Source: Limisphaerales bacterium
GTDB taxonomy: Bacteria > Verrucomicrobiota > Verrucomicrobiia > Limisphaerales > UBA8199
Length of the DNA stretch: 42,637 nt
Assembly: GCA_003152225.1 (NCBI GenBank)
Contig: PLZQ01000090.1
Coordinates: 1,502 to 44,138 of the forward strand
Direction: 5' to 3'
Part shown: positions 1 through 42,637 of the stretch, piece after piece
How positions within the stretch are numbered: position 1 is the stretch's first letter
How the letters are laid out: every line of letters begins with the position of its first letter
Translations under genes and position numbers: made by a program
Notes under the pieces: generated by a model
Told to the model about the DNA's origin: nothing
Database searches by the model: none
The model's input: the letters and a program-made list of their open reading frames with translations, nothing else

Positions 1-1391
1 TCAATCCGGCTCGTGATGGTGACGGCGATGCCTGGCTGAAGCCCGTTGAAAATCTTCGTCAATTCGGTCGCATGGTCTTGATTCACCGCGAACACAAGCG
101 ATTTGCCGATAGCACCGGCCGGATCGCGCTGCGCTTCTTTCAAAAACGCCTCGCACATGACGCGGTTACGGGCGGGCGTGAAAATTTTCCGTTCAAGGTC
201 TTTGATTTTGAAATTTTCCTCCTGCTCATTGATGACAACCGCCCAGCCGGACTCGTCGAGTGCCTTCGTGGTGATGTCGGAACGAAGATCAATGATTTTT
301 GGCAGACACAGAAACGGACCTTCCGGGTCTTTCACCGCGTCAATGATGTCGTAGCGGAACGTGGGGAAGCCCGGTTTGCAGCCGAAATAATTGTAGGTGT
401 CGCGGAGCAAACGGATTTCGAGAGCCTTCGGGTTTTCCTTCTGAAGCTCCTCGACATTGACGTTTTTCAGATACGCCCTCGGCGTGGCGGTCAAACCGAC
501 GCGCGTCGCCTGGAAAAACTGAACGACTTCGCGGGCGTCACCGTAAATGGAGCGATGTGCTTCATCGTTGATGACCAGGTCGAAATGGAACGGGGTGAAT
601 TCCTTGCGATAACGGCGATCCACCATGAGCGATTGCAGCGTGGCCACTACAACCGATGAACCAAGAAGCTCTCCGGGGCGTCGGCGTGCAGTCTTGTAAA
701 GCACCGGTTTGAATTCGGCCAGGATGATATTGAATTCTTCAAGGGTTTGTTTGGCCAGTTCGATACGGTCCACAATGAACAAGACCCGCTCCGCGTTCCG
801 CGTGAGAAGAAACCGACGAATCAAAGCAGCGCACAGAAGCGTCTTGCCGGTGCCTGTGGCCATTTCTAAAAGGAATTTGCGGATACGCTTATTGTCGAAG
901 AGGCGGGCGATCTCGTCCATCGCCAGAATTTGGTAGCGACGTAGCACAAGGTCGCTTTTGAACCGCTGGAGCCAGTGGGGCGCGATGATCTCGCTCAAGA
1001 GCGGCCTGGGCGGCTGCATATTCTTGAGCCGCAGCCGCTCTAAATCCTCCGGCGACGGCAGACGTTCGATGCGGTAGGCATCCTCGTCTTTGCGGGTGTA
1101 ATTCCAGAACCAATGCTCTCGCCCGTTAGAGAGAATGACGAAAGGCGCCTTCAGATTTCCGGCATATCCCTGGGCCTGTTCCTTGGCATCGTATGGGTCC
1201 TCGTCTTCACGTTTGGCTTCAAGCACAGAAATAGGGCCGCGCTGACCGCCCAAGACATAGTCGGCCCGGCGGCCGTCGGTACCACTTAGTTCAAACCGCA
1301 CCTGACGCGGGTCGAGCAGATTCCAACCGCTAGCCTCAAGTGCTTTGTCAATCAGGATACGCGAGAATGCTTCGTTGGCGCCGTGTTGCAT
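1..1391 (-). CDS. hsdR: Type I restriction enzyme R subunit / DEAD-box translocase (partial)
   Basis: The gene runs off the left edge; 463 residues from the N-terminus are visible. Known role of the family: the R subunit of type I restriction complexes cuts DNA after ATP-driven translocation. Seen here: an N-terminal nuclease-like motif (D44, then E58-A-K60), Walker A ATGTGKT at residues 178-184, a DEAH box at 276-279 (INDEAHRS), and motif III TAT at 301-303. The sequence continues through the first RecA lobe into the second. The ATG at 1391 (MQHGANEAFS) is chosen because the N-terminal region of homology begins there; a GGAG lies about 24 bases upstream, too far to be a good ribosome site. 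Partner hsdM and hsdS genes are not in the window and would have to lie to the left. It could also be a stand-alone helicase-nuclease of the same family. Confidence 0.87.
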   Translation of the reverse strand, partial: MQHGANEAFSRILIDKALEASGWNLLDPRQVRFELSGTDGRRADYVLGGQRGPISVLEAKREDEDPYDAKEQAQGYAGNLKAPFVILSNGREHWFWNYTRKDEDAYRIERLPSPEDLERLRLKNMQPPRPLLSEIIAPHWLQRFKSDLVLRRYQILAMDEIARLFDNKRIRKFLLEMATGTGKTLLCAALIRRFLLTRNAERVLFIVDRIELAKQTLEEFNIILAEFKPVLYKTARRRPGELLGSSVVVATLQSLMVDRRYRKEFTPFHFDLVINDEAHRSIYGDAREVVQFFQATRVGLTATPRAYLKNVNVEELQKENPKALEIRLLRDTYNYFGCKPGFPTFRYDIIDAVKDPEGPFLCLPKIIDLRSDITTKALDESGWAVVINEQEENFKIKDLERKIFTPARNRVMCEAFLKEAQRDPAGAIGKSLVFAVNQDHATELTKIFNGLQPGIAVTITSRI

Positions 1392-1497
1392 ATACGGTGA
1401 TTGTACAATGAAATTCTCCAAACAAGCAAGACAGCCACGAAAGTCTCCGCTTGTTGAATTGGCCGGTGTTTTGGGATCAAAGGTTGCCGGGGTTGGC

Positions 1498-1529
1498 AAT
1501 AAAAAGGCAACGAATATGGTTTCGTTGCC
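1498..1529 (-). terminator. Rho-independent terminator behind the XRE regulator
   Basis: On the minus strand a perfect 9-bp stem (GGCAACGAA pairing with TTCGTTGCC, 1506-1514 and 1521-1529) with a six-base loop is followed directly by TTTTTATT. It lies 18 bases after the stop codon of the regulator at 1547-1807 and upstream of the R-subunit start at 1391. It should therefore end the regulator transcript and insulate the restriction gene. Confidence 0.85.
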
Positions 1530-1546
1530 TGTGAGGTATTCTGGGG

Positions 1547-1807
1547 CTATTTGGTCCCGTTCGGGAATGGGTTGAAGCCCAGGTAATCCACGATTTGTGC
1601 ATGGTATGGCGCTGTCGGGAACACTTTGTCGCATTCCCAGCGGCTGAGCGATACCGTGCTAACTGCCAGCCTGCGAGCAGCTTCCGGTTGGAAGATCTTC
1701 AACTGGAGGCGGCGGCGCTTGAGGTGGCCGCCAATGGTGGTCGGCTCCTTTGGGACTTGAATGCCACGGTTGCGGGATGGTAAGTACTTGTCCCGTGCGA
1801 TGCGCAT
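1547..1807 (-). CDS. Small XRE-family helix-turn-helix regulator
   Basis: An 86-residue protein with one helix-turn-helix domain, roughly residues 25-80. The segment TIGGHLKRRRLQL, then QPEAARRLAVSTVSLSRWE and a closing YLGFNPFP follows the layout of a widespread group of small XRE-like proteins that read 'TIGEHLRKRRLDL...LGV...WE...FLGYxP'. These are presumed DNA-binding regulators; the target is not known. The ATG at 1807 (MRIARDKYLP) is preferred over longer forms because the residues before it do not look like the family. The gene lies upstream of the restriction R subunit in the same orientation, but a strong terminator sits between them. It may be a controller of the restriction locus or a solitary island gene. 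It starts about 30 bases from the truncated comM remnant, on the opposite strand. Confidence 0.68.
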   Translation of the reverse strand: MRIARDKYLPSRNRGIQVPKEPTTIGGHLKRRRLQLKIFQPEAARRLAVSTVSLSRWECDKVFPTAPYHAQIVDYLGFNPFPNGTK

Positions 1808-1836
1808 ACTCCTTTCACAACAAGGCAACATCGCGC

Positions 1837-2310
1837 ACGCCCGATGGCAAGATGCCGGGCGAATCGCGCAGCTCACCGCGTGAGATCCAGAACTACCTTG
1901 GCCGCATCTCCGGTCCGCTGCTGGACCGCATTGACCTCCACATCGAAGTGCCGCCGGTGAAGTTCCGCGAGATCACCAGCGAGCAGACCGGCGAGCTGTC
2001 CGCGCAGATTCGCGAGCGAGTGGTCGCGGCGCGCCAGCGCCAGTACGCGCGCTTCAAAGATAAGCCGAAGATCACCTGCAACGCGCGCATGGGCAGCCGC
2101 GAGCTAAAGAGCCACTGCGCCCTGGATGACGCGACGATGGAGCTGCTGAAATTCGCCATGAGCGACCTGAACCTCAGCGCCCGCGCGTATGACCGCGTCC
2201 TGAAAGTTGCCCGCACGATTGCCGACCTGGCCGGCGCGGAGAAGATCGCCAGCGAGCACATCTCCGAAGCCATCCAATACCGTTCGCTCGACCGACAAAT
2301 CTGGACGTAA
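1837..2310 (+). pseudogene. comM: C-terminal remnant of ComM/YifB Mg-chelatase-like AAA ATPase
   Basis: Homology begins abruptly at TPDGKMPGESRSSPREIQNY and runs about 157 residues to the stop. It covers the end of the AAA ATPase (GPLLDRIDLHIEVP, arginine-finger region) and a complete Mg-chelatase C-terminal domain (NLSARAYDRVLKVARTIADL, then EAIQYRSLDRQIW). The family is normally about 500 residues, so the Lon-like N-terminal domain and Walker A/B are missing. In competent bacteria ComM is a branch-migration helicase in transformation; this remnant cannot do that. The open frame upstream of 1837 has no family similarity. The break lies about 30 bases from the regulator gene, which suggests that an island carrying the regulator and restriction genes interrupted or replaced the 5' part. 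Confidence 0.82.
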
Positions 2311-2682
2311 ATCCAAGCCGCAAGACCGTACTCCGCGTGCACCCAAAACTCACAGTCCCGAGAATGTGCATGCAGTTTTGTCCCCACCGCGCCATCGCTT
2401 CGTTGTCCGAAGCGGCCCCGACTGGGCTGGTCCCCATCCGCAGCAGGGCCAAAAGGCATGTGACAGGGTTACGCATGTCGGTCCCGCCTGACTCAGGGGC
2501 GTTGGGGCGTCACTAGCCGATACAACCGCGGGTTGACGCTGCGGCGATTGGGTCGTTGATGGTCATATAAGTGCCGGCTGGGGGAAGGTAGTGTGATCCG
2601 GATCCAACGTGCCGGCGACTTCGGTGGAGGCCGCGCTGTTCTTTGGTCTATTGATTGACGGAGCAGGTTCAACCACCGGCCA
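2311..2682. other. Gene-free spacer between the comM remnant and the LamG fragment
   Basis: About 370 bases with no reading frame that resembles a protein I recognise on either strand, and no clear terminator, tandem repeat or tRNA. It separates two truncated genes that point at each other (comM remnant on plus, LamG fragment on minus). It may be degraded coding sequence, but I cannot identify any. Confidence 0.5.
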
Positions 2683-3054
2683 TTACTGCGCGATAACCCG
2701 ATAGAATTTCTTGGCGGCTGACGGCAGCAGCGTATAAGGCGACGCGGCGGTGTTCGTCGTCCAGGGCTCGGTCAGCGCATCGGCCTGGAGCAGTGTGCTC
2801 TGTGGCCAGGTCAATTTCACATTCACGCCGATTTGCTGGATGCCGAGCTTCATGGGCGACGCGGCGGTGAGGTAGAGCTGCCCAATTTGAGCTGGCGTGA
2901 GCGCGCTGGCATAAACGGCCACTTCGTCGATCACGCCATTAAAGACACGGGTGCCATCCGTGCCGTCGGCGCCCAGCAACCAATTGCCACCGAACTCGTC
3001 GGGCGTGTGGGCGATAACATTGGTCGCACTGAGCTGGCCGCTGCTATTGCTCAT
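2683..3054 (-). pseudogene. C-terminal fragment of a LamG-type (concanavalin-like) secreted protein
   Basis: A 123-residue frame with the last strands of a LamG/concanavalin-A-like fold (GVIDEVAVYASALTPAQIGQ) followed by a verrucomicrobial-type tail (KLTWPQSTLL, then TNTAASPYTLLP and KFYRVIAQ). The usual signal peptide and most of the lectin-like domain are missing, so it is best read as the truncated end of a large secreted protein. Its first ATG overlaps the stop of the upstream amidohydrolase gene (ATGA at 3051-3054). Translation by coupling is therefore possible, but a domain cut in mid-fold is unlikely to work. The alternative is a small genuine gene; I consider that less likely. Confidence 0.55.
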
Positions 3055-4826
3055 TCGATGAACTCCAGCACACCGAACCGTTCCGGGGTGTGGGAAGTGC
3101 CGGTGAGCGTCGGATTCCAAGCCAGGAACGCCTGGTGGGCGCGGTCGCGGCGATAGAGGTTCAGGCGCCAGCGCGTGCCGCCTGCCGGCTTGGCATCGCT
3201 CAGGGCGGTTAGGGGGATGCGCATTTCACAGGCCCAAACCTTGGCCTTTTTGTCAATGCGTACGGCAGAGCGGAAGTTGCTGCTCCACTCGAAGTTTTTT
3301 GCCGGCAGGTCAACCATGAGGTCGAGCCGCTCATTCGTCGGCGCGACCTCGAACTCGCCGTAGCGCCGCGGCGCTTGCGGGTCGGCGCCGATAAAGACCT
3401 CGACCACGTCCCGGTCCCACAGACTCACGCCCTGCTTAAGAAGGTCAAAGCGCTTCTGCCCTTGCCGCGATGGTTCGAAGGTCGTGAGTTTGGTAAACGG
3501 GCACTCGAAACCGAGGTAGAGGAATTCATTGGACCAAAGCAGACGGACCGTCGAGGAAAGTTCAGGCTGCGCCTCGCCGTTGCGCGACTGACACTCCAGG
3601 CGAGCGGGCGGTGCCGTTTGCCAAATGGTCTTGCTCAGATCCCCGTCGGGTTCGAAATCGCGAGTGGTGTGCCGGGCTCGTGTCGTGCCCAGGGGCAAGG
3701 AGCGGGCCAGCAATTTGCGCGCGTTGTCAAAATAGACCTTTCGCAGGATGGAGGCGGGCAGCTCAATGGAGCTGATGGTCCAGTCGCCCTGAATGGGGGT
3801 CATGTGCGCCCAGTTCTTGTCGCGCGTTTCCAGCCAACGCCATTCCTTGCCGAAAAAGACTTCAGCGTCGGCATCGGTGACGGGAGGCTCATTGCCGCTG
3901 GAGCCGAGGATGAGCTTATCGTAAACCTGAAAATCCGTGCCGAATAAGATCCGGTCCTGGTATTTGACGAAGAGGCGTCGGACCTGGTTGGGGTTGTGCC
4001 GGCCAATTTCCGGGATGCGTGCAGCGAGATCCACCATCATGTTTGGGTAACGGCTTAGAGACTGGTCAACCCAATCCAGCTCCTCCGCATTATTGCCGAA
4101 GTGAACGCAGACAAAGGTGGTGGCCGGGTGTCGCGCGATGACGCGATTAAGGGATTCCAGCAGTTCCTTCCACGCTGGAAACTTGTTGGTGTCGCCAAAC
4201 CACCAGCTCTTGTGATCCTTCAATTCCTGCCAGCGCTCGTTCTGGTCGTTGTAGGGGAGCCAGAACGCCTTCGGGTCGGCCACATGAATTGAGACGGGCA
4301 TTTGCAATTCGCCACACCTCTTCCACACGGGGTCAAGTTTCGGGTCGTCCACCTTGATAAGCGCGCCCGCGCCGTCGCGGAGGAACAGGCCAAGCCGCTT
4401 GTATTCCTTGAAGCCGGCAGCGCCGAGGCGATGGCCTTCCTCGATCTGCTTTACGGCCCGCTCGGAGAAGTCCGGCCGGTCCCAGTCCGTGTAATCGAGG
4501 TTCATGTACTGCAGAAAACGCCCCGGGTAAAGCGCATCGGTCAGCGCCTTGTTGCGCTCGAAATCGCTTGGTCCGCCATCTTTGCCTGGGGTGACCGTGT
4601 CCCCGCTCAAGTTGACGGCAAGACCAATGCCCGCGGCATCCATGATTCTTATCGCCCGCGCGAGGTGTTGGGTGGTGCAGTCGATGTGCTGATGCATGTC
4701 GATAACGCGGTGCTCCGTGCGCCAGGCTGATCCCTGAGCCACGAAGGCGGCGTTCGACCCCGGAGAAGCCGCCAGAAGCAACGCGGAACTGGCAGCCAGG
4801 AGCCAAATTGAGAGGTGTGTTCGCAT
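3051..4826 (-). CDS. Exported amidohydrolase-2 fused to a CBM9-like domain
   Basis: A 591-residue exported protein. Residues 1-27 form a signal peptide (MRTHLSIWLLAASSALLLAA). Residues about 40-350 are an amidohydrolase-2 TIM barrel with metal-ligand motifs VIDMHQHID, SIHVAD, CVHFGNN and FGTDFQVYD. Residues about 365-591 resemble a family 9-like carbohydrate-binding or cytochrome-associated module (IWQTAPP, SNEFLYLGFECP, WDRDVVEVFIG, ACEMRIPLTAL). The substrate is unknown; relatives hydrolyse or decarboxylate small carboxylates, and the fused module suggests a sugar or wall-linked substrate outside the cytoplasm. The ATG at 4826 is chosen because a typical signal peptide starts there; an in-frame TTG at 4853 would add nine residues. 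A palindrome lies just upstream. Its stop overlaps the LamG fragment. Confidence 0.83.
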   Translation of the reverse strand: MRTHLSIWLLAASSALLLAASPGSNAAFVAQGSAWRTEHRVIDMHQHIDCTTQHLARAIRIMDAAGIGLAVNLSGDTVTPGKDGGPSDFERNKALTDALYPGRFLQYMNLDYTDWDRPDFSERAVKQIEEGHRLGAAGFKEYKRLGLFLRDGAGALIKVDDPKLDPVWKRCGELQMPVSIHVADPKAFWLPYNDQNERWQELKDHKSWWFGDTNKFPAWKELLESLNRVIARHPATTFVCVHFGNNAEELDWVDQSLSRYPNMMVDLAARIPEIGRHNPNQVRRLFVKYQDRILFGTDFQVYDKLILGSSGNEPPVTDADAEVFFGKEWRWLETRDKNWAHMTPIQGDWTISSIELPASILRKVYFDNARKLLARSLPLGTTRARHTTRDFEPDGDLSKTIWQTAPPARLECQSRNGEAQPELSSTVRLLWSNEFLYLGFECPFTKLTTFEPSRQGQKRFDLLKQGVSLWDRDVVEVFIGADPQAPRRYGEFEVAPTNERLDLMVDLPAKNFEWSSNFRSAVRIDKKAKVWACEMRIPLTALSDAKPAGGTRWRLNLYRRDRAHQAFLAWNPTLTGTSHTPERFGVLEFIE

Positions 4827-4833
4827 AGATGGC

Positions 4834-4852
4834 TGAGGTTTCAATAACCTCA
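4834..4852 (-). promoter_or_regulatory. Operator-like palindrome before the amidohydrolase start
   Basis: A perfect inverted repeat TGAGGTT-N5-AACCTCA ends eight bases upstream of the ATG at 4826. A repressor bound here would block transcription or translation; as RNA it is a 7-bp hairpin near the ribosome site. No regulator gene lies beside it. Its function is inferred only from symmetry and position. Confidence 0.35.
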
Positions 4853-5033
4853 ATAAAATGAGCAGGCAAACTTAAAACGATTGAGCCGATGTGAGAAGTT
4901 GAAGGAAGCACCCCGCTTGTTGATCACCCGCGTCGGTGTCCCTGGCCCGAGTGCCTTTCGGATACTCGCAAGCTTCAGATTATCGGGCAATCAGGGTTTG
5001 TACCTACGCCCGGCATAGGCTGTGCCAGCGCGA

Positions 5034-5501
5034 TTACCCGCCCTGGGCGAGCTTCTGGCGCAACTCCTCCAACAGAAGCACCTGGGCCGGGTTAATCCTG
5101 CCCTTGGCCTGCTCGAACTTGAAGAACGCTGCCCGGTCCACCTCGGGGAAAGTGCCGGTGCGGCCCGAATGCGGCGGCCATTCCATCGAGAAGGTGTTGC
5201 TCCGCGTTTGGCTGGGATCGCAGTCGCCCGCGAACGCCCAGGCATGGACGATCTTGCCGCTCTTCTGCCTGATCAGGTTTAGTTGGATGAAGGCGCCGTC
5301 CGCCTTGAAGCCAAGCTCTTCTTCAAACTCGCGCTTCGCCGTCTCCAGCAAGTCTTCGCCGGGGTGGATTTCACCCTTCGGGATGGACCATATACCGGCG
5401 TCTTTGCCTTCCCACAACGGTCCGCCCGGATGGACGAGCAGGAATTCCAACTCGTCTTCCTGGACCCGATACATGACCAGACCTGCGCTTGCCTTCGGCA
5501 C
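5034..5501 (-). CDS. Nudix hydrolase
   Basis: A 155-residue cytoplasmic protein with a complete Nudix box at residues 43-65, G-x5-E-x7-REF-x-EE-x-GF (GEIHPGEDLLETAKREFEEE). The N-terminus (PKASAGLVMYR) and the WSIPKGE before the box are usual for small Nudix proteins of the Ap4A/NTP-cleaning type. They split a nucleoside diphosphate linked to another group; the exact substrate cannot be read from the sequence. The start is GTG at 5501, because it gives the expected short lead into the first strand. The gene is alone, with more than 200 bases to the next gene downstream on the same strand. Confidence 0.85.
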   Translation of the reverse strand: MPKASAGLVMYRVQEDELEFLLVHPGGPLWEGKDAGIWSIPKGEIHPGEDLLETAKREFEEELGFKADGAFIQLNLIRQKSGKIVHAWAFAGDCDPSQTRSNTFSMEWPPHSGRTGTFPEVDRAAFFKFEQAKGRINPAQVLLLEELRQKLAQGG

Positions 5502-6008
5502 GCGGCAAGCCTACACGGCCCGGCCTCCGCTCGCCAGTTGTGATGTTGGAACGTTATGCGGATACCTATTTACTGTCGGGAGCATCACACAACGAATGCG
5601 ATCCCACCGGCGGTCCTTCGCTGATTTCGGGGTAATAGCCGTGCTCGCCCCAGCCGCACGCTGAGAGCGTCCAGCTTGCCGGCGCTGTCGCAAGGCAGCG
5701 GATGGTCCGAAAGCGGGAGCAAGCTCAGAACTCTCCAAACGCTTCGCGCAATTCGGCGGCGGCATTGCCGCGCGGGGCATTCAGTCGGCTTGACCAGGGG
5801 GCCGGGCTTGATACCGTGCGCCCATAATGAGTGAGACCAGAAATCAATTCTCCCTTACTAGCGCAACGCTTCGTGCCTACGGGCGCTGCCAAGAACCGAA
5901 TTCTTATCAATCCCTGTCATCATCTGCACCCTCTTCTACGCCGAATAATGAGACGGAAGGAGCGGTTGCGTGACCCCGCGCTGAAATAACCGAAAAGGAA
6001 GGCAGTCT
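5502..6008. other. Gene-free spacer with one dispersed-repeat copy
   Basis: About 500 bases between the divergent Nudix and hypothetical genes. I see no convincing gene. It contains one copy of a dispersed repeat (5705-5766) that recurs inverted at 26983-27043. Just before 6009 there is a good ribosome site (AAGGAAGG) for the hypothetical gene. Confidence 0.5.
5705..5766 (+). repeat. Dispersed repeat, copy 1
   Basis: About 62 bases, starting GTCCGAAAGCGGGAGCAA and passing through AACTCTCCAAACGCTTCG to GGCGGCATT. The reverse complement of 26983-27043 aligns along its whole length with about 8 mismatches and one gap (about 85% identity by eye). This copy is in a gene-free spacer. Confidence 0.6.
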
Positions 6009-7088
6009 ATGGCCCCAATGTCGCTTAAAGCATTGCTCACCTATCTCAGGCTACTCGAGAACGCATCGGAACTCAAAAGAAAGCTGCAGGCATCTGCCGG
6101 CTTAAGGACAATCAAGGAAGGATTGTACGAGATTGGCAGGCTTGTGGACATGGACGAGGCCGCGTTCAAAGACCCGCAAGCCATCGCGGCCCTGGTTGGC
6201 GCCCAGCGGTTCGTCATGATGTGGGGAGAACCTTCCGTTAGCGAGCATGTCGCCCGAGTCTTCGACAGCACAAAGGTGCTCCTGACGGCGCTAGTCGATC
6301 CGGGACGTTTCGGAATAGCAATCTCCGGCCAAGTTGGCCCAACTTCGGGCGGCGTCCTGGGACAGTCGAGCCCCGCGCCGGAAACCGTGCCGGACAGTTT
6401 GAAACCGATGCTTTCGGGGAACACGGTCCTGACCGGCAGGCTTTTTCGGGCGCTGTTTGAGCACGTGTTGGGGTTTGCCTCCAAAGGCGGCGCCCAGCAG
6501 GGAACGGTTTGGCTGGTCAACGAGCTGCTTGGCACCCGGGAACATAGCCGGTCTTTTCTCACCACCGCGCTGTTTATCCTGGGCGCTGAACTCGACCGCG
6601 ACCACCTGATTCCCTTCATGGCCGAGCATGAGCTTGTCGGGATGCAGATATTCGAGCATTTGCTTCAAAACAGGGATTACTGCGATGCCTTTTATGTTTT
6701 CCGACGGCTCGAAAGAGCATTCATCGGTTCGCCGGCCGAGGAAGAATCGCGGTTCAGGAACCGGATGGACCGATTCAACGCGCAATTCGGGGGAAAGTCT
6801 TACGCGGCGAAGATCTTCGAAGCCGACGAGCAGGACAAGGCACGGGTAGATGCTTACTTCTCCGCAGCCGATCTGCTGGAGGCCCTGGCGCTCACACCCT
6901 GGTGCCTGAGCCTTAGCCACGCCATCTCCGCCGCTTCGTCGAACTCCATTCGGTCGGTGAAAATCATCGCCCGGCATTTTGAACGTTTCGCTGGCGGCGA
7001 GGAAACCAAGGAGCAGGCAAATCAGGAGATCGCCGACCACCTCCTCGCGTTTTCCCGCCAGTTTTCAGCCGACGGCAAACTTGTGTAG
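6009..7088 (+). CDS. Hypothetical helical protein
   Basis: A 359-residue protein I do not recognise. It looks soluble and mostly helical, with no signal peptide, membrane segment or cysteine cluster. A glycine/serine-rich stretch near residues 98-125 (ISGQVGPTSGGVLGQSSP) divides a shorter N-terminal helical part from a longer C-terminal one, which contains an arginine/glutamate-rich segment (EEESRFRNRMDRFNAQFGG). The start is well supported: AAGGAAGG lies six bases before the ATG, which is unusual for this window. The gene stands alone, with a long spacer upstream and the GH13 gene downstream in the same direction. No function is proposed. Confidence 0.7.
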   Translation: MAPMSLKALLTYLRLLENASELKRKLQASAGLRTIKEGLYEIGRLVDMDEAAFKDPQAIAALVGAQRFVMMWGEPSVSEHVARVFDSTKVLLTALVDPGRFGIAISGQVGPTSGGVLGQSSPAPETVPDSLKPMLSGNTVLTGRLFRALFEHVLGFASKGGAQQGTVWLVNELLGTREHSRSFLTTALFILGAELDRDHLIPFMAEHELVGMQIFEHLLQNRDYCDAFYVFRRLERAFIGSPAEEESRFRNRMDRFNAQFGGKSYAAKIFEADEQDKARVDAYFSAADLLEALALTPWCLSLSHAISAASSNSIRSVKIIARHFERFAGGEETKEQANQEIADHLLAFSRQFSADGKLV

Positions 7089-7119
7089 CCGCCAACGCTG
7101 ACAAGCTGAAAGGGCGAGG

Positions 7120-7212
7120 GTGGAGGGTTCTGGCACGGCAACGACCTCGACTTTGATCGTGCCATTAAACGCGTTCACAAAGGCTGGACCAAGTCAGCTC
7201 TACCGGGTTGCC
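7120..7212 (+). other. Possible tail remnant of a secreted protein
   Basis: In frame with, and upstream of, the GH13 gene, the sequence reads STLIVPLNAFTKAGPSQLYR. That resembles the 'VPL...G...FYRV' ends of many large verrucomicrobial secreted proteins. No stop separates it from the amylase, but it has no signal peptide and would give that enzyme an odd N-terminus. I read it as a degraded fragment; this is weak. Confidence 0.22.
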
Positions 7213-7314
7213 AATGACCCTGTCCGTAGCATGCGACAGCGAAGCAAAGCCACCGCACAAATATGCGGGAGCGTATGTCTTGAATTTGCCTGCCGCTCTG
7301 CTTATCTAGGGGCA

Positions 7315-8793
7315 ATGACCAAGACGTGCCCCGTATTGCAAACATTTCGCCTGCCGGAACCTTTCCCCGCCGACCCCTGTAAGCCGGCAACCCGCCGGCG
7401 CTCCGGCGGTTCGGATTTCCATGAGCTCCGTACTGTATTTGGGCTGGCGGTGGCATTAGCCATGTTGGCCGCCACCCTGCCTCATCTCTGCGCGCAGCCG
7501 TCGAATGCCGCCCGCCCCAGCCCGCAGTGGGTGCGCGACGCGGTCATCTATGAAGCCTTCCCCCGCAACTTCTCCGCGGAGGGCAATTTCAATGGCATCA
7601 CCGCCCGTCTGGACGAGTTAAAGGACCTCGGGGTGAACGTCCTTTGGCTGATGCCCATTCACCCACTGGGTGAGAAGCTGCGCAAAGGCACGCTCGGCAG
7701 CCCTTACGCCATCCGCGACTACTACGCTATCAACCCCGACTACGGGACCGAGGCCGACTTGAAGCGCCTGGTGTCGGAGGCGCATCAGCGCGGGCTGAAG
7801 GTTATCATCGACGTAGTCGCCAACCATACCGCGTGGGACAGCGTGCTGATGCAGCACCCCGAGTTCTACAAACAGGATGCCAGCGGCAAGATCATCCCGC
7901 CGGTAAAAGAGTGGACGGACGTGGCAGGGTTGAACTATGGGAACCCGCAGCTCCGCGAATACATGATCGCGATGCTCAAGCACTGGATTGATCCCGCCGG
8001 GTTCGACCTCGACGGCTTCCGCTGCGACGTCGCCTACGAAGTGCCCACCAGCTTCTGGGAAGAAGCCCGTGCCGAGCTGACGAAGGTCAAGCCGGACCTG
8101 ATCCTGCTCGCCGAGGCCAGTAAGCCCGAGTTGCTCGTTAAGGCGTTCGACGTGGACTACTCCTGGCCGTTGCACTCGACCCTGAACGACGTGTTGCTCC
8201 GCGGCGCCCCCGCCTCCGAGTTCAAACGCTCATGGGAGGAAAGTCAGAAGCAGTTCCCCAGCGGATCCCTTCACTTGCGCTTTTCCGACAATCACGACGA
8301 GCCGCGCGCGGTGGCCCGCTTCGGCATTAAAGGCGCGCTCGCCGCTCAGGTGCTGATGCTCTCGCTCGACGGCGTTCCCCTGCTTTACAACGGCATGGAG
8401 GTCGGTGATGCGACGGAATCGGGCGATCCGGCCCTGTTCGAGAAGCTGCCGGTCTTCTGGCATCCGAAGGACCGCCCGCCCCTGCGTGAGATCTACCAGG
8501 GGCTGATCAAGCTGCGCGCACAATACCCTGCGTTTCGCACCGACCGGGTCATCTGGCTGCACAACTCCGACGAAGCGAACCTGGTCACCCTCATGCGCCT
8601 GGATGGCAAGGACGAGTTCGTGGTCGTCATCAACTTCTCCAATCGGCCCACGACCGGCTGGGTGGAAGTCCTGCACGACCGGGAATTCAAGCCAGTGAAG
8701 ATCGCCGGCACGCCGGAGCCGTCCCCAGACAGCTTTCCCTTGTTCCGCTTGAACGGCTTCGAGTGGCGAATCTACCACCGCACCGTGAAGTAG
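7315..8793 (+). CDS. Exported GH13 alpha-amylase-family enzyme
   Basis: A 492-residue glycoside hydrolase family 13 protein acting on alpha-glucans or related oligosaccharides. The catalytic triad is complete: nucleophile D238 (GFDLDGFRCDVA), acid/base E267 (LLAEAS) and D328 (FSDNHDEP). Region I is DVVANHT. The barrel starts at WVRDAVIYEAFPRNFS; a C-terminal beta domain ends at WRIYHRTVK. A hydrophobic signal (TVFGLAVALAMLAATLPHLCA) follows an unusually long polar leader of about 38 residues. The ATG at 7315 is chosen for the AGGGG just before it; longer in-frame starts reach back to 7120. Export to the periplasm is likely. The sugar transporter at 12069-13787 may take up its products, but that gene is on the other strand and not in an operon with it. 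Confidence 0.88.
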   Translation: MTKTCPVLQTFRLPEPFPADPCKPATRRRSGGSDFHELRTVFGLAVALAMLAATLPHLCAQPSNAARPSPQWVRDAVIYEAFPRNFSAEGNFNGITARLDELKDLGVNVLWLMPIHPLGEKLRKGTLGSPYAIRDYYAINPDYGTEADLKRLVSEAHQRGLKVIIDVVANHTAWDSVLMQHPEFYKQDASGKIIPPVKEWTDVAGLNYGNPQLREYMIAMLKHWIDPAGFDLDGFRCDVAYEVPTSFWEEARAELTKVKPDLILLAEASKPELLVKAFDVDYSWPLHSTLNDVLLRGAPASEFKRSWEESQKQFPSGSLHLRFSDNHDEPRAVARFGIKGALAAQVLMLSLDGVPLLYNGMEVGDATESGDPALFEKLPVFWHPKDRPPLREIYQGLIKLRAQYPAFRTDRVIWLHNSDEANLVTLMRLDGKDEFVVVINFSNRPTTGWVEVLHDREFKPVKIAGTPEPSPDSFPLFRLNGFEWRIYHRTVK

Positions 8794-8858
8794 CCGTGGC
8801 GTCCGAGGGATGCGAGTGCGACATCTCCCAGCGGCGCATTGAGAAGAATGCGAGGTAT

Positions 8859-8968
8859 AAGGGATAAACAAGGGAAGTACAAGGGTTATACAAGGGATAG
8901 TTAAGGGATCAACAGGCTCGCAACACGCTCACAACACCAGAGCAATACCGGAGCAACACGCTCTCCCC
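8859..8968. repeat. Degenerate 11-bp-period array A
   Basis: Ten consecutive units of exactly 11 bases. The first five share AAGGG (AAGGGATAAAC, AAGGGAAGTAC, AAGGGTTATAC, and so on); the next five drift to AGGCTCGCAAC, ACGCTCACAAC, ACCAGAGCAAT, ACCGGAGCAAC. The period is not a multiple of three and no gene covers it. It lies between the GH13 stop and the VCBS-epimerase gene. Confidence 0.8.
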
Positions 8969-9097
8969 TGGCTTGTGCCTGGCTTCGGCGGCACATCACC
9001 AGCAAGCAAGCGCTGGTCTCATTATTGACACCTCCAGCGCGTGCTGATAAGGGTGGCCTACGTCGCGCAGATAACCAGATTCCTGCTCTCAGTAATT

Positions 9098-11152
9098 ATG
9101 AGATCATCGTCGCGCTCTATCCTATCCTGCCATTGTGGCTGGGAACACCTCTGGCTGGCTGGCCTGGCCATGCTTGCCACGACACAGGTTTGGGCCGGCA
9201 CAGATCCGGTTTGGCAGAATCTCTCCAGCAAGCGCGGGGAATTGCCCATGCCGCCGGGAGGCTCGACCCAACAAACCGGCGCCGTGGTGGCCGATTTTGA
9301 TGGTGACGGCCTCAACGATTTCATCCTTAGCTTCCGCCAAAAAGCCCCCGCCTTGGTGTGGTACCGACGCACAGCTACCGGGTGGGACCCTTACGTGATT
9401 GAAAAGGACTACCTCACCATCGAGGCGGGCGGTGCCGTTTGTGACATTGACGGTGACGGCCACCCCGACGTGGTCTTCGGGGGCGATTGGCAGAGTGACG
9501 AAGTCTGGTGGTGGGAGAACCCGGCCCCCAATTTTGATCCGAAGGTGCCCTGGAAACGGCACCTCATCAAGAAGGGCGGCCAGACGCAGCACCATGACCA
9601 GGTGTTCGGCGATTTTCTCGGCACCGGCAAACCGCAGCTTGCCTTCTGGAACCAGGGGGCCAAGAAGCTTTACCTGGCCGAGATCCCGGAGAACCCGCGC
9701 ACGGCTGGATTATGGCCGCTGACCGAGATTGCCTCCGCCGCCAATTCAGGATCGACCCCGTATACCGAAGGCATAACCGCTTTCGATGTGGACGGGGACG
9801 GCAAGGTGGACCTGCTGGCCTTCAACACCTGGTACAAACACACCGGCGGCAAGAACTTCAAACCGATCAAGATCGCCGAGGAAGGGGGGCTGATCTTCGC
9901 CGGGTACTTTAAGTCCTCAAAGATTGCTCAGGTTGTGATCTCCCCGGGTGACGGCGTGGGCCACTTGCGTTGGTACGAGTGCACGGGCGATCCCGAGGAC
10001 TCCAAGGCTTGGGCGGGTCATGATCTGATCGATCGCCAAGTGGTCCATGGCCATACGCTGCAACTGGGCGACATTGACCGCGACGGTCATCTGGACATCT
10101 TCGCCGCGGAGATGGCCAAATGGAGCGAGAACCAGCCTCAGCGCGATAACCCCGGCGCCACGGCCTGGGTCTTTTACGGCGATGGCCAGGGGCATTTCAG
10201 GAAGACGGAGCTCATCACCGGGCACGGCTGGCACGAGGGCCAGTTGGCCGACTTGGATGGCGATGGCGACCTTGATCTGCTTAACAAGCCGTATAACTGG
10301 GACGCGCCGCGGGTGGACGTCTGGTTGAACAACGGCACGCGGGCGGGCGCCCACGGCGCTGGCACCAGCGCCAACTTCAGCGGGCCCGTTGGCCTCCAAC
10401 TATACAGTCTGCGAGACATCCTCAGCCAGAATGTTGGCCTCGGCCTGCAATTCGCCCGCAACTTTGGATTCCGCGAAGTGGAGCTCGCGGGCACTTATGG
10501 CGTACCCCCGGGGCAATTCCGCGCAACGCTGGACCGGTTCGGCCTGAAGCCCGTCTCTGCGATTGAGGATTATGGGATGTTCGCAGAGCACCTCGACAAG
10601 GTCATCGAGGAGGCTAAGACGCTTGGAGTGCAGTTCATCGGCACGGCCGGAATTCCTCACGAGGGCACTCTTACCACCGCCGATGTCAAGAAGACCGCCG
10701 CGGTTTTCAACCGGGCGGGCGAGGCATTGGCGAAAGAAGGAATCCGCTTCTTCTATCACAACCACGGATTTGAATTCGTCCCGTATGGGGACGGCACCCT
10801 GTTCGACTTGCTGATGGCTGAGACGGACCCAAAGCGGGTGAGCTTTGAAATGGACATCTTCTGGGCGGTGCACCCAGGGCAGGACCCTGTGAAGTTGCTG
10901 CGGAAGTACCCGACCCGCTGGGCGTTGATGCATGTCAAAGACATGCGCAACGGGACGAAGACGGGCTTGCTCACCGGCAGCGAAGATGTCCGCAATGACG
11001 TGATGATCGGTTCGGGCCAGATTGATATCCCGGCCACCTTGCGGGAGGCGGTACGGGTCGGCGTGAAGCACTTCTTTATCGAAGATGAGTCGCCGGTTCC
11101 CGTCGAGCAGATCCCGCAGAGCCTGCGCTATCTCGAGTCGCTGGCGTGGTAA
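9098..11152 (+). CDS. Exported VCBS/FG-GAP propeller fused to a sugar isomerase/epimerase
   Basis: A 684-residue fusion. After a signal-like N-terminus (residues about 1-37, ending near LATTQVWAG) come five calcium-binding DxDxDG motifs typical of VCBS/FG-GAP blades (near 9293, 9443, 9785, 10070 and 10250). From about residue 428 (GPVGLQLYSLRD) there is a complete xylose-isomerase-like TIM barrel with probable metal ligands in EVELAGTYG, FYHNHGFEF, FEMDIFWAVH and HFFIEDES. Such barrels interconvert keto sugars or cleave 3-keto-glycosides. In Verrucomicrobia and Planctomycetes exported members are common; the propeller may hold the enzyme at a surface or polymer. The ATG at 9098 is used; an in-frame GTG at 9041 would add 19 residues. 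A frameshift artefact is unlikely because both domains lie in one open frame. Confidence 0.84.
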   Translation: MRSSSRSILSCHCGWEHLWLAGLAMLATTQVWAGTDPVWQNLSSKRGELPMPPGGSTQQTGAVVADFDGDGLNDFILSFRQKAPALVWYRRTATGWDPYVIEKDYLTIEAGGAVCDIDGDGHPDVVFGGDWQSDEVWWWENPAPNFDPKVPWKRHLIKKGGQTQHHDQVFGDFLGTGKPQLAFWNQGAKKLYLAEIPENPRTAGLWPLTEIASAANSGSTPYTEGITAFDVDGDGKVDLLAFNTWYKHTGGKNFKPIKIAEEGGLIFAGYFKSSKIAQVVISPGDGVGHLRWYECTGDPEDSKAWAGHDLIDRQVVHGHTLQLGDIDRDGHLDIFAAEMAKWSENQPQRDNPGATAWVFYGDGQGHFRKTELITGHGWHEGQLADLDGDGDLDLLNKPYNWDAPRVDVWLNNGTRAGAHGAGTSANFSGPVGLQLYSLRDILSQNVGLGLQFARNFGFREVELAGTYGVPPGQFRATLDRFGLKPVSAIEDYGMFAEHLDKVIEEAKTLGVQFIGTAGIPHEGTLTTADVKKTAAVFNRAGEALAKEGIRFFYHNHGFEFVPYGDGTLFDLLMAETDPKRVSFEMDIFWAVHPGQDPVKLLRKYPTRWALMHVKDMRNGTKTGLLTGSEDVRNDVMIGSGQIDIPATLREAVRVGVKHFFIEDESPVPVEQIPQSLRYLESLAW

Positions 11153-11247
11153 GCAGTGGCGAAAGGGTGACCTGCGCGAGTGACAGTTTTCGACAAGCGG
11201 ACGGCGTTGTGCATCAGACTAGCGATACCGCATAGTCAGCCTCACTC

Positions 11248-11787
11248 TCAAGCTCCGCCCACGCGCAGCAGCACGGTCAGGTAGAAGTTCTCGATGCCGA
11301 ACCGGCTCAACGGGATCCTGATCGCATAGCCGTCACGCATGCCGGGAGGATACTCGACTGTAACCGGATATTCACTGGTGAGGGCGCCATGCCCCTCGCA
11401 CTGCCAGCATTCGTAAGGCCCGACCATGCCATGTCCGCCGCACATGGAGCAGGTGGCTCGCGCGGGGATCCACACGCGTACTCGCCCGCCGAATCGAGCG
11501 TCGTCCGGATTGATGACCACCTCAACCGTAAGGCTCTCCAACTCCTCGGCTTTGGGCCTCCCATGAGGCTCGAAGTTGCTCCAGAGCCGCGCGAACAGCT
11601 CATCGAACGACGGACGATAGGTCTCGAAGGATTCCGCGAGCGAAGCCTCCAAAAAGCCGCGGGCTGGCTCGACCGGGCGGAGGGGTTCACTCCCGGGCCG
11701 CTTGCCCATTAGCGGTTCGGGCGCCGGATCACAAGGCCGACGGCGCGTAGCGGCGACCGGAGTTTGCTGGTAGTAGTTCTTTGTCAT
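11248..11787 (-). CDS. J-domain-less DnaJ-type zinc-finger/C-terminal-domain protein
   Basis: A 179-residue protein. The first 85 residues are proline/arginine-rich and low in structure; no J domain or HPD motif is present. Residues about 85-179 follow the DnaJ C-terminal layout: a strand pair (LTVEVVINPDDARFGG), then two CxxCxGxG-like motifs (CSMCGGHG at 113-120, CWQCEGHG at 127-134), then VTVEYPPGMRDGYAIRIP and a final strand. Ordinary DnaJ has four such motifs binding two zinc ions; this one could bind one. It may bind unfolded proteins without recruiting DnaK, or act as a redox or scaffold protein. The ATG at 11787 is chosen over one four codons upstream because GGAGG lies at the right distance before it. 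A dyad site lies about 40 bases upstream. Confidence 0.75.
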   Translation of the reverse strand: MTKNYYQQTPVAATRRRPCDPAPEPLMGKRPGSEPLRPVEPARGFLEASLAESFETYRPSFDELFARLWSNFEPHGRPKAEELESLTVEVVINPDDARFGGRVRVWIPARATCSMCGGHGMVGPYECWQCEGHGALTSEYPVTVEYPPGMRDGYAIRIPLSRFGIENFYLTVLLRVGGA

Positions 11788-11828
11788 GGCTGCCTCCATT
11801 CACTCGTAGTTTGGCACAAGGGGTTTTT

Positions 11829-11843
11829 CTGTAGTATTTACAG
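11829..11843 (-). promoter_or_regulatory. Dyad site upstream of the DnaJ-type gene
   Basis: An inverted repeat CTGTA-N5-TACAG lies 42-56 bases before the ATG at 11787. It has the size of a protein-binding operator. It resembles a LexA box but is one base too short between CTGT and ACAG (N7, not N8). The assignment as a control site is inference. Confidence 0.25.
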
Positions 11844-12068
11844 TCTCCTGAATTGGATCGTTTTCAGTTTCATTCCAGGCAACCCTGGCGGAGAGACTCT
11901 GGAGCATTCCGCCAAGCTAGCGTACGTGTCCAAAAGCAATGAACAGGGTCAACGTACGAGCCATCTTGGCCGCTGTCAACCGGCGCACAGTGTTTAGCGC
12001 CACCGCAGCGTCCGGTCCTTAAACTCCCGTGGACCTTGCCCGCTCTCGTTGCCTGTGGACCAAACACC

Positions 12069-13787
12069 TCAACTGCCAGAACCGGAATTATCCACGTCCT
12101 TCGAGACGAATCCGACGCATAGGCCGGCGGCGATCATCGAGCAGCCGCCCAGCAGCACCGAGTTCATCGGGTTATCGCCCAGCACGGACTTCATCAGCGT
12201 GCCCAACCCAAGCGAAGCCAGGATTTGCGGGATGACGATGAAGAAGTTGAACACACCCATGTAGAAGCCCATTTTGTGGGCCGGGATCGCGTTGGCCAGC
12301 ATCGCATAAGGCATGGAGAGGATGCTCGCCCAGGCGACTCCGACCAGCACCATCGAGCCGATCAGCAAGTATTGTTGATGCAACACCACGACGAACATCA
12401 AGCCTGCTCCGCCGCAGACCAGGCAAACCCGGTGGATTGAGCGGGCGGAAAACTTCCCAACCAGGGCCAGCAACAGGAAGGCAAACAAGAACATTGTGCC
12501 GTTGTAAGCTGAGAAACAGACTCCACCCCAAGCGGCTCCCTGCTGGTAGCTTCGCGCCGCCGCCAACCGGCTGTGAATCTCCGCCGCTGCCGCCGCAATT
12601 CCCGGCGAAACCGGCGCGGTGACCTTATGGCGCATCAGGGCGGCGGCAAAAGTCTGGACCAGCGGACTCTCCACGTCTGCCTTGTCCGTCTGCCCAGGCG
12701 TGGCCACTTGGCCGGCGATCAGGGATTGCAGAGCTGTGGCATCGATGCGTTCCCCCGGATCGGGCGCAGCCGGCTTGAGTCCGAACATTTGCAGGAACGC
12801 GTCATACCACGCCTTTTGGCCTGCCTCTCGTGCGGCTGCCTCGGCGGCCTCCTGCTTGCGCGCTTCGTAGGCTCGGGCAATGGCTGCCCCCTCGGCCACA
12901 TAGACCTTGCCCGCCTCGCTCGTCACCTCAAGCTTCAAGGCCGGGTCATGAATCCCAAGCGTCTGGCCATGGAATACCCCGGTCGCCACCGCCGGTACGA
13001 AGTAGAGCCACATGCAAAACAGCGCAAACCACGTGAAGAACTGCACCACCGCAAGCTGCCGCATAGTCCGGGGCATCGACCCAATACCTGCAAAGATCTC
13101 CTGGAAGGCACGACCCACCCCAGCCGATTCCGCCTTCATTTTCTCGAATGCAGCCGGGTCATCGGGGGGATACTCTTTGGTCGTCAGTATCGTATAGAGC
13201 ACAGCCACAAAGAACACGGCCGACCCGATATAAAAGGCCAGCCTCACCGCCGGCGGAATCGGGCTCTTGACCGTCGCCTCGTTGCTGACCGCGAATCCAT
13301 TGGTGAGCATGTAAGGCAGTGCCGAGGAAAGCACCGCGCCAAACCCAATGAGAAGGCTCTGCATGACAAACCCGGTCTTGCGCTGCTCGCTGGGCAAAAG
13401 GTCGCCCACGAATGCGCGGAACGGCTCCATGGTGATGTTCACGCTCGCATCCAGAATCCACAGCAAGCCCGCCGCCATCCAGACCGTGCCCGAATTCGGC
13501 ATGGCGATCAGGGCCAGGCTGGCCAGAAGCGCGCCCGTCAAAAAGTAAGGCCGCCGCCTCCCCAGCGCCCCCCAGGTGCGATCGCTCGCGTAGCCGATGA
13601 TGGGCTGTACCAGCAAACCAGTCAGCGGCGCGGCCAGCCACAGGACAGCCAGCTCGGATTCCTTTGCGCCCAGGTACTGGTAGATGGCGCTCATGTTGGC
13701 CATCTGCAGCCCCCAGCCGAACTGGATGCCGAAGAAGCCAAAGCTCATGTTCCAGATCTGCCAAAAGCTTAGTCGTGGTCGTTGCAT
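12069..13787 (-). CDS. MFS sugar transporter of the GPH/SUT (SLC45-like) type
   Basis: A 572-residue inner-membrane transporter with about twelve membrane segments. The opening WNMSFGFFGIQFGWGLQMAN, then GLLVQPIIGYASDRTWGALGRRRPYF and NITMEPFRAFVGDLLP match sucrose/maltose-type cation symporters. Unusual is a soluble, alanine-rich insertion of about 145 residues (about 272-416) between the seventh and eighth segments, a loop that should face the periplasm. It likely imports a disaccharide or glucan fragment by proton or sodium symport; the GH13 enzyme 3.3 kb away could supply it. The ATG at 13787 is preferred to an in-frame TTG four codons upstream. No Shine-Dalgarno site is seen. It has no close operon partner; the SDR gene upstream on the same strand is about 190 bases away. 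Confidence 0.85.
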   Translation of the reverse strand: MQRPRLSFWQIWNMSFGFFGIQFGWGLQMANMSAIYQYLGAKESELAVLWLAAPLTGLLVQPIIGYASDRTWGALGRRRPYFLTGALLASLALIAMPNSGTVWMAAGLLWILDASVNITMEPFRAFVGDLLPSEQRKTGFVMQSLLIGFGAVLSSALPYMLTNGFAVSNEATVKSPIPPAVRLAFYIGSAVFFVAVLYTILTTKEYPPDDPAAFEKMKAESAGVGRAFQEIFAGIGSMPRTMRQLAVVQFFTWFALFCMWLYFVPAVATGVFHGQTLGIHDPALKLEVTSEAGKVYVAEGAAIARAYEARKQEAAEAAAREAGQKAWYDAFLQMFGLKPAAPDPGERIDATALQSLIAGQVATPGQTDKADVESPLVQTFAAALMRHKVTAPVSPGIAAAAAEIHSRLAAARSYQQGAAWGGVCFSAYNGTMFLFAFLLLALVGKFSARSIHRVCLVCGGAGLMFVVVLHQQYLLIGSMVLVGVAWASILSMPYAMLANAIPAHKMGFYMGVFNFFIVIPQILASLGLGTLMKSVLGDNPMNSVLLGGCSMIAAGLCVGFVSKDVDNSGSGS

Positions 13788-13974
13788 GGGAAGGGGCAAT
13801 TAGGCTGTGCGGTCGTCTCGGAGCACGGCGCCACTTCATCATTCCCGGCGAGTCGAGGCAAGCCATTTTGCGAGGATTGATGTTGACGCCGGCAGCGCGG
13901 GACGGGATGCCGTGCGGCATCATGGCGGGGATGCCTGTCTTGGGCTTCATCCCCCGCAACTTTTTGGCCTGGCC

Positions 13975-14754
13975 TCAGCGCACGTTGTTCAGCCTTCGGG
14001 TGATCTTGCGAACGGCCGCGCGCGGTACCAGCCGGACCAGGAACGCGGGTAGCTGATTGCGGAAACCCGTGATGGCAACGACCTGGCCGCGCCGGTAAGC
14101 GCGATGGCTGATGTGGGCCACCGATGCGGCCGACATGGAGATCTTCTTCACCAGTCCCAGCGTATTCATGTTGGCGGCGGCGCCGAAGTTCGTCGCCGTC
14201 GGACCTGGACATGAGGCGGTGACCGTCACGCCCGTTCCGGCCAGTTCCTCGGCCAGGGCTTCGGTGAAGGAGAGCACATAGGCTTTGCTCGCGTAATAGA
14301 CTGCCATACCGGGGCCGGGCTGGAAGGCGGCAGTCGAGGCGACACTGAGAATGCCGCCGCGGCGGCGTTCGATCATGCCCGGCAGCAACAGCCGCGTCAG
14401 GTGTGTGAGGCTGGTGATGTTCACCTGCAACATCTCAAGCTGTCGCGCGAGGGGCAGCTCCACGAACTTGCCTTGCGCCCCGAACCCGGCGTTATTGACC
14501 AGCACATCGACCTTGAGGCCGGCGCTTTGCAGGTGAGCCAGCAGGCGGTTCGGGCTATCCGGGTGAGCGAGGTCCACGGTGAAAACCTGCGCCTGGATCT
14601 TATGGGCCTTCCTCAACTCGGCAGCCAGCGCCTCCAGCGCATCGCCCTTGCGCGACGCGAGGGCAAGCCGGCAGCCGTCAGCGGCAAAGCACCGAGCCAG
14701 CTCAAGCCCAATGCCCGACGACGCCCCGGTGATAAGAACTGTTTCGACGCTCAT
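13975..14754 (-). CDS. Short-chain dehydrogenase/reductase
   Basis: A 259-residue cytoplasmic NAD(P)-dependent oxidoreductase of the classical SDR type. Seen: the cofactor motif TGASSGIG near residues 9-16, LVNNAGFG, the catalytic serine in SVASTAAF, and YYASK. After PGPTATNF there is a C-terminal helical extension rich in arginine and hydrophobics, as in the DltE/YqjQ-like group, whose substrates are mostly unknown. The ATG at 14754 overlaps the stop of the threonine synthase gene by ATGA, so the two are translationally coupled and part of one operon with the aspartate dehydrogenase gene. Substrate is not deducible. Confidence 0.87.
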   Translation of the reverse strand: MSVETVLITGASSGIGLELARCFAADGCRLALASRKGDALEALAAELRKAHKIQAQVFTVDLAHPDSPNRLLAHLQSAGLKVDVLVNNAGFGAQGKFVELPLARQLEMLQVNITSLTHLTRLLLPGMIERRRGGILSVASTAAFQPGPGMAVYYASKAYVLSFTEALAEELAGTGVTVTASCPGPTATNFGAAANMNTLGLVKKISMSAASVAHISHRAYRRGQVVAITGFRNQLPAFLVRLVPRAAVRKITRRLNNVR

Positions 14755-15952
14755 TTGAAGGCATGCTCCACGTCCCGGCGGATAGTGTCGAGACTGCTCT
14801 CGATAATGTTGAACGGCTGGAATTGCAGTGCGCCCAAGTCCTTGAGGCCGGCGCCGGTCAGCATGAGGACAACCATTTCGTCCGGCGCGATCCTGCCCGC
14901 CGCGCACAGTTTCCTTACGGCGCATAGCGTCGTGGCGCTGGCCGGTTCGACGAACCATCCGTCCTGCGCGAAGACGCGCTGGGCCTCCAGTATCTCATCC
15001 TCCGCCGCGTCCTCGGCCAGCCAGCCGTGCTGGCACGCCTTGGCGATGATCTCGTCGCCGCCCATCGGGTTGCCGGTTGTGATGGCCTCGGCGACCGTGT
15101 GGAAGTTCGCGAATGGAATGACATGCTTCGCCCCTTGCTTGATGGCACTGACGATCGGGCTGTTGTTCGCGGCCTGCACCACAATCATCCGTGGCAGCCG
15201 ACGGATGAGCCCGGCTGCGAACAGTTCCCGGAAGCCTTTGAACAATCCTCGGATGTGCCCACAGGCGGAAGTCGGCACGGCGATGTAGTCCGGCAGCTCA
15301 CCGCGCATCTGCTCGTAGAGCTCGAATGCGGACAGTTTGTAGCCCTCGGCGCGGATAGGCCCGTTGCCGGACACGATGCGCAGGTTGAACTCCTTGGCCA
15401 GGCCGAGCACCGCCTTCTTCATTACCGCATAATCCGGCGCGTGCACCCGCAGAACGGTCGCGCCGTGCATCGTCATGGCAATGAGCTTCTCGCGCGGCGC
15501 GAACTTCGGCACGAAGACGAGCGCCTTGATGCCCGCCTGGCGCCGTAGGCGGCGATCGAATGACCCATGTTGCCCGTCGAGATGGTTGCGGTCGTCCGCT
15601 CGCCCATCTCTTGCGCCATGAAGATGCAAGCCAGCGAACCGCGGTCCTTGAAGCTCCAGGTGGGATTCTGCGTTTCGTTCTTGAGCAGCAGCCGCGCGAG
15701 GCCGCTAAATGCTGTCAGCCGTTTACCCGCCTCCACTAGCGGCGTATTACCTTCTCCCAGCGAAGCCGAGGCGTCCATTGTCTTGAACGGGAGAAACTCC
15801 GCGAAGCGTACCCACAGGTGGCGGCCCGGCCGGGGTCGAGCGCGCTCGATGCCCGCGAGCTCAACCTCCAGCGCCTCGCCGTTATCGGCAAACTCCTCCA
15901 GCCGCTCGAAGGGATACTCGCGGCCCGTGATGGTGGAAACCAATTTGCGCAT
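14751..15952 (-). pseudogene. thrC: Threonine synthase-like PLP enzyme, interrupted by a one-base frameshift
   Basis: Two overlapping frames together give one threonine synthase of about 400 residues. The upstream frame (from ATG 15952) carries the lid and PLP lysine (NPTWSFKDRGS) and reads to ISTGNMGHSIAAYGA. The downstream frame continues as AGIKALVFVPKFAPREKL to EPASATTL and LTGAGLKDLGAL. The change of frame is near 15533-15541, where one G appears to be missing in a GC-rich run. The enzyme makes threonine from O-phosphohomoserine; close relatives include cysteate synthase, so the substrate is not certain. It sits 10 bases after the aspartate dehydrogenase-like gene and overlaps the SDR gene. 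Domain conservation on both sides suggests a very recent mutation or a sequencing error. Confidence 0.78.
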
Positions 15953-15962
15953 GACTAACCGT

Positions 15963-16763
15963 TCAGCAGATTTGCAGGGCGCCGCCCGTGCCTTTGGCGC
16001 GGGTGATCGCCGCCAGCGTCGAGTTGAGCGTGAAGACGCCGCTCACACCCTTGAGCGGATTTGAGCGCTCGATGCGCATTGCGGCGCCTTTCCCCCGCGC
16101 GGTGATCTCGATTACCGACACATCCAACGACGGGTCCGCCACCAGCACCGAGCGTGTGCGATCGAACCCGATCCCCGCCAGCGCCACCGTCGCGTGCGAG
16201 TTCACGTTGCGCGGGAACAGCGGGCACACCGCGCGCGTCGGGCCGTCGTAAAGCACCGTTTCCTGCGTGATCGCCGCGGCCTTGAACTGCGGCGCCGCGC
16301 TGAAGTCGAGGTTCTTCGGACTCTTCTTCATCACCATCGTGACCTCCTCCCACAGGTCGCGCCCCTCGAAGATGCTCTCCAGCCCCACGACTGCCCCGTG
16401 CGGGACGAACAGGCAGGTGCCGCGGCTCCGGGCCGTTTCGAGCAGCCGCTGCTGTAAGCCCTCATCCGCAAAAGCCGTCATCGAGAGCGGCATGTAGTCC
16501 GTCTCCCGCAGGAACAGCTCCCCGAACTGGCGCGTCACCGTCGGATGCGCCATCTCGACCACGAGATCAGGCTGGCGTGAGGCGAAGTCGCGAATCTCCG
16601 GCAGGACAATCTCCGTCGGCACACCCGCCAGCCGCTCGACGGCTAGCTCATGGACAAAAGCGACCTCCAACCCCAGCTCAGGCCGCTTCGTGATCTGCTC
16701 ATACACAAACCGCCCGATGTAGCCTAACCCGACTAGTCCAATCCGTGCTTTCTGCGTTGCCAT
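15963..16763 (-). CDS. L-aspartate dehydrogenase-like protein (NadX/DUF108 family)
   Basis: A 266-residue cytoplasmic protein. The Rossmann motif IGLVGLGYIG is at the N-terminus, followed by DLVVEMAHPTVTRQFGE, VPHGAVVGLES and the family's conserved PRNVNSHATVALAGIGFDRT. Known members oxidise L-aspartate to iminoaspartate with NAD(P), feeding NAD synthesis; others have unknown amino-acid substrates. No nadA or nadC gene is nearby. Instead it is the first gene of an operon with a threonine synthase-like gene 10 bases downstream and an SDR, so it may act in a different amino-acid route. ATG 16763 is used because the Rossmann strand begins five residues later; a GGGAGAG lies about 14-20 bases upstream. 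Confidence 0.78.
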   Translation of the reverse strand: MATQKARIGLVGLGYIGRFVYEQITKRPELGLEVAFVHELAVERLAGVPTEIVLPEIRDFASRQPDLVVEMAHPTVTRQFGELFLRETDYMPLSMTAFADEGLQQRLLETARSRGTCLFVPHGAVVGLESIFEGRDLWEEVTMVMKKSPKNLDFSAAPQFKAAAITQETVLYDGPTRAVCPLFPRNVNSHATVALAGIGFDRTRSVLVADPSLDVSVIEITARGKGAAMRIERSNPLKGVSGVFTLNSTLAAITRAKGTGGALQIC

Positions 16764-16898
16764 TGACAGTGTCTTTCTCTCCCGGATGTCATTGTCTGAC
16801 ACTGCGCAGGCTAAGGACACCCGCCGGCATGTCAACTATTCGGCGGTATGAATCCTCAATCCAGTGCGGGCAATCTTACGGGGGCGGACGCGACAGAC

Positions 16899-19800
16899 TC
16901 AACTGCCGGGCGGGGGTAAAGTCCCTTCATAATACCGGGCGCGGTAAAAGCGGCGCGCCCGCCAGCCTGACTCCGGGTCACCGAAGAGGACCACTCCACC
17001 GCTGGTCATCACGTTGGTTAGAACGGGAATCCATTGCGCGAGGTTAGTCGAGGCCTCGATCACTACAGCCTGGCCCGGCACAGCACTGATGTTGAACCAG
17101 AATTGGTTCGAGCAGCATCCGGCGGCGGACAGCTCCGGGCGGAGTTGCACGCGACTTTCAACAAACCAGCTTGAGCCGTTGTAGTACCCGGCACCGGCGA
17201 CGAAACCTCGCGCACGGATCGTATAGTCAGGTGGCACAGAAACATTGGTCACCTGCCAGCCACCAGGGATACGCGTCCCCTGCCCTGCGCTAACCCAGTT
17301 CGTGCCGTCGCGTGAAGTCTCGAAGGACGTGCGCCAAACCTCCGGGCCGCTTCCGGACCGCAGCCATGTAATATTTGAGCCATCGAAGGTCAGCATTTGG
17401 CCTGCAGAATCGGGGTTTCCCAATCGCCCGAGGTCAACCCGCAGTTGCCCGCCGAGGGTCGCAAAAAGGCCCCCGACAAGAATCCTGCCGTCAGGTTGTA
17501 CGGCAAAGGTGTTTACCGTGTTGTCGGCTGCGGGATCGAATGTGCTGTCCAGCGAGCCATCCAGGTTGAGCCGCCCGAGCCGGCTGCGGGCCTGTCCCCC
17601 CAACATCGTGAAATTCCCTCCCGCCAGAATGGTTCCGTCGGTCTGAATCGCCAACGCCTTTACGACATCGTTAGCTCCGGGGTTGAACGCGTTGTCCAGG
17701 GTGCCGTCGCTATTGAGCCGGCCGATGTAGCTGCGGGCTTGACCGCACAAGTTCGTGAACGCACCGCCGACCAGGATCTTGCCATCGGTCTGCAGCGCGA
17801 GGCAATACACCATCCCGTCGGCGTCCGGGTTAAATCCCGTATCCAGGGAGCCGTCGGCGTTGAGCCGGCCGATGTGGCTGCGGGCTTGCCCATCCAAGTT
17901 AGTGAAGCCGCCGCAGGCCAGAATCTTACCATTCGGTTGAGCCGCCAGGAGCAGCACGATGTAATTGGCGTCCGGTTTGAAGTCAGGGTCGAGTGTGCCG
18001 TCGGCATTGAGCCGGGCAATGGTGTAACGCGTCTGGCCGCCCACCGTCGTGAAACCACCACTTATGAGGGTTTTGCCGTCGGCCTGCGGCAGCAAACAAC
18101 TCACCCAGCCATTCGCTCCCAGAGTGAATGGCGCGTCCAGCGTGCCATCGTAATTGAGCCGGCCATAAAAAGGCTGAGACTGGCCGGCGAGTGAAAGGAA
18201 TGCGCCTCCCACCAGGATCCGGTTGTCCGGCTGCACGGCAAAACAATAAACGCCGTCATTGCCGACAGCCGAAGGAGCGAACGCAGAATCTAATGTCCCA
18301 TCGGCATTGAGCCGTCCCATACAAGTGCGCGGCTGAGCCCCTAGTGTGGAGAAATTGCCGCCCACCAGGATCTTGCCGTCCGCTTGAACGGCCACCGTCT
18401 GCACACTCACGTTGGCGCCTGGATTGAATGAGTCCACGGTTGCCAGGTTCACCGTCAACATCGCCACCGCGCTTGTCACACTGCCAAAGCTGCTGTCGAT
18501 CAACACCTCGTAAAGGCCGGCATCGGGCCGCTGCGCATTGGTCACCACCAACGTTGTCGTGGTGGCCCCTGGCAAGGGGACACCGCTCTTGCGCCACTGG
18601 TAGCTCGGTGCGGTGCCTGCGGCGGCAACGCTGAATGAGGCTGTTTGCCCCGGACTTACCTTTTGGCTCGCCGGCTGGCTGGTGACGCACGGGTCGGCGA
18701 CGCTCAGAGTGGCCACCGCACTGGTCACACTGCCCAGCGAATTGCTGGCGGTGGCCCAGTAACCACCCATCTCCCCGCCCAACACATTACTTAACGTTAG
18801 CGTCGCCGTGTAGGCCCCGGAAATGTTACCCCCGTCATCCAGCACCGCTGCTCCCTTGTGCCATTGCCAGGTCAAGGGCGCTGTGCCCGCCACCGGAGCG
18901 GTGAACGTGGCGGTTGTGCCGGCGTTATTCGTGCGGCTCCTTGGTTGGTTGCTAAGATATGGATCCACGGTGCTCAAAGTGGCAACCAGGCTCGTCACGC
19001 TGCCGTAGGCATTCGTGATGACAACCCAATACCGGGCCGCATCCGCGCCCAGGACATTGCGCACGGCCAAGCTCGAGCTTCGCGCGCCCGAGATGTTCCC
19101 TCCGTCGCTCAGGGCCACCCCGTCCTTAAACCATTGGCAGTCGAGCGGCTGGGCGCCGGCGGCTACGACGCTGAACGTCGCCAGGCTGGTTGCATTGTTC
19201 GTGCGGCTGGCCGGCTGCGTTCTGATGGCCGGCGGCCCCTGGCCCGCCTCCACAAACCAACTCGAACCGCCCTCATATCCTGCCGCCACTGAACCCCGTG
19301 CGAAGATCGTGGAGCCGGCGGGCACCGAGTCTGCCGACAGTTGCCAGCCAGCTGGGACGGCCACTCCGCTGCCCAAGCTGATCCAGGAGTTCCCATTGGC
19401 AGAAGCCTCAAACGTGGTTCGCCAGAGCTCCGGGCTGGTACCGTTGCGCAGCCAGGTAATATTGGCGCCATCGTAACCCAGCTCCTGAGTCGCGGGGTAG
19501 GTGTTGTTCAAGCGGGCGAGGCGAGAACGCGACTGTCCTCCGACTGTAGTGAAGTTGCCGCCTGCCAGAATCTTGCCGTCCGCCTGCAACGACAAAGCAT
19601 AAACAACGCCGTTGGCCCCGGGGTTCAAGGTGGTATCCGGCGTCCCGTCGGGATTGAGCCGGGCGATGTATTTCCGGATCTGTCCGCCGATCACGGTGAA
19701 GTTGCCCCCCACCAGAATCTTGCCGTCCGCCTGCAACGCCAGCGAATACACCAGGCTGCTCGCTGCCGGATTGAAGCTGGTATCCAGCGTGCCGTCGCCG

Positions 19801-22800
19801 TTGAGCCGGGCAATATACATACGCGTCTGCCCGCACAGACTGGTGAACGCGCCGCCCACCAGGATCTTCCCGTCCGGTTGAGCCAGCAGGCAATACACAT
19901 TGGTGTTGGCTCCCGGACTGAAGGTCGCGTCCAGCGTGCCCTCGACATTGAGCCGGCCCACATACATGCGGCCCTGCCCACAGAGGTTAGTAAAAGCGCC
20001 ACCCACCAGCACCTTGCCGTCCGGCTGCACCGCCATGGAATATATGATGCCACTGGCCGCGGCATTGAAAGCCGCGTCCAGCGTGCCCTCGGCACTGAGC
20101 CGCCCAATGAAGCCGCGAGCCTGCCCGCACAGGTTAGTGAACGCGCCGCCTATGAGAATCTTGCCGTCTGGCTGGACCGCCACAGAGTTCACGTTGGAAT
20201 TGGGGCTGGGATTGAAGGCGACGTCCAAGGAGCCGTCAGCGTTAATCCGTCCAAGGTAGGGGCGCACCTGCCCACCCACTGTTGAGAAAATGCCTCCGAG
20301 CAAGATTCGACCATCTGTCTGCACGGCCAGGGAGTAGACGGAATCCCCAACGTTGGGATTGAACGCGGTGTCCAGTGTGCCGTCGGGTAGGGCACGTCCA
20401 AGGTTGTAGCGCCCCTGTCCTCCCAGCCCCCAGAAGTCGCCCCCCACAAGGATTTTGCCATCGGTTTGGACGGCGAGGGCATAGACTGGACCATTGGGAG
20501 CCAGATTCAGCGTGTCGAGACTCGCCGGGAATGCCAGAGCGGCGGCGGCACTGGTGCTGCTCCCGTAGGCGTTGCTTACCAGCACCTCGTAATTGCCGCC
20601 GTCGGCCCATTGCACGTTAGTCAAGATCAGTGACGACGCGGTCGCCCCAGGCAGACTTACACCGTTCCTGCGCCACTGGTAGCTGAAGGGTTCTGTCCCG
20701 GCCGCAGTTACCCCGAAGACCACAGTCAGTCCGGCGGTGGTCACCTGGCTGACGGGCTGGAGGGCGATAATTGGATCCACGACGGTCAGGGTGGCCACTT
20801 GGCTGATTATGGCGCCGTAAGCGTTGCTGATCACCACCGAGTATCCCCCCGCGTCGCCCCCGAGCACAGTGCTCAGGGTCAGCACCGATGTTTCTGCCCC
20901 GGAAACGTTGTCACCATTGCTCAGAATGGTCCCGTTTCGGAACCATTGGTACGCCAGTGGTGCTATCCCTGCTCCGACCACGTTGAAAGTCGCCGCAGTT
21001 GCCGCGTTGTTCGTCCGGCTTACCGGTTGGGCAGTGACGGCCGCTGAGCCCAAACTGGTCTCGACCAGCCAGCCTGAGCTGCTCGCGTAGCCTCCAGCAA
21101 CCGAGCCGCGTGCGCGAATAGTGGTGTTAGTCGGCAGGAAAAGATTGGTCACCTGCCACCCATTCGTGATGCGCGTTCCAGCACCCAGACTGAGCCAGTC
21201 CGTGCCGTTGGTGGAGGCATCGAAACTCGTGTGCCAGACATCGGGGCAAGTGCCTCCCCGGTGCCAGGTTACGCTCGAACCATCGAAAGCAAGGTCCTGG
21301 GTCGCGGGTTCAGTATTGTTTAGCCTCCCAAGATTGGTGCGGGTTTGTCCGCACAAGGTTGTGAACTGGCCTCCGACCAGGACCATGCCGTCCTCTTGCA
21401 GAGCCAGAGATAGCACAGTGCTACCGGCACCTGGATTGAACGAGCCATCCAACGCACCATCGGCTGTGAGGCGCCCAAGGTAACTGCGGGTCTGCCCGCC
21501 CAAGGTCGAGAACATCCCGCCGGCTAGCACTCGCCCGTCGGCCTGTAACGCCAGGGAGTTAACGCCGCCGTTGGCTCCCGGATTGAAGGCGAGGTCCAGG
21601 GTGCCATCCGTATTCAAACGTGCTATGTAGTTGCGCGCCTGTCCCCCGATTGTGGTAAAGCTGCCTCCCGCCACGATCCTCCCGTCCCCTTGCACGGCCA
21701 GACAGTAAACGGTGGCGCTGGCTCCCGGGTCGAAGCTGGCGTCCGCAGTTCCCTCCGCATTGAGACGCCCGATGCGGTTGCGTTTCTGTCCGCCAAGGGT
21801 GCTGAAGAAACCTCCGGCCAAGATCTTGCCGTCCGCCTGCAATGCCAGTGAATAGACCGAGCTGCCGGCCCCCGGGTTAAAGCTGCCGTCCAGTGTCCCG
21901 TCCGCATTGAGACGTGCGATATAGTTACGCGGCTGCCCACCCAGCGAAGTGAAGTCTCCACCCACCACAATCTTGAGGTCCGCCTGCACGGCCAGACAAC
22001 GCACAGTGTTGCTTGCGCCCGGGTTAAAAGCTGCGTCCAGCGTACCATCGGCATTAAGACGCCCGATGTACTTACACGCCTGTCCGCCAAGCCCAGTGAA
22101 CATCCCTCCCACCAGGATCTTGCCGTCCGGCTGCATCGCCAGAGTGCAAACCGTATTGCTAGCGGCGGCGCCAAACGTGGCGTCGAGTGTGCCGTCAGGG
22201 TTGAGTCGGCCTATGTACTTGTGCGTTTGCCCTGCCAGTGCAGTGAAGCTGCCGCCCAACACAATCCGTCCGTCCCGTTGCAACACCGTGGTATTGATAA
22301 AACCGTTCGCAGCGGGGTCTAACGCGTCGGGAGTTATCACGACCAACTTCGCCACCGTGCTGGTCACGCAGCCAAACGCGTTGGATACCAGCACATCATA
22401 GCCGCCTGCCGCAGCCAGTGGCACATTGATCAACTCCAACGACGCGGCGGTCGCCCCATCCAGGGGCGCACCGTCCTTGCGCCACTGGTAACTCAAGGGG
22501 GCGGTGCCCCCGGCTGTCACATCGAACTCAGCCGTTTGTCCAGCGTTGACGAATTTACCACAGGGCTGGACGCTGATGCCCGGGGGGCCAATCATTGTCT
22601 CGACTGGCCAACTTGTGCTGTTTTGTTCCCCCGCTGCGACAAAGCCCAGTGCGCGGAACGTGGAATTTGAAGCAACCGACACACCGGTCAGTTGCCAACC
22701 ACCCGAGATCCGCTCCCCGGCACCCAAGTTGAGCCAATCCGAACCGTTGGTGGAGCATCCAAAGGTCGTGCGCCAGGCTTCGGGCGCGGTGCCGCCCAGC

Positions 22801-24002
22801 AGCCAGGTAATGGTTGATCCGATGTAGCTCAGGCTTTGGGTCGCAGGCTCCGTGTTATAGAGCCGCCCAAGGCAGCTCCGATTCAGCCCGCCCAGCATGT
22901 TGAAGATGCCTCCCACGAGGACCTTTCCATCCGCCTGCAACGCCAGCGCATTCACACCACCCGCTCCTGGGTCGAAGGCGCTGTCCACCGTGCCATCCCC
23001 ATACAGCCGACCAATTCCCAAGCGCGGCTGCCCGCCCAACGTATAGAATGCGCCGGCCACCATTATCTTTCCGTCCGCCTGCTGCGCCATTGACATCACA
23101 TCATAGTCCGCCCCCGGGTTGAAGAGAGAGTCTAGCGTGCCGTTGCTGTTGAGCCGCCCGATATTCGTGCGCGGTTGCCCGCCTAGCGTCGTGAACCGGC
23201 CGCCCACCAGGATCTTTCCGTCCGCCTGGATCGCCAGGCAATACACCCCGGAATAATCTCCCTCCGCCCCGGGGTTGAATTCGCTGTCCAGCGTGCCATC
23301 GGCCTTCAGTCGGCCGATGTGAATACGCGTGGCTCCGCCGAGAGTTGTGAAATCGCCGCCCACCACGATTTTGCCGTCTGGCTGCAACGCCAGGGAATAA
23401 ACGTTAACATCAACTACCGAAGTGAAATTAGTGTCGAGCGTGCCATCAGCATTCAGCCGCCCAACACCGCGCTGCGCTTGTCCGGCCAAGGTGTTGAATA
23501 TCCCCCCTACCAGGATCTTGCTATCCGGCTGCACGATAAGGGACGAAACTCCAGCACCATACCCGCCACTCGCACCCGGATTGAAGGTGGTGTCCGCGGT
23601 GCCATCGGCGTTTAGTCGCCCGAGCAGGCTGCGCGCCGCCCCACCCAGTTGAGTGAAATTGCCTCCTACCAGGATCTTGCCTTCGGCGTCCAGCGCCACG
23701 GAGCCGACGGGGCCGTTGGCTCCGGCGTTGAAACTCCCGTCCAGCGCGCCGTCGGCCTTGAGTCGCCCGAGGTAAGGCCAGGTCTGGCCTGCCAGCCAGG
23801 TAAAATCGCCCCCCACTAAGACTCTGCCATTCGGTTGGACGGCCAGGGCATAAACCCTGGCGGGAGACCCACCACTAACACCAGGATTGAAGTCATCGGG
23901 AGTTTGGGAATAGCCCGGCACGGTCAGGCTAAGCAAGGCGAACGCCAATGAAGCGCAGAACCTGCTTAACCTGTTGGAGCATTGTGCTTTCGCCTTAATC
24001 AT
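16899..24002 (-). CDS. Giant exported delta-60-repeat / Ig-domain protein (four predicted seven-bladed propellers)
   Basis: A 2367-residue secreted or surface protein. A signal peptide covers residues 1-32 (SLAFALLSLTVPGYS). The rest is a regular tandem design. Four blocks each hold exactly seven delta-60 repeats of about 49 residues (core VYSLALQADGKILVGG, then GRLNADGTLD and FNPGA). Each block is followed by an 80-residue module (ITWLRSG, then WRTTFE, WISLGSG). The first three blocks are then followed by one, two and three Ig-like domains (GTAPLSYQWRKDG, then YEVLVSNAYGSV). The C-terminus is a tail with VVIEASTNLAQW. Function is unknown; likely adhesion or polymer binding. ATG 24002 gives the signal peptide; a GTG at 24056 is possible. 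A plausible promoter lies at 24104-24132. Conserved frames throughout show it is under selection. Confidence 0.9.
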   Translation of the reverse strand: MIKAKAQCSNRLSRFCASLAFALLSLTVPGYSQTPDDFNPGVSGGSPARVYALAVQPNGRVLVGGDFTWLAGQTWPYLGRLKADGALDGSFNAGANGPVGSVALDAEGKILVGGNFTQLGGAARSLLGRLNADGTADTTFNPGASGGYGAGVSSLIVQPDSKILVGGIFNTLAGQAQRGVGRLNADGTLDTNFTSVVDVNVYSLALQPDGKIVVGGDFTTLGGATRIHIGRLKADGTLDSEFNPGAEGDYSGVYCLAIQADGKILVGGRFTTLGGQPRTNIGRLNSNGTLDSLFNPGADYDVMSMAQQADGKIMVAGAFYTLGGQPRLGIGRLYGDGTVDSAFDPGAGGVNALALQADGKVLVGGIFNMLGGLNRSCLGRLYNTEPATQSLSYIGSTITWLLGGTAPEAWRTTFGCSTNGSDWLNLGAGERISGGWQLTGVSVASNSTFRALGFVAAGEQNSTSWPVETMIGPPGISVQPCGKFVNAGQTAEFDVTAGGTAPLSYQWRKDGAPLDGATAASLELINVPLAAAGGYDVLVSNAFGCVTSTVAKLVVITPDALDPAANGFINTTVLQRDGRIVLGGSFTALAGQTHKYIGRLNPDGTLDATFGAAASNTVCTLAMQPDGKILVGGMFTGLGGQACKYIGRLNADGTLDAAFNPGASNTVRCLAVQADLKIVVGGDFTSLGGQPRNYIARLNADGTLDGSFNPGAGSSVYSLALQADGKILAGGFFSTLGGQKRNRIGRLNAEGTADASFDPGASATVYCLAVQGDGRIVAGGSFTTIGGQARNYIARLNTDGTLDLAFNPGANGGVNSLALQADGRVLAGGMFSTLGGQTRSYLGRLTADGALDGSFNPGAGSTVLSLALQEDGMVLVGGQFTTLCGQTRTNLGRLNNTEPATQDLAFDGSSVTWHRGGTCPDVWHTSFDASTNGTDWLSLGAGTRITNGWQVTNLFLPTNTTIRARGSVAGGYASSSGWLVETSLGSAAVTAQPVSRTNNAATAATFNVVGAGIAPLAYQWFRNGTILSNGDNVSGAETSVLTLSTVLGGDAGGYSVVISNAYGAIISQVATLTVVDPIIALQPVSQVTTAGLTVVFGVTAAGTEPFSYQWRRNGVSLPGATASSLILTNVQWADGGNYEVLVSNAYGSSTSAAAALAFPASLDTLNLAPNGPVYALAVQTDGKILVGGDFWGLGGQGRYNLGRALPDGTLDTAFNPNVGDSVYSLAVQTDGRILLGGIFSTVGGQVRPYLGRINADGSLDVAFNPSPNSNVNSVAVQPDGKILIGGAFTNLCGQARGFIGRLSAEGTLDAAFNAAASGIIYSMAVQPDGKVLVGGAFTNLCGQGRMYVGRLNVEGTLDATFSPGANTNVYCLLAQPDGKILVGGAFTSLCGQTRMYIARLNGDGTLDTSFNPAASSLVYSLALQADGKILVGGNFTVIGGQIRKYIARLNPDGTPDTTLNPGANGVVYALSLQADGKILAGGNFTTVGGQSRSRLARLNNTYPATQELGYDGANITWLRNGTSPELWRTTFEASANGNSWISLGSGVAVPAGWQLSADSVPAGSTIFARGSVAAGYEGGSSWFVEAGQGPPAIRTQPASRTNNATSLATFSVVAAGAQPLDCQWFKDGVALSDGGNISGARSSSLAVRNVLGADAARYWVVITNAYGSVTSLVATLSTVDPYLSNQPRSRTNNAGTTATFTAPVAGTAPLTWQWHKGAAVLDDGGNISGAYTATLTLSNVLGGEMGGYWATASNSLGSVTSAVATLSVADPCVTSQPASQKVSPGQTASFSVAAAGTAPSYQWRKSGVPLPGATTTTLVVTNAQRPDAGLYEVLIDSSFGSVTSAVAMLTVNLATVDSFNPGANVSVQTVAVQADGKILVGGNFSTLGAQPRTCMGRLNADGTLDSAFAPSAVGNDGVYCFAVQPDNRILVGGAFLSLAGQSQPFYGRLNYDGTLDAPFTLGANGWVSCLLPQADGKTLISGGFTTVGGQTRYTIARLNADGTLDPDFKPDANYIVLLLAAQPNGKILACGGFTNLDGQARSHIGRLNADGSLDTGFNPDADGMVYCLALQTDGKILVGGAFTNLCGQARSYIGRLNSDGTLDNAFNPGANDVVKALAIQTDGTILAGGNFTMLGGQARSRLGRLNLDGSLDSTFDPAADNTVNTFAVQPDGRILVGGLFATLGGQLRVDLGRLGNPDSAGQMLTFDGSNITWLRSGSGPEVWRTSFETSRDGTNWVSAGQGTRIPGGWQVTNVSVPPDYTIRARGFVAGAGYYNGSSWFVESRVQLRPELSAAGCCSNQFWFNISAVPGQAVVIEASTNLAQWIPVLTNVMTSGGVVLFGDPESGWRARRFYRARYYEGTLPPPGS
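17396..18402 (-). repeat. Delta-60 block 4 (seven repeats)
   Basis: Seven consecutive repeats from VQTVAVQADGKILVGG to FAVQPDGRILVGG. This block is the most diverged, with changes such as LISGGF and ILACGGF. It is followed by the 80-residue module and the C-terminal tail rather than by Ig domains. Confidence 0.8.
19485..20486 (-). repeat. Delta-60 block 3 (seven repeats)
   Basis: Seven repeats from VYALAVQTDGKILVGG to ALSLQADGKILAGG. Repeats three to five share the variant NLCGQ or SLCGQ, a sign of recent duplication inside the block. Three Ig domains follow. Confidence 0.8.
21298..22296 (-). repeat. Delta-60 block 2 (seven repeats)
   Basis: Seven repeats from TVLQRDGRIVLGG to LALQEDGMVLVGG. 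Two Ig domains follow. Confidence 0.8.
22836..23857 (-). repeat. Delta-60 block 1 (seven repeats)
   Basis: Seven repeats from VYALAVQPNGRVLVGG to ALALQADGKVLVGG, starting soon after the signal peptide. One Ig domain follows. Confidence 0.8.
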
Positions 24003-24103
24003 ATCGAGCACCAATGAAGGCCCGCTGCGTTTGACACTACTAACCTGATGGCCCACCTTGAGCTTGAATCGAGCAGATGTCCAGATTAATCCTCCAGCAA
24101 TTC

Positions 24104-24132
24104 ATTAGCGGAAATTGTCATTATGGAGTCAA
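24104..24132 (-). promoter_or_regulatory. Sigma-70-like promoter for the delta-60 gene
   Basis: On the minus strand TTGACT (24127-24132) is separated by 17 bases from GCTAAT (24104-24109), a near-consensus -35 and a four-of-six -10. Transcription would start near 24097, leaving a leader of about 95 bases before ATG 24002. A match by eye only. Confidence 0.4.
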
Positions 24133-24285
24133 GAAACACACAATCCCTCGTGTTGTGCGCGCTGCCCTTGAACTGCCTTCGCTGGACTGCCCTCGCTCCG
24201 GCAACATCGATCTTCATGCCTTGGACTGCCCCCGCGCCAAAATCACACACCAGCCTGGCCCTGCCATGATCAAGGGCGGTTACGG

Positions 24286-24450
24286 CCACCCCGAGGCCAC
24301 CCCGAGGCCACCCTGAAGCCACCCTGAAGCCACCCTCAGGCTATCTGGTGGCTAACCGGTAGGCACCCTGAAGCCACCCCGAGGCTACCCTGAGGCTACC
24401 CTGAGGCTACCCTGAGGCTACCCCGAAGCCACCCTGAGGCTACTGGGATG
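24286..24450. repeat. Degenerate 11-bp-period array B
   Basis: Fifteen consecutive 11-base units in strict register, alternating CCACCCTGAAG, CCACCCCGAGG and CTACCCTGAGG, with two diverged units in the middle (CTATCTGGTGG, CTAACCGGTAG) and a diverged last one. No gene covers it. The remainder of the 24003-24558 spacer holds the promoter above and no other feature I can support. Confidence 0.85.
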
Positions 24451-24558
24451 GGTCTCAACCGAGCCGCGTTATCCTGGGCGCATGGCTCAAATTGGGCGTC
24501 GATTTCCCGCTGAACCCTATTGCCATGAGCGAGCGGATGATTTATCACGCGGTCACAC

Positions 24559-26982
24559 ATGTCCACAATGGCCTCGAATCAAGAGCGAGCGGGCGGATTG
24601 CTCAAGCGGAGAACTTTCCTCAAATCGGCCTCCCTGGCGTTGGGGAGTTGCGCGCTGGTGAAGTTTAGCCCGGTGGAAGGCTGGGCGAGTGCGGTTTCGA
24701 ATGGGAAGGAGGCTGGCCTGACTGCGGCGGATCTTCCGCGTGGCACCGCTCCCAGGCCGGTGCCGTTCCCGCATTTCCCCGACCGCTTGCACGCTTTCGT
24801 GTGGCGCAATTGGCAACTGGTGCCCGCTCGCCGGATGGGCCGGGTGGTTGGGGCCAGCGCCGGTGAGATTGTGCGTCTGGGGCGGAGCATGGGGCTGGCG
24901 GGGCCGCCGCGCATTACTGTCGAGCAGCAACGCCGGGCCTCCCTGTCCATCATCAAGCGCAACTGGCAGCTCTTGCCTTACGATCAACTCCTGCAACTCT
25001 TGGGCTGGACGGTTGAGCAGATGGCTTTCACGCTGCGCGAGGACGATTTTCTCTACGTCAAGCTGGGCAACTTGAAGCCGCAATGCGAGCCCCTGCGGTA
25101 TGTTCCATCCGACGCCCGCACGCAGGCACGCGTCCGGGAAATTGCCGGCATTCTGCGCGCGGAGTTTCCCGAAGGAGTCGGCAAGCCGGAACAGCCGCTC
25201 TTTGAGTTCGTCAAGGAACTGTCGCGTCCACCCAAGGCTGGCCAGGGCCGGCCCGCGGGCGCCAGTGCTTTCTCCCCGCGGTATTGCTATTCCTACTTTG
25301 CGCTCTACGGCGATCCGCTGCTCGATCCGACGCTGGACCCTTATCCGGATGGTTACCTGGCGCGCCTCGCCGCCTCGGGCGTGGACGGGGTGTGGTTGCA
25401 AGCGGTGCTGACGCGGCTCGCGCCGTTTCCGTGGGACCCAGCGCAGAGCAAGGATTGCGACACGCGATTGAAGAACTTGCGCCTGCTGGTGGAGCGGGCA
25501 CGGCGGCATGGCGTGAGCGTCTATCTTTACCTGAACGAGCCGCGCGCGTGCCCGGTGAGCTTCTTCGCCGCGAGGCCGAACCTAAAGGGCGTGGTCGAAG
25601 GCGACTTCGCAGCGCTGTGCACGAGCGTGCCGGAGGTGCGCGAATATTTGGCGTCGGCGGTGGCGTCCATCTGCCGCGCAGTGCCGGGGCTGGGTGGCTT
25701 CTTCACCATCAGCGGCTCGGAGAACCTGTCGAATTGCTGGTCGCACGGCAACGGTCAGGCCTGCCCGCGTTGCGGCAAACGTCCGGCGGCTGAGGTCATC
25801 GCCGAGGTCAACGGCACGTTCTACGAAGGCATGCGGCGCGCGGGCAACGGGCAGACGTTGATCGTCTGGGACTGGGGTTGGCACGACGACTGGGAGGAGA
25901 GCATTATTGCCCAACTTCCACGCGAGGCGCGGTTCATGGCGGTCAGCGAGTGGGGCATGCCGATCAACCGGGGCGGCGTGGCTACGGCGGTGGGCGAATA
26001 CTCCATCTCCACGATCGGGCCCGGTGAACGGGCGCGGCACAACTGGGAATTGGCGCGCGCCCGGGGGATGCGCACGCTTGCCAAGGTTCAATGCGGCAAC
26101 ACCTGGGAACTTTCGGCGGTACCCTACATCCCGGCGCTGGCTAACGTCGCCCGCCATGCCGCCAATCTTCGGCGCGAGGGCGTGAACGGCCTCATGCTCG
26201 GCTGGACTTTGGGCGGCTACCCGTCGCCCAACCTGGAAGTGGTCGCCGAGCTGGGCACGACCTCGGCAGACAGTGCGGCGCCGGACCCGGACAGCGCGAT
26301 GGCGCGCGTGGCGGAGCGCCGTTTTGGGAAGGCACTGGCTCAAGACGTGGTGCGGGCCTGGCAGGAGTATAGCGTGGCGTTCAGCGAGTTTCCGTTTCAC
26401 GGCGGCCTGGTCTATAACGGGCCGATGCAGGTCGGCCCCGCCAACCCGCTCTGGGGCGAGCCGACGGGCTACCGCGCCTCGATGGTCGGCTTTCCTTACG
26501 ACGATCTTGATGCGTGGCGGGCGGTGTATCCGGCGGAGGTCTTTATCGGCCAGTTCGAGAAGGTAGCGACCGGCTTCGAGCACGCGCACGCGAACCTGAC
26601 CGCTGCTTTCCAGGCGTGCCGTAGTCATATGACGACCGACCAGAGAGCGACGATACTGCAGGAGCTGAGCGTGGGAGAAACAGCGGCAATCCATTTCCGC
26701 AGCGTGGCCAATCAGGCGAGGTTCGTCATGGCGCGCCGCCGCCTGAAGCAGCCCAAGTCCCATGACGAGGCGGAGTCCGTCTGCGCCGAACTGGAACGGC
26801 TCCTGCGGGCAGAGGCGGCATTGGCCCGCCGCCTGCACGCCATTCAAAGCCGCGACTCGCGGATCGGCTTTGAGGCATCCAACCAGTACTACTATGTGCC
26901 GGTGGACCTGGCCGAGAAGGTGATCAACTGCCATGACCTGCTGACACGGTGGCTTCCGACAGTACGCCAGGTGGCACCGTAG
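24559..26982 (+). CDS. Tat-exported TIM-barrel glycoside-hydrolase-like protein (family unassigned)
   Basis: An 807-residue protein with a twin-arginine signal (KRRTFLKSASLALGSCALVKF, R17-R18), so it is probably folded before export. The middle part looks like a glycosidase barrel: GVDGVWLQAVL, then VSVYLYLNEPRA, LGGFFTISGSENLSNCW, TLIVWDWGWHDDWE, FMAVSEWG and LMLGWTLGGYPSPNLE. A cysteine pair (ACPRCGKRP) could bind metal. Acidic residues in SGSE, WDWGWHDDWE and SEWG are candidates for catalysis, but I cannot name the family; it recalls GH20/GH84-type barrels. The C-terminal 150 residues are helical. ATG 24559 is used; a second ATG three codons on is possible. The gene lies just after array B, and its stop directly abuts a dispersed-repeat copy. 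Confidence 0.72.
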   Translation: MSTMASNQERAGGLLKRRTFLKSASLALGSCALVKFSPVEGWASAVSNGKEAGLTAADLPRGTAPRPVPFPHFPDRLHAFVWRNWQLVPARRMGRVVGASAGEIVRLGRSMGLAGPPRITVEQQRRASLSIIKRNWQLLPYDQLLQLLGWTVEQMAFTLREDDFLYVKLGNLKPQCEPLRYVPSDARTQARVREIAGILRAEFPEGVGKPEQPLFEFVKELSRPPKAGQGRPAGASAFSPRYCYSYFALYGDPLLDPTLDPYPDGYLARLAASGVDGVWLQAVLTRLAPFPWDPAQSKDCDTRLKNLRLLVERARRHGVSVYLYLNEPRACPVSFFAARPNLKGVVEGDFAALCTSVPEVREYLASAVASICRAVPGLGGFFTISGSENLSNCWSHGNGQACPRCGKRPAAEVIAEVNGTFYEGMRRAGNGQTLIVWDWGWHDDWEESIIAQLPREARFMAVSEWGMPINRGGVATAVGEYSISTIGPGERARHNWELARARGMRTLAKVQCGNTWELSAVPYIPALANVARHAANLRREGVNGLMLGWTLGGYPSPNLEVVAELGTTSADSAAPDPDSAMARVAERRFGKALAQDVVRAWQEYSVAFSEFPFHGGLVYNGPMQVGPANPLWGEPTGYRASMVGFPYDDLDAWRAVYPAEVFIGQFEKVATGFEHAHANLTAAFQACRSHMTTDQRATILQELSVGETAAIHFRSVANQARFVMARRRLKQPKSHDEAESVCAELERLLRAEAALARRLHAIQSRDSRIGFEASNQYYYVPVDLAEKVINCHDLLTRWLPTVRQVAP

Positions 26983-27043
26983 AATTCCGCAGCCGAACTG
27001 CACGAAGTGTTTGGAGAGTTGTGAGTTGCTCCCACTTTTGGAC
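26983..27043 (-). repeat. Dispersed repeat, copy 2, with adjacent hairpins
   Basis: Read on the minus strand it starts GTCCAAAAGTGGGAGCAA and passes through AACTCTCCAAACACTTCG, about 85% like copy 1 at 5705-5766. It starts immediately after the stop codon of the preceding gene. Next to it, at 27069-27094, lie two overlapping perfect hairpins (GGCGG-A-CCGCC and CCGGAG-N5-CTCCGG). The whole 26983-27122 stretch separates the upstream gene from the broken end of allC. Confidence 0.6.
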
Positions 27044-27122
27044 GCGCGGCACCAGACCGATTCCGTCCGGCGGACCGCCGGAGCACAACTCCGGAAGCTT
27101 GCCCGACAGATTGCCGCCGCGC

Positions 27123-27287
27123 GCCATCTTCGCTCGGATCACTGCCGCGGCCATGTTGTTTATCCGGTGCAAAGGTGGTATCAGTCATCATCCCGATGAG
27201 TCGGCGAGCCGCGAGGATGTGCGGGTCGCACTCGCGGTCGTGAACGGTTTTCTGCGGTTATTGGCAAGCGAGTATGGGCGATTTTGA
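27123..27287 (+). pseudogene. allC: C-terminal remnant of allantoate amidohydrolase
   Basis: Only about 54 residues remain. They read AIFARITAAAMLFIRCKGGI, then SHHPDESASREDVRVALAVV and NGFLRLLASEY, which is the end of the M20-type allantoate amidohydrolase/carbamoylase family (GGISHxPxE motif). All metal-binding residues of the main domain are gone. The stop at 27285-27287 overlaps the allB start by 14 bases, as in an intact operon, so allC once preceded allB. The break at about 27122 adjoins repeat-like DNA. Confidence 0.66.
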
Positions 27288-28629
27288 TCTGATTGTGCGC
27301 GGTGGGGCAGTGGTGACCCCCGCAGGATTGGTGAAGGCGGACCTGGGTGTCGCAGGCGAACAAATCCGCGCGCTCGGGCCGGACCTGTCCGGCGCGGGCG
27401 GCGAGGTGGTGAACGCCACTGGCCTGCACATTCTTCCGGGCGTGATTGATGCGCACGTGCATTTCAACGAGCCGGGCCGGGCGCACTGGGAAGGATTTGA
27501 GACGGGATCACGCGCAGTGGCCGCGGGAGGCGGCACGATGTTCTTCGACATGCCGCTCAACGCAGATCCGCCCACGATTGACGCGCCAAGCTTCAGGCTC
27601 AAGCTCGCGGCGGCAGAGAAGAAGTCGGTGGTGGACTTCGCCTTCTGGGGCGGCCTCGTTCCGCAAAACCTGGACCGGCTGGCCGAGTTGGCCGAGTGCG
27701 GGGTCATCGGCTTCAAGGCGATCATGGCCGACAGCGGCATGGACGATTTCGCGTGCGTGGATGACCGGGTGCTGCGCGAGGGGATGAAGCGCGCGGCGCA
27801 GCTTCGGTTGCCGGTGGCCGTGCATGCGGAAAGCGAACCCATAACCCGGCAGTTCGCGCAGGAGCGCCTCGCCCGGGGCCGGACTTCCATCCGTGATTAT
27901 CTGGCCTCCCGTCCCGTGACGGCGGAGCTTGATGCCATTCGCCGCGCGCTCGACCTGGCGGGGGAAACCGGCTGTGCGCTGCACGTCGTTCACGTGAGTT
28001 GCGGCGAAGGCATCGAATTGATTGCCGAAGCGCGCCGGCGCGGCGTTGATGTCTCGTGCGAAACGTGCCCGCATTACCTGGCGCTGACCGCGGCCGATGT
28101 CGAGAAGATCGGCCCGACTGCCAAATGCGCGCCGCCGCTGCGTTCCGCGAGGGAGCAGGGAACACTTTGGCAGCAGTTGCTTGCCGGCCACGTGACGACC
28201 GTGGGTTCCGATCATTCTCCGTCCCCGCCCGACCTGAAGGAAAACGCCAACTTCTTCGAGGTCTGGGGCGGCATTTCGGGGGCGCAACATGCGCTGTCGA
28301 TTCTGCTCACCGAGGCGCATTTTAAGCGCGGAGCGCCGCTGTCGCTGGTCTCCTCACTGCTCTCTGGCAACGTCGCCAAACGGTTTAACCTGCCGGAGAC
28401 AAAAGGCCGGATCGCGGTTGGGGCGGACGCGGACTTCGTGCTGGTGAGCCTAAGCCGCACCATGGATGTCCAGGAGGACGATCTATATTATCGTCACCCC
28501 CAGACCCCCTACATGGGCCGCCGGTTGCGCGGTCGGGTTGTCCGCACCGTATTGCGCGGCCGGACGCTATTCAACGACGGCGATATTGTAGCGCAGCGGC
28601 CCGGACGGCTAATCAGACCTGTCAAATGA
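27274..28629 (+). CDS. allB: Allantoinase
   Basis: A 451-residue cytoplasmic cyclic amidohydrolase that opens the ring of allantoin to allantoate. All metal-site residues are present: H61 and H63 (DAHVHFNEPG), carboxylated lysine K148 (GFKAIMA), H184 (VAVHAES), H240 (HVVHVS) and D313 (VGSDHSP). The C-terminal part GADADFVLV, then YMGRRLRGRVVRTVLRG is usual for allantoinase rather than dihydroorotase. The ATG at 27274 lies inside the end of the allC remnant. Its stop overlaps the first ATG of the allE remnant (ATGA). The enzyme is intact, but both neighbours needed to use its product are broken, so it may be a relic, or it may hand allantoate to enzymes encoded elsewhere. Confidence 0.9.
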   Translation: MGDFDLIVRGGAVVTPAGLVKADLGVAGEQIRALGPDLSGAGGEVVNATGLHILPGVIDAHVHFNEPGRAHWEGFETGSRAVAAGGGTMFFDMPLNADPPTIDAPSFRLKLAAAEKKSVVDFAFWGGLVPQNLDRLAELAECGVIGFKAIMADSGMDDFACVDDRVLREGMKRAAQLRLPVAVHAESEPITRQFAQERLARGRTSIRDYLASRPVTAELDAIRRALDLAGETGCALHVVHVSCGEGIELIAEARRRGVDVSCETCPHYLALTAADVEKIGPTAKCAPPLRSAREQGTLWQQLLAGHVTTVGSDHSPSPPDLKENANFFEVWGGISGAQHALSILLTEAHFKRGAPLSLVSSLLSGNVAKRFNLPETKGRIAVGADADFVLVSLSRTMDVQEDDLYYRHPQTPYMGRRLRGRVVRTVLRGRTLFNDGDIVAQRPGRLIRPVK

Positions 28630-28814
28630 GCGAGCTCTTCGGATACACGCGGGATGTGGTGAAGGCGCGGTTGCCTTGCGGACGCCGGCTGGTTTTGTAG
28701 TCGGCTGGCTGCCGGCCTGGCGCGACGCTGCCGTTCGTCGAGTCGCATATCATGGAGCATGAGCTGGTGCTGCTGAGCGGCCAGGGCATTTACCGCTTGG
28801 CCGGCAACCCCTGA
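28626..28814 (+). pseudogene. allE: Remnants of (S)-ureidoglycine aminohydrolase
   Basis: From the ATG that overlaps the allB stop the frame reads MSELFGYTRDVVKAR, as at the start of bicupin ureidoglycine aminohydrolases, then loses homology and stops after 24 codons. From 28728, in another frame, comes LPFVESHIMEHELVLLSGQG followed by IYRLAGNP and a stop. That matches a stretch in the second cupin that contains a metal-binding His/Glu set. About 150 residues between the two are missing, as is the end. The gene order allC-allB-allE supports the identification. Confidence 0.58.
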
Positions 28815-28856
28815 CGACTGCGAATTGTCGGCGGCGAACCGTGCCGGTGCCTTCCG

Positions 28857-30128
28857 CTACGGCAGGTCCTTCATCCGCTCGGAGGCGGGGGCGAGCGGCG
28901 GCAGCCCGTTCTCTGGTTTGTCCATGTACCAGTAAGCGGTGGCGCAGTAGTCGTCGATGCGCTCCATGACCTCGGCGCGCTTGGGCTCGGCGGCGAGTTC
29001 TTCACGGGTGTAATACTGAGTGCCGTCGCCGGCTTTCATGAACTTCAAGGAGGGGTCCTTGTCCAGCGCGTCCAACATGGCCTTGTAGCTCGGCCCGCCC
29101 ATGACCTGGATGGTGACTCGCGCATCCTTATGAAACCAGACCGGGTCGGGCACATGCAGACGGTAGAAGCCATAGGCATTCTTGGTCGGCGAGACATACT
29201 GGTTGCCGGAGAAGCGATTGAAGAAGTAGCCCTGACCGTAGCCGTCACCGATGTAATCCTCCGTGCCAGTGCCGCAGAGCGTGGGCGACTCCTGATCGCC
29301 GTCCAGATATACCTTTACCTCCCCTTCACCCCACCAGAAGTTCAGGCACGAAGGGTGCAGGCGGACGCCAACGTTGCAGCCCAGGAACCGGCCGCGGCCT
29401 TCGACATGGGGCAGGATGGTCATATCGCGACGCAGCGTGGTCATATTCTCGCGCCGCCAGTAGCTGTGAAAATAGAGCGCGTTCTCGCTATGCTGGTCGC
29501 CGCACGTGGCATCGACTTCGTAGTAGATGCCGTTGTTGGCCGATGATTCGTTCACGAGCACGATGCGGGCTGACTTGCGGAAGGGCATGGGCACCACGCA
29601 ATTGAAGGAGCGGCCCTCCGAGGACGAGAAGCAGGCGTTCTCGAAGGTTACCATGTGGCCGAGGCTATGGCAGAAGAAATCGCCGAAGGGCGCCTGCACT
29701 GCGGGGATCTTGGCCCCATCCCAATACATCTCGATCTTCAGTCCGCGCAAGGCAGCGGGGTCGCGATTGTAGAGCGTGGCCCAAATGCGCCGGATGGTGC
29801 CGCTGCCCTCGATGTCGGCCAGCACGAGGCTTTTGCCGGGGGCAACTCCCGTCGCGGGCGCCCCCTTGCGACCGAACCTCGTCTGCCCGGCCTGGCCCTT
29901 CAGGCCTTTGGGGTTCTCGAAGGTAAACCAGCGCGTCTCAACTGCATTGGCGGGCATTTCATACAGGCTCGGGGTGTAGGCATCGGGGCCGGGAGTCGGC
30001 GCCGGTTCGCTGCGGGCTGATGTGTCGGCCAGCAAGGCAACCGCCAGCGCGAGCAAGCCGGGTGCAACAAGGAGGTGGCGCAGCTTTGTGGGCCGAGACG
30101 ATGTCGTGGTGTGCGGGGCAACGTTCAT
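28857..30128 (-). CDS. Exported DUF2961 protein (glycoside hydrolase family 172)
   Basis: A 423-residue protein with an N-terminal signal (LRHLLVAPGLLALAVALLA). The DUF2961 hallmarks are present: EGSGTIRRIWATLYN, LRGLKIEMYWDG, APFGDFF, SFNCVVPMPFRKSARI, GTGTEDYIGDGYG and a final helical stretch. Characterised GH172 enzymes act on fructofuranose or arabinofuranose linkages, so this one probably cleaves a furanoside outside the cytoplasm. The acidic residues in FGDFF and GTGTED are likely in the active site by analogy with the family. ATG 30128 gives the signal peptide directly. It is divergent from the SSS symporter gene with 124 bases between them, which carry an operator-like site; the two may be co-regulated. 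Confidence 0.86.
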   Translation of the reverse strand: MNVAPHTTTSSRPTKLRHLLVAPGLLALAVALLADTSARSEPAPTPGPDAYTPSLYEMPANAVETRWFTFENPKGLKGQAGQTRFGRKGAPATGVAPGKSLVLADIEGSGTIRRIWATLYNRDPAALRGLKIEMYWDGAKIPAVQAPFGDFFCHSLGHMVTFENACFSSSEGRSFNCVVPMPFRKSARIVLVNESSANNGIYYEVDATCGDQHSENALYFHSYWRRENMTTLRRDMTILPHVEGRGRFLGCNVGVRLHPSCLNFWWGEGEVKVYLDGDQESPTLCGTGTEDYIGDGYGQGYFFNRFSGNQYVSPTKNAYGFYRLHVPDPVWFHKDARVTIQVMGGPSYKAMLDALDKDPSLKFMKAGDGTQYYTREELAAEPKRAEVMERIDDYCATAYWYMDKPENGLPPLAPASERMKDLP

Positions 30129-30131
30129 AAC

Positions 30132-30143
30132 GGAAACGTTGCC
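30132..30143. promoter_or_regulatory. LacI-type operator-like site between GH172 and the symporter
   Basis: GGAAACGTTGCC is a near-perfect 12-bp palindrome with a central CG (one mismatched pair), the pattern bound by LacI/GalR-family sugar regulators. It begins four bases from the GH172 ATG, in the divergent spacer. No LacI-type gene is in the window. Weak evidence. Confidence 0.25.
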
Positions 30144-30252
30144 CGACTTACATTCTCTTTGCCAAGCACGAACAGGGCAGGGGGGCCGCGTGAGGGCCGT
30201 GACTTGACTGGTCCAGCGATTCGTGGTGATTATCCGGCATTCGACCGAGCGC

Positions 30253-32001
30253 ATGTCAGACTCTGTGACCAATATTGACTGGGCTATTATCCTTGTCTAT
30301 CTGGCGGGGGTGGTCGGCATTGGCATCGCGGCGGGTTTTCTGCGGCGGCGCGGCGGCGAGGGCAGCCACTACTTTCTCGCCGGCAACACCCTCACGTGGC
30401 CGATTATTGGCCTGGCGATGTTCGCGGCCAATATCTCGACGGTCCATCTCGTCAGTCTCGCTGAGGCGGCCTACAAGTATGGCCTGGTCTTTGGCAACTT
30501 CGAATGGATGGCCGGGTTCACGCTGATCCTGCTCTCCCTGTTCTTTGCGCCGCTCTACCTGCGCTCGCGGGTGCCGACGCTGCCCGACTACCTGGAGCGC
30601 CGCTTCAACCGCCGTTGCCGCGACTACCTGGCGTTCGTCTCCCTCTTCTCGGCGATTGTGATTCACATCGGGGTGGCGCTTTACACTGCGGCGTGGGTGC
30701 TGCGCGGGATTCTGAACCTCGATCCGCATGCCACGATCCTCGGCATCGACGCGCTGATGTTTTTCATCATCACACTCGGTGTCCTGACTGGCATTTACAC
30801 GATGGTGGGTGGCCTGCTCGCCGTGGTTTGGACGGAGAGCATCCAGACGGTGCTGCTGCTGGTGGGGGCGGTCTGCATCACGGTGGTGGGCTATCTGAAG
30901 ATCGGCGGCTGGTCCGCGCTGGCGCACACTCTGGCGGCGCATCCGCACCCGATGGCCGGGGCGGAAGGCTTTCCGGCCACGACTACGAACTTCCTCAATA
31001 TGGCCCGTGGTGCCAGCGATCCCAGCGGGTTGCCGTGGTATTCGATCCTGCTCGGCTATCCGGTGCTGGGCATCTGGTATTGGTGCTGCGACCAGACCAT
31101 CGTCCAGCGCGTGCTGGCAGCCCGGGACGAGAAACAGGCGCGGCTCGGCCCGTTGTTCTGCGCCTTTCTGAAGATCCTGCCGGTGTTCTTCTTCGTACTG
31201 CCCGGCGTGATCTGTGTCGCGCTCGTGCAGCAGGGCCTGTTCAACGGCGCGGCGCCAGCAAAGGCGGCCGATACTTACACCTTCATGCTCGTGCACCTGC
31301 TCCCGGTGGGTTTGAAAGGTCTGGTAGCCGCGGCCATGTTGGCCGCCGCGATGCAGACCTGCTCCGCGGCGCTCAACTCCGCGGCGACGCTCTTTGCCTA
31401 CGACATTGTCCGGCGCTGGCGACCTGCCACGAGCGACCACTGGCTGGTCATCATTGGCAAGATCACCACGGTCGTGGCCACGGTCATTGCCATTGTGATG
31501 TCGCCCCTGTTCGGCCATTACGACACCATCTTCGCGGGCATTAACAAGCTCATCTCCTATGTCGCCCCGCCGATCACCACGGTGTTCCTCTTCGGCGTGT
31601 TCTGGAAGAAGGCATCGGGCCGGGCAGCTTTCATTACGCTGCTCGCCGGCGCGGCCATGGGCGCGGCGATCTTCCCGCTGGACTTCTGGAAGTCGGACAT
31701 TGCGGCCTGGCTGGCGCGGAACAGCCCGTTGTTGGCGGGCGCTTACGACGGCTTCTGCCGCCACGTGATCAATGATTTCATGCTGACCGCGTTTTACCTG
31801 CTGCTCATTTGCAGCGCCATCATGTGGAGCGCGTCGAAGCTGCTGCCCGAGCCGCTCAAGCCCGAGGCGCGGGCGCTGGTCTGGGAAGACTGGCGCGAGC
31901 CATTGCGCGGCGAGGCTCATGGCCACGGCTTGGGCAACTATCGGGTGCTGGCCGGTTGTGTCCTGGCGGCATTTGTTGTGCTTTACCTCGTCTTCCGATG
32001 A
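30253..32001 (+). CDS. Sodium:solute symporter (SSS/SGLT type)
   Basis: A 582-residue inner-membrane protein with about fourteen hydrophobic segments. It starts IDWAIILVYLAGVVGIGIAA and carries SHYFLAGNTLTWPIIGLAMF, then FAANISTVH and VPTLPDYLERRFN, all typical of the SSS family and especially of sugar transporters. It probably imports a sugar released outside by the neighbouring GH172 or GH29 enzymes, driven by sodium. ATG 30253 is chosen because the first membrane segment begins soon after; an in-frame GTG at 30223 is less likely. It is followed after 280 bases, including a large palindrome, by the mutarotase and fucosidase genes in the same direction. Confidence 0.88.
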   Translation: MSDSVTNIDWAIILVYLAGVVGIGIAAGFLRRRGGEGSHYFLAGNTLTWPIIGLAMFAANISTVHLVSLAEAAYKYGLVFGNFEWMAGFTLILLSLFFAPLYLRSRVPTLPDYLERRFNRRCRDYLAFVSLFSAIVIHIGVALYTAAWVLRGILNLDPHATILGIDALMFFIITLGVLTGIYTMVGGLLAVVWTESIQTVLLLVGAVCITVVGYLKIGGWSALAHTLAAHPHPMAGAEGFPATTTNFLNMARGASDPSGLPWYSILLGYPVLGIWYWCCDQTIVQRVLAARDEKQARLGPLFCAFLKILPVFFFVLPGVICVALVQQGLFNGAAPAKAADTYTFMLVHLLPVGLKGLVAAAMLAAAMQTCSAALNSAATLFAYDIVRRWRPATSDHWLVIIGKITTVVATVIAIVMSPLFGHYDTIFAGINKLISYVAPPITTVFLFGVFWKKASGRAAFITLLAGAAMGAAIFPLDFWKSDIAAWLARNSPLLAGAYDGFCRHVINDFMLTAFYLLLICSAIMWSASKLLPEPLKPEARALVWEDWREPLRGEAHGHGLGNYRVLAGCVLAAFVVLYLVFR

Positions 32002-32071
32002 CGCCGCTCCCTAACTCTGACCCCGCACGGCCTTTGCCAAAGTCGCCGACCTGTCCCGACGGCACAGGCAT

Positions 32072-32190
32072 GGACTGCGGCGGCAAGCGAAGCGCGACGC
32101 CGCTTTGGATAAGGGTGGCGCAGACGGATGCATCAGGGAGTAGCTACGGCCAGGAAAAGCGGCGTCGCGCTTCGCTTGCCGCCGCAGTCC
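32072..32190. repeat. Perfect 35-bp inverted repeat with 49-base loop
   Basis: The left arm 32072-32106 begins GGACTGCGGCGGCAAGCG and ends GACGCCGCTTT; 32156-32190 is its exact reverse complement. One more base pair (32071/32191) can form, then GCAT/ATGC with a one-base bulge. As RNA it would be a very stable hairpin. It lies in the spacer between the symporter and the mutarotase gene. I read it as a REP/MITE-like mobile palindrome. Confidence 0.88.
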
Positions 32191-32280
32191 AATGCGACTC
32201 TGCCAGCGGCCGTTTTGGACCCGATATGGCAGATTGATCAGGCTTCCCTGATGACCAGACCAATTGATAACCTGCCCGAT

Positions 32281-32685
32281 ATGAGACACCTCGCTTGTCT
32301 GCTGCTGGCCAGCATACTGGCCGGCTGCGCTACCGCACCCAAGGCTCCCCAACGCTTCGCCTGGGTCACCGGCCTCAAGCCGGAGAAGGCCGAATACTAC
32401 AAACAGCTCCACGCCCACCCGTGGCCGGGCGTGATGCGCCAGCTCAAGGCTTGCCACGTCCAGAACTACTCAATCTACGAGAAGGAGATAGACGGGAAGC
32501 CCTACCTGTTCTCGTATCTCGAATTCACCGGCCACGACTTCGACGCGGACATGAAGAAGATGGCCGCCGACCCGGAGACGCAGCGCTGGTGGAAAGAAAC
32601 CGACCCCTGCCAAAGCCCGTTGCCGGACGCCGCCGCCAAGGGCAAGATCTGGTCTGACACACAAGAAGTATTCTACCTGAAATGA
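32281..32685 (+). CDS. Lipoprotein of the L-rhamnose (or L-fucose) mutarotase family
   Basis: A 134-residue protein. Residues 1-16 are a lipoprotein signal with lipobox LAGC (C16), so the protein is probably anchored in a membrane outside the cytoplasm. The rest is the RhaM/DUF718 ferredoxin-like fold: FAWVTGLKPEKAEYYKQLHA, then HPWPGVMRQLKACHVQNYSI, YLFSYLEFTG and QRWWKETDPCQ. RhaM interconverts the alpha and beta anomers of L-rhamnose; relatives act on L-fucose. Known members are cytoplasmic, so a lipidated form is unusual. Its stop overlaps the ATG of the alpha-L-fucosidase gene (ATGA). That coupling suggests it equilibrates L-fucose released outside before uptake. Confidence 0.82.
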   Translation: MRHLACLLLASILAGCATAPKAPQRFAWVTGLKPEKAEYYKQLHAHPWPGVMRQLKACHVQNYSIYEKEIDGKPYLFSYLEFTGHDFDADMKKMAADPETQRWWKETDPCQSPLPDAAAKGKIWSDTQEVFYLK

Positions 32686-34034
32686 ACCTGCATATGAGAC
32701 TCCTGCTGTTGGCCGCCGCTCTGTCGTGCGGCCTGTCGCTGAACGCCGCTGAGGCAAGATCCACCGAGGCCGCTGCCGGGGCGCCTCCTGCCGCCGAACG
32801 CATCGAATGGTGGCGCGAGGCGCGGTTTGGGCTGTTCATCCACTGGGGGCCGGTGAGCCTCAAAGGCACCGAGATCGGCTGGTCGCGCGGCGGCGAGCGG
32901 CGCGGATACAAGTCGCACGGCACGGAGATCCCGATTGAGGTCTATGACAATCTCTACAAGCAATTCAACCCCACCAACTTCAACGCGGATGCGTGGGTGG
33001 CCACCGCGAAGGCCGCGGGCATGAAGTACCTCGTCTTCACCAGCCGGCATCACGATGGGTTCAGCGAGTTCGACACCCAGGCGGACGATTACAAGATTAC
33101 CTCACCCGAAAGCCCATTCCGCCGCGACGTGGTGAAGGAACTGGCTGACGCCTGCCACCGCGCCGGGCTCCGCTTCGGCCTCTACTACTCGCAGCCGAAT
33201 TGGCATCACCCGGATGCCTTCACCGACCGGCATACGAACTACCTCGCCTTCCTGAAGACGCAGGTGCGCGAACTGCTGACCCACTACGGCCCGGTGGACA
33301 TTCTCTGGTTCGACGGCCTGGGCAAGAGCGCCGAAGACTACGACGCCGAGGCGCTGAACACTATGGCCCGCAAACTAAAGCCGCGCATTCTCATCAACAA
33401 CCGCGACGGCCTGGCGGAGGATTTCGACACCCCCGAACAGGAAATCGGCAAGTTCCAGAACGACCGCCCGTGGGAGAGTTGCATCACGATCTGCAACCAG
33501 TGGGCCTGGAAACCGGGCGACGAGATGAAGTCCCTCCCGCAATGCCTGGAAACGCTCGTCCGCTGCGCGGGCGGGGACGGCAACCTGCTGTTCAACGTCG
33601 GCCCCATGCCGGACGGCCGGATCGAGCCGCGCCAGGTCAGGCGCCTGGAGGAGATGGGTGATTGGCTCCGAAAATATGGCGAGAGCATCTACGGCACGCG
33701 CGGCGGGCCCTGGAAGCCCACCAAGTCCCTCGCCAGCACGCGGCAGGGCAACAGCATTTACCTGCACCTGCTCGATTGGAATGGCCGAACGGTCACCCTT
33801 CCCGACATTCCCCGGACAATCATCGGCAGCTTCGTGCTGACCGGCGGCACCGCCCGAGTAGCCCAGGACGGGCGCAAGCTGACGATCCGCATCGATCCCC
33901 CATCCGCGCGCCCGCCGGACCACGGCGCCGCGCTGCTGCTCCGGCAGGGACCCAGCCGCTCAACCCAGCCGCAAATCGACTGCATTGTGAGGCTCGATGT
34001 GAACGGCTCGGCGATGGACCTGGAGCCGCGCTGA
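32682..34034 (+). CDS. Exported alpha-L-fucosidase (GH29)
   Basis: A 450-residue exported glycosidase. A signal peptide covers about residues 1-23 (MRLLLLAAALSCGLSLNAAE). The barrel carries WWREARFGLFIHWGPVSLKG, then YLVFTSRHHDGFSEFDT, FGLYYSQPNWHHP and the nucleophile D211 in VDILWFDGLG. Next comes DGNLLFNVGPMPDG, followed by a C-terminal beta domain. It removes terminal L-fucose from glycans, for example algal fucans or mucin-like sugars; the exact linkage is unknown. The start overlaps the stop of the mutarotase lipoprotein. A second ATG four codons later would also give a good signal. A degenerate 11-bp array begins about 60 bases after its stop. Confidence 0.9.
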   Translation: MNLHMRLLLLAAALSCGLSLNAAEARSTEAAAGAPPAAERIEWWREARFGLFIHWGPVSLKGTEIGWSRGGERRGYKSHGTEIPIEVYDNLYKQFNPTNFNADAWVATAKAAGMKYLVFTSRHHDGFSEFDTQADDYKITSPESPFRRDVVKELADACHRAGLRFGLYYSQPNWHHPDAFTDRHTNYLAFLKTQVRELLTHYGPVDILWFDGLGKSAEDYDAEALNTMARKLKPRILINNRDGLAEDFDTPEQEIGKFQNDRPWESCITICNQWAWKPGDEMKSLPQCLETLVRCAGGDGNLLFNVGPMPDGRIEPRQVRRLEEMGDWLRKYGESIYGTRGGPWKPTKSLASTRQGNSIYLHLLDWNGRTVTLPDIPRTIIGSFVLTGGTARVAQDGRKLTIRIDPPSARPPDHGAALLLRQGPSRSTQPQIDCIVRLDVNGSAMDLEPR

Positions 34035-34092
34035 ACCGCTCCCGCGCTCGAAGCGGGACCTTCCAGCGCCGGGAATGAGCAGTCAGAGTGCG

Positions 34093-34202
34093 GAGTGCTT
34101 TAGGGTGGCTTTGGGGGAGCTTTGGGGACGCATTGAGGTGGCTTTGGGGTCGCAATCGGTTGGCTATCAACAGGCTTTGGGGTGGCTTTGGGTGGCTTTG
34201 CC
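34093..34202. repeat. Degenerate 11-bp-period array C
   Basis: Ten units of 11 bases: GAGTGCTTTAG, GGTGGCTTTGG, GGGAGCTTTGG, GGACGCATTGA and so on, with the consensus GGTGGCTTTGG kept in several and a one-base slip at the end. Its reverse complement (CCAAAGCCACC) resembles the CTGAAGCCACC phase of array B. The rest of the 34035-34390 spacer shows nothing else that I can support. Confidence 0.83.
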
Positions 34203-34390
34203 AGGCACGGCTTTCCGGCTCTCCAGGATGCGTGATTCTCACGCATCCGCCGCATGTTCAACAGGTGTTGTTTCTTCCGTGCCCATCGTCTGAGCCACCT
34301 CCTTGGCGCCCGCTGCCCGGATGTCAGCCCGAAGAGCGACACCCTCGGAAATGGATTGGATTCTCTTTCGACCCTGGCGATGATCCGCCC

Positions 34391-35218
34391 ATGCGAAACA
34401 AACGGCGCAAGTTAATCGCAGTCGTGCTCCTCGCACTCGCCGCGTTGGTCGCCTGCATCCTCGTCTTTCCAAATCGTGAACCCGCTTGGCAGGGAAGAAC
34501 GCTCGGCGCCTGGCTCCGCGACTTCGACGCCGACAAGCCCGAAAGCCGGGCGAGCGCCGCGGACGCAATCCGCCAAATTGGCACGAACGCTCTCCCCCTC
34601 ATCATAAAGCGTCTCCAGCACCCGGGCCCACGGTCATCCTCCACGATCCTTGCTCTCAAGTTGAAACTCTTCGAACTGTTGAACAAACAATCACTCGTGA
34701 AGATCCAGTTTCGCCCGGGTGCCAGCCCAAGACATGAGGCGCTCGCCGCCATTGACGCCCTTGGCCCCGCCGCAGCAAACGCATTACCCACCCTGGAGAA
34801 GCTCCTGCACGAAAACCCGCCCGACCCTCGCGCACCTTACCTGATCGCACGCATTGGACCGGAGGGCCTACCGCTGCTCCGCCAAGCCCTCACAAACGAG
34901 AATAGGATCGTCCGAACGGAAGCACGCGTTTGTCTGGATATGTTCAACTCTCGCTCCGAAGCTCTATTCCCCGGAGATGCGATAGACGCTGCCAGCTTCG
35001 ACCGCCGAATCTGCGAGTTCAATCTCCGGATGGTTCAAGCCGCATTCGAAGAGTACAAACGCCAGCATCCTGAGAAGCTTCTTCCCAAGAACATCACGGA
35101 TATGCCACCCCCTTCAGAGATCCCACCCGGATTCCAACCATCGTCGCGGCCACCAGCCAACCAGACTAGCCGCCCACGGCTCAGTTCGCCGCCTGCTGGA
35201 CCTGACAACTATGAGTGA
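34391..35218 (+). CDS. Membrane-anchored HEAT-repeat protein
   Basis: A 275-residue protein. Residues 8-25 are an N-terminal membrane segment (KLIAVVLLALAALVACIL). A motif REPAWQGRTLGAWLRDF follows, then helical HEAT-like repeats (ESRASAADAIRQIGTNALPL; AIDALGPAAANALPTLEKLL; IARIGPEGLPLLRQAL). The end is proline-rich and polar. HEAT repeats bind other proteins; the partner is not known. ATG 34391 places the membrane anchor at the N-terminus; longer in-frame forms run into the 11-bp array. Its end overlaps the start of the next gene by eight bases, and that gene codes for a relative, so the two form an operon born by duplication. Confidence 0.78.
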   Translation: MRNKRRKLIAVVLLALAALVACILVFPNREPAWQGRTLGAWLRDFDADKPESRASAADAIRQIGTNALPLIIKRLQHPGPRSSSTILALKLKLFELLNKQSLVKIQFRPGASPRHEALAAIDALGPAAANALPTLEKLLHENPPDPRAPYLIARIGPEGLPLLRQALTNENRIVRTEARVCLDMFNSRSEALFPGDAIDAASFDRRICEFNLRMVQAAFEEYKRQHPEKLLPKNITDMPPPSEIPPGFQPSSRPPANQTSRPRLSSPPAGPDNYE

Positions 35219-36176
35219 GGCGAGACGCTCAGCCCGTCTGCTCCGGTTCGTGCCGTTTGTTGTCGTCGCTGGGCTCCTGCTCGTTGCGGTGGCACGGCTC
35301 CCGCCAGGCGAACCCCGCTACGGGGGAAAGCCTCTCCAATATTGGCTTGTCCGCTCACGCAACGAGAGGCTCCCGGCTGCCGAGCAAGCCAAAACCCGAG
35401 CCGCGGTCATTTGCATCGGCACCAACAAGCTCGCCCTCCTGCTCCAATGGTTTCGTGAGGAGGAGCCGCCATACTCCGATCCAGCCTACAGAAAGGTCAT
35501 CAACGGGCTTCTCTCACGCCAGCGATTTATACGCTTCAGGCTAGAGGCGACGTACCGTCCGAGCCGACCTTCCTTGGCATTCTGGGTCTTCAACGAATAC
35601 TCGGAAGTAGCCGAAACCGCCATCCCCCAGTTCATAACCATGCTCGCCGACAAGGATGACCATACGAAAGAAAAGTCCTGCATGGTTCTCGGCAATATTG
35701 GCAAACCCGCAATCCCTGCTTTGCTTGCCGCGCTCTCACATACCAATGACATCGCCCGCGCACTTGCCACTTACGCTCTTGGCGAAAATGGAACGAACGC
35801 TGCCCTTGCCTGCTCCAATCTGGAAGCCATGCTGAACGACAAAGCCATTTGCGTCCGCCTGAATGCTGCCGTAGCTCTAGGAAAGTTAGGCGAAAAACCC
35901 GAAATCTTCGTCCCCGTGATTCTTCGATGCACACATGAAGGAGACCAAGACACCAGATGGTTCGCCCTCGATTCTCTCGGAAAATTTAAGGACCGCGCCC
36001 AGTCCGCCGTCCCTGACCTCACAAACTCTCTGGCCGTAGTCACGAACCTCATCGACCGCTCCTCTCTCTTGAACGCGCTCAGGGAGATTGACCCTAAACA
36101 AGCCGCCAGGTTCGACCCGTTCCGGTCAGTCGGCCCGAGTGCGTCGCCGCCGGAAGAATCTCCGGATCCACACTGA
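35211..36176 (+). CDS. Membrane-anchored HEAT-repeat protein, paralogue of the preceding gene
   Basis: A 321-residue protein with an N-terminal membrane segment (FVPFVVVAGLLLVAVA), a motif PRYGGKPLQYWLV that matches the WQGRTLGAWL of its neighbour, and several HEAT repeats (AETAIPQFITMLADKDDHTK; MVLGNIGKPAIPALLAAL; LNAAVALGKLGE; WFALDSLGKFKDRAQSAVPD). The end is acidic and proline-rich. No enzyme motif is seen. It overlaps the upstream gene by eight bases, so the two are translated together. It ends 14 bases from the end of the convergent restriction-modification gene. Confidence 0.82.
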   Translation: MSEARRSARLLRFVPFVVVAGLLLVAVARLPPGEPRYGGKPLQYWLVRSRNERLPAAEQAKTRAAVICIGTNKLALLLQWFREEEPPYSDPAYRKVINGLLSRQRFIRFRLEATYRPSRPSLAFWVFNEYSEVAETAIPQFITMLADKDDHTKEKSCMVLGNIGKPAIPALLAALSHTNDIARALATYALGENGTNAALACSNLEAMLNDKAICVRLNAAVALGKLGEKPEIFVPVILRCTHEGDQDTRWFALDSLGKFKDRAQSAVPDLTNSLAVVTNLIDRSSLLNALREIDPKQAARFDPFRSVGPSASPPEESPDPH

Positions 36177-36190
36177 TCACTGATTATCGA

Positions 36191-39100
36191 TCACGGCAGA
36201 AACGTCCCGTCCGCCTTGCCGCGCCGTGCCTTCCCCATCGCGCAAAGCGTCTCCAGAATCTCACCCACGTCCGCCGGCCTTGCCCGAGCGAAGCGCTTGG
36301 CCATATCCGGGGCTGTCACCGGCTCCTTTACCGTTGCCAGTGCCGTGCTTACCGCCTTGACCCGCTCGGACAGCGTCTTGGGCCAGGCCAGCTTCCCGGC
36401 CCGCTGCTTCCCGGGCTTCGCTTCCGGCTCAACCTCGACCGCCAGAGCGGTCTGCTGCGTCTGGGCTCCGCCCGGGTTTTGGTAATCGGGCCGCAGCCAG
36501 CGCACCAAACCCGACGCCTCCTCCTTCGCCCGCTCGGCGTTGAGCGCCACCAGGCGCTCCAGGATTTCTGCGTCGGTCAGAGTCGGCGGCCAGCCGTAGG
36601 CCGCGAAAACCGCCGCGTCCAAATCATCGTGAAGCTGCCGGAGCACCGAAACCAGGCCCGCATCATGAATCTGCTTATCCTTCGCGTTTAGGGACTCATT
36701 AGCGCGCAGCTTCTCCAGGACGTTATACATGCCGGTCAGCGTCAGGGCGGGATTCTGCGACTGCACCCGCTTCCGGTGCGCGTCCAATTCCTCTGCAATC
36801 TTGCGAATGCGGTCTTGAGCGGCTTCATCACATGCGGGAAAAGGGAACTTCTCCAAACACTCGGAGTGATTATAAGTAGAGTCGTTGCCCACACCCAGCC
36901 ACCCACCAGCAACATTTGCAAAGGTAACATGAATCCTCGAAGACAAGACCCCCAAGTAGTACGCGTCATCGAATGCCACCACCAAGACCTTCGTCTCCGG
37001 CAGATATTCGTCTTCTAGGAACTGGAAGACCCGGTGTCGAGCGGTCCGGGAGGTGGCTATGAATCGGCTCAGGCCCTTTAAGGCTTGGCGAAATCGGCCC
37101 TGCGGTTCCGCGTGGATCCACCAGTCACGGCGATACTTCTCACGAGGATTGGTCAGTCTCTCGGGTAACACGCGGTCATGAAGCCACTGAAAGGCATCCG
37201 GATAAACCGCTCGGAGTTCGTCTTGGCTTACCGAAATCGTGTCAAATACATATTGTTCCCGCAGTCCTTGGGTCAGGTCACGACCCGTGACGTAGCGCCG
37301 AATCAAATCCCCTCGAGTTCTGACGCTGAACCTCTTCAAATCATCGGCCGGCACCACGAAACCTTGACCAGAGAGCTGAACTCCTGGATTAGCCAAGCCA
37401 TAGTTCGCCCTCAGCAGTTCCGCATTCGCAACATCTGCACCACATGTTAGGTCGGGCGAGATATGTCCGCGGCTCTCGGGAAAAGTTACATCGGCTGACC
37501 CATCATCATGCTCCTTCTCGTCAATGATTGTCGCCAACCTGCCAGGGTGGCTCCCCGCGGCACCAGCGGTCATCGCGATTCGAACTGCGGCCCCCTCCGT
37601 TGTGTCCACCCATGGATGATCAGGAACCGCGAAGATCAGTGACAGCGGCGGAACCGAGGCACACTGCGCCTGAACCACCCGGCGGTTGAACGTCTGCGTT
37701 AGGCTGTTCGTCGTAATCAGCCCAAAACGTCGCGCTTTGCCCGCTCGCACTAGTTCCGCAGCTTTGTGCCACCAATACATTACGAAATCGGCCGATTCCG
37801 GTACCCCGGGATAGGTCCGGCGCAACGTTTCCGCATAGCCAGCCCCGAGTACCTCGCGCATCCGCTTGTTTCCGAGATAAGGCGGGTTCCCAACGATGTA
37901 ATCAGCAGTGGGCCAATCTGCCGGAAGCGGATTCCTGTAGGTCAGCAGGGCCACTCGCTTGGTTTCGTCCGGCACCTCGCGCCCGGTCACGGGGTCCTTC
38001 CTTATGCTCTGCCGGTCCCAAACGGTGAGTGGGTTCCCCGCTTCATCGCGCGCCGTTTCCGGCTCGCCGTCGTAGGCCAGGACGGCGTCACGGCACTCGA
38101 TGTTCTTGAACTTCTTGAGCACTGGCTCGGCTGGCATCGTCTGACCCCGGGTGCGGAAGTGCCATTGCAGATAGCCGATCCAGAGCACCAGCTCGGTGAT
38201 CGCCGCCGCGCGGGGATTGATCTCCAGGCCGAGGAACTGGTGCGGGTCCACGCTGTGCGTCTCCAGCTCGAGCTTGAAGCTCTCGCCGAATTGCGCGCCC
38301 ACATCCAGGATTTCCCCTTCCAGCCGTTTGAGGTGCTCCAGGGCCACGTAGAGGAAATTGCCCGAGCCGCACGCGGGATCGAGCACCCGCACCTGGCAGA
38401 GCTTATCATGGAAGGCGTTGACCTCGTCCCGCGCCGCCTTGAGGTTGCCCGCCCGGGCGTGCGTGAAGGCCGCAGCCCGGACGCTTTCCCATTCGGCCCG
38501 CAACGGCTCGACCACCGTCGGCAGCACCAGGCGCTCGACATAAGCACGGGGCGTGTAGTGCGCGCCCAGCTTGTGGCGCTCGCCCGGGTTCAGCGCTCGC
38601 TCCAGCAGCGTGCCGAAGATGGCGGGTTCCAAGTGGCTCCAGTTCTGCTTGGCCGCCTCTTTGAGGAGCCCGAGCTGCAAGCCGTTCACGGGCAGGACGG
38701 TGAAGTCAGCGAACAGGCCGCCGTTGAATTGGAGCAGCTTTTTGCGCAGGACGAGCGAGATGCCCTTGCCGGTGCCGCTGTTCATCTCGCGGAAAAGCTG
38801 CTCGACCAGCTCCGGGAAGCCGCTCGCGTCCGCGGGCAGGGAATTGAGCAGGTCGGTGAAACTGCGCTCCGGTAGCAACCCCACGTCTTCCGCGAACATA
38901 CAGAACAGGCAGCGCGTCAGGAAATCCGCCACCACCCGCGGACGGTGACCAGCCTCTTCCAGCGATTTGGCCAGCACGGCCAGGTGGGCGGAAATCTCGC
39001 GGGTGACGTCGGCGGATTGGAGCGCGGGGTCCAGGGCCGTGGGCTGGGTCCAGATGAGCTTTAGCCGCTCGCGGACCTTTTCGTCTGCCAGGTGCTCGAG

Positions 39101-39640
39101 GCGGATGCGGAAGGTGCGGGGATCGGGAAACGGCAAGTAGGCTTTGCCCGCCTGGGTGAAGTCGGCAAACACCTCGAAGCTGTGCCCGACATCCACTACC
39201 AGCAGGAACGGCGGGTTTGGCTCGTTGGCCGGCAGGGCGCGGACATAGCGCTCGGCTTGGCCTCGCGCCTTGACCATCGCGTCGTCCCAGGCACTGGTGC
39301 CGCGCACCGGCTGGGAGGACTTCTTCTTCTCAATGACCCCGGCTTCCTGCGCGGCCAGCTCAAGCTGGGAGGCCGCCGCCTTGGCCGCCTGAAACTGCTT
39401 GGACTCCAGGACGAAGCAGCCGCGCCTGTAGAGATCGATGCGGCCCTTGGTGGTGGAACCGTCAGGATGGTGCTTCATTACGTCGTATTCGAACGCGTAG
39501 CCCTTTTCCCGCGTCGGCTCGGGTCTGGCTACCCCGAGCATGTTACAAAGCTCGCAGAGGAATGGCTGGCTGTTGGCACGTTCGGAAGCGCTGGCGGCGG
39601 CCCAGCGGGAAATGAACGCTTTGGCACCCTCAGAAGACAT
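36191..39640 (-). CDS. MmeI-like type IIL restriction-modification enzyme (single chain)
   Basis: A 1149-residue protein. Domains in order: an N-terminal nuclease with D69-x9-E79-x-K81 (RIDLYRRGCFVLESK), almost the same spacing and position as the D-x9-E-x-K site of MmeI; a helical spacer; and an N6-adenine methyltransferase with HYTPRAYVERLV, motif I LDPACGSGNFL near residue 420 and motif IV NPPY near 583. A target-recognition region follows (WWIHAEPQGRFRQAL to NHSECLEKFPFP), and last a basic C-terminal domain. Enzymes of this group methylate one strand of a short site and cut about 20 bases away, with no separate methylase gene. The nuclease site appears intact. ATG 39640 is chosen because family similarity begins there. 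It converges on the HEAT operon. A methylase-only role cannot be excluded. Confidence 0.85.
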   Translation of the reverse strand: MSSEGAKAFISRWAAASASERANSQPFLCELCNMLGVARPEPTREKGYAFEYDVMKHHPDGSTTKGRIDLYRRGCFVLESKQFQAAKAAASQLELAAQEAGVIEKKKSSQPVRGTSAWDDAMVKARGQAERYVRALPANEPNPPFLLVVDVGHSFEVFADFTQAGKAYLPFPDPRTFRIRLEHLADEKVRERLKLIWTQPTALDPALQSADVTREISAHLAVLAKSLEEAGHRPRVVADFLTRCLFCMFAEDVGLLPERSFTDLLNSLPADASGFPELVEQLFREMNSGTGKGISLVLRKKLLQFNGGLFADFTVLPVNGLQLGLLKEAAKQNWSHLEPAIFGTLLERALNPGERHKLGAHYTPRAYVERLVLPTVVEPLRAEWESVRAAAFTHARAGNLKAARDEVNAFHDKLCQVRVLDPACGSGNFLYVALEHLKRLEGEILDVGAQFGESFKLELETHSVDPHQFLGLEINPRAAAITELVLWIGYLQWHFRTRGQTMPAEPVLKKFKNIECRDAVLAYDGEPETARDEAGNPLTVWDRQSIRKDPVTGREVPDETKRVALLTYRNPLPADWPTADYIVGNPPYLGNKRMREVLGAGYAETLRRTYPGVPESADFVMYWWHKAAELVRAGKARRFGLITTNSLTQTFNRRVVQAQCASVPPLSLIFAVPDHPWVDTTEGAAVRIAMTAGAAGSHPGRLATIIDEKEHDDGSADVTFPESRGHISPDLTCGADVANAELLRANYGLANPGVQLSGQGFVVPADDLKRFSVRTRGDLIRRYVTGRDLTQGLREQYVFDTISVSQDELRAVYPDAFQWLHDRVLPERLTNPREKYRRDWWIHAEPQGRFRQALKGLSRFIATSRTARHRVFQFLEDEYLPETKVLVVAFDDAYYLGVLSSRIHVTFANVAGGWLGVGNDSTYNHSECLEKFPFPACDEAAQDRIRKIAEELDAHRKRVQSQNPALTLTGMYNVLEKLRANESLNAKDKQIHDAGLVSVLRQLHDDLDAAVFAAYGWPPTLTDAEILERLVALNAERAKEEASGLVRWLRPDYQNPGGAQTQQTALAVEVEPEAKPGKQRAGKLAWPKTLSERVKAVSTALATVKEPVTAPDMAKRFARARPADVGEILETLCAMGKARRGKADGTFLP

Positions 39641-39765
39641 GGGCCGCAGGATCACGGCAGGGGTTTCCTGGCTGCAAGCTCGACCCGGCGGCATCCTGCC
39701 TGCATACGGGGTTCGCACGCGATTTTGCTGGCCCCAAAAGGTGGGGCGGCGGCAATCTGGGCGCC

Positions 39766-40602
39766 ATGAGCAAGTCAGGGCGAATAGCGGTTTTACTGGG
39801 GGCGATTGCGGCGCTGGGAGCGCTGGTGCCGTTGCGCGGGTCCGGGCAGGCTGCCGTGAGCGGAAATGCCGCGGGCCAAGGCTCGGAACGGCCTGACCTG
39901 GAGTATCGGGAAGGCGGGATCATCCGCGGCCCGACATCGGCGCGGACGTTGGCGGTCGTCTTCACCGGGCATGGGTATGCTGAGGGCGGAGAGACCATCC
40001 TCAACGAGCTGGGCAAGCATAAAGGCAAGGGTTCGTTCTTCTTCACCGGCGACTTCCTGACCAACACGAGTTTCCAGCCGCTGATACGACGCATCGTGAA
40101 GGAGGGGCACTATCTTGGACCGCACTCGGATAAGCATGTGCTTTACTGCCCCTGGGAAGGGCCGAAGAAGACACTGGTCACTCACGCCGAGTTTCAGGCC
40201 GACCTGCAAAGCAACCTGGACAAGATCGAGCGGTTCAGCATAGCGCGCCCGCAGATTCGCTATTTCCTGCCGCCTTACGAGTATTACAACCAGGAGATCG
40301 TGGACTGGTCCAAAGCGATGGGGCTGACGGTGGTGAACTTTACCCCCGGCACGCGCGCAAATGCCGACTATACTGGCGAGGCCGAGAAGAACTTCGTCTC
40401 CTCGCGCACCATCTTCGACAGCATCGTCGCCCGGGAGAACAAGGACACCAACGGCTTGAATGGGTTTATCCTGCTGCTGCACATCGGCTCAGGCCCGGGC
40501 CGCACGGATAAGTTCCCCGCGCGCTTCAGCGAGTTGCTCGATTACCTGGCCGGCAAGGGCTACGAGTTCGTCCGCGTGGATGAACTGTTGGAACCGAAGT
40601 GA
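39766..40602 (+). CDS. Exported polysaccharide-deacetylase-like protein (CE4/NodB fold, atypical motif 1)
   Basis: A 278-residue protein with an N-terminal hydrophobic signal (IAVLLGAIAALGALVPL). The NodB-like fold is recognisable: LAVVFTGHGYAEGG at the first motif, SFFFTGDFL, the metal histidines H120 and H124 in GPHSDKH, RYFLPPYEYYN, and FILLLHIGSG near the end. The canonical TFDDGP is replaced by VFTGHGY, so the catalytic and metal-binding aspartates are missing. The same FTGH-type variant occurs in a recognisable subfamily, so it is probably ancestral and not a recent loss. It may deacetylate a polysaccharide by a changed mechanism, or only bind it. The gene is divergent from the restriction-modification gene. 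Confidence 0.82.
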   Translation: MSKSGRIAVLLGAIAALGALVPLRGSGQAAVSGNAAGQGSERPDLEYREGGIIRGPTSARTLAVVFTGHGYAEGGETILNELGKHKGKGSFFFTGDFLTNTSFQPLIRRIVKEGHYLGPHSDKHVLYCPWEGPKKTLVTHAEFQADLQSNLDKIERFSIARPQIRYFLPPYEYYNQEIVDWSKAMGLTVVNFTPGTRANADYTGEAEKNFVSSRTIFDSIVARENKDTNGLNGFILLLHIGSGPGRTDKFPARFSELLDYLAGKGYEFVRVDELLEPK

Positions 40603-40636
40603 CGGCAGACCGCCAAGCTTTGTCCAGGCGGAACAA

Positions 40637-40824
40637 AACCACAGATGGACACAGATAAACACAGATAAGGATTGCCCGATATCGCTCTTTGCCTTGGCGG
40701 GAATCCGTTCACCGGCTAGCGACCCTACTCGAGCCAAGCCAACACCGGAGTCCAGCCTTCAGAATCTGTGTTCATCTGTGTTCATCTGTGTTCATCTGTG
40801 TTCATCTGTGTTCATCTGTGGTTG
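40637..40824. repeat. 10-bp-period tandem repeats in inverted orientation
   Basis: The left arm has three 10-base units (ACAGATGGAC, ACAGATAAAC, ACAGATAAGG; 40641-40670). The right arm has five exact copies of TTCATCTGTG (40771-40820), preceded by a partial one at 40764. The arms are complementary, including AACC/GGTT at the outer ends, so the 90 bases between them can be looped out. I have the impression of similar repeats in many environmental genomes. The right arm overlaps the end of the M48 gene and supplies its stop codon. Confidence 0.88.
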
Positions 40825-41565
40825 ATTTGAATGGTTTCGGCTGAGCAGATGGCTGGTTTTCCAGGGCTTCGACGAACGGCGGGACAGGGCAATCAAGGGT
40901 ATCGGCGATGGCTCGGAGCAGTTCGGCTTCGCGGTAGAGGGCCTGGCCGTCGGCGGCGACAGTCTGGGCGCAGGCAAGCAGAACATTCCTTTTCACACTG
41001 GGAGAGGCTTGGGCTAACTGATCGAGCGCCGAGTCCACGCGCGTGAGGCTGCGCGCTTCACCAGAGAGCAGACTGACCGCACCTTCCGCGGCATCGAGAT
41101 AACCGGCCCCGCGCTGGAAGGCGACCGATGCGGCGAATTCCTCTTCCTGGCCGATATGCGCCAAGGCCGAAAGCAGGACGCGGCCAACAATGACCGGCAA
41201 CAGAATCCCGTGCGCAATCCCTATCAGGCGCATGTTCAGACGCGTGTCTCCATTCAGGATGTGACTAAACTCATGGGCAACCACACCTTGAAGCTCGTCG
41301 CGATTGAGCAGCTTAAGGCAGCCGCGCGTGACGCCGATCGCCACGTCGCTTTGCGTGTGGCCGGCGGCAAAGCTGTTGATGCCGCGCTCGTGGTCCAGCA
41401 CATAAACCTCGGGCACGGGCATGCCGGAAGCGACGGCCATCTCCTCGACGACGTTGCGCAGCTTCTGCTCGTCAGGACGATAATTACGACTACCGCAGCC
41501 GCGAAGTAGGCCAGCAGTCAGGTGGTCTGGCGACGGGCCTGTTCTTGTCGGTCAAAGAAGTCCAT
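40802..41565 (-). pseudogene. M48-family membrane metallopeptidase, inactivated by a stop and two deletions
   Basis: From ATG 41565 the frame reads MDFFDRQEQARRQTT and then meets TGA. The same frame continues as LLAYFAAAVVVIIVLTS, the first membrane segment of large M48 peptidases. The sequence then jumps, with a change of frame, to DEQKLRNVVEEMAVASGMPV and the zinc motif HEFSH (VVAHEFSHILNGD). After RLIGIAHGILLPVIVGR it jumps in frame to VLLSALAHIGQEEEF, a part that lies several hundred residues later in intact relatives. The C-terminal ADTLDCPVPPFV is kept. Full relatives have over 600 residues. The last ten residues and the stop come from the 10-bp repeat array. Not functional as a peptidase. 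Confidence 0.78.
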
Positions 41566-41713
41566 TGCGCTGCAGCGCAGGTTAGCAAAGAAGGCGGCTG
41601 TTGCACAACCTTCTGCGCCCTCGGCAGACTTCGCTCATAGGGTGTAGCTGCCGACGTCAGTCGGCGCATTCTTTCCGCACCGAAGATGGCGCTGGCTGGC
41701 GTCGGCGGCTACC

Positions 41714-42481
41714 ATGACCACCATGTTCAAGCTTTGGCACCTGCCGCTGCTCTTCGGAACCGGTTTGGTAGCTGGCTTTGTTGATGCTATTGCCGGCGGC
41801 GGCGGGTTGATCACGCTGCCCGTGCTGCTGAGTTTCGGCTTGGACCCCCGGCACGCCCTGGGCACAAACAAGCTGCAGGCCACCTTTGGCTCCGGCAGCG
41901 CGTCATGGCATTATGCGGAGGCCAAAACCATTCCGCTCAAGGATTGCACGCGCGGATTCGTGCTCTCGCTCGTGGGCGCGGCCCTGGGAACGCTCGCGGT
42001 GCAGCAGATTGACCCCTCATTCCTCAAACGCGCCATTCCTGTCCTGCTCATCAGCGCGGCGATTTACACCCTGCTGAAGCCAAGGCTGGGCGCCGAAGAC
42101 CTGCACCCGCGCATGGCACGCGGAGTGTTTGACCTCTCCTTCGGCCTGCTGCTTGGTTTTTACGACGGTTTCTTTGGTCCGGGCGTGGGCACGTTCTGGA
42201 CGATGGCCTTCATGCTTGGACTCGGGTTCAACATGACGCGGGCAACCGGCTACGCCAAGGTTATGAACTTTGCCAGCAACCTGAGTTCGCTCGCGTTCTT
42301 TCTTCTGGGCGGAAACGTTTGCTTCGCCGCCGGGTTGACGATGGGAGTCGGTCAGGTCCTTGGAGCGAAGCTCGGCGCACGGATGGTTATCACCCGGGGA
42401 ACGAAGTTTATCCGGCCGGTCTTCATTTCCGTCGTTCTCGCCTTGACGTTGAAATTGCTCTACGACGCCTATGGAAGGTGA
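41714..42481 (+). CDS. TSUP-family (TauE/SafE) permease
   Basis: A 255-residue inner-membrane protein with about eight hydrophobic segments. The opening GLVAGFVDAIAGGGGLITLP, then LGTNKLQATFGSGSASWHY in the first half and the matching GFYDGFFGPGVGTFWTMAF, MNFASNLSSL in the second half are the two repeats of the TSUP/YfcA group. Members export or import sulfite, sulfoacetate and other organic anions; the substrate here is unknown. ATG 41714 is used; a second ATG three codons later is possible. It is followed after 54 bases by tRNA-Gln. Confidence 0.88.
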   Translation: MTTMFKLWHLPLLFGTGLVAGFVDAIAGGGGLITLPVLLSFGLDPRHALGTNKLQATFGSGSASWHYAEAKTIPLKDCTRGFVLSLVGAALGTLAVQQIDPSFLKRAIPVLLISAAIYTLLKPRLGAEDLHPRMARGVFDLSFGLLLGFYDGFFGPGVGTFWTMAFMLGLGFNMTRATGYAKVMNFASNLSSLAFFLLGGNVCFAAGLTMGVGQVLGAKLGARMVITRGTKFIRPVFISVVLALTLKLLYDAYGR

Positions 42482-42535
42482 GCTGGTGTTTTTCCTTTGC
42501 GCCAGGCCCGGCGGGTCGTTAGTTTATGCCCGTCT

Positions 42536-42609
42536 TGTCCGGTGGTGTAATGGTAGCACAAGAGTCTTTGGAGCTCTTTGTCATGGTTCGAATCCATGCC
42601 GGACAGCCA
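42536..42609 (+). tRNA. tRNA-Gln (anticodon TTG)
   Basis: A 74-base cloverleaf: acceptor stem TGTCCGG/CCGGACA, D stem GTGT/GCAC with loop AATGGTA, anticodon stem AGAGT/GCTCT with loop CTTTGGA (TTG at 42568-42570), T arm CATGG-TTCGAAT-CCATG, discriminator G, and CCA encoded in the DNA. All stems are complete apart from two G-T pairs. It reads glutamine codon CAA (and CAG by wobble). Confidence 0.96.
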
Positions 42610-42637
42610 GCTCCACAGAGAGGCAACCGTCCCAAGC

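Follow-up and report, generated by a model that had tools for sequence, protein, structure and literature searches.

An 11-bp array of a lake Verrucomicrobia genome belongs to a dispersed, non-coding repeat family confined to one genus

The window, the whole stretch of 42,637 nucleotides analysed here, belongs to the draft genome of a lake Verrucomicrobia (G000; 8.38 Mb in 563 contigs, about 90% complete, 5.9% contamination) and shows three tandem arrays with a period of 11 bp, named A, B and C. Array C (34094-34203, plus strand; delimited by TRF, unit phase and the profile alignment of its locus, L009) contains 10 units of 11 bp with the consensus GTGGCTTTGGG, the G-rich strand being the plus strand; on the reverse complement the units are CCAAAGCCACC, as the sequence-only reading had written them. 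It lies between an alpha-L-fucosidase gene, which ends at 34034, and an ORF with HEAT repeats whose start codon is unproven. TRF calls the array at 34097-34200 with a period of 11 bp, 9.5 copies, 68% matches and a score of 75, at lag 11 the identity amounts to 0.62 (harmonic of 0.59 at lag 22), and none of 2000 dinucleotide shuffles reaches 0.62, which establishes it as a real 11-bp array. Its conserved core, GTCGCAATCGG TTGGCTATCAA CAGGCTTTGGG, occupies 34149-34181 (plus strand) and was delimited by genome-wide core matches and identity across loci. 3' to this core, in the direction of the G-rich strand, lies a hairpin, GGATGCGTGATTCTCACGCATCC (34226-34248, with the 19-bp hairpin itself at 34228-34246; fold z of -2.85), which is a dispersed repeat linked to C arrays, followed by a remnant of a post-hairpin block, TCGCCGCGTGTTCACTAGGTGTTG (34248-34270, plus strand), recognised as the start of another 11-bp array in a by-eye alignment of hairpin flanks. 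This block is short at array C, and a fuller version trails the hairpin in other G000 copies. A protein-coding role was rejected, since the arrays lie between predicted genes and three of the six frames of C contain stops. An RNA element was rejected because the only Rfam match in the window is a tRNA and the arrays fold no better than shuffles (z of -0.68 and 0.76), and a G-quadruplex because the G3+N1-7 x4 motif is absent from A, B and C and was found in 11 of 44 and 4 of 57 scanned segments.

The window contains three further repeated stretches. Positions 32002-32278, 277 bp right after the stop codon of a sodium:solute symporter gene, hold a long inverted repeat (GGACTGCGGCGGCAAGCGAAGCGCGACGCCGC...) and are missing at the orthologous place in the other genome of the genus, where the flanks abut; a similar hairpin is next to a helicase-like gene of that genome (L161). 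A perfect 10-bp array, ATCTGTGTTC (40764-40820, 5.7 copies), has a shorter inverted partner, CACAGATAAA (40640-40668), about 100 bp away, and similar sequence is present in L115. A minus-strand ORF of 2385 aa (16899-24056) contains 147-bp DNA repeats (49 residues) grouped in at least three places.

Array B (24284-24440, minus strand) has the unit GGCTACCCTGA on the plus strand and TCAGGGTAGCC on the minus strand, and was assigned, as a subfamily, to the same family as C by TRF, by its similarity to the reverse complement of C and by genome-wide matches. Its core (24339-24369, minus strand), which reads GGCTATCTGGTGGCTAACCGGTAGGCACCCT on the plus strand, corresponds to the core region of C in the alignment of B with the reverse complement of C. 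This alignment gives a local score of 39, against 26 at most in 500 dinucleotide shuffles, and the score was reached in four of 500 permutations of unit columns; both arrays show a common centre, AGCCAACCGAT.G.ACC-like, on opposite strands. Array A (8855-8960, plus strand; TRF) has the unit ACAAGGGATNN and belongs to a separate small family with few loci in both genomes of the genus. Its similarity to C is marginal (score of 22 against a shuffle maximum of 21, in one of six comparisons), and A was therefore left out of the family. The sequence-only reading had proposed three arrays of the same period, two of them with a common core on opposite strands; this stands for B and C, which share their centre; A shares the period.

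The genus was sampled with two genomes, G000 and a second draft, G001, matched to the MAG record 'Verrucomicrobia subdivision 3 bacterium Ki1-2-7m_bin-117'. A genome search with the array units had been named beforehand as the test of a spreading family, and it was carried out with two units and up to three mismatches for C, the reversed pattern serving as control. The C motif was found at 265 places of G000 (134 forward, 131 reverse; zero and one in the control) and at 89 places of G001 (45 and 44), while 56 further genomes from the family and order have zero to four places per strand, about the control level. The motif of two B units was found at 327 places of G000, with zero to one in the controls of the two motifs, and at none of G001. 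The core GTCGCAATCGGTTGGCTATCAACA occurs, identical or nearly so, at 47 places of G000, with no control match. In a collection of 84,980 species, which may omit the window's own record, a degenerate core pattern matched 45 stretches, all in the MAG Ki1-2-7m_bin-117; the same pattern matched no viral contig, and a phage origin was rejected on this ground. Arrays B and C are thus members of one dispersed non-coding repeat family with a common core, present on both strands and on many contigs and confined to one genus. The search returned far more than the arrays of the window, and the resemblance of B to C exceeds that of random 11-mers, so that the suggestion of a family that spreads held up against both outcomes that would have spoken against it.

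The C-type element consists, in order, of a variable number of 11-bp units, a conserved core of about 33-55 bp and two to four further units, often followed by the hairpin and additional 7-bp or 11-bp arrays. In an alignment anchored on the core (39 loci of G000 and 50 of G001), the central unit is 96% identical within G000, 93% within G001 and 82% between the species, and the identity of the two units that flank it is about 0.8 and decays outward. The element is polar: its right side stops after two to four units and its left run varies, the left units, compared by position, being no more alike than random units. Positions 4-5 (GC) and 7-8 (TT) of the unit are strongly conserved, the former partly by construction because the profile units had been selected for GC there. 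Each species has its own core type, CGGTTG[G/C]CTATCAACA in G000 and mostly CGCCTGGCTAGCAACACG in G001, with minor subfamilies such as CAGTTGGCTATCAACAGGCCTTG; linkage of the G/C variant of the G000 core to the next base, as expected of subfamilies, was not significant (p = 0.12). A stem GTTG-GCTAT-CAAC within the core was rejected as a structure, since it is not kept in the sister's core, CCTGGCTAGCAAC. By profile alignment the elements measure 64-171 bp in G000 and 49-239 bp in G001, lengths that may be biased because short-read assembly breaks or collapses repeats and many arrays lie at contig ends. Their ends occur in several unit phases, with TCC|AGGCTTTG and GCCCC|GGGGTGGC as favoured left ends. 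The arrays sit in mosaics with 7-bp arrays (ATTCTGC, TTTCAGC and TTCAAGG types) and other modules, and the order of core, downstream units, 7-bp blocks and hairpin repeats across copies. The hairpin, 19 bp of the form ATGCGTGA-NNN-TCACGCAT, is present 31 times in G000, 12 times in G001 and never in the control. Of the 31 G000 copies, 12 have a listed core no more than 600 bp away, where 1.1 are expected counting intergenic DNA only (P of about 4e-10); these 12, as well as 10 of the 12 G001 copies, invariably lie 3' to the core in the direction of its G-rich strand.

Direct evidence of length change comes from two locus comparisons. The duplicate loci L098 and L210 of G001, whose flanks are 84% and 92% identical, have identical cores but a length difference of exactly 77 bp, or seven units, which lies on the variable side. 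L116 of G000 and L106 of G001, the one clear orthologous pair, have 88% identical flanks, a common left boundary and runs that differ by exactly 11 bp. Since the differences are exactly 11 and 77 bp, array length changes in whole units. In G000 the similarity between units is higher for adjacent than for distant ones; in G001 a unit resembles the next but one more than its direct neighbour, a sign that 22-bp dimers are amplified. Eight loci of G000 were compared by eye with G001, the flanks being too diverged for breakpoints or lying at contig ends. Apart from the orthologous array of L116, L010 and L027 show differently composed arrays beside the same gene, and L028, L031, L034, L043 and L057 show no array beside the orthologous gene. 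Among these ordinary C copies, with the same limits of flanks and contig ends, neither a clean empty site nor a target duplication was found; insertion boundaries are not demonstrable in the sister genome because its intergenic DNA has turned over too far.

Other short-period families are present in both genomes. In 250 kb of G000 contigs picked by number there are five period-11 and four period-7 arrays, in a G000 sample selected for C there are 19 and nine, and in the G001 sample 14 and 11, a rate inflated because this sample was chosen around C-type matches. Other genera of the family contain no period-11 and three period-7 arrays in 571 kb, and shuffled sequence contains almost none of either. 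The GGAACAATCGA family, without similarity to B and C, occurs at 83 and 98 places (none in the control); it is similarly common in G000 and G001 and has the same unit sequence in both, unlike B/C. Its locations include contigs C16, C18, C239 and C274 of G000 and C845, C188 and C670 of G001, among others. Arrays of GTACGGATGGT are also present, in some cases joined in phase to a C array. Both species carry a dispersed repeat of about 200 bp with 11-bp units of the CCCTGGACATA type, its sequence being 78-81% identical between them; it was observed at L010:1838-2040, L029:1718-1918 and L116:16594-16792 and in L091 and L180 of G001, and the locus L124 (G000:C203:20001-36132) contains five 7-bp arrays of the CGTGATG/CGTGAAA and ATTCTGC types in about 5 kb. 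With several unrelated 11-bp families here and no period-11 array in the 571 kb of other genera, 11-bp arrays are a habit of the genus, of which B/C is the most expanded family seen in these two genomes. The suggestion that such elements are generated repeatedly therefore also found support, as families without sequence similarity have the same 11-bp period. Purely local generation, in which every array would have arisen in place by slippage from an unrelated seed with no spread, agrees with these many unrelated 11-bp and 7-bp sequences and with the visible duplication of units in place. Against it, one 24-bp core is repeated at 47 places (none in the control), and the copies present core, downstream units, 7-bp blocks and hairpin in a constant order; the shared core refutes it for B/C, and as a general account it is highly improbable, while it may be the first origin of each family.

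Gene calls from a simple codon-usage gene finder place none of 24 period-11 arrays inside a gene. The 20 arrays with genes on both sides lie between co-directional (10), divergent (five) and convergent (five) genes, about the shares of intergenic bases, which argues against a promoter or terminator role. By eye, the arrays of L018, L208 and L193 adjoin stretches resembling parts of IS91-like, IS256-like and IS200-like transposases, so that arrays may mark recombination junctions. Functional protein-binding arrays would be another explanation: a DNA-binding protein, for example a nucleoid protein, would polymerise from the core, the cores would co-evolve with it, and the 11-bp step would set the units on about the same helix face. 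The core identity of 96 and 93% over the 39 and 50 loci beside varying outer units, the conserved GC and TT positions and the period common to several unrelated families fit this explanation, and selection could equally account for how strongly the core is conserved. However, bias in promoter, terminator or gene orientation is absent, arrays of 7 bp, a period out of phase with the helix, are about equally common, presence beside the orthologous gene is not kept in the sister at most loci checked, and there is no candidate protein; we consider it unlikely.

A few arrays are carried inside an element with terminal inverted repeats (TIRs). This element, of about 386 bp at G000:C283:36949-37336 (L245:1949-2337), is bounded by TIRs (TGGTCCCGGTCACAAATCC...), shows the 5-bp duplication CTAAG and holds B- and C-type arrays, so transposition can move arrays. 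Related ends are found in C226, C126 and C82 and in the sister's C567, the latter a relative of 2.3 kb with a 444-aa ORF between matching ends. The arrays could in general be cargo or subterminal repeats of such elements, but hundreds of array places compare with five TIR ends in G000 and two in G001 at up to three mismatches, no such TIRs are seen at arrays B and C of the window, and no transposase was recognised between the ends of the sister copy. The TIR transposon was thus rejected as a general carrier, given the few TIR copies and the array ends in several phases, and this origin is improbable for the family. The dispersed hairpin in fixed orientation to the core recalls a REP-like element moved by a RAYT, an IS200-like tyrosine transposase, and Y1_Tnp genes do exist in both genomes (seven in G000, 17 in G001). 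Nevertheless, the flanks of the 12 Y1_Tnp loci examined contain neither core nor hairpin, fewer than half of the G000 hairpins are near a core and the GTAG/CGTC tag was not seen beside the hairpin, which leaves this the least probable of the explanations.

Array C is probably a single copy of a composite non-coding repeat that is restricted to the genus, multiplies by copying and lengthens by whole units. In this reading, which we favour with moderate confidence, the core and neighbouring units would be copied into other intergenic DNA by a non-autonomous route, through template switching, gene conversion or a putative recombinase acting in trans. The one-sided runs would afterwards grow or shrink, through slippage during replication or unequal recombination among the units. 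Intergenic insertions would seldom damage genes, so copies could build up, and successive bursts could give each species its own core type, with no host function required. Why units of 11 (and 7) bp should be favoured over other lengths is not explained by this reading. A more tentative proposal, which we hold to be rather unlikely, is a new class of mobile repeat, a polar composite element of extendable 11-bp array, core and one-sided hairpin, which dedicated machinery would copy between genes; the 11 bp would be the step of this machinery and the core would co-evolve with it in each species.

The sequence-only reading could assign the arrays to no known class. This holds in part: they fall under the loose STRR/LSSR kind, the long simple sequence repeats of intergenic DNA, and show additional anatomy beyond it. 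Units of 5-11 bp are repeated in tandem beyond chance at many, mainly non-coding loci, and length polymorphism in whole units is present, in two cases only. Such repeats, with 5-11 nt units, are described in cyanobacteria, Burkholderia and Xanthomonas (Mrazek et al., 2007, as reported in PMC4679880), and according to the same source heptamers predominate among the long repeat units of most genomes with many 5-11 nt repeats, which is ascribed to polymerase contacts. The likeness lies in short tandem intergenic units, many loci per genome, a patchy taxonomic range and heptamers, abundant here too; in contrast, here period 11 dominates beside 7, and there is a core at a fixed place, polarity, a linked hairpin and restriction to one genus. 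The TAACTGA direct repeats of marine Beggiatoaceae (PMC4679880) are likewise dispersed intergenic direct repeats of one genome, but their unit is 7 bp, in two to six copies upstream of start codons, and they occur in distant phyla, whereas the repeats described here have 11-bp units in about 5-20 copies, show no preference for start codons and occur in one genus. The G-quadruplex heptamers of Xanthomonas and Nostoc (PMC4692102) are also G-rich tandem repeats enriched in one genome, but the canonical motif is absent from A, B and C of the window and present in a minority of C-type copies. REP/BIME elements with RAYTs share the small dispersed intergenic repeat with a hairpin; here, however, the main body is a direct-repeat array and a link to Y1 transposase genes was not found. 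MITEs and TIR elements resemble the few array copies carried by a TIR element that shows a 5-bp duplication, while most copies here have neither TIRs nor fixed ends. No account of a comparable 11-bp family was found in the literature searched, subscription papers being outside the search. To our knowledge, few bacterial genomes have been described with so many dispersed minisatellite-like arrays that share a common core and a fixed unit length. The species-specific cores of two sister genomes make this family a small natural system for the spread and homogenisation of repeats in bacteria, and the same system bears on why units of 7 and 11 bp outdo neighbouring lengths.
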